DNA of 64,000 nt, taken from positions 62,001 to 126,000 of the forward strand of contig NZ_JALCYY010000004.1 of the NCBI RefSeq assembly GCF_022690685.1, written 5' to 3'. This DNA is from Anaeromyxobacter terrae. Lineage in GTDB: Bacteria > Myxococcota > Myxococcia > Myxococcales > Anaeromyxobacteraceae. Each line of letters opens with the position of its first letter. The stretch's first letter is position 1. The translations under genes and the position numbers were made by a program. This document shows, in pieces, positions 1 through 64,000 of the stretch. The notes under the pieces were generated by a model. That model was not told the DNA's origin. It made no database searches and saw nothing but the letters and a program-made list of their open reading frames with translations.

Positions 1-1459
<1,459 letters not shown>

Positions 1460-1482
1460 CCGGCGTCCGTGACCTCCTGCCA

Positions 1483-1510
1483 GTTCTAAGATCGCACCCG
1501 GGACCCGCAA
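1483..1510 (-). promoter_or_regulatory. Putative treS promoter
   Basis: Reverse-strand TTGCGG (1505-1510), 16-base spacer, TAGAAC (1483-1488), about 25 bases before the start codon. It has the 16-base spacing seen at several other promoter-like sites in this window. Pattern match only. Confidence 0.3.
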
Positions 1511-1659
1511 GCGGAGGATTCCGCGCGGGGCGCCGGGACCCGCGAGCCTCCGGTGTATACGCCCGGACGGGCGGACGGGCGAGGGACCGCCGTCCCGGTT
1601 CTCGGAGCGTGAACGGAGCGGAGCGCCCCGCCGGGCGCGGGCCACGATGGGCCGGGGCG

Positions 1660-1687
1660 TTCGCGGCGCGAGCGCCGCGTCGCTAGC
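1660..1687 (+). promoter_or_regulatory. Putative promoter of HExxH lipoprotein gene
   Basis: TTCGCG (1660-1665), 16 bases, GCTAGC (1682-1687), about 35 bases upstream of the GTG at 1722. Same geometry as the sites before yebC, the PilZ gene, pilB and pilC, but the first box is weak. Confidence 0.3.
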
Positions 1688-1721
1688 TTCAGACGTGGTC
1701 GCGTCGCGGGGCGGGGGCAGC

Positions 1722-2237
1722 GTGCGGATCTGGGCGGCGGCGGTCGCGGCGGCGCTGTGCCTCGGCGGCTGCGAGCCGTGGCACTGCGACTTCTACGTCC
1801 GCGACGCGTGCGTCGAGTTCGTGACCGATCCCGCCGACCTGGCCGACGCGGAGCAGCGGGTCTCCGCGCTGCTCGACCGCGAGCTGCCGTTCTGGGGGCT
1901 CGCGAACCTCGACGGCTGGCGCATCCAGTTCCGCGACGACGCCGAGTACGCCTGCTACCTCGCGTCCCACAACGACGGCTGCACCGACTACCTCGAGAAG
2001 ACCCTCTCGGTGCGGATCCCGCCCGACGCGGAGGGCTGCTTCGAGGCGGCGGAGCTCCTGCACGAGCTCGGCCACTACAAGCTCGGCGACCCCATGCACT
2101 CGAACTCGCGCTGGGAGCAGGTCGACGCGCAGTTCGCGCCGATGGTGTGGGACCGCCCCGACGCCGCTCCCCCCTGCGTGCACCGCTACACCGGGGTCGA
2201 GCGCGGCATGTGGCCGGTGCGGATCGACAAGTTCTGA
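1722..2237 (+). CDS. Secreted lipoprotein with HExxH zinc-peptidase-like motif
   Basis: Unrecognised family. With the GTG at 1722, chosen because it puts a signal peptide at the N-terminus and has a G-rich ribosome site just upstream, the precursor is 171 residues and carries a lipobox CLGGC (Cys17). An upstream ATG at 1647 in the same frame would bury the signal peptide. Residues 114-118 read HELGH, a HExxH zinc-binding motif, followed by [11 protein letters not shown]; the spacing does not fit the metzincin HExxHxxGxxH pattern exactly. Cysteines are unusually frequent ([24 protein letters not shown]), consistent with disulfides outside the cytoplasm. The gene stands alone on the plus strand, divergent from treS. 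A peptidase role is inferred from the motif only. Confidence 0.7.
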
Positions 2238-2352
2238 CGATGAGGCGCCCCCCTCCCCTCGCGGGCGGGCCCCGCTTTTCCACGCTGCGTCGCGGCGCCT
2301 CGCCGCACCCCGTCATTACGGACCTATCCTCAGCCAGAGAGAGGAGCGGCGC

Positions 2353-2769
2353 ATGGCCTCGATCCACAAGCACGTGACCCGCGACGTCGTGGCGCTCGAC
2401 GCCACGGCCCCCATCCGCCAGGCGGCGCAGCTCATGGCCGATCGGAGGATCGGCTCGGTGGGCGTGAAGGACGCCGGCGACATGGTCGGCCTCGTCACCG
2501 AGCGCGACCTCGTCATGACCGTCCTCGCGCGCGGCGGTGATGCGAGCTTGCCCATCCGCGAGGCGATGCGGACGGGCCTGCCGCGCGTCCCGGCCAGCGC
2601 CAGCGAGGCGGAGTGCGCGGCGCTCATGCGCGACCACTACACGCGCCACCTCCTCGTCGAGGAGGAGGGCCGCATCGTCGGCGTCGTCTCGATGCGCGAC
2701 ATCATCCAGCTCATGCTCGACGAGAAGCAGTTCGTGATCGAGCAGCTGCAGGACTACATCAGCCGGTGA
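2353..2769 (+). CDS. CBS-domain pair protein
   Basis: Small soluble protein of 138 residues made of two CBS domains (about residues 8-60 and 72-125). Hallmarks are DRRIGSVGVKDAGDMVGLVTERD in the first (here split: RRIGSVGVKD, GLVTERDL) and RHLLVEEEGRIVGVVSMRD in the second (RHLLVEEEGR, GVVSMRDI). Such Bateman modules bind adenine nucleotides and usually act as regulators; the partner is unknown here. The start ATG has GAGAGAGGAG a few bases upstream. It is convergent with the small gene at 2814-3008. Confidence 0.9.
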   Translation: MASIHKHVTRDVVALDATAPIRQAAQLMADRRIGSVGVKDAGDMVGLVTERDLVMTVLARGGDASLPIREAMRTGLPRVPASASEAECAALMRDHYTRHLLVEEEGRIVGVVSMRDIIQLMLDEKQFVIEQLQDYISR

Positions 2770-2813
2770 GGCGCGGGGCGCCCCTGCGCCGGCTCGCCGG
2801 GCGGCCGTCCCCG

Positions 2814-3008
2814 TCACTCTCCCGGCGCGTTCGGGTCCATGGGCGCCTCCGGCCGCTCCGGGCGGCGGCTGGGCAGCTCGGGCTCCGGCCGGGGGATGCC
2901 GGGCACCTCGCGCCCCGGCTGCGTGCCGCGGCCGGGGATCTCCGGCTCCGGGGGTGGCACGCGCGGCACCTCCGGCGCGTCCCGTCCTGGTCTCCGCTCG
3001 TCTCCCAC
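2814..3008 (-). CDS. Small proline-rich protein (64 aa), unknown
   Basis: No recognised family. The 64-residue product is rich in Pro, Glu and Arg and carries a loose repeat (PPEPEIPGR, then PRPEPELPSR). It begins with GTG and is preceded by GAGGAGGAGATC, an excellent ribosome site at proper spacing, which is the main reason for calling it. No signal peptide or membrane segment. It lies between the CBS gene (convergent) and pntAA (divergent). It may be a disordered protein or a spurious frame in GC-rich DNA. Confidence 0.5.
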   Translation of the reverse strand: MGDERRPGRDAPEVPRVPPPEPEIPGRGTQPGREVPGIPRPEPELPSRRPERPEAPMDPNAPGE

Positions 3009-3165
3009 GATCTCCTCCTCGTCGCGCGCCGCGTCGCTTTACCCGGGTCGATGCACCTTGCGCCGCGCCGTTGCCCGGTTAGAGGCTCACCCGGCGACCG
3101 TGCGGCCTCCATGTGGGGCCGGGCGGGCGCGTGTCGCCGCGACCCGCGCGGCGCGCGAGGGAACC

Positions 3166-4263
3166 ATGCGCATCGCAGTGCCGAGGGAGACGTCGCCGGG
3201 GGAACGCCGGGTGGCGCTCGTGCCGGACAACGTGGCGCGGCTCGTGAAGCAGCAGCACGAGGTCCGCGTCGAACGCGGCGCCGGCGTGGCGGCGGGCTTC
3301 GCCGACGCGGCGTACGAGGCCGCCGGAGCCGCGCTCGCGGACGGCCCCGCCGCGCTCCAGGGCGCCGAGGTGGTCGTGCGCGTGCAGCGCCCGACCGAGG
3401 CGGAGGCGGACCTCCTCCCCGAGGGCGCGCTCCTCGTCGCCCTCCTCGCGCCGCACCAGAGCGGCCCGCTCCTCCAGCGGCTCGCGGCGCGGCGCGTGTC
3501 GGCGCTCGCCATGGAGAAGGTGCCACGCACGACCCGCGCCCAGTCGATGGACGCGCTCAGCTCGCAGGCCACGCTCGCCGGGTACAAGGCCGTCCTCGTC
3601 GGCGCGGACGCGCTGCCGCGCATCCTCCCCATGATGACCACCGCCGCGGGCACGCTCGCGCCGGCGAAGGCGTTCGTCATCGGCGCCGGGGTCGCCGGCC
3701 TCCAGGCCATCGCCACCGCGCGCCGGCTCGGCGCGGTGGTCTCGGCGTTCGACGTGCGCCCGGTGGTGAAGGAGCAGGTGCAGTCGCTGGGCGCGTCGTT
3801 CGTGGAGGTCCCCCAGGTCGCCGCCGAGGGGACCGGCGGCTACGCGAAGGAGCTCGGCGCCTCCGAGCAGGAGCGCGTGCTCGGCGCGATCGCGGCGCAC
3901 GTGAAGGACATGGACCTCGTCGTCACGACCGCCCAGATCCCGGGCCGACCGGCGCCGCGGCTCCTCACCGCCGAGATGATCCGCTCGATGCGGCCCGGCT
4001 CGGTGGTGGTGGATCTCGCCGCGGAGACGGGCGGAAACTGCGAGCTCACGCGCGCGGGCGAGGCGGTCGTCGAGGCGGGCGTCACCGTGCTGGGCCCGTT
4101 GAACCTCCCCTCCACGGTGCCATTCCACGCGAGCCAGATGTACGGCCGCAACGTCACGACCCTGCTCCAGCACCTCGCGAAGGACGGCCGGCTCGTCCTC
4201 GACCCGACGGACGAGATCACCGGCGCCATGCTCGTCGTCCACGACGGGCAGGTCCGCGTCTAG
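3166..4263 (+). CDS. pntAA: NAD(P) transhydrogenase subunit alpha part 1 (NAD-binding domain I)
   Basis: Soluble NAD(H)-binding domain of the proton-translocating transhydrogenase, which couples hydride transfer from NADH to NADP+ with proton entry. The 365-residue protein starts MRIAVPRETSPGERRVALVP, the typical alanine dehydrogenase/PNT N-terminus, and has the Rossmann motif VIGAGVAGLQAIA at about residue 170. I chose the ATG at 3166; earlier in-frame codons lack family similarity. The stop codon is embedded in TAGGAGG, which doubles as the ribosome site of pntAB, so the two are translationally linked. The split into three genes (alpha-1, alpha-2, beta) is the common arrangement in many proteobacteria, unlike the two-gene E. 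coli form. Confidence 0.95.
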   Translation: MRIAVPRETSPGERRVALVPDNVARLVKQQHEVRVERGAGVAAGFADAAYEAAGAALADGPAALQGAEVVVRVQRPTEAEADLLPEGALLVALLAPHQSGPLLQRLAARRVSALAMEKVPRTTRAQSMDALSSQATLAGYKAVLVGADALPRILPMMTTAAGTLAPAKAFVIGAGVAGLQAIATARRLGAVVSAFDVRPVVKEQVQSLGASFVEVPQVAAEGTGGYAKELGASEQERVLGAIAAHVKDMDLVVTTAQIPGRPAPRLLTAEMIRSMRPGSVVVDLAAETGGNCELTRAGEAVVEAGVTVLGPLNLPSTVPFHASQMYGRNVTTLLQHLAKDGRLVLDPTDEITGAMLVVHDGQVRV

Positions 4264-4274
4264 GAGGATCTTCC

Positions 4275-4577
4275 ATGCCAGGCCTGGAGCTCATCGAGAT
4301 CTACGTCTTCGTGCTCGCCGGGTTCGTGGGGTTCTTCACGATCACCCGCGTGCCCGCCCTCCTCCACACGCCGCTCATGTCGGCGACGAACGCCATCAGC
4401 GCGATCTCGCTCGTCGGCTCGCTCGTCATGGCCGGCGCCGACCGCGGCGCCCTGCCGACCATCCTCGGGTTCATCGCGGTGACGAGCGCGACCATCAACG
4501 TCGTCGGCGGCTTCATCATCACCGACCGCATGCTCAAGATGTTCAAGCGGGCCGACCGCGGCGGGGCGCGGAAGTGA
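4275..4577 (+). CDS. pntAB: NAD(P) transhydrogenase subunit alpha part 2 (membrane)
   Basis: Membrane segment of the transhydrogenase alpha chain, 100 residues with three hydrophobic helices (starting EIYVFVLAGFVGFFTITRVP). It forms part of the proton channel domain II together with PntB. Its ribosome site AGGAGG overlaps the pntAA stop, and its own stop overlaps the pntB GTG start (GTGA at 4574-4577), so the three genes are a tightly coupled operon. Length matches the family. Confidence 0.95.
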   Translation: MPGLELIEIYVFVLAGFVGFFTITRVPALLHTPLMSATNAISAISLVGSLVMAGADRGALPTILGFIAVTSATINVVGGFIITDRMLKMFKRADRGGARK

Positions 4578-5962
4578 GCCCCCGCACCGTCTTCATCGAG
4601 GCCGCCTACCTCCTCGCCTCGATCCTCTTCATCCTCGGCCTGCGCAGCCTCACCATCCCCGATCGCGCGCGGCGCGGCATGCAGCTCGCCGCGCTCGGCA
4701 TGCTCGTCGCGATCGTGGGCACGCTCGTGAACCACGAGATCGTGCGCTACGAGTGGATCATCGCCGGCCTCGTCGTCGGCTCCGTGATCGGGTACCCGCT
4801 CGGCGTCTACGTGCCGATGACCGCGATGCCGCAGCGGATCGCGATCTCGCACATGTTCGGCGCCGTCGCCGCGACCCTCGTCGGCGTGGCGGAGTACTGG
4901 CACCTCGGCAACGGCGCGGAGGTCTCGCGCCCGGTGATGGCCGCGCTCGGCTTCGAGGTGCTGTTCGGCGCGCTCACCATCACCGGCAGCTTCATGGCGT
5001 TCGGGAAGCTCCAGGAGCTGCTCCCCTCGCGGCCCGTGACGTTCAAGGGCCAGAACCTCGTCTCGGTCGGCATGTTCGCCGTCGCCGCCGCGCTCTTCGC
5101 CTGGCTCATCGCCGATCCGGCGCACCCGGGCGCGTTCTACGCGATGGTCGCGCTCGGCCTCGTCTTCGGCGTGTCGCTCGTCCTGCCCATCGGCGGCGCC
5201 GACATGCCGGTCGTCATCTCGCTCCTCAACTCCTACGCCGGCCTCGCCTCCGCGGCGACGGGCTTCGCCATCGGCAACAACGTCCTCATCATCGCGGGGG
5301 CGCTCGACGGCGCCTCCGGCTTCATCCTCTCCATCATCATGAGCCGGGCGATGAACCGGTCTTTCGCGAACGTGCTCTTCGGCGCGTTCGGCGCCGCCCC
5401 CGAGGCCTCGCAGAAGACCGCCCAGGGGCTCCCCGTCCACGCCATCACCCCCGAGGACGCCGCGATCCAGCTCGCCTACGCGCGGCTCGTCATCGTCGTG
5501 CCGGGCTACGGGATGGCCGTCGCGCAGGCGCAGCACCAGGTCCGGGAGCTCGCGGCGCTCATCGAGAAGAACGGCGGGACGGTGCTCTACGCCATCCACC
5601 CGGTCGCCGGCCGCATGCCCGGCCACATGAACGTGCTCCTCGCCGAGGCGGACATCCCGTACGAGAAGCTGAAGGAGATGGACGAGATCAACGACGAGTT
5701 CAAGAACGCCGACGTGGCGCTCGTGATCGGCGCGAACGACGTCGTGAACCCCGCCGCACGCACGGACAAGGGCTCGCCCATCTATGGCATGCCGATCCTG
5801 AACGTCGACGAGGCGAAGCAGGTCATCGTGCTGAAGCGCTCGATGAACCCGGGCTTCGCCGGCATCGAGAACGAGCTCTTCTACCGGGAGAACACCGCGA
5901 TGCTCTTCGGTGACGCGAAGGCCTCGCTCGCGAAGCTCGTGCACGAGATCAAGCAGGCGTAG
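4574..5962 (+). CDS. pntB: NAD(P) transhydrogenase subunit beta
   Basis: Membrane subunit of 462 residues: about eight transmembrane helices in the first 270 residues (domain II, proton path), then the NADP(H)-binding domain III. Domain III motifs include VIVVPGYGMAVAQAQH, HPVAGRMPGHMNVLLAEA, VIGANDVVNPAA and GFAGIENELFY. It starts with a GTG overlapping the pntAB stop. The complete enzyme supplies NADPH from the proton gradient; neighbouring genes do not add a specific pathway link. Confidence 0.96.
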   Translation: MSPRTVFIEAAYLLASILFILGLRSLTIPDRARRGMQLAALGMLVAIVGTLVNHEIVRYEWIIAGLVVGSVIGYPLGVYVPMTAMPQRIAISHMFGAVAATLVGVAEYWHLGNGAEVSRPVMAALGFEVLFGALTITGSFMAFGKLQELLPSRPVTFKGQNLVSVGMFAVAAALFAWLIADPAHPGAFYAMVALGLVFGVSLVLPIGGADMPVVISLLNSYAGLASAATGFAIGNNVLIIAGALDGASGFILSIIMSRAMNRSFANVLFGAFGAAPEASQKTAQGLPVHAITPEDAAIQLAYARLVIVVPGYGMAVAQAQHQVRELAALIEKNGGTVLYAIHPVAGRMPGHMNVLLAEADIPYEKLKEMDEINDEFKNADVALVIGANDVVNPAARTDKGSPIYGMPILNVDEAKQVIVLKRSMNPGFAGIENELFYRENTAMLFGDAKASLAKLVHEIKQA

Positions 5963-5993
5963 CCCGCCGGACGTGCCCGGCGCGCTCCCGCTC

Positions 5994-6030
5994 GACCCGC
6001 GGGCGCTCACCTCCCGGGCAGCCGCGGGTC
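5994..6030 (+). terminator. Inverted repeat after pnt operon
   Basis: GACCCGCGG (5994-6002) pairs perfectly with CCGCGGGTC (6022-6030) across a 19-base loop, 32 bases after the pntB stop. No T tract follows, so termination is likely but unproven. Confidence 0.35.
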
Positions 6031-6148
6031 CCATCGTGCGAGCGGACCCGGACGACGCTGGCGGGATTTTGTCGTTTACTCGCGGAGCGACCCGGCACAC
6101 ATTCCCTCCGTCCCAGGAGCTCCTCGCCGGAGCCGCCGAAAGGAACCG

Positions 6149-7204
6149 ATGCTCGAGACCCCCGCCTACGCCGCCCCCTCCGCCGGAGCGCAGCTCTCCC
6201 CGTTCACCGTCGAGCGCCGCGAGCCCGGACCGCACGACGTGCTCATCGACATCCTGTTCTGCGGGGTCTGCCACTCCGACATCCACCAGGCGCGCGACGA
6301 GTGGGGCGGAGGGGTCTTCCCCATGGTGCCGGGCCACGAGATCGTCGGCCGCGTCCGCCAGGTCGGCAACGCCGTGAGGAAGCTCGCCGCGGGCGACCTC
6401 GCCGGAGTGGGGTGCATGGTCGACTCCTGCCGCGTCTGCGACCCGTGCCGGCACGGCGCCGAGCAGTTCTGCGAGAAGGGCGCCGCCTTCACCTACAACG
6501 GCACGGAGATGGACCGGCGCACGCGGACCTACGGCGGCTACTCGACGCGCGTAGTCGTCGACGAGCGGTTCGTCCTGAAGGTCCCGGCCGGCCTCGATCC
6601 CGCCGGCGCCGCGCCGCTGCTGTGCGCCGGCATCACGACCTGGTCCCCGCTGCGCGAGTGGAACTGCAAGCCGGGCGATCGCGTCGCCGTGGTCGGCCTC
6701 GGCGGCCTGGGACACATGGCCGTCAAGCTCGCCGCGTCGATGGGCGCGGAGGTCACCATGCTCAGCACGTCGGCCTCGAAGGAGGCGGACGCGCGCCGGC
6801 TGGGCGCGCACGCCTTCGCGTCCACGAAGGAGGCCTCCACCTTCTCGAGGCTCGCCGGCCGCTTCGACCTGATCGTGGACACGATCTCGGCGCCGCACGA
6901 CTACGACGCCTACCTTGGGCTGCTGCGCCCGAAGGGCGCGATGGTGCTGCTCGGCGTCCCGCCCGCGCCAACCCCCGTCGCCGCCTTCTCGCTCATCTCC
7001 GGGAACAAGCGGCTGGCCGGCTCGCTCATCGGCGGCATCGCCGAGACCCAGGCCATGCTCGACTACTGCGCGGAGCACCGGATCGTCTCGGACGTCGAGG
7101 TCATCCCGATCCAGAAGATCAACGAGGCCTACGAGCGGATGATGCGCGGCGACGTCCGCTACCGGTTCGTCATCGACCTCGCGAGCCTCGAGCGGTCAAA
7201 GTAG
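6149..7204 (+). CDS. Zinc-dependent alcohol dehydrogenase (NAD(P), YahK/cinnamyl type)
   Basis: Cytoplasmic medium-chain alcohol/aldehyde oxidoreductase of 351 residues. Catalytic zinc ligands are visible as CGVCHSD (Cys41) and GHE (His63); the four structural zinc cysteines are Cys94, Cys97, Cys100 and Cys108 (SCRVCDPCRHG...FC). The Rossmann glycine motif is GLGGLGH. Sequence style (FPMVPGHEIVGRV, YNGTE, YGGYS) is that of the NADP-preferring YahK/AdhC group that reduces aldehydes. A ribosome site GAAAGGA lies before the ATG. It is monocistronic and convergent with the SnoaL gene. The physiological substrate cannot be told. Confidence 0.9.
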   Translation: MLETPAYAAPSAGAQLSPFTVERREPGPHDVLIDILFCGVCHSDIHQARDEWGGGVFPMVPGHEIVGRVRQVGNAVRKLAAGDLAGVGCMVDSCRVCDPCRHGAEQFCEKGAAFTYNGTEMDRRTRTYGGYSTRVVVDERFVLKVPAGLDPAGAAPLLCAGITTWSPLREWNCKPGDRVAVVGLGGLGHMAVKLAASMGAEVTMLSTSASKEADARRLGAHAFASTKEASTFSRLAGRFDLIVDTISAPHDYDAYLGLLRPKGAMVLLGVPPAPTPVAAFSLISGNKRLAGSLIGGIAETQAMLDYCAEHRIVSDVEVIPIQKINEAYERMMRGDVRYRFVIDLASLERSK

Positions 7205-7293
7205 CGCCGTGGCGGGGCCGGGCGTGAGCCGGGCGGCAGAGGAGCCTTCCGGTTCACCCCGGCCACGGCCGGTGCGCGGGCTTCACCGCTCCG

Positions 7294-7752
7294 TCACGCG
7301 TGCGGCCGCTTCTCCGCGCCGCGCGCTCCGGCGCCGGGCTGCATCGCGGGGGCGACGCCGAGCTGGCGCAGCAGCCCGAGCGCGTCCCACTGGGTCCACT
7401 CCTCGACGAGCTTGCCGCCCTTGAACTTCCCCACGGTGATCCCCTCGACCGTGCAGCGCTTCCCGGTGGGCTCGATGCCCATCAGCGCCCCCCGGTGCGT
7501 GCCCGTCATGCGCCACCGCGTGACCACGGTGTCGTGATCGGCGTACGCGCCGAGGAACGTCGGCGTCACGTCGGGGAAGGCGGCCCGGTACTGGCGGCAC
7601 GACTCGCGTGTCTTCTCGAGATCGGTGTCTCCGGTCACCGGATCGTGGCTCAGGTACTTGGGGTCGCAGATCTCGTCGAAGACGTCGAAGTTCCCCTTCG
7701 CCCAAGCCTCCTCGAACAGCCGGCGGTGAGACTGCTTGATGTCCACGGCCAT
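7294..7752 (-). CDS. SnoaL-like / ester cyclase family protein
   Basis: Protein of 152 residues with the SnoaL fold signature: FEEAWAKGNFDVFDEICDP near the N-terminus, FPDVTPTFLGAYADHDTVV in the middle and a final strand pattern GKFKGGKLVEEWTQWD (the last is the hallmark of this family). Members form small alpha+beta barrels; some are polyketide cyclases, most are of unknown function, so no substrate is assigned. Start ATG at 7752 has a GAAGGGAG ribosome site. It is divergent from the isocitrate lyase gene with 320 bases between them. Confidence 0.8.
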   Translation of the reverse strand: MAVDIKQSHRRLFEEAWAKGNFDVFDEICDPKYLSHDPVTGDTDLEKTRESCRQYRAAFPDVTPTFLGAYADHDTVVTRWRMTGTHRGALMGIEPTGKRCTVEGITVGKFKGGKLVEEWTQWDALGLLRQLGVAPAMQPGAGARGAEKRPHA

Positions 7753-8072
7753 GGCTCGCTCCCTTCTCCTCCCCGCTGAGACGTTCGATGGGGAGGCGGG
7801 GCTGACCTAGACGGCGAACCGGCGAGGCGCGGCGTCAACGCTCGCTGACCCCCGAGATCACGGAGCGGTGGAACCCGGCCGTCGGGGGGACGGCCGATGG
7901 GCGACGGTCCCACGCGGGCGCCGCCCCGCTCGGCCGCTTCATTCTCCGCGCCTTCCACCGCACCTCACGGAGCCGGCCTCGGTTGCCGCAGGGGCGTCGT
8001 CGTCCTCCGGGCGGAGCACTAAAGAAAGGTTTGCCACGGTCCGCCGCCGGTCGCGGCGCGAGGGGGAGAGAG
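7753..8072. other. Divergent intergenic region, SnoaL gene / aceA
   Basis: 320 bases without a supportable gene. It must hold the promoters of both divergent genes. I see an A-rich patch (CACTAAAGAAAGG near 8019-8031) closer to aceA and a GAGGGGGAGAGAG ribosome site before its ATG, but no convincing paired promoter boxes or operator. Confidence 0.5.
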
Positions 8073-10325
8073 ATGGATCTCGAGAGGGAGGTCGCAGAGC
8101 TCCGCCGCTGGTTCGCGAGCCCGCGGTTCGCGGGCATCAAGCGGATCCACTCGGCGCGCGAGGTGGTCGAGCAGCGCGGCACCATCCGGCCGGACCACGC
8201 GGTGGCCCGCGGCGCGGCCGAGGCGTTCTACGACCGGCTGCGCCAGCTCTTCGAGCAGAAGAGGTGCATCACCACCTTCGGCCCCTACTCGCCGGGCCAG
8301 GCCGTCGCGATGAAACGGATGGGCATCGACGCCATCTACCTCGGCGGCTGGGCCACCTCCGCCAAGGGCTCCGCGCACGAGGACCCGGGGCCGGACCTCG
8401 CGAGCTACCCGCTCAGCCAGGTGCCCGACGAGGCGGCGCCGATCGTCCGTGCCCTGCTCACGGCCGACCGGAACCAGTTCCACACCCGCGCACGCATGAG
8501 CGAGGAGCAGCGCCGGGCCACGCCCGAGGTCGACTTCCGGCCCTTCATCATCGCCGACGCCGACACCGGTCACGGCGGCGACGCGCACGTGCGCAACCTC
8601 ATCCGGCGCTTCGTCGAGGTAGGCGTGCCCGGCTATCACATCGAGGACCAGAAACCCGGCGTGAAGAAGTGCGGCCACCAGGGCGGCAAGGTGCTCGTCT
8701 CCGAGGACGAGCAGCTGAAGCGCCTCTCCGCCGCGCGCTTCCAGCTCGACATCATGGGCGTGCCCGGGATCATCGTCGCCCGCACCGACGCCGAGTCGGC
8801 GACGCTCCTCGACGGGCGCGGCGACGACCGCGACCAGCCCTTCATCCTCGGCGCCAGGAACCTCGCGCTGCCCACCTTCAAGGCGGCCTTCCTCGCCATC
8901 CTGCGGCAGTTCCAGCGCGGCGGGGTGGAGGAGCTCTCCGGCCACGAGCTCTACGCGCTCTGCGAGGAGGAGTACGCGGCCGCCGACGCCTGGCTCGAGC
9001 GGGCCGGGTTCGCGAAGGGGATCGCCGCCGCCGCCGCAGACTACCGGCGGGCAGCGATCCGCGGGGTGGACGCCGCGCTCGACAAGGTCTTCGACGCGTT
9101 CGTGGACGCCTGGCAGCAGGAGGCGGTCATCTCCACCTACGCCCAGGCGGTGGGCGAGGCGATCGCCTTCCGCGAGAACGAGGGCGACCCGCCGGCGATG
9201 GGCAAGGCGGACTGGCTCGCCTTCGCCGAGCGCGCCCCGTTCTACCGGGCGCGGGAGAAGGCGCGCTCGATCGGCCTCGACGTGACCTGGGACTGCGAGC
9301 ACGCGAAGACCCCGGACGGCTACTACCAGGTGCGCGGCGGCATCGACTACGCGATCGCCAAGTCGCTGGCGGCTGCACCCTTCGCGGACCTGCTCTGGAT
9401 GGAGACGAAGACCGCCGACCTGCACGACGCGAAGCGGTTCGCCGACGCCATCCACGCCGCGTTCCCCGACAAGATGCTGGCCTACAACCTCTCGCCGTCC
9501 TTCAACTGGGACACCACCGGGATGAACGACGAGCAGATGCGGCGCTTCCCGGAGGAGCTCGGGAAGCTGGGCTTCGTCTTCAACTTCATCACCTACGGCG
9601 GGCACCAGATCGACGGCCTGGCCGCGGAGGAGTTCGCGACGGCGCTCCGCCAGGACGGCATGCTCGCGCTGGCGCGCCTGCAGCGGAAGTTCCGCCTGCT
9701 CGAGTCGGGCTACCGCACGCCGCAGACGCTGGTGGGCGGACCGCGCGCCGACGCCGGGCTCATGTCGATCTCGGGCCGCACCGCGACGACCAAGGCCATG
9801 GGGCAGGGCTCGACGCAGGCCCAGCACCTCGTGCAGACGGAGGTGCCGCCCAAGCTGCTCGAGGAGTGGGTGGACGCGTGGCGCGAGCACCACGCGGTCC
9901 CGGGCAAGCTGCGGGTCCTGCTCCGGCCGCACACCGCCGAGTCCGACCTGCTCGAGCTCGCGCTCGTCTCGGCCGACGGGGAGAAGAAGCTCGACGTGAT
10001 CTTCGCGAGCATCCACGACCGGCGCGGGCGCAGCATCCTCTCGGTGCGCGACCAGAACAACTTCGACGTCGGCCTGCGCAAGAAGCGCCTTATGACGCTC
10101 GTGCTGCTGTTCCTCTTCCACCGCTACAAGGTTGACTCGGTGCACTTCGTGACGCCGACCGAGGACAACCAGCGCCAGGCGGAGGGGATGAAGGCGCAGG
10201 GGCTCTTCGGCTCCGTCGTGCAGGAGGTCGGCGAGATCATCGTCGCCGACGTGAACAAGGTCCGGGTGAAGGAGCTGCTCGCCCCGGACCGCGCGGCGCT
10301 GAAGGCGCTCATCGCGAGGCGGTAG
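8073..10325 (+). CDS. aceA: Isocitrate lyase, long form
   Basis: Glyoxylate-shunt enzyme splitting isocitrate into succinate and glyoxylate. The product is 750 residues from the ATG at 8073, preceded by GAGGGGGAGAGAG; a longer frame to 7983 lacks family similarity. The catalytic loop KKCGH is at residues 198-202 and is followed by QGGKVLV. Other landmarks are [19 protein letters not shown] and [10 protein letters not shown]. The usual enzyme is about 430-550 residues; this size matches the long AceA type known from mycobacteria and some other bacteria, with an extra central insertion and C-terminal part. No malate synthase is in the window. Confidence 0.95.
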
Positions 10326-10352
10326 CCGCTCTCGCCCCGAGGCGCACCCGCC

Positions 10353-10376
10353 GAGCGCGGCGCGCGCGCCGCGCTC
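10353..10376. terminator. 24-base perfect palindrome between convergent genes
   Basis: GAGCGCGGCGCG followed directly by its reverse complement, ending inside the stop codon of the minus-strand gene at 10375. It sits between the convergent aceA and the 10375 gene and could serve as a bidirectional terminator, though it has no T tract. Confidence 0.35.
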
Positions 10377-11235
10377 ACCAGCGCTGCGCCCAGTCGGGCG
10401 CGCGGCGCGGGAGAGGCCGGAGCGCGGCGAGATCATGGGCGCGGATCACGGCGAGCCGCGCGTCGTCCGGGTCCCGGAGCTCGAGCTTGCCCGCGTGCGT
10501 CGCGACGAGGAGCCTGCCCTGCGGATCCCACTCCGCCCATGCGACGTCCTCGAGCGCGAGTCGCCTGCCCTCGCGCTCGAGCTCGAACGCCGGCGCGCGG
10601 CCCTCCACGCTCGGGCCCGTCACGCCCATCCCGGCGTCGCGGAGGACGAGGCGCCCCGGCCCGTGCGGCCGAGGCTTCACGAGGACCGCGGACCGCTGCT
10701 CGTCCCAGGGCCCGCCCGCCGCCCGCGGCGGCGAGTCCGGGTGCTCCACCCATCCGCGGCTGCGCTCGGCGGCGTACTGGACGACCGGATGACGCTCCAC
10801 GCCGTACCTCCGCAGGAGCGGTGTCGCGTCGCCCGCGTCCGGGTCGCCGAGGACGAATGGCCGCGCCGAGGGAGGCCCCTCGACGAAGCGGTACCCGCGC
10901 CCCCAGGTGCTCCCCTCCCGCCAGGCTGCGAGCGCGAAGAGCCAGGGCAGCTTGCTCACGGTGACGTAGGTGTCCGGAAAGGACGGGGCCTCGGCCTCCA
11001 GGAATCCGGCGTCGGTCCGCTTCCTGACGTAGGCGAGCAGGAGCGTCCCATCCGGCGAGAGATCACAGCGGCGCGGGTACAGGCCGCCGCGCAGCCACGC
11101 TCCGGGCTCGTAGTCCCCCGAGACGAGATCCCAGCGGCCCACGTGCCACCAACCCGACGGCCCACGGCGGAACACCGCCGCGACCGGAGCGCGGGTCGCG
11201 ACGAGCGCATGGAGCCTCGGCGCAGCAGCTTGCAC
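10375..11235 (-). CDS. Hypothetical protein, beta-propeller-like repeats
   Basis: Unrecognised 286-residue protein. Segments such as CDLSPDGTLLLAYVRK and VAWAEWDPQGRLLVATHAGK resemble blade strands of WD40/TolB-like propellers, and Trp and Tyr are frequent throughout. No signal peptide or membrane helix. The GTG start at 11235 gives the longest frame, but no good ribosome site is seen, so the start is uncertain. It is followed (upstream on the minus strand) by a membrane protein gene 90 bases away. Confidence 0.6.
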   Translation of the reverse strand: MQAAAPRLHALVATRAPVAAVFRRGPSGWWHVGRWDLVSGDYEPGAWLRGGLYPRRCDLSPDGTLLLAYVRKRTDAGFLEAEAPSFPDTYVTVSKLPWLFALAAWREGSTWGRGYRFVEGPPSARPFVLGDPDAGDATPLLRRYGVERHPVVQYAAERSRGWVEHPDSPPRAAGGPWDEQRSAVLVKPRPHGPGRLVLRDAGMGVTGPSVEGRAPAFELEREGRRLALEDVAWAEWDPQGRLLVATHAGKLELRDPDDARLAVIRAHDLAALRPLPRRAPDWAQRW

Positions 11236-11325
11236 GAGGAGAGTCTGCCACGCGGAGCGGTGAAGCGTCCTCCACCTCGAGGTGCGCTCGCACGGGCCGC
11301 CTCGGCCTCGGGACGAGGCGCCGGA

Positions 11326-11700
11326 TCACGCCCGTGATTCGACGAGCGGGCGAACCGGGCTCCGAGCGGTGAGGAAGAGGCCCCCGGCCAGCACTGACAG
11401 GATCGCGGCGTGGTAGGTGAGATCGGGCGCGGTGCGGGGACCGACGCCGATCGCGATGGTGAACAGGCCGACCAGCGTCCCCAGGAGCGCGAACGCCTGG
11501 GCCGCGACGCCGATCGCGCGCGTGCGCGACGAGCTCACGAAGGTGAGCGCGAGCGCCAGGAGCAGCACGCCGCCGATCACGCTCTCGGCGGTGCCCGCCT
11601 TCTGGTGCTCGTAGCCGGCGGCGAGCACGCCGAAGTGGACGAGCGCCGCGGCCACGAAGCTCGTGCCCTCGAGGAGCAGGAGGAGTCGAATCCGGGTCAT
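11326..11700 (-). CDS. Small integral membrane protein, four helices
   Basis: Product of 124 residues with four predicted membrane helices (for example LLLLLEGTSFVAAALVHFGV and VIGGVLLLALALTFVSS). It has no recognised family motif. Length, topology and clean ATG support a real gene; function is unknown. It is on the same strand as the 10375 gene. Confidence 0.65.
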   Translation of the reverse strand: MTRIRLLLLLEGTSFVAAALVHFGVLAAGYEHQKAGTAESVIGGVLLLALALTFVSSSRTRAIGVAAQAFALLGTLVGLFTIAIGVGPRTAPDLTYHAAILSVLAGGLFLTARSPVRPLVESRA

Positions 11701-11926
11701 GACGGTGCCTCGGCCGGGAGCATGGGAAGCGGCTGCGTCCCGCGCTTTGCGCGATCGCGAAGGAGTGTTGCGCGCTGCGAGATGCCGGCCGTACGACGCG
11801 CTCCCCGCCCGCCGCGGACGCGCCCGCGCTCCTGGACGTGCCGCAGGCGCACGCCGAGGCCACCCCGGCCACCCCCGCCCGGCCCCCCGCGGGCTCGAGC
11901 AGCGAGCTCGCCCGCGCGAGCCTCCG

Positions 11927-12565
11927 CTACACGCTTCGTGCGAGCGCCGCCTGCTCGACGCGATCGAGCCGCAGGTGGCGCTCCTCGCCGGTGCTCGAGT
12001 CGACGCAGTGGATGAGGGTGGTGTGCCGCTCCATGATCACCCCGACCACCGTGACCACCCGCTCGCCGGATCCACCGTCCGCGCGCCGGTAGCGAACGCT
12101 CAAGGGCCGCCGCGTGAACCACGCCTCCTCGACCGCCTTGCGCACGGCCGCCGGAGCCGGCAGCGCGGGGACGCCGACGAACTTCAGCTCCTCCACCACC
12201 GAGAGCAGCGCGCGCTGGGCCGAGACCGAGAGCGCGCCGCGGACCTTGTCGAGCGCGGCCTCGAGCGTCTCGCCGAACGGGAGCAGTCGCATGCGGCTCG
12301 CGTACGCGCCGAGGGCGATCAGCACGGCGGCCTCGCGGGCGTTCAGGTTGACGGGCGGCAGCGAGTAGTGGCGGTCGAGCGCGTAGCCGCCGCCGCGGCC
12401 CTGCTCGGCGTGCAGCGGCAGGTCCCCCGCCCGCAGGGCGTCGAGGTCGCGGTAGACGGTGCGGACGGTGACGCCGAAGCGCTCGGCGATCGCCTGCGCG
12501 GTCACCCCGGTGCGGCGGCCGCGGAGGTACTCGGCGATGGCGAACAGGCGGGCTTGTCGGGTCAC
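11927..12565 (-). CDS. HTH/WYL-type transcriptional regulator (YafY/DeoR-like)
   Basis: DNA-binding regulator of 212 residues. The N-terminus (residues 1-55) is a winged helix: LFAIAEYLRGRRTGVTAQAI, then RTVYRDLDALRAG, followed by GGYALDRHYSLPPVNL. The C-terminal half is a WYL-like ligand-sensing domain. The GTG at 12565 fits family N-termini (MTRQARLFAIAEYLR); the same frame stays open far upstream but only as shadow sequence. It is divergent from the VOC gene, with 102 bases between, so it probably controls that gene and itself. Confidence 0.85.
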   Translation of the reverse strand: MTRQARLFAIAEYLRGRRTGVTAQAIAERFGVTVRTVYRDLDALRAGDLPLHAEQGRGGGYALDRHYSLPPVNLNAREAAVLIALGAYASRMRLLPFGETLEAALDKVRGALSVSAQRALLSVVEELKFVGVPALPAPAAVRKAVEEAWFTRRPLSVRYRRADGGSGERVVTVVGVIMERHTTLIHCVDSSTGEERHLRLDRVEQAALARSV

Positions 12566-12585
12566 GGACGGCTCGGGATGAAACC

Positions 12586-12601
12586 TGACATAACGGTGAC
12601 A
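12586..12601. promoter_or_regulatory. Direct repeat TGACA-N6-TGACA, possible operator
   Basis: TGACA (12586-12590) and TGACA (12597-12601) are spaced by six bases in the gap between the WYL regulator and the VOC gene. The 11-base period puts both on one face of the helix, as expected for a regulator site. Inference from position only. Confidence 0.3.
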
Positions 12602-12667
12602 CTGCGCGCAAGCATCGTCCCGCCAGGACGACGGATTCCCCGTTCGTCCTTTCAAGGAGACGAGGCG

Positions 12668-13060
12668 ATGACGAGCGCGATCAACTGGTTCGAGCTGCCG
12701 GTCGAGAACCTGGAGCGGGCCCGGAAGTTCTACGAGACGGTGCTCGGCACCCCCCTCGGAGCCGGGGCCCGCGTGAACGACGGCGACCTGCCGATGGCAT
12801 TCTTCCCGAGCTCCGACGGCGTCGGCGGCGCGCTCGTGAAGGACGCGCGCCTCGAGCCGGCCGCGGACGGGGCGGTGGTGTACCTGAACGCCGACGGCGT
12901 GCTCGACGCATGCGTGAGGCGCGTCGAGGCGGCCGGGGGCAAGGTGCTCGTGCCGAAGACGGACATCGGCGAGCACGGCCACTTCGCGCTGCTGCTCGAC
13001 ACGGAGGGCAACCGCGTCGGCCTGCACGACCGTACTCGCCGCTCTCCCGAGCGGGCCTGA
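12668..13060 (+). CDS. VOC family (glyoxalase-like) protein
   Basis: Product of 130 residues with a complete vicinal-oxygen-chelate fold pattern: INWFELPVENLERARKFYE at the start, and GHFALLLDTEGNRVGLH at the end, where the last Glu-type metal position is seen in DTEGNRVGL. Members include glyoxalases, dioxygenases and resistance proteins; the substrate cannot be assigned. The ATG at 12668 has AAGGAGACGAGG upstream. It is divergent from the WYL regulator, its likely controller. Confidence 0.85.
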   Translation: MTSAINWFELPVENLERARKFYETVLGTPLGAGARVNDGDLPMAFFPSSDGVGGALVKDARLEPAADGAVVYLNADGVLDACVRRVEAAGGKVLVPKTDIGEHGHFALLLDTEGNRVGLHDRTRRSPERA

Positions 13061-13137
13061 CCACCGGTCGGACACTCCGGTCATCGCCGCTCGCTCCGAA
13101 GCGGAATGAGCGCGCGGCGCGCGGAGGCCGAACGCAT

Positions 13138-13167
13138 CGCCCCGACGACCGCAGGGTCGTCGGGGCG
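13138..13167. terminator. Strong hairpin between convergent VOC and MFS genes
   Basis: A 13-base perfect stem, CGCCCCGACGACC (13138-13150) with its complement (13155-13167), and a four-base loop GCAG. Lies between two convergent stops. No T tract on either side. Confidence 0.55.
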
Positions 13168-13202
13168 GTGGTGCGATCGCGGGTTGCGAGCGAAGATGCG
13201 CG

Positions 13203-14378
13203 TCATCCAGCAGCAGGGCGGCCACGCTGGAGGAGCGCGCAGAGCAACGCGAGGACCGCAGCGAGGCCGGCGAGGGCGACGGGGATGGCGCGAGGCCCCA
13301 GCGCGTCGGCGAGCGCCCCGTGGAGGCTGGGCAGCGCCGCCATCCCCAGCGTGGCCGCCGATACCTGGAACCCCACCGCGTGAGCGGCGACCGCCGCGCC
13401 GAGTCGAGCCGGCGTGCGCGACATGAGCATCGGAAAGATCGGCGCCAGCGAGAGGCCGAGCAGGACGAGCCCCGCCGCGCCGCCGACGCCCGGAAGGAGC
13501 GCGTACATCACCGCCCCCGCGAGCGCGCCGAGCGTCCCCGCGCGCACCAGGCGGTCCGGTCCGAGACGGCCCACGGCGAACCCGACGGCGACGCGCCCGC
13601 CGGCGATGCCGCCCCAGTACGCAGCTGTCCACGTCCCCGCCCCCTCCAGCGAGAGGCCGCGCGTCTCGCGCAGCACCGTGAAGGCCCACTGCCCCGCGGA
13701 AGCCTCGAGGCCCGTGTACGCGAAGAAGATGGCGAGCTGGAGCCAGACGCGCGGCAGGCGCAGCGCGGCCCAGGCGCTCCCGGCCGCCCACCCGACGGCG
13801 GCCGCAGGGCCCTCCCATCGGCGACGCGTCGCGAGAAACGAGAGCGCCATCGCGCCGAGGGTGGCCGAGAGCGCCGCGTAACCGGCCCGGATCGACGCGC
13901 CCGCCGCGAGCGTGAAGGTCATGGCCGCGGGGCCCAGCGTCGCGCCGGCGCTGTAGCAGGCGTGCAGCCAGTTCATGTGCCGCGGCGCGAAGTGCACCGC
14001 GGCGTACGTGTTCAGTGCCGAGTCCACCGCGCCCGAGCCGAAGCCGACCAGCACCGCGCACGCGACGAAGAGCGGCCAGGATGGCGCGAGGGCAAAGCCG
14101 GCGAGCCCTGCGGCGACGAGGCCCGTCGACAGCGCGAGGAGCCTGCCCACACCGAGCGCCGCCGAGATCCGCCCGGCGGCGAGGCCGGACACGAAGTAGC
14201 CCGCGACGTTCGCCGTGAGCGCCGCTCCCATCGCGGCCTGAGGGAGACCGAACCCCGCCCGCAGCGACGGCCATGCGACACCCAGGACGGTGTCCGGCAG
14301 GCCCAGCGATACGAACGCGACGTAGGCGAGGACGAGGACGGAGGCGGCGGAGCGCGGACCCGACGGCACCCGCCGCAT
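13203..14378 (-). CDS. MFS transporter
   Basis: Inner-membrane transporter of 391 residues with 12 predicted helices in two halves. The N-terminus after MRRVPSGPR goes straight into helix 1 (VLVLAYVAFVSLGLPDTVLG), a pattern typical of the FucP/YfkF-like group of the major facilitator superfamily (GLPDxVLGVAWPSLR). The start ATG at 14378 has GGGGTGGGG upstream. Substrate unknown. It is on the same strand as the MBL and aldo/keto reductase genes and 119 bases downstream of them, so could belong to the same transcript. Confidence 0.85.
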   Translation of the reverse strand: MRRVPSGPRSAASVLVLAYVAFVSLGLPDTVLGVAWPSLRAGFGLPQAAMGAALTANVAGYFVSGLAAGRISAALGVGRLLALSTGLVAAGLAGFALAPSWPLFVACAVLVGFGSGAVDSALNTYAAVHFAPRHMNWLHACYSAGATLGPAAMTFTLAAGASIRAGYAALSATLGAMALSFLATRRRWEGPAAAVGWAAGSAWAALRLPRVWLQLAIFFAYTGLEASAGQWAFTVLRETRGLSLEGAGTWTAAYWGGIAGGRVAVGFAVGRLGPDRLVRAGTLGALAGAVMYALLPGVGGAAGLVLLGLSLAPIFPMLMSRTPARLGAAVAAHAVGFQVSAATLGMAALPSLHGALADALGPRAIPVALAGLAAVLALLCALLQRGRPAAG

Positions 14379-14497
14379 GTAACCGCCCCACCCCGGAGAG
14401 CACCACGTTCGCGAGGGCGGGCTCCTCCCGCGGACGGCGTGTGGCGCGCGGCTGGTCCGGCGAACGCGAGGGTCGCGTGCCGGACGGCACGCACGGC

Positions 14498-15244
14498 TCA
14501 CACGACGTACAGTCGCCCTTCCTGGAGCGGCTCGACGGGGCTCTCGGAGAGGTCGAGCGCGTCCGAGAAATGTCCGAGGCGCATTCGCGTGCGCGTCTCG
14601 GCGGGGACCGTGCCGAGCCGCTCGAGCGGCGTGTGGATCCCGAACCCCGCCTCGTGGACCACGAGGTCGGCCGCGCCGAGCCAGTCGATGAGATCGGGAT
14701 CGAAGCTCGTGTCGGCGCTGAACCCGACCGCCCTCCCCCCTGCGCGAATGCGGAGCGCGGTCGTGGGCACGTGGTGACACGTGAAGCGACACTCGAGCTG
14801 GAAGGGCCCGATCCGCACCGGTCGCGCCTCGTCGAGCGGGGTCAGCTCGAAGTAGTCGTCGAACGTCCTCGCCTCGAGCGAGCCGTCCGAGGCCGCCAGC
14901 CGCTCCATCCCCGCCGCGAGGTGCCCGTCCCAGAGTCGCCGCGCGACGTCCGGATGCGCCGCGAGGCGCGCGCGGCGTCCGAGCGCGAAGTACGAGAAGA
15001 AGCCGAGGTCCTCGACGCCCGACACGTGATCGGCGTGCAGGTGCGTGAGCACGACCGCCTCCAGCGCGTCGACGTCGAGCGCGACGCCGCTCGGCGCGGA
15101 GGCCTCCCGCATCATCTTGCGGATGGGGTGCGGGCAGTCGACGAGGAGCCACCGCCCCTCGGCCCGGAGCGCGTAGCTGCTCGAGTAGTGGACGGTCGAG
15201 AAGGCGTCGCCGACTCCGAGAGGCAGCAGCTCCAGACTGGGCAT
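14498..15244 (-). CDS. MBL-fold metal-dependent hydrolase
   Basis: Product of 248 residues. The metal-binding motif THLHADH is at residues 67-73, preceded by WLLVDCPHP, and later ligands appear in CHHVPT, SADTSFDP and HEAG. This resembles ribonuclease Z/PhnP-like small-molecule or phosphodiester hydrolases. The ATG at 15244 follows the aldo/keto reductase stop by 41 bases, so the two are likely co-transcribed. Substrate unknown. Confidence 0.85.
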   Translation of the reverse strand: MPSLELLPLGVGDAFSTVHYSSSYALRAEGRWLLVDCPHPIRKMMREASAPSGVALDVDALEAVVLTHLHADHVSGVEDLGFFSYFALGRRARLAAHPDVARRLWDGHLAAGMERLAASDGSLEARTFDDYFELTPLDEARPVRIGPFQLECRFTCHHVPTTALRIRAGGRAVGFSADTSFDPDLIDWLGAADLVVHEAGFGIHTPLERLGTVPAETRTRMRLGHFSDALDLSESPVEPLQEGRLYVV

Positions 15245-15285
15245 GGTGTACCTCGCGCGTGAAAGGAATCCACGGCGTCCGTGGA

Positions 15286-16975
<1,690 letters not shown>

Positions 16976-17005
16976 AGCCGCCGCCGTCCCACCCACCGTG
17001 ACGCC

Positions 17006-17032
17006 TTGTTACGAGCGTCGCCGCGTGCTAAA
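17006..17032 (+). promoter_or_regulatory. Putative promoter of RND efflux operon
   Basis: TTGTTA (17006-17011), 15 bases, GCTAAA (17027-17032), 33 bases before the adaptor start codon. Weak pattern match of the GCTA type recurrent here. Confidence 0.3.
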
Positions 17033-17065
17033 CGCCGCTTCAATTTGCCGAATGGAGATTCGGAG

Positions 17066-18157
17066 ATGACCCGTACCCTCCCCCGCCTCGCCGTGCTCGC
17101 CGCCCTCACCCTCGCCTGCGGCCGCGGCGGCGGCGCCGCCCTCCCCGCCGCCGCGCCGAGCGACGCGCACCCCGACGCCATCGGCGTCCGCACCGTGAAG
17201 CCGCACGCCGGGTCCGCCCAGGTGACCCGCGCGACCGGCGAGCTGCGCGCGCGCCACGAGGCGACGCTCTCGGCCGAGACCTCCGGCCGGATCCAGCGCT
17301 TCCTCGTCGACGTCGGCTCCAAGGTGAAGAAGGGCGACGTGCTCGTCGAGCTCGACGCCTCGACCGCGCGCATCCAGGTCCAGCAGGCCGAGGCCGCGCG
17401 CGCGGCCGCCGAGGCAGCGCACAAGGGCGCCGAGTCCGATCTGCGCCGCGTGCGCGAGCTCGCCCGCGGCGACGCCGCGTCCCCCGCGGCGGTCGAGCGG
17501 GCCGAGACCGTCGAGCTGCAGACGGCCGCCGCGCTCCAGCAGGCGAGCGCCGCGGTCGCGGCCGCGCAGGACCAGCTCTCGAAGCACGCGCTCAGGGCGC
17601 CGTTCGACGGCGTCGTCACGGCGCGGACGAAGAGCGCGGGCGAGTTCGTGGCGATGGTGCCGCCCACCCCGGTCCTCGCGATCGTGGACCTCGGCTCGCT
17701 CGAGGTGCGCGCGGGCGTTCCGGAGGCGGTGGCGGACCTGCTCGCGCCGGGCGCCGAGCTCGCCGCCACGGTGAGCCCGTCGGGCAAGCCGTTCAAGGCG
17801 CGCATCCGCTCGGTGGGCGCGGTGGTCGAGGCGGGGACGCGCACGGTCGACGTGCGCGCCGATCCCATCGGCGGTCCGCTCAAGGAGCTCCGCGCCGGCG
17901 CGATCGTCGAGATCGCGCTCGGCGGCAGTGCCGCCGCCGAGGGGCTGTTCCTCCCCGCCGGCGCGGTGGCGGAGGAGGGCGGCGCGCAGTTCGTCTGGAC
18001 CGTCGAGGCGGACAGGCTGAAGCGCCAGCCGGTGAAGGTCGAGAAGCTCGGGCCGGGCACGGTCCGGGTCCTGTCCGGCGTCGGCCCGGACGTGCTCGTG
18101 GTCGCCGAGAACGGCGCGAGCCTGAAGGACGGCGCCCCCGTCCGCGTCCTCCAGTAA
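17066..18157 (+). CDS. RND efflux periplasmic adaptor (membrane fusion protein), lipoprotein
   Basis: Adaptor that links an inner-membrane RND pump to an outer-membrane channel. The 363-residue precursor starts MTRTLPRLAVLAALTLACG, a lipoprotein signal with Cys18. Domains in order: lipoyl half (ETSGRIQRFLVDVGSKVKKG), a coiled-coil hairpin of AEAARAAAEA type, second lipoyl half (LRAPFDGVVTARTKSAGEFV) and a beta-barrel. The ATG at 17066 follows GATTCGGAG. The permease follows by 24 bases. No TolC-type channel gene is adjacent. Confidence 0.93.
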   Translation: MTRTLPRLAVLAALTLACGRGGGAALPAAAPSDAHPDAIGVRTVKPHAGSAQVTRATGELRARHEATLSAETSGRIQRFLVDVGSKVKKGDVLVELDASTARIQVQQAEAARAAAEAAHKGAESDLRRVRELARGDAASPAAVERAETVELQTAAALQQASAAVAAAQDQLSKHALRAPFDGVVTARTKSAGEFVAMVPPTPVLAIVDLGSLEVRAGVPEAVADLLAPGAELAATVSPSGKPFKARIRSVGAVVEAGTRTVDVRADPIGGPLKELRAGAIVEIALGGSAAAEGLFLPAGAVAEEGGAQFVWTVEADRLKRQPVKVEKLGPGTVRVLSGVGPDVLVVAENGASLKDGAPVRVLQ

Positions 18158-18181
18158 CCGAGAGAGAGCCGAGGCACGCAC

Positions 18182-21100
18182 GTGAGCCCCATCCGCACGT
18201 TCATCCGTCGCCCCATCTTCACGAGCATGCTCTTGCTCGCGGTGGTGGTGTTCGGCCTGTTCTCGTACCCGCGCATCGGCGTCGACCAGATGCCCGAGGT
18301 CGACTTCCCGATCGTCACCGTCACGACGATCCTGCCGGGCGCCGACCCGGAGACCGTCGAGGAGAACGTCTCGAAGCCGCTCGAGGAGGCGCTCAACACC
18401 CTCTCCGGCCTCGACACCCTCCGGTCCCAGAACTTCGAGAGCGTCTCGATGGTCGTCCTGCGCTTCGAGCTCTCGAAGCCGGTCGACGTCGCCGCCCAGG
18501 ACGTGCGCGACAAGGTGCAGGCGACCCTCTCCAAGCTGCCGAAGGAGATCGAGACGCCGGTCGTGCAGAAGCTCGATCTCGGCGCGATGCCGATCGTCCA
18601 GCTCGCCCTCTCCGGCCCGGTGCCCATCGAGGAGCTCACCCGCATCGCCGAGGACGAGCTGAAGCCCGGCCTCCAGCGGCTCCAGGGCGTGGGCGCCATC
18701 GACGTGGTCGGCGGCCGCAAGCGCGAGCTGAACGTGGTCGTCGACCCGGTGCGGCTGCGCTCCTACGGGCTCGCAGCGACCGACGTGTCCCAGGCGATCC
18801 GCGCGCAGAGCGTCTCCGTCCCGGGCGGCAGGACGCTCGAGCCGGGCCAGGAGCGCGTCGTGAAGCTCGAGACCGAGGCCCGCTCGGTCGAGGAGATCCG
18901 CGACCTCGTCGTGGCGAGCCCCGGCAACCGCCCCATCCGCGTGCGCGACGTCGCGAACGTGGTGGACGGCCCCGGAGAGGCGCGCTCCGCGGCGTCGCTC
19001 GACGGCCGCTCGGCGGTCGCCCTCGTCATCCGCAAGCAGTCGGGCGCGAACACCGTCGAGGTGGCGGAGCGCGTGAAGGCGGACCTCGCCGCGCTCACCC
19101 AGCGGCTCCCCGCGGGATCGAAGCTCGAGGTCGTCACCGACAACTCCAAGTTCATCCGCGGCTCGATCTCGGCGGTGCAGCACGACCTCCTCATCGGCGC
19201 GATCCTCGCGGTGCTCGTCGTGCTCGTGTTCCTGCGCGACTGGCGGGCCACCATCGTCTCCGCGTTCGCGCTGCCGACCTCGGTCATCGGCACCTTCGCC
19301 GTCATGCACGCGCTCGGCTTCACCTTCAACACGGTGACGATGCTCGCGCTGACCCTCTCGATCGGCCTCCTCATCGACGACGCCATCGTCGTCATCGAGA
19401 ACATCGTCCGCCACCTCGAGAAGGGCGAGCGGCCGCGCGAGGCGGCGCTGAACGGGACCGGGCAGATCGCGCTCGCGGTGCTCGCGGTGACCCTCTCGGT
19501 CATCGCGGTGTTCATCCCCGTGGCGTTCATGAAGGGGATGGTCGGCCGCTTCTTCTTCCAGTTCGGCGTGACCGTCGCGGTGGCGGTGGCCATCTCGTAC
19601 TTCGTGTCGATGACGCTCACGCCGATGATGTCGGCGCGCATCCTCGCGAAGCACGGGCACGGCTCGACGCGGGTCGGCGCCGCGCTCGAGCGGTTCTTCA
19701 CGGGCATCGAGCGCGGCTACCGCCGCACGCTCGAGTGGGCGCTCGCGCACCGCGCCCTCACCGTTGCCGCCGCGGTCGGCGTGCTCTTCGCGACGGTCGC
19801 CCTCGGCAGGTTCCTCCAGTTCACGTTCATCCCGTCGCAGGACCAGGGCGGCGTGACGGTGAGCGTCGAGCTGCCGGTCGGGACGCCGCTCGCGGAGACG
19901 CAGGGCGAGGTGGAGAAGATCGCCGGGCAGATCCGCGCCGTCCCGGGCGTCGTCAACGTCTTCTCCCTCGTCGGCGGCGGGGTGGACGAGGCGGTGAACA
20001 AGGCCGACCTCACCGTGAACCTCGTCTCGTTGAAGGAGCGGCGCTACAGCCAGGAGGAGTTCAAGCAGCACCTGCGCGAGTCGCTGAAGGTGCGGACGGG
20101 CGGGATGTTCTCGGTCGCCGACCAGCAGATGATGGCCGGCGGTGGCTCGCGCCCGCAGCCGGTGCAGTTCAACATCCGCTCCGACGACTGGGACGCGCTC
20201 CTCGCCGCGGTGGAGAAGACCAAGGCGGCGATGCTGAAGAACCCGGGCCTCACCGACGTGGACACCACCTACCGCGCCGGGCGGCCGCTGCTCTCGGTGC
20301 AGGTGGACCGCGACCGGGCAGCCGCGGTCGGGCTCCCGGCCGCGGCCGTCGGGCAGACGCTGCGGGCCTTCCTCGGGCAGGACGCGTTCACGACCTACCG
20401 CGAGAAGGGCAACCAGTACGACGTGAAGCTCCGGCTGCCGGAGGCGACCCGCGCGGACCCGGACGCGATCGGCGCGCTCACCCTGCGCACGCCGAAGAAC
20501 GAGCTCGTCGAGCTGCGCAGCGTCGCGCGGCTCGAGGGCGGCGAGGGGCCGTCGCAGATCGAGCGCCAGTCGCTGAAGCGCCAGGTGACCCTGCTCGCGA
20601 ACCTCAAGGGCTACTCGCTCGGCGAGGCGATCTCGTTCCTGAACGGCGTCGCGAAGGAGTTCCCGGCCCAGGTGCAGACGGACTTCGAGGGCCAGGGCAA
20701 GGAGCTCGCGAACACCGGGCGCGAGTTCCTCATGGCGCTCCTCCTCGGGATCATCCTCATCTACATGATCCTCGCGGCGCAGTTCGAGAGCCTCCTCGAC
20801 CCGGTCACGATCATGCTCTCCCTGCCGCTCGCGGTGATCGGCGCCATCGCCGCGCTGCTGCTCGCGCACGAGTTCATGTCGATGCTCGCCATGATCGGCA
20901 TGATCATGCTCGCCGGCCTGGTGACGAAGAACGGCATCCTCATCGTGGAGTTCACGAACCAGCTCCGCGCCGAGGGCCGCTCCACGCTCGAGGCGCTCCT
21001 CGAGGCGGGCCCGCTGCGGCTCCGCCCCATCCTCATGACGTCGATCGCCATGATCGCCGGCATGATCCCGGTCGCGTTCGCGCGCGGCGACGGCGCCGAG

Positions 21101-21271
21101 ATGCGCACCGGCATGGCGTGGGCGATCATCGGCGGCCTCGCCGCCTCGACGGTCCTCACGCTCGTCGTGGTGCCGGTGGTCTACGCGCTCCTCGACGGCC
21201 TGCGCGGGCGGCTCGTCCGCGCCCTCCCCGCCCCCCGCGACGAGAAGGGCTCCGAGGAGGAGGCCGCCTAG
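18182..21271 (+). CDS. RND efflux permease (HAE-1/AcrB-like)
   Basis: Inner-membrane proton-driven exporter of 1029 residues, full family length. The N-terminus RTFIRRPIFTSMLLLAVVVF is helix 1, followed by PEVDFPIVTVTTILPGADPE. The central helices carry the proton relay: SIGLLIDDAIVVIENIVRH with two acidic residues. A further domain repeats the motif set, ending in IMLAGLVTKNGILIVEF. It starts with GTG after GAGAGAGCCGAGG. Sequence suits multidrug or lipid-type substrates rather than metal ions, but this is not decisive. Confidence 0.95.
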   Translation: MSPIRTFIRRPIFTSMLLLAVVVFGLFSYPRIGVDQMPEVDFPIVTVTTILPGADPETVEENVSKPLEEALNTLSGLDTLRSQNFESVSMVVLRFELSKPVDVAAQDVRDKVQATLSKLPKEIETPVVQKLDLGAMPIVQLALSGPVPIEELTRIAEDELKPGLQRLQGVGAIDVVGGRKRELNVVVDPVRLRSYGLAATDVSQAIRAQSVSVPGGRTLEPGQERVVKLETEARSVEEIRDLVVASPGNRPIRVRDVANVVDGPGEARSAASLDGRSAVALVIRKQSGANTVEVAERVKADLAALTQRLPAGSKLEVVTDNSKFIRGSISAVQHDLLIGAILAVLVVLVFLRDWRATIVSAFALPTSVIGTFAVMHALGFTFNTVTMLALTLSIGLLIDDAIVVIENIVRHLEKGERPREAALNGTGQIALAVLAVTLSVIAVFIPVAFMKGMVGRFFFQFGVTVAVAVAISYFVSMTLTPMMSARILAKHGHGSTRVGAALERFFTGIERGYRRTLEWALAHRALTVAAAVGVLFATVALGRFLQFTFIPSQDQGGVTVSVELPVGTPLAETQGEVEKIAGQIRAVPGVVNVFSLVGGGVDEAVNKADLTVNLVSLKERRYSQEEFKQHLRESLKVRTGGMFSVADQQMMAGGGSRPQPVQFNIRSDDWDALLAAVEKTKAAMLKNPGLTDVDTTYRAGRPLLSVQVDRDRAAAVGLPAAAVGQTLRAFLGQDAFTTYREKGNQYDVKLRLPEATRADPDAIGALTLRTPKNELVELRSVARLEGGEGPSQIERQSLKRQVTLLANLKGYSLGEAISFLNGVAKEFPAQVQTDFEGQGKELANTGREFLMALLLGIILIYMILAAQFESLLDPVTIMLSLPLAVIGAIAALLLAHEFMSMLAMIGMIMLAGLVTKNGILIVEFTNQLRAEGRSTLEALLEAGPLRLRPILMTSIAMIAGMIPVAFARGDGAEMRTGMAWAIIGGLAASTVLTLVVVPVVYALLDGLRGRLVRALPAPRDEKGSEEEAA

Positions 21272-21299
21272 CGACCGGCGCGCGCAGGTTGGATGAGCG

Positions 21300-21328
21300 G
21301 GGCTCCCCGGATAGTCGCCGGGGAGCCC
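21300..21328. terminator. Terminator hairpin after RND permease
   Basis: GGGCTCCCCGG (21300-21310), loop ATAGTCG, CCGGGGAGCCC (21318-21328), then TT. It lies between the convergent RND permease and Omp85-like genes. The same 11-base stem occurs again at 22709-22736. Confidence 0.7.
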
Positions 21329-21350
21329 TTCGCGCTCTGGCGCGCCCGCG

Positions 21351-22574
21351 CTAGAACGCCTCCAGCACGAGCACGTACAGCTCGACGCCGGTGCGGCTCG
21401 CCGCCAGGTCGAGCCGGATGTTGGCGCCTTCGTCGGTGAGCCGGAAGCGGAGGCCGGCGCCGCCGGTGACCTTCACCGTCCGCAGCGAGAGATCCCCGAG
21501 CCCCGGGCCGACCGCGCCCGCCGCCGCGAAGGTGGTGGCGCTGAGCCGTCGCCACACCGGCACCCGCAGCTCCGCCTGCGTCGCCCAGTCGAGCCGGTCG
21601 CGGTAGCGGCCCTCGCGGATACCGCGCAGGAAGCGGGTGCTGCCGATCTTCGGCAGGAGCGTGAACGGCGGGTCGCCGTGGGCGCCCTCGACGTAGCCGT
21701 CGAGCCCGAGCACGCGCCCGCTGCCCAGCGGCAGGAACCGGCTCGCCTCCAGGACACCGCGCCCGAAGCCGTGGCTCCGGCCGATCCCCTCCGGCGCGTA
21801 GACGTACCAGGCCTGCGCCAGGGTCCCCGTCTGGGGCCAGAAGGCGCTGTCGCGCGAGTCCCACCGCACGCTCCCGCCGAGCGCCACCGCCGAGTAACCG
21901 TTCCAGCCGGTGACGGCGCCCGAGGCGAGCGCGCCGCCTGGCCGCCGATCGCGGATCTCCTCGGCCCGGAGATCCAGGCGCGGGCCGGCGCTGAGGTGCG
22001 AGACGATCGGGAGCTCCATGGTGAGCACCAGCTCGGCCGAGCGGCGGGTGAAGTCCTCGCGCTGCCCGGTCGTCGTGTGCGGGCCGACGCCGTAGAACGT
22101 ATCCGGGAAGTGGACGAGCCGCGCGCGCCCGGACACGAGCGCGCCACCCCGGAGATAGACGTCTCCGGCGAGGTCCGTCGCTCCCTGGCGGTCGAGCGTG
22201 TAGACGGCGTCGGCGAAGAAGCTGCTCGGGCGAGGGGCGCCGTCGAGGTGGACGTGGAGGCCGCCGGTGGCGCCGAAGCCGAGCCGCGTCTCGGGGAGCC
22301 AGAACAGGACCGGCAGCGCGAACCAGCGCCTGCCGCGCTGCGACGCCTCGGCGGCTGCCACGTGCCCCGCCTGGTGGGCGGAGGTCTCGGAGGACCGGTC
22401 ACCGGGCTCGGTAGGCGTCGAAGGGGTGGGAGGAGGAGGCGCGTCCCCGCGGGGGGCGACCGGCGCCTCGCCGTCCGGCGGCGTGGGCGCGGTCGAAGGA
22501 TCCGGGCCGGCCGGCAGATCGGGCGACGCGAAGGACAGCACGGCAGAGGCGAGGAGGACCAGGGCGGCGCTCAT
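21351..22574 (-). CDS. Omp85/D15-like outer-membrane beta-barrel protein
   Basis: Exported protein of 407 residues. A signal peptide (SAALVLLASAVLSFASP) is followed by a Pro/Thr/Asp-rich linker to about residue 70, then a beta-barrel of alternating strands ending in a C-terminal Phe (LYVLVLEAF). Barrel landmarks of the bacterial surface antigen (D15) family include FLRGIREGRYRDR, the family's RGF/Y-type motif, and GAGLRFRLTDEGANIRLDLA near the end. No POTRA domains are evident, so it is a short, BamA/TamA-barrel-only member rather than BamA itself. It is flanked by two identical-stem terminators, so is probably its own transcript. Confidence 0.75.
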   Translation of the reverse strand: MSAALVLLASAVLSFASPDLPAGPDPSTAPTPPDGEAPVAPRGDAPPPPTPSTPTEPGDRSSETSAHQAGHVAAAEASQRGRRWFALPVLFWLPETRLGFGATGGLHVHLDGAPRPSSFFADAVYTLDRQGATDLAGDVYLRGGALVSGRARLVHFPDTFYGVGPHTTTGQREDFTRRSAELVLTMELPIVSHLSAGPRLDLRAEEIRDRRPGGALASGAVTGWNGYSAVALGGSVRWDSRDSAFWPQTGTLAQAWYVYAPEGIGRSHGFGRGVLEASRFLPLGSGRVLGLDGYVEGAHGDPPFTLLPKIGSTRFLRGIREGRYRDRLDWATQAELRVPVWRRLSATTFAAAGAVGPGLGDLSLRTVKVTGGAGLRFRLTDEGANIRLDLAASRTGVELYVLVLEAF

Positions 22575-22708
22575 TGGTCGAGACCGAAGCTACCCCGGCG
22601 GCGGAGGCGGCGCAGCGCGATCGGGCGCGGCGCGGCGAGGGACCGCTCCCCCCTTTGCGGAGAGTGCCGCGTGGCCGGCGCGCCGCGCGACCCGGATCGA
22701 GACGAGAA

Positions 22709-22736
22709 GGGCTCCCCGGATCGCTCCGGGGAGCCC
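22709..22736. terminator. Terminator hairpin with same stem as 21300
   Basis: GGGCTCCCCGG (22709-22719), loop ATCGCT, CCGGGGAGCCC (22726-22736). Downstream of the minus-strand coiled-coil gene (stop at 22762). On the minus strand it is followed by TTCTC. Confidence 0.7.
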
Positions 22737-22761
22737 CGTCGTGCCTCGTCCGTCGGAGGCG

Positions 22762-23331
22762 CTACTTCATCTTCTCGGCCTTGATCTCCACGGCCAGCGG
22801 CTTGTCGTCCTTGAGGTTGAACGACGCCTTCACGTCCTGGCCCTGCTTCAGCTGGGACGCGGCGACGTGCTGGCCGTCGAGCTCGATCTTCGTGTTGCGG
22901 TCGACGCTCAGCTTCGCCGCCGGCAGCTCGTCGCGGCGGACGGTGATCGAGCTCGCCGTGACGGCCTCGATCTTCCCCTTCACCTCGTAGTTGTCCTTGC
23001 CCTCGAACATCGGGTGCTTCCGCTCGTCGCGCGCCGCCATCGTGCCGGCGCCGGTGCCTGCGCCGGCCGCGGTGCCGTGGCGCGTCTCGTCCCTGCGCGC
23101 GTCCTGCACCTTCTCCTGCGCCTCCGCCTTCTCCTTGCGGACGTCCTTCTGCGCCTCGGCGGTCTTCTTCTGCGCGTCGGCTTGCGCCTCGGCGGTCTTC
23201 TTCTGCGCGTCGGCCTCCGCCTTCTGGACCTTCTCCTGCGCCTCGGCCTGAGCCTTCGGCACGTCCTCCGCCCGGACGCCCTGCGCCCAGGCGAGCGCGG
23301 CGAGCGCGCCCACGATCGCGATCTTTCTCAT
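22762..23331 (-). CDS. Secreted 11-mer-repeat coiled-coil protein with C-terminal small beta domain
   Basis: Unrecognised 189-residue protein. A signal peptide (MRKIAIVGALAALAWAQGVRA) is followed by about 65 residues of an 11-residue repeat, AQKKTAEAQAD, typical of amphipathic, LEA- or apolipoprotein-like helices. A Gly/Ala/Thr linker (TAAGAGTGAGT) leads to an approximately 75-residue C-terminal domain with strands VKGKIEAVTASSITVRRDEL and DVKASFNLKDDKPLAVEIK, a pattern seen in DUF5666-like OB-fold domains. The ATG at 23331 has GGGAGGGGAG upstream. A periplasmic or surface role is inferred. Confidence 0.75.
   Translation of the reverse strand: MRKIAIVGALAALAWAQGVRAEDVPKAQAEAQEKVQKAEADAQKKTAEAQADAQKKTAEAQKDVRKEKAEAQEKVQDARRDETRHGTAAGAGTGAGTMAARDERKHPMFEGKDNYEVKGKIEAVTASSITVRRDELPAAKLSVDRNTKIELDGQHVAASQLKQGQDVKASFNLKDDKPLAVEIKAEKMK
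23090..23260 (-). repeat. 33-base tandem repeat within the coiled-coil gene
   Basis: The coding sequence for the 11-residue unit AQKKTAEAQAD repeats at 33-base period with near-identical codons (CTTCTTCTGCGCGTCGGC blocks on the plus strand). The similarity at DNA level suggests recent unit duplication. Confidence 0.6.
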
Positions 23332-23754
23332 CGTGTATCTCCCCTCCCTGTGGCGGGCGTCGCGCCCGCAAGCGAGAAGGTGCGCACTCTCCCGCCGTCC
23401 GGGGAACCTGGCGTCCGCAGCGAGGTCGACGCACGCCGGGGGGCAGGGACGAACGCAGCTGCGCCCCTTCCACCCACGGCGCGCCATCCGCCCGCACGGC
23501 GCGCGAGGGAGCGAGCCCTTCTCTCAGCGTGCACCTTCGTCTCGGCTCACCCGAGATCGCGACGCGCGGGCCGGGGCGCCTATTCAAGCGCGCCCATCGA
23601 GCCCTCTCCGGCGTGCCGGGGCGGCCTCGGGCTCGGCGGCGACCTCCCCGACCGGACCGGCGAGCGCGTCGAGGCGTGAAGGGCTTCCGCAGGACCCTCG
23701 GCACGGGGGCGGGATTCGCGACACCGCAGGTGATCGCGAATCGCGAGCTGTCGT
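23332..23754. other. 423-base intergenic region
   Basis: Between the starts/stops of two minus-strand genes. No frame in it has a credible start, ribosome site or family similarity. It contains the promoter region of the coiled-coil gene and an inverted repeat close to the acyl-CoA synthetase stop (separate entry). Confidence 0.5.
23713..23742 (-). terminator. Inverted repeat after acyl-CoA synthetase
   Basis: GATTCGCGA (23713-23721) with TCGCGAATC (23734-23742) and a 12-base loop, 12 bases beyond the stop of the minus-strand acyl-CoA synthetase. Likely terminator. Confidence 0.4.
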
Positions 23755-25395
23755 CTAGGCGGTCTCGATCCGGGCCGCCTTCTCCAGCCCGAGCTCCTGG
23801 ATCGCCTGCTCGCGCATCCGGAACTTCTGGACCTTCCCGGTCACCGTCATCGGGAACGCGTCCACGAACTTGTAGTAGCGCGGGATCTTGTAGGTCGCGA
23901 TCTTGCCGCGGCAGAGCCGCCGGATGTCGTCGCCGGTGAGCGTGACGCCGGGGCGGAGCTTCACCCACGCCATGAGCTCCTCGCCGTACTTCGCGTCCGG
24001 GACCCCGATCACCTGCACGTCGGAGACGCCGGGGAGCGTGTAGAGGAACTCCTCCACCTCGCGCGGGAAGACGTTCTCGCCGCCGCGGAGCACCATGTCC
24101 TTGATGCGGCCCACGATCTTCACGTAGCCGTCGGCGTCCACCGTGGCGAGGTCGCCGGTGTGCATCCAGCGGCCGGAGTCGATCGCGTCGCGCGTCGCCG
24201 GCGCGTCGTTCCAGTAGCTGACCATCACCGAGTAGCCGCGCGTGCACAGCTCGCCCGGCGTGCCGCGCGGCACGACGCGCCCGGTGGTCGGATCGACCAC
24301 CTTGATCTCGACGTGGGGGTGGACCTGGCCGACGGTGGTGACTCGCTTCTCGAGCGGATCGTTCACGCGCGACTGCGTGGACACCGGGGAGGTCTCGGTC
24401 ATGCCGTAGCAGATCGTGACCTCCGGCATGTGCATGTCCTTCTGGACGCGCTTCATCACCTCGATCGGGCAGGGCGAGCCCGCCATGATGCCGGTGCGGA
24501 GCGACGAGAAGTCGAACGCGGAGAACTCCGGGTGGTCGAGCTCGGCGATGAACATCGTCGGCACGCCGTAGAGGGAGGTGCAGCGCTCCTCCTGGACCGT
24601 CCGCATCACCGACTGCGGCTCGAAGCTCTCCGCCGGGATCACCATCGCCGCGCCGTGCGTGGTGCAGGCGAGGTTCCCCATCACCATGCCGAAGCAGTGG
24701 TAGAAGGGCACCGGGATGCAGACGCGATCCTCCTCCGTGTAGCGGAGGTACTGCGCGACGAAGTAGCCGTTGTTGAGGATGTTGTGGTGCGAGAGCGTCG
24801 CGCCCTTCGGGAAGCCGGTCGTGCCGCTCGTGTACTGGATGTTGATCGGCTCGTCGAACTGCAGCTCGCGCTCGACGCGGGAGAGCTCCTCCTCGGAGAG
24901 CCGTCGCGCGTCCTGCCGAAGGTCGGTCCACTCCTCGTCGATGACGATCGTCTGGCGCAGCTCCGGGCAGCGGAGCCGCACCTCCCGCACCATCGCGACG
25001 TAGTCGGCCTGGCGGAAGGCGCGCGCGAGCAGGAGCGTCGAGACGCCGGCGTGCCGGAGCGCGTACTCCAGCTCGTGCACTCGGTAGGCGGGGTTCACGT
25101 TCACGAGGATCGCGCCCACGCGGGCGCAGGCGTACTGGAGCACCACCCACTCGAACCGGTTCGGCGACCAGAGGCCGACGCGGTCCCCCTTGCGCACGCC
25201 GCGGACGAGCAGCGCCCGCGCGATCTCTGAGGTCTGCTCCCAGAGCTCGCGGTACGTCGCGCGGTAGCCCTGCTGGACCGAGACGAGCGCCTCGCGCTCC
25301 GGGAACCGGGCCACGGTGCGGCGCAGGTTCTCGCCGATGGTCTCGCCGAGGAGCGGCACCGACGACGGGCCGCTCAGGTAGGAAGGTGCGTACAA
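23755..25395 (-). CDS. Fatty-acyl-CoA synthetase (AMP-binding family)
   Basis: Activates carboxylic acids to CoA thioesters through an acyl-adenylate. The 546-residue protein has the full ANL set: nucleotide loop [30 protein letters not shown], the hinge motif [16 protein letters not shown], and a C-terminal catalytic Lys in [11 protein letters not shown]. Spacing and sequence are those of medium/long-chain acyl-CoA synthetases (FadD3/AcsA-like, FACS). The start is TTG at 25395, chosen because the preceding GGGAGG is well placed and homologues begin near SYxxGPS..PLLGxTIG. The quinone oxidoreductase gene lies 79 bases upstream on the same strand. Confidence 0.92.
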
Positions 25396-25474
25396 AGGAA
25401 TGCCTCCCGCGCGCGGCGGCGCGCAAAGGGCGGCATCGTATTTCGCCAGACGAGCGGCCGCTAGACGCCGCGCG

Positions 25475-26446
25475 TCAGGGCAGGAGCACCACCGAGCCCG
25501 TGGTCTCGCGCGCCGAGAGCGCGCGCTGCGCGTCGGCGGCCTTCTCGAGCGGCGAGGTCCGGCCGATCTGCGCCTTCACCTTGCCGGTCCGGAGCATCTC
25601 GAAGAGCGCGGCGGCCCCGCGCTCGAGATCCTCGCGCCGCGCGATGTACGTGAAGACCGACGGCCGCGTGAGGAAGAGCGAGCCCTTCCGCCCGAGCACG
25701 GCGAGGTCGAACGGCGGGACCGCCCCGGAGGCGTTGCCGAAGCTGACCATGAGCCCGAGCGGCGAGAGGCAGTCGAGCGATCCCTCGAAGGTGGCCTTGC
25801 CGACGGAGTCGTAGACGACCGGGACGCCGGCGCCGCCGGTGAGCTCGCGCACGCGCCGGGGGAAGTCCTCGCGCGTGTAGACGATCACGTGATCGCAGCC
25901 GCTTGCGCGCGCGATCTCCGCCTTCTCGTCCGAGCCCACGGTGCCGATGACGGTCGCGCCCAGCGCCTTCAGCCACTGCACCGCGATGAGCCCGACGCCG
26001 CCAGCGGCCGCGTGCCAGAGCACCGTCTCCCCCGCGCGGACCACGTGCGTGCGCCGCACCAGCGCGTGCACGGTGAGCCCCTTCGTCAGGATCGCGGCGG
26101 CGGTGCGATCGGCGATGTCGTCGGACAGCTTCACGAGCCGGTCGGCCGGGACGAGCCGCACCTCGGAGTAAGAGCCCGGCGGGCCGGTGTAGGCGACGCG
26201 GTCGCCGGCGTGGACGTGCGTGACGCCCGCGCCGACCGCCTCCACGACGCCGGCGCCCTCGACTCCGACGCCCGACGGCAGGGGCAGCGGATAGAGGCCG
26301 GAGCGGTGGTAGATGTCGACGAAGTTCACGCCGATCGCGGTGTGGCGGACGCGCGCCTCTCCCGCACCCGGCGCGCCGACCTGGACGTCCTCGAGCCGGA
26401 GTACCTCCGGCCCGCCGGTCTCGTGGAAGCGAATGGCCCTGGGCAT
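25475..26446 (-). CDS. qor: Quinone oxidoreductase (NADPH:quinone reductase, Qor family)
   Basis: Zinc-free medium-chain reductase of 323 residues. Landmarks are [45 protein letters not shown] and the coenzyme motif [21 protein letters not shown] (AAAGGVG). There are no structural zinc cysteines, in line with Qor. It is cytosolic and uses NADPH to reduce quinones or enones. The clean ATG at 26446 is divergent from the lipoprotein at 26566, and the gene probably shares a transcript with the acyl-CoA synthetase. Confidence 0.92.
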
Positions 26447-26565
26447 GCCCGGCTCCTAACCTTGGGCGGCGCGGCACGCCAGGGCCCGCCCGGCGCGAGC
26501 GAGGCCGAGAAAATCAGGGGAGCAGGCAGGCGGAGCCCCATCGGCGTGCCGACACTGTCCCCGCC

Positions 26566-27843
26566 ATGCGCCCTGCCCACCACGTCCTCGCACACCGGCC
26601 GCTCGTCCTCGTCCTCGGCTCGTCCGCCCTCACCGCCCTCCTGGCCTGCGGCGGCGGGACCACGCCAGCAGCCTCCCCCGATCCGGGCGCGGCCGCGGTC
26701 GACGCGCCGTCCGCCGTGGGCCCCGGGACGACGCCTGGCGCGGCCAACGCGTCCTCCCTGAGCGTCGAGCGGCTCGACGCCGCCGCCGAGTGCGACGCGC
26801 TCGTCCCGAGCTCGGCGCCCGAGCCGGTGACCGTCCAGCTGACCGCCCCGGCGGGCGGCTCCTGCGTCGCCGGGAACGCCGACGGGACCGGTGCGGTCGC
26901 GCTCGGCGTGCGCGACGCCGCGGGTGCGCTCACCTGGCAGGCGACCTCCCGGGACGGCCGCCCGCTGGGCTCCTTCGCCGCCGAGGCGCTCGTCGCCGCA
27001 CCGGACGGATGGCAGGGCCTCGCCGGGGCCGCCGGCGAGGTCGAGCACGTCGCCGTCGCTCCGGACGGCCGGGTGCGGCGCGCCTCCGCGATCTCGCCGG
27101 ACCCGGCGCTGCGCACCGGCTTCCGCTCCCGGCTCGCGCAGGATCCGGCCGGCGGCAGCGTCGTCCTCTTCCGCTCGGTGACCCTGGCGGGCAACCACTG
27201 GAACGCGCTCGACGCGTTCCGCTTCGACGCGAGCGGCGCCCCGCGCTGGCCGGAGGCGGTCGCGGTGTCGTCCGATCCGGACGCGGCCGAGCCGTACTTC
27301 ATGGCCGCCGGGGTCTCCACCACCGGCGCCGCGCTCATGCTCTTCCAGGACTCCGCCTTCCTCCGCGCGCGCTGGGTCGAGCCCTCGGGCGCGCCCGTGG
27401 CCGACGCGAGCGAGCCGGAGACGTCGGCCGCGGTCGTCGGCGACGGGCTCCGCCACGACGTGGACCTCTCTCCGCTCCTCGACGGCGGCCTCGCGGTCCG
27501 CTCGGACGGCGCCTGGCAGCGCCGCTACGCGCCGCTCGCCTCGCGCTCGGAGCCGCTGCCGGCCTGGCTCGCGGACCGCGCGCGCTGGGGCTTCCGCTTC
27601 ACGCGCGGCAACGCGGGCTACGCGGCGCTCCAGCCCGCTGGCGAGGCGTCGCCCGACTGCGCGCAGCGCATCGAGCTCGTCGCGCCCTCGGGGCGGCTCT
27701 GCGGCCGCATCACCCTGCATGAAGCCGGCTCCGGCTGCACGACCGGCGCGCTCGACCAGGGCTGGGACGGGACGGTGGTGCAGCAGTCCGGCAAGGACGC
27801 GTGCACGTTCCGCTGGTGGCCCGGGCTGCTCGCCCGCGGGTGA
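26566..27843 (+). CDS. Hypothetical lipoprotein (425 aa)
   Basis: No recognised domain. An N-terminal signal (PLVLVLGSSALTALLAC) ends in a lipobox with Cys28, followed by a Gly/Pro/Ala/Ser/Thr-rich stretch to about residue 60. The rest alternates short strands with WxxL, DGR and Trp-rich motifs, suggesting a beta-propeller or beta-sandwich on the outer or inner membrane surface. Late cysteines (DCAQRIEL, RLCGRIT, SGCTTG, DACTF) may form disulfides. It is divergent from qor and upstream of the rhodanese gene on the same strand, 97 bases away. Confidence 0.7.
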   Translation: MRPAHHVLAHRPLVLVLGSSALTALLACGGGTTPAASPDPGAAAVDAPSAVGPGTTPGAANASSLSVERLDAAAECDALVPSSAPEPVTVQLTAPAGGSCVAGNADGTGAVALGVRDAAGALTWQATSRDGRPLGSFAAEALVAAPDGWQGLAGAAGEVEHVAVAPDGRVRRASAISPDPALRTGFRSRLAQDPAGGSVVLFRSVTLAGNHWNALDAFRFDASGAPRWPEAVAVSSDPDAAEPYFMAAGVSTTGAALMLFQDSAFLRARWVEPSGAPVADASEPETSAAVVGDGLRHDVDLSPLLDGGLAVRSDGAWQRRYAPLASRSEPLPAWLADRARWGFRFTRGNAGYAALQPAGEASPDCAQRIELVAPSGRLCGRITLHEAGSGCTTGALDQGWDGTVVQQSGKDACTFRWWPGLLARG

Positions 27844-27940
27844 GGGCCCGCCGCGGCCGGCGGACCGGCCTGAACCCTCCGGCGCCTCCCAGGCTCTCAC
27901 GGCGCGGCCGTCTCCCGATCCCGCAGCCGGAGGAATGCCC

Positions 27941-28360
27941 GTGGGCCACGCCCGATTCGCCGTCGCAGCCGTCCTCGCCGCCATGGTCCTGCCTGGTGCC
28001 GCCGCGGCCCAGATCAGGACGGTCGGCGCCGACGAGGTCCGGGCGCTCGCCTCCGGCGCGCGCAAGGCGCTCCTCGTCGACAGCCGCAGCCCCGAGGAGT
28101 ACGCGCAGGCGCACCTCCCGGGCGCGATCAGCATCCCGGCGGCGTGGACGAAGGCGTACCAGAGCTCCCTCCCGAAGGACCCGGCCGCGCCCGTCGTCTT
28201 CTACTGCCGGGGCGGTGGCTGAACGCTGAGCCAGGAGGCCGCCCGTGCGGCGGCCGAGATGGGCCATACGAACGTGCTCGTCTACCCGGGTGGCTTGCCG
28301 GACTGGGTGAGCCGAGGCTTGCCCGTGGAGCGCGGCGGGGCCGGCGCGAAGCGCGGCTGA
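27941..28360 (+). CDS. Periplasmic rhodanese-like protein, in-frame TGA read as selenocysteine (candidate)
   Basis: With the TGA at 28220-28222 read through, this is a complete 139-residue exported rhodanese. The signal peptide is MGHARFAVAAVLAAMVLPGA; the mature domain has LLVDSRSPEEYAQAHLPGA, VVFYCRGGG, then the TGA, then TLSQEAARAAAEMGHTNVLV, YPGGLPDWV and the TGA stop. The interrupted loop reads C-R-G-G-G-[TGA]-T-L-S, which matches the CxGxxCxxS loop of exported rhodaneses, so the TGA takes the place of the second Cys. Reading frame, length and conserved C-terminal motifs continue past it without any other defect. Start: GTG at 27941, seven bases after GGAGG, rather than the ATG at 27935. 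The alternative is a simple nonsense mutation. Confidence 0.7.
28237..28255 (+). promoter_or_regulatory. SECIS-like hairpin after the in-frame TGA
   Basis: GGCCGCC (28237-28243) pairs perfectly with GGCGGCC (28249-28255) around the loop CGTGC, which contains GU. The loop G lies 22 bases after the TGA, inside the 16-37 base range usual for bacterial SECIS elements. Because Ala/Arg codons in GC-rich DNA easily form such stems, the hairpin alone is weak evidence. Confidence 0.45.
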
Positions 28361-28367
28361 CACCGCG

Positions 28368-28384
28368 CCGGGGGCTGCCCCCGG
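28368..28384. terminator. Hairpin between convergent rhodanese and korB
   Basis: CCGGGGG (28368-28374) and CCCCCGG (28378-28384) with a three-base loop, in the 26-base gap between two convergent stops. Confidence 0.5.
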
Positions 28385-28386
28385 GA

Positions 28387-29430
28387 TCAGCGGAGCGCGT
28401 CCATCAGTGCGTCGAGCACCGCCCGCGGCGGCCGCACCGCCTCCGTGGGCAGGGTCGCGAGCGGCGCCTCCACCAGGTTCATGAGGTCGACGAGGCTCGG
28501 CGCCTTGGCGTCCACGAAGAGCACGCCGGTGAGCACGTCGCCGCCCGCCTGCGCCTCGACGAGGCGCGCCATCGCCCGGCCGCGGTCGCGCGGATCGTAC
28601 CCCTCCTCCAGCTTGCGCAGCCGCAGGTGTGAGCCGTCGTGCATCGTCACGTCGACGGTCGTGCCCGGGTCGTACTCGACCGCGAGGTCCTCGAACGCCG
28701 GCACGAAGTGCAGCTCGTGCAGCGGCACGTCGTGCTCCTTCATGTACGCGTAGGACTTGGTCGAGCCCTCGTGGTCGTTGAAGGTGACGCACGGCGAGAC
28801 CACGTCCAGCATCGCCGTCCCGCGGTGCGCGATCGCCGCCTTCAGCATCGCCGAGAGCTGGCGCTTGTCGCCCGAGAACGAGCGGCCGACGAACGTCGCG
28901 CCGAGCTGGATCGCGAGCGTGCAGAGATCGATCGGGGGGAGGTCGTTCTGGACGCCGGTCTTGAGCTTCGACCCGAGGTCCGCGGTGGCCGAGAACTGCC
29001 CCTTCGTGAGCCCGTACACGCCGTTGTTCTCGACGACGTAGAGCATGGGCAGGTTCCGGCGCATGAGGTGCACGAACTGGCCGATGCCGATGGAGGCGGT
29101 GTCCCCGTCGCCGGAGACGCCCAGCGCGAGGAGCTGCCGGTTCGCGAGGACCGCGCCGGTCGCGACCGACGGCATGCGCCCGTGCAGCGCGTTGAACGCG
29201 TGCGAGCGGCTCATGAAGTACGCGGGGCTCTTCGACGAGCAGCCGATCCCGGAGAGCTTCGCGACGCGCTCGGGCGGCACGCCCATCTCGTACATCGCCT
29301 CGAGGATGCGCTCGGAGATCGCGTTGTGGCCGCAGCCTGCGCAGAGCGTGCTCTTGCCGCCCTTGTACTCGACGACGGTGAGGCCGAGCCGGTTCGTGCG
29401 CGGGGCGGCGGGGGTCGGAGGGGTGGCCAT
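28387..29430 (-). CDS. korB: 2-oxoacid:ferredoxin oxidoreductase beta subunit (KorB-like)
   Basis: TPP-containing subunit of 347 residues of a CoA- and ferredoxin-dependent 2-oxoacid oxidoreductase (2-oxoglutarate type in most homologues). Landmarks are TLCAGCGHNAISE, SGIGCSSK, and the TPP/Mg motif GDGDTASIGIGQF followed by VVENNGVYGLTKGQ. The ATG at 29430 is one base after the korA stop, so the pair is translationally linked. Substrate (2-oxoglutarate versus other 2-oxoacids) is inferred from subunit layout and not certain. Confidence 0.93.
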   Translation of the reverse strand: MATPPTPAAPRTNRLGLTVVEYKGGKSTLCAGCGHNAISERILEAMYEMGVPPERVAKLSGIGCSSKSPAYFMSRSHAFNALHGRMPSVATGAVLANRQLLALGVSGDGDTASIGIGQFVHLMRRNLPMLYVVENNGVYGLTKGQFSATADLGSKLKTGVQNDLPPIDLCTLAIQLGATFVGRSFSGDKRQLSAMLKAAIAHRGTAMLDVVSPCVTFNDHEGSTKSYAYMKEHDVPLHELHFVPAFEDLAVEYDPGTTVDVTMHDGSHLRLRKLEEGYDPRDRGRAMARLVEAQAGGDVLTGVLFVDAKAPSLVDLMNLVEAPLATLPTEAVRPPRAVLDALMDALR

Positions 29431-29431
29431 G

Positions 29432-31270
29432 TCAGCGCGCCTCCTCGGCGCGGATCGCCTCGGACACCGTGCGCGCGTCGAGCGGCAGCCCGTCGAGGTG
29501 CGGGACCGGGCGGAGCCGCGGGACGAGCGCGGGCGGCAGATCGAGCTTCAGGAGCGCCGCGAGCTGGCCGTCGCGGTTCTGCTCCACGACGTACACGCGC
29601 TCGTGCGCCTCCACGAACGCCCGCACCTCGCGCGAGAACGGGTAGGCGCGCACGCGCAGGTAGTCGGACTCGAGCCCCGCCTCGCGGCGGAGCTGCTCGC
29701 GCGCCTCGCGCAGCGCCGGATCCGAGGAGCCGTAGGCGAGGAGGCCGACCTTCGCCTCGCCGGACCCCTCCCGCACCGGCGCGGGCAGGAGGTCGCGCGC
29801 GCCGTCGAGCTTCTTCTCGAGGCGGGCGAGGTTCCGCTCGAACGTGCGCGGATCCTCGCTGTAGGCGGACTTCTCGTCGTGCCCGGTGCCGCGCGTGAAG
29901 TAGGCGGCCTTCGGGTGCGGCGTGCCCGGCAGCGTGCGCCAGCCGATCCCGTCGCCGTCCACGTCGGCGTAGCGCGCGAAGCCGTCCAGCCGGTCGAGGT
30001 CCTCCTTCGAGAGCACCTTGCCGCGATCGAGCGGCCGCGCCGGATACGGGAACGGATCGGACATCCAGACGTTCATGCCGAGATCGAGGTCGGTCATGAC
30101 GAACACCGGCGTCTGGAGCCGCTCGGCGAGGTCGAACGCGTCCACCCCCATCGTGAAGCACTCCTCGACCGATCCGGGGAGGAGCAGCACGTGGCGCGTG
30201 TCGCCGTGGGAGAGAAACGCCGTCGAGAGGATGTCGCCCTGGGCGGTGCGGGTGGGGAGCCCCGTCGACGGGCCGACGCGCTGGACGTCGAAGATCACCG
30301 CGGGGATCTCGGCGTAGTAGGCGAGCCCGGCGAACTCGCTCATGAGCGAGACGCCCGGCCCGGCGGTGGCGGTCATCGCGCGCGCGCCGGCCCACCCCGC
30401 GCCGATGGCCATCCCCACCGCCGAGAGCTCGTCCTCCGCCTGGACCACCGCGAAGGTCGCCTTGCCGTCCGGGCCGATGCGGTACCTGCGCAGGTGCCCG
30501 ATGAGCGTCTCGACGAGCGAGGACGAGGGCGTGATGGGGTACCAGGCGACGACCGTGACGCCCGCGAAGAGCGCGCCCATCGCCGCCGCGGCGTTGCCGT
30601 CCACCAGGATCTTCCCCGCCGTCCGGTCCATGCGGCGGACGACCAGCGGGTCGCGCTTCTCGAGCGTCGCCGCGTGCTCGAACCCGGCCCGCGCCGCCGC
30701 GACGTTCAGGTCGCGGGCCTTGGGCTTGCCCGGGAACTGCTTCTCGACGGCGTGCTCCACCTCGCCCAGGTCGATCGCGAGCAGCCGCGCGAGGACGCCC
30801 ACGTACGCCATGTTGCGGAGGAGCCTCCGGAGCTTCGGCTCCTTCGTGAGCGGCTCGACGAGCGCGTCGAACGCGACCGGGTAGTACACGAGGTCGCCGC
30901 GGAGCTCCGCGAGCGCGAGCGGCGCGTCGTACACGACCGCCGCGCCGGCGCGGAGCCCGAGCACGTCCTCGCGCGCGGTCTCCGGGTTCATCGCGACGAG
31001 GAGGTCGACCTCCTTCTTTCGCGCGGTCCAGCCGTCCCGCGACGCGCGGATCGTGTACCAGGTCGGCAGCCCCGCGATGTTCGACGGGAACAGGTTCTTG
31101 CCGGAGACCGGCACCCCCATCTGGAAGATCGCCCGCAGGAGCACGGTGTTCGAGCTCTGCGAGCCCGAGCCGTTCGCGGTCGCGATCTGGATCGAGAAGT
31201 CGTTCACCAGCGCGCCACCGTCCGGCCGGGCGGCCGGCAGTGGCGCGACGGAGCTGTCCGGGGACGCCAT
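29432..31270 (-). CDS. korA: 2-oxoacid:ferredoxin oxidoreductase alpha subunit, fused gamma-alpha (KorA-like)
   Basis: Product of 612 residues. The first ~190 residues are a gamma-type domain (IQIATANGSGSQSSNTVLLR, PSNIAGLPTWYTIRAS), fused to the alpha domain that binds pyrophosphate and CoA (WYPITPSSSLVETLIGHL, MTATAGPGVSLMSEFAGLAY, TDLDLGMNVWMSDPF). This gamma-alpha fusion with a separate beta is the KorAB layout. The ATG at 31270 has GGAGGAG at good spacing; the frame is open 99 bases further but lacks similarity. The enzyme acts in the reductive or oxidative TCA branch, and pyruvate carboxylase lies nearby. Confidence 0.93.
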   Translation of the reverse strand: MASPDSSVAPLPAARPDGGALVNDFSIQIATANGSGSQSSNTVLLRAIFQMGVPVSGKNLFPSNIAGLPTWYTIRASRDGWTARKKEVDLLVAMNPETAREDVLGLRAGAAVVYDAPLALAELRGDLVYYPVAFDALVEPLTKEPKLRRLLRNMAYVGVLARLLAIDLGEVEHAVEKQFPGKPKARDLNVAAARAGFEHAATLEKRDPLVVRRMDRTAGKILVDGNAAAAMGALFAGVTVVAWYPITPSSSLVETLIGHLRRYRIGPDGKATFAVVQAEDELSAVGMAIGAGWAGARAMTATAGPGVSLMSEFAGLAYYAEIPAVIFDVQRVGPSTGLPTRTAQGDILSTAFLSHGDTRHVLLLPGSVEECFTMGVDAFDLAERLQTPVFVMTDLDLGMNVWMSDPFPYPARPLDRGKVLSKEDLDRLDGFARYADVDGDGIGWRTLPGTPHPKAAYFTRGTGHDEKSAYSEDPRTFERNLARLEKKLDGARDLLPAPVREGSGEAKVGLLAYGSSDPALREAREQLRREAGLESDYLRVRAYPFSREVRAFVEAHERVYVVEQNRDGQLAALLKLDLPPALVPRLRPVPHLDGLPLDARTVSEAIRAEEAR

Positions 31271-31438
31271 CGTGCGCTCCTCCATCTGCTTCATAGAGGG
31301 AGCGACATCTGGCCGCAGGAGCTTCTGAGGCGCGGGGGTCGGGGCGCTCGGGCGTGACGGCGATCTCACCCGCCATCCGACCGGGTGCGCTCCCGCCCGG
31401 GGGCGTCGCGCGCCTTCTGGCCTCGCCGGGGACGGCGC

Positions 31439-31834
31439 TCAGCGCGCGAGGTGCCGCGCCAGATCCTGGTCGAGCCCGGCGAGGTGCTCGCGCAGCCAGT
31501 CGGAGAGCCAGTTGTGGAGCGCGAGCCCGGCGGCGGCGCTGCCGCCATCGCGCGCATGGGCGCGGCGGTGGCCCTCGAGCTCGCCGCGGAAGCGGGCGTG
31601 CGCGGCGCGGTGCTCCTCGAGGCGCGGGTAGCCGGCCCCGGCCATGAGCCGCTCCTCGGCGAGGAAGTGCCGCTCCGCGTAGCCGGTGAGGTAGGTGAAC
31701 AGCTCCTCGACCCCCGCCCGATCGCCGGTGCGCAGCGCGCGCACGAGCCGCTCGGCGCGCCGGAACAGCTCCACGTGCCCGGCGTCGATCTCGTCGACGC
31801 CGACCGCGAGCGACGGGCTCCACTCGAGCGGCAT
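31439..31834 (-). CDS. Bacteriohemerythrin
   Basis: Oxygen-binding di-iron protein of 131 residues. All seven ligands are in place: His20 (EIDAGH), His56 and Glu60 (HFLAEE), His75 and His79 (HRAAH), His117 and Asp122 (HLAGLD). The start at 31834 matches homologues (MPLEWSPSLAVGV); the frame extends 12 codons further without similarity. It follows pyruvate carboxylase on the same strand after a hairpin. A second hemerythrin at 36897 has identical ligand spacing. Likely role: O2 sensing, storage or delivery in a microaerobic organism. Confidence 0.93.
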   Translation of the reverse strand: MPLEWSPSLAVGVDEIDAGHVELFRRAERLVRALRTGDRAGVEELFTYLTGYAERHFLAEERLMAGAGYPRLEEHRAAHARFRGELEGHRRAHARDGGSAAAGLALHNWLSDWLREHLAGLDQDLARHLAR

Positions 31835-31899
31835 GCCCCGACGAGTGCGCCCATCGCGACGCTCCGTCAACGTCCCGGACGCGCGCCTTTCGGGCTTGC

Positions 31900-31925
31900 G
31901 CCGGGGCGCGCAGCCGCGCCCCGGC
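31900..31925 (-). terminator. Hairpin after pyruvate carboxylase
   Basis: GCCGGGGCGCG (31900-31910) and CGCGCCCCGGC (31915-31925), an 11-base perfect stem with loop CAGC, 29 bases past the pyc stop and before the hemerythrin start. Confidence 0.55.
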
Positions 31926-31953
31926 CAGGCCTGGCCTCAGCCCGCGTCGCGCG

Positions 31954-34900
31954 TCACGCGAGCACCACGAGGAGGTCGTCCTTCTCCACCTTGTCGCCCT
32001 CCTTGAAGCGGACCTCGGCGACGGTGCAGTCCGCCTTCGCCTTCACGTTCGTCTCCATCTTCATCGCCTCGGTGACGAGCAGCACCGCGCCGGCCTTCAC
32101 CGCCTCGCCGGGCTTCGCGTTCACCTTCACGACCTTGCCCGGCATGGGCGCGCCGACGTGGGCGGGGTTCCCGCGGTCCGCCTTCGGGCGGGCCTGACCG
32201 GCCTGCGCCGCGGCCTGGTCGCGCACGGTGATGGTGCGCGCCTCGCCGTTCAGCTCGAAGAAGAGATCGCGCGTGCCGTCCTTCTCGAGCTTGCCGACCG
32301 TCACCAGGCGCACGATGAGCGTCTTGCCGGGCTCGATCTCGATCGACGTCTCCTGCCCCGGCTCGAGCCCGTACAGGAACACCGGCGTGGGGACGACCGA
32401 GGTGTCCGAGAACTCGTCGCGGTGGCGGACGAGGTCCGGCCAGACGTTCGGGTAGAGCAGCCACGACACGAGCTGCTTGTCGTCCACGGGGACGCCGGCG
32501 CGCTCCGCCGCGCGCGCCCGCTCGCGCTCGAGGTCGGCGGGCTCGAGGAGCTCGCCCGGGCGGCGCGTGATGGGCTCCTGGCCCTTCAGGATCACCCGGC
32601 GCAGCTCCTCCGGGAACCCGCCGTGCGGCTGGCCGAGCATGCCCTTCGCGAGCCCGACCACCGACTCCGGGAAGGCGAGATCCTTGCCCTTCTCGGTGAA
32701 GAGGTCCTCGGGCTCGAGGCCGCTCTTCACGAGGAACATCGCCATGTCGCCGACGACCTTCGACGACGGCGTCACCTTGATGATGTCCCCGAAGAGCAGG
32801 TTCACCTTCCGGTACATGTCCTTGCACTCCTCCCACCGGTCGAGGAGGCCGAGCCCGGCCACCTGCGGCTTGAAGTTGGAGTACTGGCCGCCGGGGATCT
32901 CGTGGCGGTACACCTCGGCGGTCCCGCTGCGCAGCCCGGACTCGAACGGCGCGTACCACTCGCGCACCGTCTCCCAGTAGGCCGCGAGCTCCTGCAGCCC
33001 GTCCTCGTCGAGCGCCGGGTCCCGCTCCGCGCCGCGCAGCACCGCCGCGAGCGAGTTCAGGTTCGGCTGGGCGGTGAGGCCCGAGAGCGGGGCGAGCGCC
33101 GCGTCCACCACGTCGACGCCCGCGCGCGCCGCCTCGAGCAGGGTCGCGGCCGCGACGCCGGAGGTGTCGTGCGTGTGCAGGTGGACGGGGATGCCGACCG
33201 CCTCCTTGAGCGCCTTCACGAGCTTCGCCGCGGCGAAGGGCTTGAGGAGCCCGGCCATGTCCTTCACGGCGAGGAAGTGCGCGCCCATCCGCTCGAGCTC
33301 CTTCGCGAGCGCGACGTAGTAGTCGAGCGGGTACTTGTCACGGCGCGGGTCGGTGATGTCGCCCGTGTAGCAGAGCGCTGCCTCGAGCACGGCGTTCTTC
33401 TGCCGGCGCACCGCCTCGCAGGCGACCGTCATCCCCTTCGTCCAGTTGAGGGAGTCGAACACCCGGAAGACGTCCACCCCGCTCTTCGACGCCTCCTCCA
33501 CGAACCGCTCGACCACGTTGTCCGGGTAGTTGGTGTAGCCGACCGCGTTCGAGCCGCGGAGGAGCATCTGGAAGAGGACGTTCGGGATCGCGGCGCGCAG
33601 CTTGTGGAGCCGGTCCCACGGATCCTCCTTGAGGAACCGCATCGACACGTCGAACGTCGCGCCGCCCCACAGCTCGAGCGAGAAGAGGCCGGCGGCGAGC
33701 CGCGCGGTGGCCGGGGCGATGCGCACGAGGTCGCCGGTGCGGACCCGGGTCGCGAGCAGCGACTGGTGCGCGTCGCGCATGGTCGTGTCCGTGAAGAGGA
33801 GCCGCTTCTCCTCGAGCGCCCAGCGCGCGAGCCCCTCGGGCCCGCGCTCGAGGAGGAGGTCGCGCGTGCCCCGGGGCGGCGCGCTCGTCACGTCCACCCT
33901 GGGGAGGCGCGGCTCGCGCAGCTCCGCCGAGCGGAGCGGCTTCGCGACGCCGGGCGAGCCGTTGACGACGACCTCGCTCAGGTAGCGGAGGAGCTTCGTG
34001 CCGCGGTCCTTCTTCACCGGGGCCTGCATGAGCTCCGGGTGCCCCTCGATGAAGGACGTGTCGCAGTCGCCGGCGAGGAACACCGGGTGGCGCGCCACGT
34101 TCTCCAGGAACGAGATGTTGGTCTTCACCCCTCGTACGCGGAACTCCTGGAGCGAGCGGTCCATCACGCGCGCCGCCGCGCCGAGCGTGAGCCCCCAGGT
34201 CGTGATCTTCACGAGCAGCGAGTCGTAGTGCGGGGTGATCACGGCGCCGGTGAAGGCGCTGCCCGCGTCGAGGCGCACGCCGAACCCGCCCGGCGAGCGG
34301 TACGCCTTCAGCACCCCGTAGTCCGGCGCGAAGCCGTTCTGCGGATCCTCGGTGGTGATGCGGCACTGGATGGCGAAGCCGCGGCGTTGCACGTCCTCCT
34401 GGCGCGCGATGCCGATCTCGGGGTCGGAGAGCCGCTTGCCCTGGGCGACGAGGAGCTGCGCCTGGACGAGGTTCCGGCCGGTGATGCTCTCGGTGACCGT
34501 GTGCTCCACCTGGATGCGCGGGTTCACCTCGATGAAGTAGTGGCGCCCCTCGCGGTCCACGAGGAACTCCACCGTGCCGGCGTTCCGGTACGCGACGCTG
34601 CGCGCGATCTTGAGCGCGTCCTCGCAGATCGTCGCGCGCTGCGCCTCGGAGAGCGAGAGCGAGGGCGCGAACTCGACGACCTTCTGGTGGCGGCGCTGGA
34701 TCGAGCAGTCGCGCTCGAAGAGGTGGACGAGGTTCCCGTGGTGGTCGCCGAGGATCTGCACCTCGATGTGCTTGGGCCGCTCGATGTACCGCTCGAGGAA
34801 GACCGCCGGGTTCCCGAACGCCGCGCCCGCCTCGCTCCGCGCCGAGACGAGCCCCTCGACGAGCTCGCGCTGGTTGCGCGCGACGCGCATGCCGCGCCCG

Positions 34901-35403
34901 CCGCCGCCGGCGCTCGCCTTGATGATGATCGGGTAGCCGTGCTCGCGCGCGAAGACGAGGGCCTCCTCGTCGTGCTGGATCGGCTCGGCGGTGCCGGGCA
35001 CCACCGGCACGCCGGCCGCCTGCGCCGCCTTGCGGCCGGCCACCTTGTCGCCGAGCCGGCGCTGCATCTCGGGCGTCGGCCCGACGAAGACGATGCCGGC
35101 GCGCCCGCACGCCTCCGCGAACTCGGCGTTCTCTGAGAGGAAGCCGTAGCCGGGGTGGATGGCGTCCACCTCGAGCCGCTTCGCGAGCGCGACGATCTCC
35201 TCGATGCCGAGGTACGCGTCGATGGGCTTCTTGCCCTTGCCGACGAGGTACGCCTCGTCCGCCTTGTAGCGGTGCAGCGAGAGCCGGTCCTCCTCCGAGT
35301 AGATCGCGATGGTCTGGATCCCGAGCTCGGTGCAGGCGCGGAAGATGCGGATGGCGATCTCGCCGCGGTTCGCGGCCATGACTCTCTTGAACGGGACGGG
35401 CAT
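31954..35403 (-). CDS. pyc: Pyruvate carboxylase
   Basis: Biotin enzyme that carboxylates pyruvate to oxaloacetate, refilling the TCA cycle. The single 1149-residue chain has all parts: biotin carboxylase (RVMAANRGEIAIRIFRACTE; GGGGRGMRVA; FIEVNPRIQVEHTVTE), carboxyltransferase (TDTTMRDAHQSLLATRVRT; LWGGATFDVSMRFL), the PYC tetramerisation part, and a C-terminal biotinyl domain with EAMKMETN (biotin Lys). The ATG at 35403 has GAGGAG upstream and gives the family N-terminus MPVPFKRVMAANRGE. The gene stands alone, with an unusual hexamer repeat in its upstream region. Confidence 0.97.
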   Translation of the reverse strand: MPVPFKRVMAANRGEIAIRIFRACTELGIQTIAIYSEEDRLSLHRYKADEAYLVGKGKKPIDAYLGIEEIVALAKRLEVDAIHPGYGFLSENAEFAEACGRAGIVFVGPTPEMQRRLGDKVAGRKAAQAAGVPVVPGTAEPIQHDEEALVFAREHGYPIIIKASAGGGGRGMRVARNQRELVEGLVSARSEAGAAFGNPAVFLERYIERPKHIEVQILGDHHGNLVHLFERDCSIQRRHQKVVEFAPSLSLSEAQRATICEDALKIARSVAYRNAGTVEFLVDREGRHYFIEVNPRIQVEHTVTESITGRNLVQAQLLVAQGKRLSDPEIGIARQEDVQRRGFAIQCRITTEDPQNGFAPDYGVLKAYRSPGGFGVRLDAGSAFTGAVITPHYDSLLVKITTWGLTLGAAARVMDRSLQEFRVRGVKTNISFLENVARHPVFLAGDCDTSFIEGHPELMQAPVKKDRGTKLLRYLSEVVVNGSPGVAKPLRSAELREPRLPRVDVTSAPPRGTRDLLLERGPEGLARWALEEKRLLFTDTTMRDAHQSLLATRVRTGDLVRIAPATARLAAGLFSLELWGGATFDVSMRFLKEDPWDRLHKLRAAIPNVLFQMLLRGSNAVGYTNYPDNVVERFVEEASKSGVDVFRVFDSLNWTKGMTVACEAVRRQKNAVLEAALCYTGDITDPRRDKYPLDYYVALAKELERMGAHFLAVKDMAGLLKPFAAAKLVKALKEAVGIPVHLHTHDTSGVAAATLLEAARAGVDVVDAALAPLSGLTAQPNLNSLAAVLRGAERDPALDEDGLQELAAYWETVREWYAPFESGLRSGTAEVYRHEIPGGQYSNFKPQVAGLGLLDRWEECKDMYRKVNLLFGDIIKVTPSSKVVGDMAMFLVKSGLEPEDLFTEKGKDLAFPESVVGLAKGMLGQPHGGFPEELRRVILKGQEPITRRPGELLEPADLERERARAAERAGVPVDDKQLVSWLLYPNVWPDLVRHRDEFSDTSVVPTPVFLYGLEPGQETSIEIEPGKTLIVRLVTVGKLEKDGTRDLFFELNGEARTITVRDQAAAQAGQARPKADRGNPAHVGAPMPGKVVKVNAKPGEAVKAGAVLLVTEAMKMETNVKAKADCTVAEVRFKEGDKVEKDDLLVVLA

Positions 35404-35781
<378 letters not shown>

Positions 35782-36693
35782 TCACTTCCCCGCGCCAGCC
35801 GCTTGCGCGGGGGCGACCGCGGGCTTGTCCTCCGCCGCCTTCACCACCTGCCCCGGCGCGGGCGCGGCGACGGCGGTGCCGGCCTCGATCACCGGGCTCG
35901 TAGGCTGCCCCGCGGGCGCCGCCGTGGCAGGCGGGACGCACTCCGGGGCCTTGGCTGCGACGACCGGCTTCTGCGCGCGAGCGCGCTTCGCGGGCGTGGC
36001 CGTCGCGGGCTGCGAGGGCGCGCAGGCGAGGACCGTGGGCGGCGCGGGGGCGGCCCACGGCGTCGCGTTCGCGAACGCCACGGGCGCCGGCTGCGGGCTC
36101 GTGCTCTCCGACCGCTCCTTGCTGTCCAGCTGCGCGCGCCCGTCGCTCGAGGCGGTGGCGGTCGCGGTCGCGGGCGGGGACGCCTTCTTCGCGGCCTCGC
36201 CGAGCGCCGCGGCGAGCTGCTCGTGGCTCGCGTACAGCCGGTCGTGCTCGAGCTCGGAGCGCTTGCGCAGCGAGTCCCGGTCGCCGGCCACGTCGGCGAG
36301 CCGCTCCTTCGCGCCCGAGAGCCGGTCGTTCGCGGCGTCGAGCTTCTGCTTCAGCGCCTCGTTCTCGGCGAAGCCAGCGCGCGCGGCGTCGCTCGTGCAC
36401 GCCGCGAGCACGTTCGTCTCGCGGTCCGCCGGCATCGGCTCACCGCGGCTCCACGCCGCGAGCGCCCGCATCTGCCAGCGGTAGTCCTCGCGGGCGACGC
36501 ACTCCTGGACGAGGCGGGTGAGGCGGTCGTCGGACCAGGGCGAGGCGGTCCGCGCGCAGGGCCCGACCTCCTCCCGTACCTGGCCGAAGATCTTGTGGGT
36601 GCTGCGCACCCAGCAGCCGTCCCGCTGCGCCACCTTGACCGACGTGCACCCGCTCACCGCCGCGACGAGCACGATCGCTCCCAGAGCCCTCAT
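35782..36693 (-). CDS. Hypothetical lipoprotein with coiled coil and Pro/Ala-rich tail
   Basis: Unrecognised 303-residue protein. A lipoprotein signal MRALGAIVLVAAVSGCTSV has Cys16. Residues about 30-90 include several cysteines and basic/acidic residues (VREEVGPCARTAS); 110-170 is a coiled coil (ALKQKLDAANDRLSGAKERL); the remainder is Ala/Pro/Thr-rich and probably disordered (TATPAKRARAQKP). The ATG at 36693 has GAGGGGGG upstream. It could be an envelope structural or partner protein. No operon partner. Confidence 0.7.
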   Translation of the reverse strand: MRALGAIVLVAAVSGCTSVKVAQRDGCWVRSTHKIFGQVREEVGPCARTASPWSDDRLTRLVQECVAREDYRWQMRALAAWSRGEPMPADRETNVLAACTSDAARAGFAENEALKQKLDAANDRLSGAKERLADVAGDRDSLRKRSELEHDRLYASHEQLAAALGEAAKKASPPATATATASSDGRAQLDSKERSESTSPQPAPVAFANATPWAAPAPPTVLACAPSQPATATPAKRARAQKPVVAAKAPECVPPATAAPAGQPTSPVIEAGTAVAAPAPGQVVKAAEDKPAVAPAQAAGAGK

Positions 36694-36896
36694 GTGCGCC
36701 CCCCTCGTCCGACCCAGCCGGCAGCCGGCGATCATCTTAGGGAGCCGCCGGAAGCCCGGGCAGCGCTCGGACTCCGCGTGAGACGCGACGTGCCCCACCG
36801 CGGACGCGCAGACGCCGCGGGAGGGGAATTGTCGGCGCTGCTGCGGAGGCAGCGCCGCGCCATCGCCGCCCCGAGGAGCGGCCATGCCGCCGGCCG

Positions 36897-37295
36897 CTAG
36901 GCGCTCCGCCTGGCGAGGTAGCGGCCGAGCTCGAGGTCGGACTGGCCCACGTGCGTCTCCAGCCACTCCGCCAGCCACCGGCCGACGCGGAACGGCACGG
37001 CGCCCTGGCCGCGCGCGAGCTCGCCCGCGATCTGGGCGAGGTCCGCCACGAAGCGATCGTGCTCGGCCTTGTGCCGCACGAACCCGGGGTAGCGGGTCTC
37101 GCGCATCCAGGTCTCCTCGAGCCCGAAGTGCGTGACGGCGTGGCCGTGGAGGTACTGGACGAGCTCGACGACGTCGGCGCGCTCGCCCGCGTCGAGCGCG
37201 TCGACGACGCGGGCGGCGCGGAGGAACAGCTCCTGGTGCTGCGCGTCGATCTCGGAGACGCCGACGGCGAGGGCGTGAGTCCACTGGATGGCCAT
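36897..37295 (-). CDS. Bacteriohemerythrin (second copy)
   Basis: Di-iron O2-binding protein of 132 residues with ligands His20 (EIDAQH), His56 and Glu60 (HFGLEE), His75 and His79 (HKAEH), His115 and Asp120 (HVGQSD). The ligand positions are almost the same as in the copy at 31439, so they are paralogues. The ATG at 37295 gives MAIQWTHALAVGV. The gene is divergent from the large FAD/Fe-S oxidoreductase 132 bases away, a pairing that could link O2 sensing to lactate or glycolate oxidation, but that is speculation. Confidence 0.93.
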   Translation of the reverse strand: MAIQWTHALAVGVSEIDAQHQELFLRAARVVDALDAGERADVVELVQYLHGHAVTHFGLEETWMRETRYPGFVRHKAEHDRFVADLAQIAGELARGQGAVPFRVGRWLAEWLETHVGQSDLELGRYLARRSA

Positions 37296-37407
37296 TCGTG
37301 GTGTTCCTCGTTCCTGTCTCTTTCCCCGCCGGGCGCGAGATTCCCCTGAAGGCGGGAGCCTCGCCAGCCCGCGGACAGGGGACGGGGCGACGGGCGTCGG
37401 AAAACCT

Positions 37408-37413
37408 GCTACC
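37408..37413 (+). promoter_or_regulatory. GCTACC -10-like box close to FAD/Fe-S gene start
   Basis: GCTACC follows GGCGAC (37386-37391) after 16 bases, and the ATG at 37428 is only 14 bases beyond. A short leader without clear ribosome site is implied. Confidence 0.3.
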
Positions 37414-37427
37414 TTGGGGTGCTTCAC

Positions 37428-40400
37428 ATGCAGCACCCCATCCTCGAAGCCGCGCTCGCCCCCTCTCCCGCAGTCCGGGAGATCCCCTTCAACTACACGT
37501 CCGCCGACGACCGGGCGGCGATCTCCCAGCTCCTCGGCCCGGAGCTGTGGGCGAGGCTCGAGGAGCTCCGCAGCCTCCGCGTCACCGGGCGCAGCGCGCG
37601 CCTGCTGATGCGGTTCTTCGGCGAGCTGCTCATCCACCGGCGGAACGCGTTCCTCTTCCAGGAGCTCGTGGACTCGGGGACGCGCCGGCGCCGGTTCTTC
37701 CGCAACATCGAGAAGGACCTCGGCATCGTCGGGCGGAACGCCAACGGGGAGCCGCGGGTGGCGGAGGTGCTCGGCGCCTGCCGGAAGCTGCTCGCCGAGT
37801 TCCGCGCGGACGTCGAGGGCGCGGGCGACCTGCGCGGCCGCATGGTGCGGATGCTCGGCGCGGTGGTCGGCAAGGACAACGTCCTCTTCGATCCGTTCAC
37901 GCTCGTCTCGCACGCGACCGACGCGACCGACTGGCGCCTCCACCTCCCGGTCGCCGTCGTGATGCCCGACGACGAGCGGCAGGTCGCGCCGCTCCTCGCC
38001 GCCATCGCCGGGCTCGGCCTCAAGGCGATCCCGCGCGGCGCCGGCACCGGCCTCACCGGCGGCGCGGTCCCGCTCCGGCCCGGCTGCGTCGTCGTGAACA
38101 CCGAGAAGCTGAACCGCATCCGCGGCGTGTCGGAGCGGTCCTTCCGGCTCGGCGACGGCCGCGAGGCGGTCGCGAAGGTGGTCGAGCTCGAGGCGGGGGT
38201 CGTCACCGAGCGCGCGATGGAGCACGCCGCCGAGCGCGGCCTCGTGTTCGCGACGGACCCGACGAGCGCGTGGGCCTGCACCATCGGCGGCAACATCGCG
38301 GAGAACGCCGGCGGCAAGGACTGCGTCCTGTGGGGCACCTGCATCGACAACCTGGTGTCGTGGCGGATCGCGATGCCCTCCGGCCGCCAGTGGACGGTGC
38401 GGCGCGTCGATCACCGGCTGCGCAAGATCCTGCCCGAGGACCCGGTAACGTTCGACGTCCTCGAGGACGACGGCCGCCTGGTGAAGCGGATCGCCCTCAC
38501 CGGCGCCGAGATCCGCAAGAAGGGGCTCTGGAAGGACATCACCAACAAGGCGCTCGGCGGCGTCCCCGGCCTGCAGAAGGAGGGCACCGACGGCGTCATC
38601 ACCTCCGCCGAGTTCGTCCTCTACCGCGAGTACGAGGCCAAGCGGACGCTGTGCCTCGAGTTCTTCGGGCCCGACTTCGACGAGGCCTCGCGCGTCATCC
38701 TCCAGCTCGCCCGGGCGTTCCCCTTCCCCGACGGCGGCAAGGAGGCCCTCTCCGCGCTGGAGCACTTCGACGACGAGTACGTCCGCGCCATCGACTACAA
38801 GGTGAAGGCGCCGCGCCCGGAGACGCCGAAGGCGGTGCTGCTCGTGGACGTGGTCGGCCACTCGGCCGAGGAGGCCGCGCGCGGGGTGGACCGGATGCGG
38901 CGCATCCTCGACGAGCACCCGAACACCGAGCTCTTCGAGGCGCGCGACGCGGCGGAGGCGAAGCGCTTCTGGGCCGACCGCAAGAAGCTCGGCGCCATCG
39001 CCCGCCGGACGAACGCCTTCAAGATGAACGAGGACGTCGTCCTCCCGCTCGAGGCGCTCGCCGAGTTCGCCCGCTTCATCGAGGCCACGAACGTCGAGGA
39101 GGAGCGGCACGCGCAGGGGCGGTTCGTGGAGCGCGCGGAGGAGATCCTGCGCCTCGCCCCGCCACCCAAGGACGACCCCGAGTGGCTCGCGCGAAAGATC
39201 CCGGCCGCGCTCGCGCGCTGCGCCGCGGCGCGGCCGGCGCTCGCCGGCGCTGACGCGCGCGCGCTCCGCGCGCTCGAGCCGATCGAGGCGCTCCGGCGCG
39301 ATCTCGCCCAGCTCGTCCGCGGCTACGCCGGGCTCCTCGCCACGCTCGACAAGGCGCACCGCGAGGTGCGCGACCGGCTCGTCGTGCTCGCGACCCACAT
39401 GCACGCCGGCGACGGCAACGTGCACGTGAACGTGCCGGTGCTCTCGAACGACCGGCCGATGCTCCGCCGCGCCGAGGAGGTCATCGACGCCGTGATGGCC
39501 CGGGTGATCGCGCTCGGCGGCGTCGTCTCCGGCGAGCACGGCATCGGCGTCACGAAGCTCAAGTACCTCGAGCCCGAGCGCATCCGGGAGCTCGCCGCCC
39601 ACCGCCGCGAGGTCGATCCGGGCGGGCTCATGAACCCCGGCAAGCTCGAGGACCTCGACGTCCTCGACCAGGTGTTCACGCCCTCCTTCAACCTCCTCGA
39701 GCTCGAGGCGCGCATCCTCCAGCACGGGCAGCTCGAGGCGCTCGCGAAGGCCATCGCGCACTGCGTCCGCTGCGGCAAGTGCAAGGCGGACTGCTGCGTC
39801 TACCACCCCGCGCGCGGGATGTTCTTCCACCCCCGCAACAAGAACCTCGCCATCGGCGCGCTCATCGAGGCGCTCCTCTACGACGCGCAGCGCGAGCGCT
39901 CGACGCAGTTCGAGCTCCTCCGCTGGCTCGAGGAGGTGGCGGACCACTGCACCATCTGCCACAAGTGCGCGAAGCCCTGCCCGGTGGACATCGACTCGGG
40001 CGAGGTGTCGGTCCTCGAGCGCGAGATCCTCGCGAGCTGGGGCTACAAGCGCACCACCGCGGCGACGGCCGCGACGCTCGCCTACCTCGACAGCCGCTCG
40101 CCGGCCGCGAACGCCGCGTTCCACGGCGGCTTCGTGCGGCTCGGCGGCGCGGTCCAGCGCGCCGCCTGCGCCATCGCCGCGCCGCTCCAGCCCGCCGACG
40201 CGCGCCGCGCCCCGTACGCCCTCCAGGTGCTCCGCTCGCCGGTGCCCCCGATCCCCGCCGAGACGCTCCGCGACGTGCTCCCGCCCTGCGAGCAGGACCA
40301 GGTGCTCGTGCTCGAGCCGGAGGACGGGGACGCGAAGCGGAGCGTCTTCTACTTCCCGGGCTGCGGCTCGGAGCGGCTGTACTCGCACGTCTCCATGGCG

Positions 40401-41102
40401 GCGCTCCACGTGCTGGTCTCGCTCGGCGTGCGGGTCGTCGTCCCGCCGCCGTTCCTGTGCTGCGGCTTCCCCGCCCACGCGAACGCGAAGGCGGAGCAGC
40501 ACTCCCGGACCGTGCTGCGCGACACCATCCTCTTCAGCCAGATCCGCGAGATGTTCAGCTACCTCGCCTTCGACGGCTGCGTGGTCACCTGCGGCACCTG
40601 CCGCGAGGGGCTCGAGGCCATGGAGGCGGAGAAGCTCTTCGGCGGGCGCATCGTCGACGTCGCGCGCTACGCCGCCGAGCGCGGGCTCTCGCTCTCGGCG
40701 GCCGCGCCGGGTGCGGCGCCGGTCCTCTACCACGCGCCCTGCCACGACTCGCTCGACGGCGAGGCGGGCGCGGTCCTGGGGCGCATCGGCGGGTTCGGCA
40801 AGCTCGAGGCGGTGCCGCACTGCTGCTCGGAGGCGGGGACGCTCGCCCTCTCCAGGCCCGACATCACGGACGCCATGCTCCACCGCAAGCGCGAGGCGAT
40901 CGCCGAGGCGCTCGACGGCCGGCCGCGAGGCGCGGTGGTGCTGACGAACTGCCCCTCCTGCGTGCAGGGCCTCGGGCGCAACGCGGCGCTCGGCGTCGAG
41001 CCGAAGCACCTCGCCGTCGCGCTCGCCGAGCGGCTCTCCGGAGCGGAGTGGCGCGAGAAGTTCCGCGCGCAGGCCGCGCGAGCCGCGGCCGTGCACTTCT
41101 AG
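37428..41102 (+). CDS. FAD-linked oxidoreductase fused to Fe-S and two CCG domains (D-lactate/glycolate dehydrogenase type, DUF3683)
   Basis: Product of 1224 residues. In order: a DUF3683-like region (1-140, RRNAFLFQELVDSG); a PCMH FAD-binding domain (about 165-390, IPRGAGTGLTGGAVPL); an FAD-oxidase C-terminal domain (to about 740, THMHAGDGNVHVNVPV, GGVVSGEHGIGV); two 4Fe-4S motifs (CVRCGKCKADC near 779 and CTICHKCAKPCP near 840); and two cysteine-rich CCG domains (YFPGCGSERL...CCGFP near 974, and APCHDSL...HCCSEAG...NCPSC near 1101). This fuses GlcD-like flavin and GlcF/LldE-like iron-sulfur parts, so a membrane-quinone-linked hydroxyacid dehydrogenase is likely. A GTG at 37419 is an alternative start. 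Confidence 0.88.
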   Translation: MQHPILEAALAPSPAVREIPFNYTSADDRAAISQLLGPELWARLEELRSLRVTGRSARLLMRFFGELLIHRRNAFLFQELVDSGTRRRRFFRNIEKDLGIVGRNANGEPRVAEVLGACRKLLAEFRADVEGAGDLRGRMVRMLGAVVGKDNVLFDPFTLVSHATDATDWRLHLPVAVVMPDDERQVAPLLAAIAGLGLKAIPRGAGTGLTGGAVPLRPGCVVVNTEKLNRIRGVSERSFRLGDGREAVAKVVELEAGVVTERAMEHAAERGLVFATDPTSAWACTIGGNIAENAGGKDCVLWGTCIDNLVSWRIAMPSGRQWTVRRVDHRLRKILPEDPVTFDVLEDDGRLVKRIALTGAEIRKKGLWKDITNKALGGVPGLQKEGTDGVITSAEFVLYREYEAKRTLCLEFFGPDFDEASRVILQLARAFPFPDGGKEALSALEHFDDEYVRAIDYKVKAPRPETPKAVLLVDVVGHSAEEAARGVDRMRRILDEHPNTELFEARDAAEAKRFWADRKKLGAIARRTNAFKMNEDVVLPLEALAEFARFIEATNVEEERHAQGRFVERAEEILRLAPPPKDDPEWLARKIPAALARCAAARPALAGADARALRALEPIEALRRDLAQLVRGYAGLLATLDKAHREVRDRLVVLATHMHAGDGNVHVNVPVLSNDRPMLRRAEEVIDAVMARVIALGGVVSGEHGIGVTKLKYLEPERIRELAAHRREVDPGGLMNPGKLEDLDVLDQVFTPSFNLLELEARILQHGQLEALAKAIAHCVRCGKCKADCCVYHPARGMFFHPRNKNLAIGALIEALLYDAQRERSTQFELLRWLEEVADHCTICHKCAKPCPVDIDSGEVSVLEREILASWGYKRTTAATAATLAYLDSRSPAANAAFHGGFVRLGGAVQRAACAIAAPLQPADARRAPYALQVLRSPVPPIPAETLRDVLPPCEQDQVLVLEPEDGDAKRSVFYFPGCGSERLYSHVSMAALHVLVSLGVRVVVPPPFLCCGFPAHANAKAEQHSRTVLRDTILFSQIREMFSYLAFDGCVVTCGTCREGLEAMEAEKLFGGRIVDVARYAAERGLSLSAAAPGAAPVLYHAPCHDSLDGEAGAVLGRIGGFGKLEAVPHCCSEAGTLALSRPDITDAMLHRKREAIAEALDGRPRGAVVLTNCPSCVQGLGRNAALGVEPKHLAVALAERLSGAEWREKFRAQAARAAAVHF

Positions 41103-41103
41103 A

Positions 41104-41269
41104 CGGGGGCTGCGCCCCCGCCCCGCCGAGCGAAGCTCGTCGGGGCCCCACCCCTGCTCGGCGGGGCCCGTGAACGGTCGCGCCCGCTGCGCGGGTTCGC
41201 GACCGTTCCCCGCCGGGAGGGACTGCGTCCCTCCCCGTCGCTCCGCGACGGGGCCCCTCCCTGCGGGGC
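41104..41269. terminator. Array of consecutive hairpins in a convergent gap
   Basis: Five clear stems and one weak one in tandem: 41104-41120 (7 bp, loop TGC); 41120-41146 (imperfect); 41172-41208 (11 bp outer GAACGGTCGCG, plus 5 bp inner CCCGC, loop TGC); 41215-41235 (9 bp GGGAGGGAC, loop TGC); 41233-41253 (9 bp CCCCGTCGC, loop TCC); 41253-41269 (5 bp). CCCCGCCGAG at 41121 can pair instead with CTCGGCGGGG at 41157-41166. It separates the FAD/Fe-S gene and the cheA operon end-to-end and probably stops transcription from both sides. Confidence 0.7.
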
Positions 41270-41276
41270 TGGCCGG

Positions 41277-42950
41277 TCACGCCGCATGAGCCTCTGCCCT
41301 GGCCGCCCGGCGCAGTGTCTCGCGCAGGAGCCCGCCGACGTCGAGGGTCAGCGCCACCCGGCCGTTGCCGAGGATGGACGACCCCGAGACGCCGACGACG
41401 CCGGCGAACATCCGCCCGAGCGGCTTCACCACCGTGGAGCACTCGCCGTGGAGCGCGTCGACGGCCACGCCGGCGGTGTGCGCGCCGTGCCGGACCACCA
41501 CCACGTTCTCGCGCGCCGGGCGCGCGCCGCCCAGGGCGAAGTGGTCGCGCAGGCGGAGGTAGGGGAGCGGGGCCCCGCGCACGTTCAGGATCCCGCAGGG
41601 CGCGCCCGTGGCGCTCTCCTCCACCGGCAGCTCGAGGCACTCCACGACGGAGTCGAGCGGGAGGACGAAGGTCTCCTCGGCGACGCCCACCTTGAAGCCC
41701 TGGATGATCGCGAGCGTGAGCGGGACCCGGATCGTGATCTCCGTGCCTGCGCCCGGAGCGCTCCGGATCGCGACCGACCCGCGGAGCGCCTCGACGTTGC
41801 GGCGGACGACGTCCATGCCGACCCCGCGTCCCGAGAGCTCCGTCACGGCGTCCGCGGTGGAGAAGCCGGGCTCGAACACGAGCCGGGCGGCCTCCTCGTC
41901 CGAGACCCGCGCCGCGTCCGGCGCGAGCCCCTGCGCGACGGCGCGCGCCGCGATGCGCGCGCGGTCGAGGCCGGCGCCGTCGTCCGAGACCTGGATCACC
42001 ATGCTCCCCGCCTCGTGGAAGGCGCGCAGCACCACGGTCCCGATCGGCGCCTTGCCGCGCGCGCGCCGGACGTCGGGCGGCTCGATGCCGTGGTCGAGGG
42101 CGTTCCGGACCATGTGCGTGAGCGGGTCGCGGATGTGCTCGATGACGGCGGTGTCCACCTCGACGTCCTCGCCCTCGACGACCAGGCGGGCGCGCTTCGC
42201 GAGCGCGGTCGCGGCGTCGCGCACGGTGCGCGCGTGAGGGTGGAACGTCGGCCCGATCGGCACCATCCGGGCCTTCATGATGAGCTCCTGCAGGTCCTGG
42301 TAGAGCCGGTCCGCCTCGCGGTGGGCCTCGAGGAGCTGCTCCGCCCCCGCGCCGGCGCGCTGCTCGAGGAGCTCCCCGAGCCGGCCGCGCGCGACGGCGA
42401 TCTCGCCCGAGAGGTCGAGCATCCGGTCGAGCTTCGTCACGTCGACGCGCAGCGTGCGCGCGCTCGCGTGGGAGGTGCCGGCCGGCTCGTACGCGTCACC
42501 CGCGCCGCGGCCGGTGCCGTCCGGCGAGCGAGGCGCCCCGGGGTCGGACCCGGCGGCCTGCGCGGCGGCGGCCAGGCGGCGCCGGAACGCGAGCGCCGCA
42601 GGGGGCACCTCCGCGGCGCCGGCCGCGGCCGCCCCGAGCGAATCGCGGAGCACGTCGACGGAGCGGAGGAGGAGCGTGACGAGCGCGTCGGTGACGCCGA
42701 GGCTCCGCCCGCGGAGCCGCTCGAGCACGTCCTCGAGATCGTGGGCGAGCTCCCGGACGCCGTCGAAGCCGACGAGCGCGGCGCCGCCCTTCACGGTGTG
42801 CGCGTCGCGGAAGAGCGCGTGCAGGATGGCCTCGTCGCCGGGGCGCGCCTCGAGCGCGACGAGCGCCTGCTCCATGCGCCCGAACGTCTCCTCGGCCTCG
42901 GCGAGGAACGTCTGCACGAGGAGGTCCCGGTCGATGCCGAGCTCGTCCAT
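41277..42950 (-). CDS. cheA: Chemotaxis histidine kinase CheA
   Basis: Kinase of 557 residues. P1 (1-105) has the phosphorylated His51 in DAHTVKGGAALVGF. There is no evident P2; P3 begins near TLRVDVTKLDRMLDLSGEI. P4 has the N box HMVRNALDHGIEPP (279-292), G1 VSDDGAGLD (321-329) and G2 SGRGVGMDVV (373-382). P5/CheW-like domain runs from about 415 to 550. The ATG at 42950 has GGAGGAGAC. It is the last gene of a minus-strand operon cheY-GAF-cheD-cheA. No CheW, MCP, CheR or CheB is in this operon. Confidence 0.95.
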   Translation of the reverse strand: MDELGIDRDLLVQTFLAEAEETFGRMEQALVALEARPGDEAILHALFRDAHTVKGGAALVGFDGVRELAHDLEDVLERLRGRSLGVTDALVTLLLRSVDVLRDSLGAAAAGAAEVPPAALAFRRRLAAAAQAAGSDPGAPRSPDGTGRGAGDAYEPAGTSHASARTLRVDVTKLDRMLDLSGEIAVARGRLGELLEQRAGAGAEQLLEAHREADRLYQDLQELIMKARMVPIGPTFHPHARTVRDAATALAKRARLVVEGEDVEVDTAVIEHIRDPLTHMVRNALDHGIEPPDVRRARGKAPIGTVVLRAFHEAGSMVIQVSDDGAGLDRARIAARAVAQGLAPDAARVSDEEAARLVFEPGFSTADAVTELSGRGVGMDVVRRNVEALRGSVAIRSAPGAGTEITIRVPLTLAIIQGFKVGVAEETFVLPLDSVVECLELPVEESATGAPCGILNVRGAPLPYLRLRDHFALGGARPARENVVVVRHGAHTAGVAVDALHGECSTVVKPLGRMFAGVVGVSGSSILGNGRVALTLDVGGLLRETLRRAARAEAHAA

Positions 42951-42967
42951 GTCTCCTCCGTCGCCGC

Positions 42968-43474
42968 TCACAGGTGGCGAACCCACGCGGTGCCCTCGTC
43001 CACGACGAAGATCAGCTTGCGCCCCCGCGAGCCGCCGACGTCCTGGTCGAGCACCGGGACGCGGGCCTCCTCGAGGAGGCGCAGCGCGAGCTCCACGTTC
43101 TCCCCGCCGAGGTTGCGGGAGCCGCGGAACGCGCCGATGACGCTCGCGCCGCCGAACACCTTGGCGACGAGCGAGGCGCGCGCCGCGCCCGCGCGGACGA
43201 CCGCGTCCAGGAGCTCGGGCACGGCGACGTTGCCGAAGCGTGCCGAGCGCTCGCGGCCCACCGGGTGAGGCAGGAGGAAGTGGTTCATGCCGCCGACGCC
43301 GCTCGAGGGATCGTGCAGGCACACGGCCACGCACGAGCCGAGCACGGTGGTGATCGCGGTCCGGGTCGCGGCGGTCGCGAGCTGGCCGGCGTGCAGGTAG
43401 ACCTGCGCGCGGCCGGCGAGGTCCGGCGCGGCGGGGTTCGGCCGCTCGGGGAGGATGGCGGTGGGAGCCGTCAC
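42968..43474 (-). CDS. cheD: Chemoreceptor glutamine deamidase CheD
   Basis: Deamidase of 168 residues that converts receptor glutamines to glutamates. Catalytic Cys48 and His65 lie in TVLGSCVAVCLHD and MNHFLLP, with Thr42 six residues before the Cys, the spacing of CheD proteins. The GTG start at 43474 overlaps the stop of the upstream gene by four bases (GTGA), and family N-termini favour it over the longer frame. It ends 17 bases before cheA. Its receptor substrate could be the Frz-type MCP at 48363 or others elsewhere. Confidence 0.92.
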   Translation of the reverse strand: MTAPTAILPERPNPAAPDLAGRAQVYLHAGQLATAATRTAITTVLGSCVAVCLHDPSSGVGGMNHFLLPHPVGRERSARFGNVAVPELLDAVVRAGAARASLVAKVFGGASVIGAFRGSRNLGGENVELALRLLEEARVPVLDQDVGGSRGRKLIFVVDEGTAWVRHL

Positions 43475-44289
43475 GCGCGCTCGCGGCCTCGAGCGTCCCG
43501 CGGCGCGCGCAGCGTGAGCGCGAGGCCGGCGTGCGCGGAGAGGAGATCGAAGACCGCGTGGTCCTGCTCGTCGAGGACCGGCTTGTGGCCGAGGAGCCGC
43601 CAGATGGCGATCGCGCCCACGGTCGCGTCGCCGGCGCGGAGCGGGATGCAGGCGGAGAGCTCCGGGTCGCACGCCTCGGGGGCGGGATCGCGACCCGCGA
43701 TCCAGGCGGCGCCGGTCGCCGCGGTCCGGCCGATGATCCCCTCGCCGACCGCGACGGTGTGGATGGGCCCGGGGTCCACGCCGAACGCCTTCAGGAGGTC
43801 GAGCGAGTCGCCGTTCCGCTCGAACAGCGCGAGCTCCTCCGACCCCACGACGTTGATGACGATCTCCTGCACCGCCGCGACGACGTCCGCGCGCGAGCGC
43901 CCGCCGTGCAGCCGCTCCAGCGCGACGAAGAGCTGCGCGAGCTCCGTCGTCCGCTCCTGCGCGGCGACGTAGTCGTCGGAGAGCCTCCGCTGCTCGGCCT
44001 CGAGCTCGTCCACCCGCGCGCGAAGCCGGTCGCGCTCCACGCTCGCGTGCGTGATCGCCTCGCGCGCCAGCGCGAGCTCGCTCGCGAGCCGCCGGCGCTC
44101 GAGCTCGCCCGTCTCGGGGGGCGCGCTCCGCGACGGCACCGGCGTCGCGGCCTCGGAGGCGAGCCGCTGCTGCTCGGAGCGGAGCGAGGAGATCACCTCG
44201 CGCAGGCGCTCGCTCATCTTCTGGAGATCCTGGCCGGCGCCGGCGGGCGGCGCGGGAGGGGTCCGGTCGCGGGGGGGATGATCGGCCAT
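43471..44289 (-). CDS. Coiled-coil + GAF domain protein in che operon
   Basis: Protein of 272 residues: disordered N-terminus (PPRDRTPPAPPAGAG), coiled coil from about residue 20 to 130 (RLREVISSLRSEQQRLASEA; SVERDRLRARVDELEAEQRR), then a GAF-like domain (ELALFERNGDSLDLLKAFG, GEGIIGRTAATGAAWIAG, SACIPLRAGDATVGAIAIWR). No kinase or output domain. Its stop overlaps the cheD start, and the cheY start is 12 bases away, so it belongs to this operon. A role as a ligand- or redox-sensing regulator or scaffold of the module is inferred only. Confidence 0.8.
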   Translation of the reverse strand: MADHPPRDRTPPAPPAGAGQDLQKMSERLREVISSLRSEQQRLASEAATPVPSRSAPPETGELERRRLASELALAREAITHASVERDRLRARVDELEAEQRRLSDDYVAAQERTTELAQLFVALERLHGGRSRADVVAAVQEIVINVVGSEELALFERNGDSLDLLKAFGVDPGPIHTVAVGEGIIGRTAATGAAWIAGRDPAPEACDPELSACIPLRAGDATVGAIAIWRLLGHKPVLDEQDHAVFDLLSAHAGLALTLRAPRDARGRERA

Positions 44290-44301
44290 GGGAGGCGCTC
44301 G

Positions 44302-44673
44302 CTACTGCCCGAGGCAGCTGCGCACCTTGGCGAGCAGCTCGAGGCCGTTGATGGGCTTCGTGACGTAGTCGTTGCAGCCGCTCGCGTAGCCCGACTCGAC
44401 GCTCGCGAGCTCGCCGCGCGTCGTGACCATGATGACGGGGATCTCGCGGGTGTCCTCCTGCTGGCGCAGCTTCCGGCAGGCCTCGAACCCGTCCATGCGC
44501 GGCATCACCACGTCCATCAGGATGAGATCCGGGCGCTCGGAGATCGCCTTCTCGACGCCCTCGGCGCCGTCCTTCGCGGTCACGACCTCGTAGGCATGCT
44601 TAGACAGGATCATCCGCTCCATGAGGAGCACCGTGGACGAGTCGTCGACGAGCAGGATCTTCTTCCGGTCCAT
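44302..44673 (-). CDS. cheY: CheY-like response regulator
   Basis: Single receiver domain, 123 residues. Acidic pair Asp10/Asp11 (LLVDDS), phosphoacceptor Asp54 (ILMDVVMP), Thr84/Thr85 and the canonical Lys106-Pro107 (DYVTKP) are all present, so phosphorylation chemistry should be normal. It is the first gene of the minus-strand operon and has GGAGGCC upstream of its ATG at 44673. Likely partner is the CheA at 41277. Confidence 0.93.
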   Translation of the reverse strand: MDRKKILLVDDSSTVLLMERMILSKHAYEVVTAKDGAEGVEKAISERPDLILMDVVMPRMDGFEACRKLRQQEDTREIPVIMVTTRGELASVESGYASGCNDYVTKPINGLELLAKVRSCLGQ

Positions 44674-45090
44674 CACGGGAGGCCTCCGCGCGCGAGCTGC
44701 GAGGTCCCGAGCAGGTGCAAGCGCGGCACCACCGCGCGGGGTGGGTGCCGTGCGCACGCGGGGCCCCAGCGGCGCCTGGAGCGACGCGCCGTGTGGGTTC
44801 GACCTTTTCCCGAGAATCGGCGCCCGCGTGCGTGCGCGCCCGCCCGGGCGAGCGCGCGATGGCGACGTACCGTGAACGAGGCACCCGGTCGCCTCCGCGC
44901 GCGACACCGGGCGGACCCGTGCTCGCGGGTGTCCGGGGCCCCGGGTTCGGTGAGCCCGGGCCGTGCGCCGCGGCGCGGCGGGGGCGGGCGCGCGGGAGCC
45001 GGACGGCCGGAGCGCGGACGCGCGCGGCCTGCGCAACCGGCCGGGATCACGCGGGGATGCACCGGCGCGGACCGTGCTCACGCGCGCGTC
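44674..45090. other. 417-base divergent intergenic region
   Basis: Lies between the cheY operon and the exported-protein genes. No frame has a credible start and ribosome site. I see a hairpin at 44937-44962 (GGCCC...GGGCC with an inner GGG/CCC) and generally very GC-rich DNA, but no clear promoter boxes for either side. Confidence 0.45.
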
Positions 45091-45729
45091 ATGACCACGC
45101 TCCCCCTCGCCGTCGCCGCCGCGCTCGCCGCGGCCCCACGTGCCGCCTCCACCCTCGATCCCGCGCCCGCGCGCGAAGTCGCCTCCACGGACGCCGCCGC
45201 CGAAACCAGGGCACTTCGGGCCCTCGCGCTCCTCTCGGCGGGAGAGCCGAGCATCGCGGAGGTGCAGGCCGCCGCCGCGCTCGCCGCGGACTCGGAAGCC
45301 CCCGGCGCCGCGGGCTTCGCCCGGCGCGCCCGCCTCGCCGCGCTGCTCCCGCGCCTCACCGCCGAGTACCAGCGCGACGAGCGCAGCCATCGCGTCGTCG
45401 GCCTGCAGGGCTCGGGCGAGGTGGACTACCTGCGGCTCGCACCGGGCCACGCCGTCACGTTCCGCGCCACCTGGGACCTCGGCGGCCTCGTCGCCGCGAC
45501 GGGTGAGGTCGCCGCCGCCGCGGAGGCGACCGCGCGCGCCCGCGCTCGCGCGGAGGCGGTGAAGCGCGCCACCGCCGTCTACTACGAGCGGCGCCGCCTC
45601 CGGCTCGCGCTGCTCCTCGAGCCGCCCGGCACCGCGCTCGCGCGCGCGCAGGCGGAGCTCGAGATCGACCGCCTCGGCGCCGAGCTCGACGCGCTCGTCT
45701 CCGGCCGCGGGCCGCGGGGGCAGCCGTGA
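45091..45729 (+). CDS. Exported alpha-helical protein, unknown
   Basis: No recognised family. The 212-residue product starts MTTLPLAVAAALAAAPRAAS, a likely signal peptide. The body is Ala/Arg/Glu-rich; residues 100-140 show short strands (VVGLQGSGEVDYLRLAPGHA, TFRATWDLGGLVA) followed by a long helix (AAAAEATARARARAEAVKRA), vaguely like half an outer-membrane-factor hairpin. Its stop overlaps the next gene's GTG start (GTGA at 45726-45729), so the two are coupled. Envelope location is inferred. Confidence 0.65.
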   Translation: MTTLPLAVAAALAAAPRAASTLDPAPAREVASTDAAAETRALRALALLSAGEPSIAEVQAAAALAADSEAPGAAGFARRARLAALLPRLTAEYQRDERSHRVVGLQGSGEVDYLRLAPGHAVTFRATWDLGGLVAATGEVAAAAEATARARARAEAVKRATAVYYERRRLRLALLLEPPGTALARAQAELEIDRLGAELDALVSGRGPRGQP

Positions 45730-46661
45730 GGCGCGCCGCGCTCCTCCTGCTCGCCGTCGCGTGCGGCCTGCCCGATCCGTCCCCGTTCGTCCGCGTGGAG
45801 GGCGGCGCGCCGGAGGGCGCGGGCGTCGCCCCGGAGGCGGTCGCGGCGGAGTTCCGCTTCACGGGGCCGATCGCGCCCGAGGGGATCCTGGACGGTGGAC
45901 GGCTGGTGCTCGTCCCCGCGGCCGACCTGCGCGAGGCGCTCGACGCCGTCGAATCCGACGGGGGCGCCGCGGGGCTCGCCGCGCGCGTGCCGGCGGCGGT
46001 CTCTCTCGCCGACGGCGGCCGGCGCGCGGTGCTCACGCCCGTCGGGCCGCTGCGCGCCCTCGCGCCCTACGCGCTCGTGCTCTCGTCGCGCGTGCACGCC
46101 GCCGACGGACGCACGGTGCTCGACGCCGAGGGCCGCAGGCGGCCGTCCGTCGTCGGCTTCGAGACGGCGCGCGCGGCCGGGCCGCCGCCGCGGCCGGTCC
46201 TCACCGAGGTGCGGGCGGACGCCGCGACGCCCGAGGCGGGCGGGGAGTACGTGGAGATCGCGAACCGCGGGGCGGGCCCGCTCGACCTCTCCGGCTGGCG
46301 CCTCGCGAAGCGCTCGGCGACCGGGGCGCTGTCGTCGTGCACCGTGAGCGCGCGGCCCGAGGATGCGGTCGCGGCGGGCGCCGTGGCGCTCGTCGTGGGC
46401 GGCGCGTATGACGGGCGGTACGCGGTGCCGGCCGCGGCGCGAGTGCTCGCCTGCGGGGCGACCGCGCTCCTCGGCGGCATCGCCAACGATCGCCCGCCGG
46501 ACCTCCTCCTCCTCGATCCCGCCGGCGCGGTCGTCTCCACCTTCGGCGCGGGCGGCGGGGCGCCGATCTGCCCCGCAGCGGCGGAGCGGATCGACGTGGA
46601 CGGCCCGGACGTCGCGGAGAACCTGGCCTGCGCCGGGGGCGAGGGGACGCCGGGCGAGTGA
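45726..46661 (+). CDS. Lipoprotein with lamin-tail domain
   Basis: Product of 311 residues beginning with GTG. A lipoprotein signal MRRAALLLLAVACGLP has Cys13. A Big/fibronectin-like region (residues about 30-150; AEFRFTGPIAPEGI, GPLRALAPYALVLSSRV) is followed by a lamin-tail domain (about 160-290): VLTEVRADAA, GGEYVEIANRG, PLDLSGWRLAKRS. Lamin-tail domains occur in many secreted bacterial proteins and are thought to bind other molecules. It is translationally coupled to the preceding exported protein and lies between the two chemosensory loci. Confidence 0.8.
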   Translation: MRRAALLLLAVACGLPDPSPFVRVEGGAPEGAGVAPEAVAAEFRFTGPIAPEGILDGGRLVLVPAADLREALDAVESDGGAAGLAARVPAAVSLADGGRRAVLTPVGPLRALAPYALVLSSRVHAADGRTVLDAEGRRRPSVVGFETARAAGPPPRPVLTEVRADAATPEAGGEYVEIANRGAGPLDLSGWRLAKRSATGALSSCTVSARPEDAVAAGAVALVVGGAYDGRYAVPAAARVLACGATALLGGIANDRPPDLLLLDPAGAVVSTFGAGGGAPICPAAAERIDVDGPDVAENLACAGGEGTPGE

Positions 46662-46681
46662 TCCGCCCCGCGTCGAGGGCG

Positions 46682-47374
46682 TCAGCAGGCGTTGTCGACG
46701 ATCCACTTCCCGAGGAGCTCGTCCTTCAGGAGGTAGCCGTCTGCGCCGCACTCGGCGACGAGCTTCTCGACCCGCTCCTTCTCCACGCCCGAGCAGAAGA
46801 CGACCTTGATCGAGCGGAACATCTCGTTCTTCTTCACGAAGCGGCAGAACTGCGCGCCGTCCACCTTCGGCATGTTGATGTCGAGGAGGATGAGGTCGGG
46901 GCGGGTCTGACGCTTCAGGATGATCGAGGTCGCCTTCTCGGCGTCGGGCGCGTACTGGATCTCGAATCCCTTCGCCTCGAGCTCCTCCTTCAGCAGCCGC
47001 GCGACGATCTCGGAGTCGTCCACGATGAGCACGCGCCGGCGCGCCTCGAGCGCGGCGGTGAAGCGGCGCGGCAGGTCCTCGGGCGGGGAGGAGGGGACGG
47101 CGCCGTCGAGCTTCAGCTCCGCGGCCTTCTGCGCGAGCTCCTCCGGCGTCCCGTCGCCGACGAGCAGGGCGCGCCCGCGGAAGCCGCGGTCGCGGAGGAG
47201 CGGCGGCGCCTGCTTCGCGCGCGCCCCGTCGACGAGCAGCGCCGCGGCGCCGCTCGCCTCGGCGACGAGCGCGTGCGGCTCGCGCTCGAGCACGACCTGG
47301 TGGCCGGCGGCCTCGAGGGCCATGCCGGTCAGATGTAGGACGATCTCGCTCTCGCAGCAGATGAGGACCTTCAC
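46682..47374 (-). CDS. frzZ: Dual receiver response regulator, FrzZ-like
   Basis: Product of 230 residues: an N-terminal degenerate receiver (1-110) with Asp49 in LLVDGA but Cys-Glu in place of the acidic pair and no Lys, then a complete receiver (113-230) with Asp119/Asp120, Asp165 (LLDINMP), Ser195 and Lys217 (GYLLKDEL, Asp instead of Pro after the Lys). In Myxococcus, FrzZ is a two-receiver output protein transcribed divergently from frzA, and this gene has the same place and orientation. Start GTG at 47374 has GAGAGGGG upstream; a TTG at 47398 is an alternative. Confidence 0.8.
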   Translation of the reverse strand: MKVLICCESEIVLHLTGMALEAAGHQVVLEREPHALVAEASGAAALLVDGARAKQAPPLLRDRGFRGRALLVGDGTPEELAQKAAELKLDGAVPSSPPEDLPRRFTAALEARRRVLIVDDSEIVARLLKEELEAKGFEIQYAPDAEKATSIILKRQTRPDLILLDINMPKVDGAQFCRFVKKNEMFRSIKVVFCSGVEKERVEKLVAECGADGYLLKDELLGKWIVDNAC

Positions 47375-47398
47375 GTCGCCCCTCTCGCGGTGAACCAA

Positions 47399-47426
47399 AA
47401 TAGCACCGATCTTGCCCGGCCGTCCC
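47399..47426 (-). promoter_or_regulatory. Putative frzZ promoter
   Basis: On the minus strand GGGACG (47421-47426), 16 bases, GCTATT (47399-47404), about 25 bases upstream of the GTG at 47374. It shares the 16-base spacing and GCTA with the other sites. Confidence 0.35.
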
Positions 47427-47445
47427 GGGCTCGCGGATAATCCGC
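47412..47445 (+). promoter_or_regulatory. Putative frzA promoter with inverted repeat
   Basis: TTGCCC (47412-47417), 18 bases, GATAAT (47436-47441). The -10 box sits in an inverted repeat GCGGAT-A-ATCCGC (47433-47445). The frzA ATG at 47451 is only ten bases beyond, with no Shine-Dalgarno, so the message is probably near-leaderless. It overlaps the divergent frzZ promoter, allowing joint control. Confidence 0.4.
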
Positions 47446-47450
47446 GCCCG

Positions 47451-47957
47451 ATGGCCGAGCCGAAGGAAGCGCAGCAGCCCGAGGCCGGCGCCCAGCCGGC
47501 GCCGGAGGCGTGGTTCTTCTGCCTGAGGCTCCTCGGCGGCCGCTACGCCTTCGAGGCGCCGCTCGTCACCGAGGTGGTCCGCCTCGGCCCGCTCACGCGG
47601 CTGCCGGCCGCGCCGGCCTTCCTGCCCGGCGTGTTCACCCACCGCGGCGAGGTCCTGCCCGTGCTCGACGTCGCCCAGCTCGTCGGCCAGGGCTCGGTCA
47701 CGCTCCGCCCGAGCACGCGCGCCGCGATCGTCCACTGCGGCCCGTGGAAGGTGGCGGTGGTGAGCGACTCGGTCGAGGGGCTCGTCGCGATCCCCCGCCG
47801 CCAGCTCGAGCCGCCGCCGGCGGAGTCGAGCGGCGTCGCCGAGTTCCTCTCCGCGGTCGGCCGCGACCGCGCGGGCGCGGTCGCGATCCTCGACCTGCCG
47901 CGCCTCGTCGAGACGGCCCGGGCGCGCGCCGTGCCCGCGGGGAGCGGCTCGGCGTGA
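47451..47957 (+). CDS. frzA: CheW-like coupling protein, FrzA-like
   Basis: Adaptor of 168 residues: an acidic/Pro-rich N-terminus (1-20) and one CheW domain (WFFCLRLLGGRYAFEAPLVT, FLPGVFTHRGEVLPVLDV, VAVVSDSVEGLVAIP). It couples a receptor to a CheA-type kinase. First gene of a six-gene, mostly overlapping operon with the order CheW-CheW-MCP-CheA/REC-CheB-CheR/TPR, the same as the Myxococcus frzA-frzB-frzCD-frzE-frzG-frzF order. Its stop overlaps the next start (GTGA). Confidence 0.88.
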   Translation: MAEPKEAQQPEAGAQPAPEAWFFCLRLLGGRYAFEAPLVTEVVRLGPLTRLPAAPAFLPGVFTHRGEVLPVLDVAQLVGQGSVTLRPSTRAAIVHCGPWKVAVVSDSVEGLVAIPRRQLEPPPAESSGVAEFLSAVGRDRAGAVAILDLPRLVETARARAVPAGSGSA

Positions 47958-48343
47958 CCGGCCCGGCGAGCGAGCTCATCCTGTTCCAGGTCGGCCCGCG
48001 GACCTTCGCGGCGGTCGTGCACGACGCCATCCGCATCGGCAGCGTCCGCGACGTCCCGCCGGAGGAGCTCGTCCTCGAGACGGCGCTCGGCACGCCGAGC
48101 GCCTGCGCGCGCGGCATCGTCGTCGCGAGCCACGACGAGGCCGTCGAGCTGACGCTCGTGGTCGATCAGGTGCTCGGCACCCGGAGCGTGCCGGAGGAGC
48201 AGGTGCAGCCGCTCCCCGCGTTCGCCGCCGCCTGCCTCACCTCCGGCGCCGTCACGGGCTTCGTGCTCCTCGACGGCGATCCCCTCCTCCTCGTCGATCT
48301 CCCCACCCTCGTCCGCGAGCGCGCGACCGCCGTGCCCGCGTGA
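47954..48343 (+). CDS. frzB: Second CheW-like protein, FrzB-like
   Basis: Short CheW domain protein of 129 residues starting with a GTG that overlaps the frzA stop by four bases. Segments SELILFQVGPRTFAAVVHDA, VDQVLGTRSVPEEQVQP and GAVTGFVLLDGDPLLLVDLP follow the CheW fold, but similarity to the first CheW is low and the N-terminal extension is absent. In Myxococcus FrzB is likewise a divergent CheW; I infer the same role. Confidence 0.82.
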   Translation: MTGPASELILFQVGPRTFAAVVHDAIRIGSVRDVPPEELVLETALGTPSACARGIVVASHDEAVELTLVVDQVLGTRSVPEEQVQPLPAFAAACLTSGAVTGFVLLDGDPLLLVDLPTLVRERATAVPA

Positions 48344-48362
48344 CGCCTCCCCCGGAGCAGCC

Positions 48363-49631
48363 ATGAGCACCCGCGACCCGTTCGACCTCCCGCAGAAGCC
48401 GAAGGCCCGCGCGGCCGCGCCACGCGCGGCGGCGAGGAAGCGGAACACCGCCGTCGGCGCCGACGCCGCCCGCATCGCCGTCGTCCTCCGCGGCTTCGCG
48501 GAGGGGAACTACGACGGCCGGGTCGACCCCGACGCGATCGACGATCCCGGCCTGCGCGCCATCGCCGAGGCGGTGAACGGCGCGGCGAGCGCGGTGGTCG
48601 AGGACCTGCGCCAGGCGCACCAGCGCGTGCAGATCGTGACGGCCGGCATCGACGAGGCCATCGAGGCGATGATCCGCCTCGTCATCCAGGGCGACCTGTC
48701 CGGCTCGCTGCGCGCGGGCTCGACCGACACGGCGCTCACGCCGCTCATCGCCGGCATCGGCCAGGTGATGGAGACGCTCAAGAAGTTCGTCACCGAGACG
48801 CGCGAGGCGGCGCTGCAGCTCTCGACGAGCTCCGCCGAGGTGCTCGCGGCGGCGACGCAGAACGAGTCCTCGACGAGCGCGCAGGCGTCGGCCATCCACG
48901 AGACGACCGCGACGATGGAGGAGCTGAAGGGCGCCTCGCACCAGATCGCGGAGAACGCGCAGATGGTGGCGGCGATCGCCGAGCAGACCCTCTCCGGCGC
49001 GAAGCAGGGCGAGGGCGCGATCAAGGCGTTCATGGGCTCGATGGAGAAGGTCCGCCACAACGCCGTCGAGGTGGACGACGCGATCGCGAAGCTCTCGAAA
49101 CGGGTCGAGCGCATCGGCACGGTGGTCGAGGTCATCGACGAGATCGCGGACCGCTCGGACCTCCTCGCCCTGAACGCCGCGCTCGAGGGGGCCAAGGCGG
49201 GCGAGGCGGGGCGCGGGTTCTCTATCGTCGCCGCCGAGATGCGCCGCCTCGCCGAGAACGTCCTCGAGTCGACGAAGGAGATCAAGAACCTCATCACGGA
49301 GATTCGCGAGGCGACGCACGCCGCCAAGGAGGCGTCGGACGGGAACAAGCGCGAGGCCTCCGAGGGCGAGAAGCTCGGCGGCAACGCCATGGCGAGCGTC
49401 TCGGGCATCCTCTCCGGCATCCAGGAGACGAGCGACGCCGCCCGCGTGATCCACCTCGCGACCCAGCAGCAGCGCACCGCGACCGAGCAGGTCGTGCAGT
49501 CGATGTCGGAGATCGAGGAGGTCACCCGGCAGGCGCAGGCCGGCTCGAAGCAGGCGACGGGCGCGGCCTCCGAGCTCACGAAGCTCGCCGAGCGGCTCGC
49601 GGAGCTCGTGAAGCGCTTCAAGATCGAGTAG
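48363..49631 (+). CDS. frzCD: Soluble methyl-accepting chemotaxis protein, FrzCD-like
   Basis: Cytoplasmic receptor of 422 residues, no signal peptide or membrane segment. After a basic N-terminus (KARAAAPRAAARKRN) and a helical sensor/linker (about 35-145), the C-terminal methyl-accepting domain has ATTATMEEL-type helices (TSAQASAIHETTATMEELKG) and the kinase-contact hairpin IDEIADRSDLLALNAALEGA near residues 257-290, a variant of the usual IxxIAxQTNLLALNAAIEAA. It corresponds to FrzCD (about 420 residues, also soluble) in place and size. Potential CheR/CheB sites are in the paired helices. Confidence 0.9.
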   Translation: MSTRDPFDLPQKPKARAAAPRAAARKRNTAVGADAARIAVVLRGFAEGNYDGRVDPDAIDDPGLRAIAEAVNGAASAVVEDLRQAHQRVQIVTAGIDEAIEAMIRLVIQGDLSGSLRAGSTDTALTPLIAGIGQVMETLKKFVTETREAALQLSTSSAEVLAAATQNESSTSAQASAIHETTATMEELKGASHQIAENAQMVAAIAEQTLSGAKQGEGAIKAFMGSMEKVRHNAVEVDDAIAKLSKRVERIGTVVEVIDEIADRSDLLALNAALEGAKAGEAGRGFSIVAAEMRRLAENVLESTKEIKNLITEIREATHAAKEASDGNKREASEGEKLGGNAMASVSGILSGIQETSDAARVIHLATQQQRTATEQVVQSMSEIEEVTRQAQAGSKQATGAASELTKLAERLAELVKRFKIE

Positions 49632-49667
49632 CCCGGGCTCCCTGGGAAAGGTACCCGCGAGCCGCGC

Positions 49668-51893
49668 ATGGGCGTCTCCGAAGAGATCCGCAAGAAGCTC
49701 CTCCCCCGCTTCCGCGAGACCACCGCGGATCGCGTGGAGAAGATCTCGGGCGCGCTGCTCGAGCTCGAGCGCGGCGCCGGCACGCCGGAGGCGCTCGAGG
49801 AGCTCGCGCGCGAGCTGCACACCCTGAAGGGCGAGGCCCGCATGATGGGCTTCGTCGGCATCTCCAGCGTGGTGCACGCGGCGGAGGACCTGCTCAAGGC
49901 GCTCCCCAAGGACAGCCCCGGCGAGCGGCTCGACGCGCTCCTCGAGGCGTGCGGCGCGATCGTGCCGATGCTCGACGCGACGGCGGACGGAGGGGACGCG
50001 GCGGGGAAGCTCGCGGAGTCCCTGCGCGCGCTCATCGCCGGACCGGAAGGCGCGCCGGAGCGCGCAGCGGAGACGACCGCGCCGGCGGCCTCGACCGCGA
50101 CCGCGTCCCCGCCCGCGCCCCCGGCCGCGCCCGCGCGGCCGTCCGCCCAGTCGCCGGAGGCCCGGCTCGAGCTCCGCGGCGACAAGCCCGCGGCGTCGAT
50201 CCGCGTGGACGTCGACCGGCTCGACGAGATCGCCGCGCTCGCCGGCGACGTGCTCGTCGAGGGCGAGCGCGCCATCCGCCGCTCCCGCGACCTCAACGCC
50301 CTGTTCGCGCGGTGGGGCCGGCTGTCCGACCGGGTGATCGCGCTCGCCGAGCGGCTCCGCGACGCCCGCACCGCCCGGCTCGTCGAGCAGATCGAGGGCG
50401 ACGTCCACCTCCTCCGCTCGGACACGTTCCGGTTCGCGCGCACCCAGACCGAGGCAGCCTCCTCCTCCCAGGCGCAGTTCGGGATGCTCGCGGAGCGGAT
50501 CGGCGAGGCGCGCCTCATCCCGCTCTCCGGGGTGCTCGCGGCGTTCCCCCTCGCCGCCCGCGACATGGCGCGCGAGCAGGGCAAGGAGGTCGAGTGCGTC
50601 GTGCGCGGCGGCGAGACCGGCGTCGACAAGGCGATCCTGCTCTCGCTCAACGACCCGCTCGTCCACCTGGTCCGCAACTGCGTCGATCACGGGCTCGAGA
50701 CGCCCGCCGAGCGCGCGCAGGCGGGCAAGCCGCGCGCCGGCAAGATCGTCATCTCCGCGCGCGTCGACGGCGACCTGCTCGCCGTCACGGTGGCGGACGA
50801 CGGGCGCGGCATCAGCCCGCAGAAGGTCCGCGCCTCCGCGCTGCAGAAGGGGATCATCGGTGAGCAGCAGGCCGCGAGCCTGTCTTCGCGGAACGCGCTC
50901 GACCTCATCTTCACGCCGGGCTTCTCGACGCGCGAGCAGGCGGGCGAGACCAGCGGCCGCGGTGTCGGGCTCGACGTGGTGCGCAAGCGCGTCACCGCGC
51001 TCGGCGGATCGGTCACGGTCGAGTCCGAGCCCGGCAAGGGCGCGCGGTTCACGCTGCGCATGCCGCAGTCGCTCTCGCTCATGAAGGTCCTCCTCGTCCG
51101 CATCGACGAGGACGTCTACGGGATCCCCGCCGTCGACGTGGACAGCGTCGGCCGGCTCGACCCCAAGGAGGCGACGGAGGTCGCCGGGATCCGGGCCGTG
51201 CGCTACCGCGGGCGGCTCATGCCGGTGGTCGCGCTCGGGCCGCTCCTGTCGCTCAACGGCGGCCCGCGCTCGAAGCGGCCGCTCGTGGCTTACGTGGTCC
51301 ACGGGAACGAGGGGGCGGCGGTGGTCGTGGACGGGCTCCACGGCGAGCGCGAGGTGGCGGTGAAGGCGCCCGGCGCGTTCCTCAAGGGCATGCGCTTCGT
51401 GACCGGCGCCGCCGCGCTCGAGGATGGGCGCGTCGCGCTGCTCCTCTCGACCCCCGACATCGTGGCCGCGGCCCGCCGGCTCGCCTCGCCCGCCCTGGCG
51501 CGCGGTCGCGACCGGCGGCGCCTCCGGGTGCTCCTCGTGGACGACAGCGCGATCGCCCGCGAGGCGGAGGCGGCCCTGCTGCGCTCGCTCGGGCACGAGG
51601 TGGACGAGGCGGTGGACGGGGAGGACGGCTGGCGGAGGCTGCAGACCGGCAGCTACCAGCTCCTCGTCACCGACGTGCAGATGCCGGTGCTCGACGGCAT
51701 CGACCTCACCCGCCGGGTGAAGGCGACGCCGCGCTTCGTGAAGCTGCCCATCGTCATCATGTCCTCGCTCTCCGCGCCCGAGGAGCGGCGCCGGGGGGTG
51801 GACGCCGGCGCCGACGCCTACATCGTGAAGGGTGAGCTCGAGGCCGAGAGCCTCGCCGCCACGCTCGAGCGGCTCTGCGGGGTCGGGGCGTGA
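49668..51893 (+). CDS. frzE: CheA-receiver hybrid kinase, FrzE-like
   Basis: Hybrid kinase of 741 residues. P1 has His51 in RELHTLKGEARMMGF; a disordered Ala/Pro-rich linker at 130-165; P3/P4 with N box HLVRNCVDHGLETP (333-346), G1 ADDGRGIS (376-383), G2 SGRGVGLDVV (429-438); P5/CheW (about 470-605); C-terminal receiver (618-737) with Asp625/Asp626, phosphoacceptor Asp669 (LVTDVQMP), Ser699/700 and Lys721. The Lys is followed by Gly instead of Pro. The ATG at 49668 is 36 bases after the MCP stop. This is the FrzE layout. Confidence 0.92.
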   Translation: MGVSEEIRKKLLPRFRETTADRVEKISGALLELERGAGTPEALEELARELHTLKGEARMMGFVGISSVVHAAEDLLKALPKDSPGERLDALLEACGAIVPMLDATADGGDAAGKLAESLRALIAGPEGAPERAAETTAPAASTATASPPAPPAAPARPSAQSPEARLELRGDKPAASIRVDVDRLDEIAALAGDVLVEGERAIRRSRDLNALFARWGRLSDRVIALAERLRDARTARLVEQIEGDVHLLRSDTFRFARTQTEAASSSQAQFGMLAERIGEARLIPLSGVLAAFPLAARDMAREQGKEVECVVRGGETGVDKAILLSLNDPLVHLVRNCVDHGLETPAERAQAGKPRAGKIVISARVDGDLLAVTVADDGRGISPQKVRASALQKGIIGEQQAASLSSRNALDLIFTPGFSTREQAGETSGRGVGLDVVRKRVTALGGSVTVESEPGKGARFTLRMPQSLSLMKVLLVRIDEDVYGIPAVDVDSVGRLDPKEATEVAGIRAVRYRGRLMPVVALGPLLSLNGGPRSKRPLVAYVVHGNEGAAVVVDGLHGEREVAVKAPGAFLKGMRFVTGAAALEDGRVALLLSTPDIVAAARRLASPALARGRDRRRLRVLLVDDSAIAREAEAALLRSLGHEVDEAVDGEDGWRRLQTGSYQLLVTDVQMPVLDGIDLTRRVKATPRFVKLPIVIMSSLSAPEERRRGVDAGADAYIVKGELEAESLAATLERLCGVGA

Positions 51894-52912
51894 CCCCTCC
51901 ACAGGCCCGGCGGGTCCGCGTCCTCGTCGCGGACGACTCCGCCTTGTTCCGCGAGCTCCTCTCCGGCGTGGTCGCGGACGGCCCGGGGTTCGAGGTCGTC
52001 GCCGTCGCGGCCGACGGGCACGCCGCCGCCGCGCTCGCGCGCCAGCACCGGCCCGACGTCATCACGATGGACCTCAACATGCCCGAGGCCGACGGCTACG
52101 CGGGCATCGCGCGGATCATGGCGGAGACGCCCACGCCGATCCTCGTCCTCACCGGGAACCCCGCCGAGGCGGTCGGGTTCCGCGCGCTCTCGCTCGGCGC
52201 GCTCGACATCCTCGAGAAGCCGCACGCGACGACCGACCTCGAGACGTACGGACGGCAGCTCCGCTCGCGCCTCAGGCTCCTCGCCGGCGTGAAGGTGATC
52301 CGCCACCTGCGCGGGCTGCGCGCGGAGGGCGAGCCGCCGCCGCGGCGGACCGCAGGCACGGACCTCGTCGTCATCGGCGCCTCGCTCGGCGGCCCGCGCG
52401 CGCTCGTGTCGCTCCTGCGCGGGCTCGCGCCGGCCTTCCCGGCGCCGGTCGCGATCGTGCAGCACATCGCGGACGGGTTCACCGAGGGGCTCGCGGCCTG
52501 GCTCGCCACCGAGACCCGGCTCGACGTGAGGGAGGCGCGGGACGGGGACCCGCTCGCGCCCGGCCGGATCGTGCTCGCCCCCTCCGGGCGCCACCTCGTC
52601 GTCGCCGACGGCGCGGCTCGGCTCTCCGACGCCCCGCCCTTCGAGACGTTCAAGCCGTCGGTGACGCCGCTGTTCCTCTCCGCCGCCCGCGAGCACGGCG
52701 CGCGCGCCTGCGGCGTCATCCTCACCGGCATGGGCCGTGACGGCGCCGAGGGGCTGCGCGCCATCCGCGCCGCGGGCGGACCGACCATCGCGCAGGACGA
52801 GGCGACGAGCGCGGTGTTCGGGATGCCGCGCGCGGCCATCGAGCTCGGGGCGGTCGATCGCGTGCTGCCGCTCGAGGCGATCCCTGGCGCGCTCCTGGAG
52901 CTGACCCGGTGA
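51890..52912 (+). CDS. frzG: Receptor methylesterase CheB with receiver, FrzG-like
   Basis: Product of 340 residues: N-terminal receiver (10-125; Asp15/Asp16, phosphoacceptor Asp61, Lys110-Pro111) and a catalytic CheB domain (155-335) with Ser165 in GASLGGP, His192 in QHIADGF and Asp284 in GMGRDGAEG. The GTG start overlaps the frzE stop by four bases. Removes methyl groups from, and deamidates, the MCP encoded two genes upstream. Confidence 0.92.
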   Translation: MTPPQARRVRVLVADDSALFRELLSGVVADGPGFEVVAVAADGHAAAALARQHRPDVITMDLNMPEADGYAGIARIMAETPTPILVLTGNPAEAVGFRALSLGALDILEKPHATTDLETYGRQLRSRLRLLAGVKVIRHLRGLRAEGEPPPRRTAGTDLVVIGASLGGPRALVSLLRGLAPAFPAPVAIVQHIADGFTEGLAAWLATETRLDVREARDGDPLAPGRIVLAPSGRHLVVADGAARLSDAPPFETFKPSVTPLFLSAAREHGARACGVILTGMGRDGAEGLRAIRAAGGPTIAQDEATSAVFGMPRAAIELGAVDRVLPLEAIPGALLELTR

Positions 52913-54408
52913 GGCCGATCGCGCCCGAGGACCTGACGCAGCTCGCCGCGCTCCTCAAGGAGCGGGTCGGGCTGCACGTGCGCCAGGACGGCCACTCTGC
53001 GCTCCGCCTCGCGCTCGGCGCGCGGCTCGAGGAGCTCGGGCCCTCCGCGCCGGACGCCCGCGCCTACCTGGCGATCCTGCGCTCTCAGGACAGCGGCGAC
53101 GAGGAGCTCAGGCGGCTGCTCCCGCTCGTCACCGTCGGCAAGACGAGCTTCTTCCGCGACGAGCGCCAGTTCCGCGCGCTCGAGGCGCTGCTCCCCGGAC
53201 TCGTCGCGCGCGCGCGCGGCGGCGGCCGGCGCGTCTCGATCTGGTCGGCCGGCTGCGCCACCGGCGAGGAGCCGTACTCCATCGCGATGACCGCGGAGGT
53301 CGCCGGGGCGGAGCCCGAGCACCTCGAGCTCCTCGCCACCGACGTGAACCCGGAGGCGGTCGCGCAGGCCGCGCGCGGCGCGTACGACGCCCGGCGCGTG
53401 CGCGAGATCCCCGAGGCGCTCCGCGAGCGTCACTTCGATCGCGACGGCGATCGCCACCACGTGCGCGCGAGCCTCCGCCGGTTCATCACGGCGATCCGCC
53501 CGCACAACCTGGTCTCGGGCGTCATGCCGCGCCCCGAGGGCGGCTGGGACGTCATCTTCTGCCGCAACGTCATCATCTACTTCGATACGCCCACGACGCA
53601 GCACGTGCTCACGCACTTCCTCCACGCGCTCACGCCGGGCGGCTACCTGTTCCTCGGCTACTCCGAGTCCCTCTTCCGCATCTTCGAGGGGTTCGAGCTC
53701 ACCGAGGTGGCCGGGGCGTTCCTCTACCGGCGGCCGGAGACGCCGCGCACGACGCCGCTCCCGGCGCCGCGCTCGACCCGCCCGGCGAGGCCCTTGCCGT
53801 CCGCGCCGCCGCTGGTCCGCCACGTGACGCTGCCCCCGGCGGCGCCGCCGCGCCTCCCCACTCCCGCGCCGGTGCCCGCGCCGCAGCCGCCGCTCGCGCC
53901 CCAGGAGTACCTCGACGGCGCGGTCGCGCTGTTCGCCGAGGGGCGCTTCGGAGCCGCGCGCGAGCTGCTCGAGCGGCTCCTCGAGAAGGGCGGCGAGGAC
54001 CTGGCGGTGCGGCTCACGCTCGCGAACCTGTACGGCGTCCTCCGGCAGACCGATCGGGCGCGCGAGTGCTACGTGGCCGCGCTCCAGCTCGAGCCGCTCA
54101 GCGCCGAGGCGCACCTCTTCTTCGGGATCCACCTGCTCGCCGAGGGCGAGGCCGAGGGGGCCGCGCTCGAGCTCTCGCGGGCCCTCTTCCTCGACCCCGA
54201 CCTCGCGCTCGCGCACTACTGGCTCGGGCGCTGCCGCGAGGCGCAGCGCGATCCGGACCGCGCGCGGCTCGCCTACCGGAACGCCCTCGCCGCGCACGCC
54301 CGCCGGCCGGAGGGGAAGCGGCAGGCGTTCCTGGGCTACTATCCGGACGTCCCCGAGGACGGCGCCGCGTTCGTCCGCGCCGCGCAGTACGCCCTCGCCG
54401 CGCTGTGA
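52909..54408 (+). CDS. frzF: Receptor methyltransferase CheR with TPR domain, FrzF-like
   Basis: Product of 499 residues. The CheR N-terminal helices (1-75, VTVGKTSFFRDERQF) lead to the SAM-binding domain with SAGCATGEEPYSIAM (113-127), ATDVNP (143-148) and CRNVIIYFD (218-226). After a Pro/Ala-rich linker (275-330) come tetratricopeptide repeats (335-450; LAEGEAEGAALELSRALFLD). This CheR-TPR fusion is that of FrzF. The GTG start overlaps the CheB stop. Cell role: methylating the soluble receptor. Confidence 0.92.
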   Translation: MRPIAPEDLTQLAALLKERVGLHVRQDGHSALRLALGARLEELGPSAPDARAYLAILRSQDSGDEELRRLLPLVTVGKTSFFRDERQFRALEALLPGLVARARGGGRRVSIWSAGCATGEEPYSIAMTAEVAGAEPEHLELLATDVNPEAVAQAARGAYDARRVREIPEALRERHFDRDGDRHHVRASLRRFITAIRPHNLVSGVMPRPEGGWDVIFCRNVIIYFDTPTTQHVLTHFLHALTPGGYLFLGYSESLFRIFEGFELTEVAGAFLYRRPETPRTTPLPAPRSTRPARPLPSAPPLVRHVTLPPAAPPRLPTPAPVPAPQPPLAPQEYLDGAVALFAEGRFGAARELLERLLEKGGEDLAVRLTLANLYGVLRQTDRARECYVAALQLEPLSAEAHLFFGIHLLAEGEAEGAALELSRALFLDPDLALAHYWLGRCREAQRDPDRARLAYRNALAAHARRPEGKRQAFLGYYPDVPEDGAAFVRAAQYALAAL

Positions 54409-54416
54409 GGAGAACG

Positions 54417-54800
54417 ATGGCCGAGAAGAAGCGCATCCTGCTCCTCGACGACTCGACGATCACGCTCGAGATGGAGAAGGCCGTGCTCGAGGAACGCGGC
54501 TACAAGGTCGCGATCGCCTCGAACCTGCTCGAGTTCCAGGCGCACCTCGACGGCTTCCAACCGGAGATCATCCTCACCGACCTCATGATGCCGGACATCT
54601 CCGGCAAGGACATCGTCCGCGTCCTGAAGCAGGACTTCCACACCGAGAAGATCCCGATCATCCTCTTCAGCTCGAAGGGCGACGACGAGCTCGCGGAGAT
54701 CTCCGAGCAGGCGGGCGCCGACGGCTTCCTCTCCAAGTCGCACGGCATCGACCGGCTCGGCGACATGGTCGACGAGATGGTGGACTCGATCCTGTGGTAG
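54417..54800 (+). CDS. Receiver-domain response regulator at end of frz-type operon
   Basis: Single receiver of 127 residues with Asp11/Asp12 (LLLDDS), phosphoacceptor Asp55 (ILTDLMMP), Ser85/Ser86 and Lys107; the Lys is followed by Ser (FLSKSHG) and not Pro. It starts eight bases after the CheR stop, with GAGGAGA upstream, so is the last gene of the operon. In Myxococcus no extra receiver is part of the frz operon as I recall it, so this may be an added output or a phosphate sink. Confidence 0.9.
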   Translation: MAEKKRILLLDDSTITLEMEKAVLEERGYKVAIASNLLEFQAHLDGFQPEIILTDLMMPDISGKDIVRVLKQDFHTEKIPIILFSSKGDDELAEISEQAGADGFLSKSHGIDRLGDMVDEMVDSILW

Positions 54801-54846
54801 GCGCTGCCGCCCGCGGCGTCCCGCAGGTAGAAGTCCCCACGATTGC

Positions 54847-54874
54847 TTGAAGATCCCGGGGGGCGCGTGCTACC
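54847..54874 (+). promoter_or_regulatory. Putative yebC promoter
   Basis: TTGAAG (54847-54852), 16 bases, GCTACC (54869-54874). About 50 bases upstream of the ATG. Confidence 0.45.
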
Positions 54875-54924
54875 TCGGAGGCGGGATCGCGCGTGGGTCG
54901 CGGCCCGCCGAGGGGAGCGCCGCC

Positions 54925-55671
54925 ATGTCCGGCCACAACCGATGGTCCAAGATCAAGCGCCACAAGCAGGCGCAAGGGGCGGCCAAGGGCAAGCTCTTCT
55001 CGAAGGTCATCAAGGAGATCACCGTCGCCGCGCGCATGGGCGGCGGCGACCTCGCGGGCAACCCGCGCCTCCGCGCAGCGATTGACGCGGCCAAGGAGGC
55101 GAACATGCCGCAGGAGAACGTGACCCGCGCGGTGAAGAAGGGCACGGGCGAGCTCGAGGGCGTCTCCTACGAGGAGGTCGTCTACGAGGGGTACGGGCCC
55201 GGCGGGGTGGCGATGATCGTCGAGTGCCTCACCGACAACCGGAACCGCACCGCTGGCGACGTCCGCTCCTCGCTCGCGAAGGGCGGCGGGAACCTCGCCG
55301 CCGAGGGCGCGGTGGCGTGGAACTTCGACCGGCGCGGCGTCGTCGAGGTGAAGCCCGGCCCGACCGAGGACGAGGTCACCGAGGCGGCGATCGAGGCGGG
55401 GGCGGAGGACGTCGTGAGCCTCGGCGCGGACGGGTTCGAGGTGCGCACGCTGCCGAACGACCTCCACGGCGTCGCGGCGGCGCTCGAGAAGAGGCTCCCG
55501 CTGGGCGCCCGCCGCCTGACCTTCATCCCCAGGGAGACGCTGCGGCTCTCCGATCCCGACAAGGCGCGGTCCATGCTGAAGCTCATGGACATGCTCGAGG
55601 ACCTCGAGGACGTCCAGAACGTCCACGCGAACTTCGAGATCGACGACGAGCTGATGGAGCGGCTCGCCTGA
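54925..55671 (+). CDS. yebC: YebC/PmpR-type DNA-binding or translation-associated regulator
   Basis: Protein of 248 residues, whole length of the family. Hallmarks are MSGHNRWSKIKRHKQAQGAA at the start, GNPRLRAAIDAAKEANMP, YEGYGPGGVAMIVECLTDN and SLAKGGGNL. YebC-like proteins bind DNA in some bacteria and act on ribosome stalling at proline motifs in others. It is often near ruvC-ruvA-ruvB, not seen here. The ATG at 54925 is preceded by GAGGGGAG. Confidence 0.96.
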   Translation: MSGHNRWSKIKRHKQAQGAAKGKLFSKVIKEITVAARMGGGDLAGNPRLRAAIDAAKEANMPQENVTRAVKKGTGELEGVSYEEVVYEGYGPGGVAMIVECLTDNRNRTAGDVRSSLAKGGGNLAAEGAVAWNFDRRGVVEVKPGPTEDEVTEAAIEAGAEDVVSLGADGFEVRTLPNDLHGVAAALEKRLPLGARRLTFIPRETLRLSDPDKARSMLKLMDMLEDLEDVQNVHANFEIDDELMERLA

Positions 55672-55765
55672 GGCGGGCGGGGGCGGCGGCGAGGCGCCGC
55701 GCGGGCCGAGGGCTCGCGGGGTGAGCGGGGACCGGCCGAGGCGGCGTGAGGATCCGGGAGGCTGC

Positions 55766-57070
55766 GTGCGGGCGTACGAGATCATCCACCGCAAGCGCGA
55801 CGGGGCGTCGATCCCGCCCGATGCCATCGCCGCGCTCGTCGACGGCTTCACGCGCGGCGAGATCCCCGACTACCAGATGGCCGCCTTCTGCATGGCGGTG
55901 TTCTTCCGCGGCATGGACGAGGGCGAGGTCCGCGCGCTCACCGAGGCGATGCTGCGCTCCGGCGACGTGCTCGACCTCTCCGACGTCCCGGGCGCCAAGG
56001 TCGACAAGCACTCCACCGGCGGGGTGGGGGACAAGGTCTCCCTCGCCCTCGCTCCGCTCGCCGCCGCCTGCGGCGTCAAGGTGCCCATGATCTCCGGGCG
56101 CGGCCTCGGCCACACCGGAGGGACGCTCGACAAGCTCGAGGCCATCCCCGGCTTCCGGGTGGACCTGCCGGTCGAGACGTTCCGCGCGCTCGTCCGCGAC
56201 GTCGGCGCCTGCCTCGTCGGCCAGACCGCCCGGCTCGCGCCGGCGGACCGGAAGCTCTACGCGCTCCGCGACGTGACCGCGACGGTCGAGTCGATCCCGC
56301 TCATCGCGGCTTCCATCATGTCGAAGAAGCTCGCCGAGGGGATCGACGCGCTCGTGCTCGACGTGAAGGTAGGCTCGGGAGCGTTCATGAAGCGGATCGA
56401 GGACGCGCGCGCCCTCGCGCGGACCCTCGCCGGGATCGGGCGCGGCATGGGCAAGCGCGTCTCCGCGGTCCTCACGCGCATGGACGAGCCGCTCGGCCGG
56501 GCGGTCGGGAACGCGCTCGAGGTCGAGGAGACGCTGGCGCTCCTCGGCGGCGGGGGGCCGCCGGACCTGCGCGAGGTGACGGTCGAGCTCACCGCCGAGA
56601 TGCTGGTCCTCGGCGCCGCCGCGCCGGACCTCGCCGCCGCGCGGGCCCGGGTCGAGGTGGCCATCGCCGACGGGAGCGGCCTCGCGAAGCTCGAGCAGAT
56701 CGTGCGGGCCCAGGGCGGCGACGCGGCGGTGCTCCGCGATCCCGGGCGGCTGCCGCGCGCCCCGGCGCGCTACGACGTCGCCGCGCCCGCGGCCGGGTTC
56801 GTGACGGAGATCGACGCGGAGGCCATCGGCCTCGCCGCGGTGGCGCTCGGCGCGGGGCGGGCGCGCGTCGAGGACCGCGTCGACCCGGCGGTCGGGATCG
56901 TCGTCGCGAAGAAGCTCGGCGACCGCGTCGAGCGGGGCGAGCCGCTCTGCACCGTGCACGCGGGCGAGCGCAGCGAGGCCCGCGAGCGGATCGCCGCGCG
57001 CCTCGCCGCCGCATACCGGATCGGCCCCGTCGCGCCCGCGGCCAGGCCGCTCGTGCTCGAGCGGCTGTAG
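55766..57070 (+). CDS. pdp: Pyrimidine-nucleoside (thymidine) phosphorylase
   Basis: Phosphorolysis of uridine/thymidine to base and (deoxy)ribose-1-phosphate in cytoplasm. The 434-residue protein starts RAYEIIHRKRDG and has KVDKHSTGGVGDKVSLAL (signature, Lys81-Lys90) and GRGLGHTGGTLDKLEAIPG. The GTG at 55766 is chosen because GGGAGG is well placed and homologues begin there; a GTG at 55721 gives a longer frame. The purine nucleoside phosphorylase gene follows by nine bases, then the PilZ and cdd genes, making a salvage operon. Confidence 0.93.
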   Translation: MRAYEIIHRKRDGASIPPDAIAALVDGFTRGEIPDYQMAAFCMAVFFRGMDEGEVRALTEAMLRSGDVLDLSDVPGAKVDKHSTGGVGDKVSLALAPLAAACGVKVPMISGRGLGHTGGTLDKLEAIPGFRVDLPVETFRALVRDVGACLVGQTARLAPADRKLYALRDVTATVESIPLIAASIMSKKLAEGIDALVLDVKVGSGAFMKRIEDARALARTLAGIGRGMGKRVSAVLTRMDEPLGRAVGNALEVEETLALLGGGGPPDLREVTVELTAEMLVLGAAAPDLAAARARVEVAIADGSGLAKLEQIVRAQGGDAAVLRDPGRLPRAPARYDVAAPAAGFVTEIDAEAIGLAAVALGAGRARVEDRVDPAVGIVVAKKLGDRVERGEPLCTVHAGERSEARERIAARLAAAYRIGPVAPAARPLVLERL

Positions 57071-57079
57071 GAGAAGCCC

Positions 57080-57928
57080 ATGACCCATCGCGCTGACCTC
57101 TCCACGCGCCTCTCCTACGCCCTCGCCTGGATCCGGGGGAAGACCGACCTCGCGCCCGAGGCCGGGCTCGTGCTCGGCTCGGGCCTCGGCGACTTCGTCG
57201 ACCGGCTCGAGCGGGCGGTGTCGATCCCCTACGAGGAGATCCCGTCCTTCCCGGTCTCGCGCGTGCCGGGGCACGCGGGACGCCTCGTCGTCGGCGAGCT
57301 CGCCACGCCGGGCGGGCGGGTCGCGGTCGTCGCGATGCAGGGGCGGGTGCACGGGTACGAGGGTTGGAGCGGCGCGGACGTGGCCTTCGGGGCGCGCGTG
57401 CTCTGTGCGCTGCCCGTGAAGCTGCTCCTCGTGACGAACGCGGCGGGCGGGGTGAACCCGGCGTACGCGCCGGGAGATCTCGTCCGGATGGTCGACCACC
57501 TGAACCTCTCCGGGATGAACCCGCTCGTGGGCGAGAACGACGAGCGGATCGGGCCGCGCTTCCCCGATCTGTCGGAGGCGTACGACGCGCGCCTCGGCGC
57601 GCTGCTCGACGAGGCCGCGGCGGAGCGCGGCGTGCCGCTCCGGCGCGGCGTCTACGCCTGCATGCCGGGCCCGTCCTACGAGACGCCGGCGGAGATCCGG
57701 ATGCTGCGGCTGCTCGGCGCGGACCTCGTCGGGATGTCCACCGTGCCCGAGGTCATCGCGGCGCGGCACATGGGCGTGCCGGTCGCCGGGATCTCCGTGG
57801 TGACGAACCTCGCCGCAGGGCTCTCCCGCCGGCCGCTGTCGCACGAGGAGGTCGCGGAGACGGCTGGGCGGGTCAAGGACCGCCTGGCCGCCGTCGTGGA
57901 AGGGTTCCTCCCCAGAGCGGTTCGTTGA
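57080..57928 (+). CDS. punA: Purine nucleoside phosphorylase
   Basis: Trimeric-type enzyme of 282 residues. Phosphate and base-site motifs: GSGLGDF (33-39), FPVSRVPGHAGRLVVG (His65), TNAAGGVNP, ACMPGPSYETPAEIRML (Glu near residue 199), VGMSTVPEV and VVTNLAAGLS. It splits guanosine/inosine with phosphate. It follows the pyrimidine phosphorylase by nine bases with GGAGAAGC upstream. Confidence 0.95.
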   Translation: MTHRADLSTRLSYALAWIRGKTDLAPEAGLVLGSGLGDFVDRLERAVSIPYEEIPSFPVSRVPGHAGRLVVGELATPGGRVAVVAMQGRVHGYEGWSGADVAFGARVLCALPVKLLLVTNAAGGVNPAYAPGDLVRMVDHLNLSGMNPLVGENDERIGPRFPDLSEAYDARLGALLDEAAAERGVPLRRGVYACMPGPSYETPAEIRMLRLLGADLVGMSTVPEVIAARHMGVPVAGISVVTNLAAGLSRRPLSHEEVAETAGRVKDRLAAVVEGFLPRAVR

Positions 57929-57952
57929 AAAGAGTGGCCCCGCGCTGCTAGC
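57925..57952 (+). promoter_or_regulatory. Putative promoter of PilZ-cdd genes
   Basis: TTGAAA (57925-57930), 16 bases, GCTAGC (57947-57952), 22 bases before the PilZ ATG. Its first box overlaps the punA stop codon. Confidence 0.45.
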
Positions 57953-57974
57953 GTCCCGCCGGGGAGGGCCGAGC

Positions 57975-58343
57975 ATGGACGATCGTCTGCCGCCGAAGAA
58001 CGTCGTCGCCGACCTGGCCGAGCGGGACCGAGAGGCGGACCGGCGCGAGAGCGAGCGCATCCCCATCCACCTGCTGGTGCGCGACGCGGCGCTCGGCGGG
58101 TCGTTCGAGCCGTACGAGGGCAACCTCGGCCTCGGCGGCGTGTTCTTCGGGGGGCCGCACCCGCCCACGGGGAGCCGCATCGAGCTCCGGTTCCTCATCC
58201 CCGGGACGAAGCACGAGGTCGAGGCGACCGGCGAGGTGCTGCGCGTATCGCTCGAGGGGGCGCGCTTCGGCGCGCACGTGAAGTTCGTCGACATGCCGCT
58301 CGCTTCCGAGCTCGCCATCGCGCGCTTCCTGCAGGACGAGTGA
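57975..58343 (+). CDS. PilZ-domain protein
   Basis: Protein of 122 residues. A c-di-GMP-type PilZ pattern is present: RRESER (RxxxR, Arg24 and Arg28) and NLGLGGVFF (50-58), although the usual [D/N]xSxxG has Gly in place of Ser at residue 52, so c-di-GMP affinity is uncertain. Strands IELRFLIPGT, VEATGEVLRV and FGAHVKFVDM follow. It has its own promoter candidate and its stop overlaps the cdd start by four bases. It may act on the type IV pilus encoded about 1.6 kb downstream, by analogy. Confidence 0.82.
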   Translation: MDDRLPPKNVVADLAERDREADRRESERIPIHLLVRDAALGGSFEPYEGNLGLGGVFFGGPHPPTGSRIELRFLIPGTKHEVEATGEVLRVSLEGARFGAHVKFVDMPLASELAIARFLQDE

Positions 58344-58753
58344 GCGCGCGCTCGGGAAAGAGCGGCGACGCGGCCGCGCTCGCCCGCGCCGCGCGCGCCG
58401 CGCGCAGGCGGGCCTACGCGCCCTACTCGAGCTTCCGGGTCGGGGCCGCGGTGCGCGCGGGTGGCGCCGTGCACTCGGGGTGCAACGTCGAGAACGCGAG
58501 CTACGGCCTCACCGTGTGCGCGGAGCGGGTGGCGGTCGCCACCGCGGTGGCCGCCGGCGCGCGCCGGCTCGACGGGATCGCCGTGGCGAGCGGGACGGAC
58601 GAGCCGACCCCGCCGTGCGGGATGTGCCTCCAGACGCTCGCCGAGTTCGCTGGGCCCGAGCTGCCCGTCCGGCTCGTCGGGGCGCGCGGCGGCACGGTCG
58701 ACACGACGCTCGGCGAGCTCCTCCCGCGCGCGTTCACGAAGCGCTTCCTCTGA
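58340..58753 (+). CDS. cdd: Cytidine deaminase
   Basis: Small tetrameric cytidine deaminase of 137 residues, deaminating cytidine/deoxycytidine. Catalytic zinc site: SGCNVENASYG, then Cys60-Ala-Glu62 (VCAER) and Cys93, Cys96 (PPCGMC). GTG start overlaps the PilZ gene stop, chosen because homologues begin near there. Fits the surrounding nucleoside salvage genes. Confidence 0.95.
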   Translation: MSARSGKSGDAAALARAARAARRRAYAPYSSFRVGAAVRAGGAVHSGCNVENASYGLTVCAERVAVATAVAAGARRLDGIAVASGTDEPTPPCGMCLQTLAEFAGPELPVRLVGARGGTVDTTLGELLPRAFTKRFL

Positions 58754-58832
58754 GCGTGGCCCCGCCGGCGCCGGGGCCGTTCCTGCGCGGCGCGTTTGAC
58801 GGCGGCGCCGCCGGGTCCTATGAACGGGCGCG

Positions 58833-59801
58833 ATGGACGTGTACCGCTCGCTCGACGAGGCCCGCGCCTCGGGCCGCCTCCGGGGCTCTGCCGTCGCGGT
58901 CGGCAACTTCGACGGCGTCCACCTCGGGCACCAGCGGCTCCTCGCGCTCGCCCGCGAGCTCGCCCACGCGCGCGGCGCGGCCGCGGCGGTCCTCACCTTC
59001 GAGCCGCACCCGGTGCGCGTCCTCCGGCCGAAGCTCGCGCCGCCGCTCCTCGCGCCGCTGCCGCGGAAGCTCGAGCTGCTCGCCGCGGCCGGCGCGGACG
59101 CGGCGGTCCTCCAGCCGTTCGACCTCGCCTACGCCGCGACGCCCGCGGAGGCGTTCGTCGCCCGCGACCTCGCGGGCGCGCTCGGCGCCGCGGACGTGGT
59201 GGTCGGCTACGACTTCACCGCAGGGCACGAGCGCGCGCGGGTGGACGCGCTGCGCCCGCTGCTCGCCGCCCACGGCCTCCGGCTGCACGTCGTCGAGCCG
59301 GTCACCGTCGACGGGCTCGTCGTCTCGTCCACCAAGGTCCGCGAGTTCCTGCTCGAGGGGAACGTCGACGCGGCCGCGCTGCTCCTCACCCGGCCGCACG
59401 ACGTGGACGGCGTCGTGGTGCGCGGGGCAGGGCGCGGGCGCGGCTTCGGCTTCGCGACCGCGAACGTCGAGACGGCCGGGCTCCTCCCCGCGAACGGCGT
59501 GTACGCGATCCGCGCCTGGCTGGGCGGGCAGGTGGGGCCGCGCGGGCTCGAGGGCGCGGCGCTCCACGAGGGCGTGTGCAACGTGGGCGTGAAGCCCACC
59601 GTCGAGGCGAGCGCGGCGGTGACCGCGGAGGCGCACCTGTTCGACTTCGTGGGTCGTGACCTCTACGGTGAGCGGATCCGCATGGCGTTCGTCGCGCGGC
59701 TGAGGGACGAGCGGCGCTTCCCGTCCGTGGAAGCGCTCCGGGCCCAGATCGCCGACGACGCCGCGCGCGCGAGAGAGGTCCTGGAGAAGGCGCCGATGTA
59801 G
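58833..59801 (+). CDS. ribF: Bifunctional riboflavin kinase / FMN adenylyltransferase
   Basis: Makes FMN and FAD from riboflavin. The 322-residue protein has the adenylyltransferase motif GNFDGVHLGH (24-33), FEPHPVRVL, VVGYDFTAGH, STKVREFLLEGN, and the flavokinase domain from about 195 (GRGRGFGFATANV, CNVGVKPTVE). The ATG at 58833 has a GGGTCC-type weak site. It is 79 bases after cdd. Confidence 0.95.
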   Translation: MDVYRSLDEARASGRLRGSAVAVGNFDGVHLGHQRLLALARELAHARGAAAAVLTFEPHPVRVLRPKLAPPLLAPLPRKLELLAAAGADAAVLQPFDLAYAATPAEAFVARDLAGALGAADVVVGYDFTAGHERARVDALRPLLAAHGLRLHVVEPVTVDGLVVSSTKVREFLLEGNVDAAALLLTRPHDVDGVVVRGAGRGRGFGFATANVETAGLLPANGVYAIRAWLGGQVGPRGLEGAALHEGVCNVGVKPTVEASAAVTAEAHLFDFVGRDLYGERIRMAFVARLRDERRFPSVEALRAQIADDAARAREVLEKAPM

Positions 59802-59854
59802 GCCGCCCTCCGCGATTTACCCTCTCGAATCGCGTACTTACGGCGGCCGCTTCC

Positions 59855-59882
59855 TTGACCCCTCGCTGAGCGGCCTGCTAAG
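59855..59882 (+). promoter_or_regulatory. Putative pilB promoter
   Basis: TTGACC (59855-59860), 16 bases, GCTAAG (59877-59882), about 50 bases before the pilB ATG. Best example of the TTGA-N18-GCTA pattern in the window. Confidence 0.5.
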
Positions 59883-59934
59883 GTCGCGAGGCTTCGCGGC
59901 CTTCTTCGCGCTCGACAACGGGGGACCCTCAGGC

Positions 59935-61641
<1,707 letters not shown>

Positions 61642-61668
61642 CCCCGAAGGCACGAAGGCGATCCCGAC

Positions 61669-62766
61669 TTGGCGAACCTGCACCAGCTCCTCAAGGCGAT
61701 GGTCGAGAAGGGGGCCTCCGACCTCCACGTCACGACCGCGTCGCCGCCGCAGCTCCGGATCGACGGCAAGCTCGTGCCGCTCAAGACGCCGCCGCTCTCG
61801 CCCGTCGAGACGAAGCAGCTCTGCTACTCGATCCTCACCGACGCCCAGAAGCACAAGTTCGAGGAGGAGAGCGAGCTCGACCTGTCGTTCGGCGTGAAGG
61901 GGCTGTCGCGCTTCCGCGCGAACATCTTCATGCAGCGGGGCGCGGTCGCGGGCGCGTTCCGCACCATCCCCTTCAAGATCCTCACCTTCCAGGACCTCGG
62001 GCTGCCGCCCATCGTCGCCGAGCTCGCGAAGAAGCCGCGCGGCCTCGTGCTCGTGACCGGCCCGACCGGCTCGGGAAAGTCGACGACGCTCGCCTCGATC
62101 ATCGACAAGATCAACACCGACCGGCACGAGCACATCATCACGATCGAGGATCCGATCGAGTACCTCCACCCGCACAAGAACTGCGTGGTGAACCAGCGCG
62201 AGGTCGGGGCGGACACCCAGTCGTTCAAGAAGGCGCTCAAGTACATCCTGCGCCAGGATCCCGACGTGGTCCTCGTCGGCGAGATGCGCGACCTCGAGAC
62301 CATCGAGGCGGCGCTCGTCATCTCCGAGACCGGCCACCTCGCGTTCGCGACGCTGCACACGAACAGCGCGGTCCAGACGATCAACCGCATCCTGGACGTC
62401 TTCCCGCCCTACCAGCAGCCGCAGGTCCGCGCGCAGCTCTCGTTCGTGCTCGAGGGAGTGCTCACGCAGAACCTGCTGCCGCGGGCGGGCGGCCCCGGGC
62501 GCGCGCTCATCATCGAGGTGATGGTCCCGAACCCCGCCATCCGGAACCTCATCCGCGAGGACAAGATCCACCAGGTCTACTCGCAGATGCAGGTCGGCCA
62601 GACCAAGTTCGGCATGCAGACCTTCAACCAGAGCCTCGCCATGGCGTACGGGAGGCGGCTCATCACGCTCGAGGAGGCGATGGGCCGGTCCTCTGACCCC
62701 GAGGAGCTGAAGAACCTCCTCGCGAGCGGCGCGGGGTTGCGCCCGCCCGCGCCGCAGGCGCGCTGA
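61669..62766 (+). CDS. pilT: Pilus retraction ATPase PilT
   Basis: Hexameric motor of 365 residues that retracts pili and powers twitching/S-motility. Starts with TTG giving MANLHQLLKAMVEKGASDLH, where homologues begin. Walker A GPTGSGKS (131-138), ASTI-like region, Walker B (VVLVGEMRDLETIEAAL), His box LHTNSAVQTINR and the retraction motif AIRNLIRE (about 290) are present. Between pilB and pilC. Confidence 0.96.
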   Translation: MANLHQLLKAMVEKGASDLHVTTASPPQLRIDGKLVPLKTPPLSPVETKQLCYSILTDAQKHKFEEESELDLSFGVKGLSRFRANIFMQRGAVAGAFRTIPFKILTFQDLGLPPIVAELAKKPRGLVLVTGPTGSGKSTTLASIIDKINTDRHEHIITIEDPIEYLHPHKNCVVNQREVGADTQSFKKALKYILRQDPDVVLVGEMRDLETIEAALVISETGHLAFATLHTNSAVQTINRILDVFPPYQQPQVRAQLSFVLEGVLTQNLLPRAGGPGRALIIEVMVPNPAIRNLIREDKIHQVYSQMQVGQTKFGMQTFNQSLAMAYGRRLITLEEAMGRSSDPEELKNLLASGAGLRPPAPQAR

Positions 62767-62773
62767 CCACGAT

Positions 62774-62801
62774 TTCGACCCGCGGGCGACCCTCGGCTAG
62801 G
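62774..62801 (+). promoter_or_regulatory. Putative pilC promoter
   Basis: TTCGAC (62774-62779), 16 bases, GCTAGG (62796-62801), about 25 bases before the pilC ATG. Confidence 0.4.
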
Positions 62802-62827
62802 ATCGGCCCGCACCCCGCGAGGAGCTC

Positions 62828-64000
62828 ATGGCACAGGCCGCAGCCGCGAACGCGAAGACGAAGGCCGCGCCTGCGCCGAAGCAGACGCCCGTCTGGAAGT
62901 GGTCGGCGAAGAACAAGCAGGGCGAGGTCAGGTCCGGCGAGATGGAGGCCGGCGAGGCGTCGGCGGTGGAGGCGCGCCTCCGGCAGATGGGGCTCGAGCC
63001 GACCCGGGTCCGCAGGAAGCCGAAGGACATCGTCATCCCCGGCCTCGGCCCGAGCGTGGGGACGAAGGACATCCTCGTCTTCACCCGGCAGTTCTCGGTG
63101 ATGATCGACGCCGGGCTCCCGCTCGTGCAGGCCCTCGACATCCTCGCCACCCAGTCGGACAACGCCGCGTTCAAGAAGGTCCTGTCCGCGGTGAAGTCCA
63201 AGGTGGAGGCGGGCTCGACGTTCGCCGACGCCCTCGGCGATCACCCGAAGGTCTTCGACGACCTCTTCGTCCAGCTCGTGCGCGCCGGCGAGATCGGCGG
63301 CATCCTCGACACCATCCTCCAGCGGCTCGGCGCGTACATCGAGAAGAACGAGAAGCTGAAGCGGCGCGTGAAGGGCGCGATGGTCTACCCGTCGATCGTC
63401 CTCACCGTCGGCGTGGGCGTCACCGTCGTGCTGCTCGCCTTCGTGACCCCCACCTTCGAGAAGATGTTCAAGGACTTCGGCGGCGTGATGCCGGCGCCCA
63501 CCCAGATCCTCATCGACCTCTCACACGGGCTGCGCGACAACTGGTACTGGTTCATCGCGGTCCCCGTCGCGATCGTGATCGCCTTCAAGGTGTTCACGGG
63601 CAACCCGCGCGGCCTCGAGAAGTGGCACGCCTTCGTGCTCAAGATGCCGCTGTTCGGGTCCCTCGTGCGCAAGGTCGCCGTCGCCCGCTTCACCCGCACG
63701 CTCGGGACGATGCTCTCGTCCGGCGTGCCCATCCTCGACGCGCTCCAGATCGTCGCGCGCTCCGCCGGCAACAAGATCATCGAGAAGGGCGTGCTGTACG
63801 TCCGCGCGAAGATCTCGGAGGGCAAGAACATCGCCGGTCCGCTCGCCGAGACGAAGGTCTTCCCGCCCATGGTCGTGCAGATGATCGGCGTCGGCGAGGC
63901 GACGGGCGCGATGGACACCATGCTGAACAAGATCGCCGACTTCTACGACGACGAGGTCGACGTGGCGGTCGCCGGCCTCACGGCGATGATCGAGCCCCTC
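62828..64000 (+). CDS. pilC: Type IV pilus inner-membrane platform protein PilC, 3' end cut by window
   Basis: Platform protein that couples PilB/PilT to pilus assembly. The visible 391 residues hold a basic N-terminus (ANAKTKAAPAPKQ), FTRQFSVMIDAGLPLVQALD (first T2SSF domain), a membrane segment VLTVGVGVTVVLLAFVTPTF, a second segment WYWFIAVPVAIVIAFKVF and the second T2SSF domain (FTRTLGTMLSSGVPILDAL, MIGVGEATGAMD). The last few tens of residues with the final helix are outside. ATG at 62828 after GCGAGGAG. Confidence 0.95.
   Translation, partial: MAQAAAANAKTKAAPAPKQTPVWKWSAKNKQGEVRSGEMEAGEASAVEARLRQMGLEPTRVRRKPKDIVIPGLGPSVGTKDILVFTRQFSVMIDAGLPLVQALDILATQSDNAAFKKVLSAVKSKVEAGSTFADALGDHPKVFDDLFVQLVRAGEIGGILDTILQRLGAYIEKNEKLKRRVKGAMVYPSIVLTVGVGVTVVLLAFVTPTFEKMFKDFGGVMPAPTQILIDLSHGLRDNWYWFIAVPVAIVIAFKVFTGNPRGLEKWHAFVLKMPLFGSLVRKVAVARFTRTLGTMLSSGVPILDALQIVARSAGNKIIEKGVLYVRAKISEGKNIAGPLAETKVFPPMVVQMIGVGEATGAMDTMLNKIADFYDDEVDVAVAGLTAMIEPL

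Follow-up and report, generated by a model that had tools for sequence, protein, structure and literature searches.

A rhodanese gene of Anaeromyxobacter terrae with a conserved in-frame TGA in its active-site loop, probably encoding a selenoprotein

An otherwise intact rhodanese gene of Anaeromyxobacter terrae contains a TGA codon in the middle of its active-site loop, and the question raised by this locus is whether that codon ends the protein or is read as selenocysteine (Sec). The gene lies in a stretch of 64,000 nucleotides (contig NZ_JALCYY010000004.1, positions 62,001 to 126,000), which is called here the window. An earlier note, made from the sequence alone, had proposed that a single TGA interrupts this reading frame, and direct reading bore this out: the codon for residue 94 is the sole in-frame stop before the normal one. 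The motifs reported on its two sides, the loop CRGGGUTLS as well as TLSQEAARAA and YPGGLPDWV, were all found as described. The same note had the frame continuing for 46 codons to a normal stop; the continuation held, and the number corresponds to 45 sense codons, 46 being reached when the stop is counted. The frame was taken to open at GTG, as read directly together with the GGAGG that precedes it. An in-frame ATG is also present at 27935; nevertheless, GTG is the likelier start, since a stop codon was found just upstream of it in the orthologue of a congeneric genome (G006). The features of the locus are collected in Table 1.

Table 1. Positions, within the window, of the features read or predicted at the rhodanese locus.
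Feature	Position	Strand	Remarks
Shine-Dalgarno-like GGAGG	27929-27933	+	7 nt 5' of the GTG start
Predicted selenoprotein gene; probably exported single-domain rhodanese of 139 aa with Sec94	27941-28360	+	
Probable signal peptide VGHARFAVAAVLAAMVLPGAAAA, cleavage near A23/Q24	27941-28009	+	Judged by eye
TGC, Cys89, first residue of the active-site loop	28205-28207	+	Cys throughout the family
TGA, predicted to be read as selenocysteine 94 (Cys89 + 5)	28220-28222	+	Comparison of the homologue column
SECIS-like hairpin: 7-bp stem (28237-28243 with 28249-28255), loop CGUGC (28244-28248)	28237-28255	+	
Normal stop TGA	28358-28360	+	

The product was placed among the rhodaneses by its domain score, its predicted fold and the catalytic Cys in its loop. 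The match to Pfam PF00581 (Rhodanese) spans the TGA and reached 71.7 bits against a gathering score of 22.2. A confident rhodanese fold was predicted by AlphaFold2 for the mature part (pLDDT 86.9), with low pLDDT at residues 1-20, and a Foldseek search with this model retrieved rhodanese domains with E-values down to 2e-8, GlpE among them at 2e-5. Judged by eye, the hydrophobic N-terminus ends in AAAA-Q, and a lipobox-like Cys was seen in the N-termini of several homologues; the rhodanese is probably exported to the periplasm or cell envelope.

The comparison with relatives addressed the TGA itself. The four orthologues of the same genus, with identities of 84% (G005), 76% (G006), 58% (G003) and 49% (G004), all keep the TGA within the loop consensus CRG[G/A/M/L]GU[T/S]LS, and the decay of the downstream frame that would have spoken against the proposal was observed in none of them. 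In an orthologue from another genus (G015, 43% identity) the same codon encodes Cys, giving CRGTGCTLS. The loci fetched by a profile search over 195 Myxococcota genomes were then read individually, and in 53 distinct genes the loop was readable. This was the alignment with Cys homologues suggested in the earlier note: TGA was found in 37 of these genes and TGC or TGT in the other 16 at exactly the same column. The pattern used for the reading admitted only Cys or TGA at the two loop positions, so that 37 against 16 sets TGA against Cys and does not survey every residue that could occur there. The other loop position was Cys in all 53 genes, and the frame was intact in all 36 TGA homologues besides the window gene. 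A conserved in-frame TGA aligned with Cys in other genes, one of the marks of a selenoprotein gene, is thus present here.

Furthermore, the codons downstream of the TGA appear to be under purifying selection. Between the three closest orthologues, dN/dS after the TGA was 0.14-0.25, similar to the part before it; the counts were small, the closest pair showing 7 and 8 changes, and an excess of third-position changes was not significant in two of the three orthologue pairs. On the homologue tree, which was built from few columns and has many unsure forks, nine changes between Sec and Cys were needed, at least four of them forced by well-supported branches. The window gene falls in the smaller of two clades (CRGxG[U/C]), the larger one being characterized by FYC....UxASH or UxACH. 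All eight relatives searched in the window's genus carry Sec rhodanese genes of this kind. A plasmid search gave only matches below 60% identity, and a scan of genome contigs no more than eight distant relatives; the loop was read in two of these and has Cys in both.

A hairpin with a 7-bp stem and GU in its loop had been reported at a SECIS-like distance from the TGA. This element is real, with 21 nt between the UGA and its loop, and a SECIS-type hairpin of this form just after the UGA is another mark of selenoprotein genes. Its fold energy taken alone was unremarkable for GC-rich DNA (z -1.18) and, not being significant, was not used as evidence. The comparison across relatives gave a different picture, on which the case for the hairpin rests and which lifts it above chance. 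Each of the 37 TGA genes has its apical loop starting at nt 21-23 behind the UGA (20-22 nt in between), whereas in the best hairpins of the Cys genes it starts anywhere from nt 15 to 34. The TGA genes usually carry the loop CGUGx, GGUCG or GGUC, whose second and third nucleotides are G and U, an arrangement shared with the loop GGUCU of formate dehydrogenase (FdhA) genes of the same genome; a few have CGGGC or GGC instead. When 31 TGA genes were aligned without gaps, pairing in the 7-bp stem amounted to 97.7%. Three of the pairs had changed on both sides, and the covariation of the stem was 0.231 against 0.115 in shuffled alignments, none of 500 of which scored as high. The identical columns of 16 Cys genes were 66.1% paired, no better than shuffled. 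Part of the stem conservation must come from the protein, because the stem sits in the codons of a conserved EAAR-AA helix; the Cys genes, whose products have a similar helix there, partly control for this constraint.

The loops were also seen to vary by lineage, CGUGx predominating in the window's family and its sister family f2, and GGUCG or GGUC in family f6 (loci L094-L104 compared with L022-L034 and L073-L085). At three loci (L025, L026 and L099) a 4-nt GGUC loop was found with a shifted stem, which would fit a rebuilding of the element.

The proposal also depended on a selenocysteine machinery, the lack of which would have refuted it. In the genome to which the window belongs (5.65 Mb, 99.98% complete) every component was detected: tRNA-Sec (selC; RF01852, 75.4 bits, anticodon UCA), selA (531.9 bits), selB (306.7 bits, with neighbours) and selD (394.6 bits), that is, the complete set by which membership among bacterial selenoproteins is judged. 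The selD gene carries an in-frame TGA of its own in the N-terminal active-site motif GAGUACK, and three FdhA genes with an in-frame TGA were found, followed by hairpins with the loops GGUCU, GUC and GGUCU, all containing GUC. Two other TGA-bearing rhodanese matches in this genome (C109 and C73) were rejected as Sec candidates, their TGA lying at or near the normal end.

Additionally, the distribution of TGA rhodaneses was compared with that of selA. Outside the window's family, selA scored over the cut-off in 21 of 22 genomes with a TGA rhodanese, the exception (G043) being a genome 61% complete, as against 13 of 26 compared genomes in which no TGA rhodanese was read; within the family, which composition and gene content suggest to be Anaeromyxobacteraceae, it was found in all 24 genomes searched. 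The contrast recurred inside the sister family f2, where the genus with the Cys version (G049 and G050) has neither selA nor selB over the cut-off, and the TGA-bearing genomes have both, G043 again excepted.

Taken together, these comparisons indicate, with a probability of roughly 95%, that the open reading frame is a genuine selenoprotein gene and that its UGA is read as Sec. Ribosomes supplied with SelB and tRNA-Sec would decode this codon, directed by the hairpin that follows it, as judged by comparison with the relatives. Two other explanations were weighed. The TGA could be a true stop or a misread sense codon in a pseudogene whose downstream frame is decaying; a single base separates TGA from TGC or TGG, and the hairpin on its own was not significant. 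The orthologues refute this account, because the TGA recurs at the same codon in 36 further genes with intact frames and the sequence behind it bears the signs of purifying selection, so that an artefact or a decaying gene is extremely unlikely. It is also very unlikely that the UGA is read as another amino acid (Trp or Arg), or that it serves a regulatory truncation with a functional product of 93 residues. The non-TGA homologues that were read have Cys (TGC or TGT), under a pattern that asked for Cys or TGA, and the two halves of the protein, before and behind the TGA, are equally conserved. The SECIS-like hairpin, the full Sec machinery and the almost exclusive occurrence of TGA genes in genomes bearing selA also argue for Sec.

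Regarding the function of the protein, we lean towards a persulfide/thiol redox mechanism of the Cys89-Sec94 pair. Cys89 would take up sulfane sulfur as a persulfide, like other rhodaneses, and Sec94, which surpasses the Cys that it replaces both as a nucleophile and as a leaving group, would resolve this persulfide or another oxidised thiol through a selenenyl-sulfide, to be re-reduced by a periplasmic thiol reductant. The protein would then serve as a persulfide/thiol reductase or as a fast sulfur-transfer protein of the cell envelope. Some indirect support comes from the Cys orthologue of G015, which opens a cluster of three genes on the same strand, the next two encoding another rhodanese and a flavoprotein related to sulfide:quinone reductases (SQR) (L109:2515-4594); this cluster points to a sulfane sulfur function, the match of the flavoprotein to the selenoprotein subtype of type III SQR being weak (56.6 bits, cut-off 525).

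Alternatively, the rhodanese fold might be only a scaffold for a selenoprotein with a different activity, such as that of a thiol peroxidase, the reduction of selenite or metal(loid)s, or the reduction of protein disulfides. A recent review considers most uncharacterised selenoproteins to be probably redox proteins (PMC13188914), a Cys-x4-Sec pair could perform disulfide exchange, and the copy in G004 lies near genes for an ArsM-like methyltransferase, a thioredoxin and a thioredoxin reductase-like protein. Nevertheless, the catalytic Cys of rhodaneses was kept in all the homologues read, and the G015 cluster speaks for sulfane sulfur; we regard this alternative as possible and give it somewhat worse than even odds. 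A radical SAM protein is also encoded near the Sec rhodanese of G004 (L111:1913-7100).

The statement in the earlier note that rhodanese-related selenoproteins are a known bacterial kind agrees with the literature, in which they are already catalogued (PMC9312934, PMC13188914). Five forms of rhodanese selenoproteins are listed in the 2026 review (PMC13188914). The deep-Sep paper makes no mention of rhodaneses, and none was among the 11 selenoproteins of the A. dehalogenans selenoproteome described in 2006 (PMC1794560). Form 1, from Geobacter (PF00581, motif UxxS, WP_010941598.1; PMC13188914, Table 1), resembles the window protein in having a rhodanese domain, a single Sec and the motif UxxS (U94-T-L-S97 here), a likeness of motif. 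The best NCBIfam match of the window rhodanese was TsoB (form 5, NF045694), at 64.8 bits against a cut-off of 805. As in the window protein, the TsoB motif UxxxxU has Sec at the second loop position; TsoB, however, has Sec at both positions and a long DsbD-like part, whereas the window protein has CxxxxU in 139 aa. Identity with TsoB was rejected on these grounds, the score lying below the cut-off and both the UxxxxU loop and the DsbD-like fusion being absent.

The same applied to rhodanese_LYCAU (form 3, NF041203), another small rhodanese-related (seleno)protein, which has Sec at Cys+2 (CxU) instead of Cys+5; the score was 39.6 bits against a cut-off of 115, and the window protein lacks the CxU motif. 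GlpE, the rhodanese domain of YgaP, and PspE share the common fold and the catalytic Cys with the window protein and differ from it in having no Sec. To our knowledge, such ordinary single-domain rhodaneses have no second Cys or Sec five residues on. Neither the window protein nor any scanned homologue reached the cut-off of an NCBIfam model (four TGA-type or Cys-type members were scanned).

Hence, the window gene would add a member to a known kind, the Sec-containing rhodaneses, possibly as a separate subfamily. We would suggest, tentatively and with less than even confidence, that exported Cys-x4-Sec rhodaneses form an unmodelled family of Myxococcota, distinct from the five published forms and active in the periplasm, either in sulfur transfer or as persulfide reductases of a dithiol type. 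The traits of this proposed family are its two deep clades, the repeated switches between Sec and Cys and the lineage-specific SECIS loops. Routine gene callers would cut the gene at residue 93, and dozens of Myxococcota genes are concerned. Sister genomes that naturally carry the Sec or the Cys version, the hairpin being retained in the Sec genes, offer a clean test system for what Sec adds to a rhodanese and for how a SECIS element is gained or lost inside a coding sequence.

The neighbourhood of the window gene held no informative operon partner at the locus. Directly upstream, at 26566-27840, lies a gene for a lipoprotein-like protein of 425 aa without a Pfam match, which is kept in G005 and absent from the same place in G006. 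Downstream lie opposite-strand genes for a 2-oxoacid:ferredoxin oxidoreductase, of which korB is convergent with the rhodanese gene and adjoins its orthologues in G005 and G006 as well. A small hemerythrin-domain protein is encoded at 31442-31870, between the oxidoreductase genes and a pyruvate carboxylase-like gene. Finally, the Sec rhodaneses of the larger clade (FYC....UxASH) in the window's family were repeatedly found next to a thiC-like gene, often tail to tail (loci L028, L031, L032, L037 and L047, in G001, G016, G009, G011 and G003, respectively).
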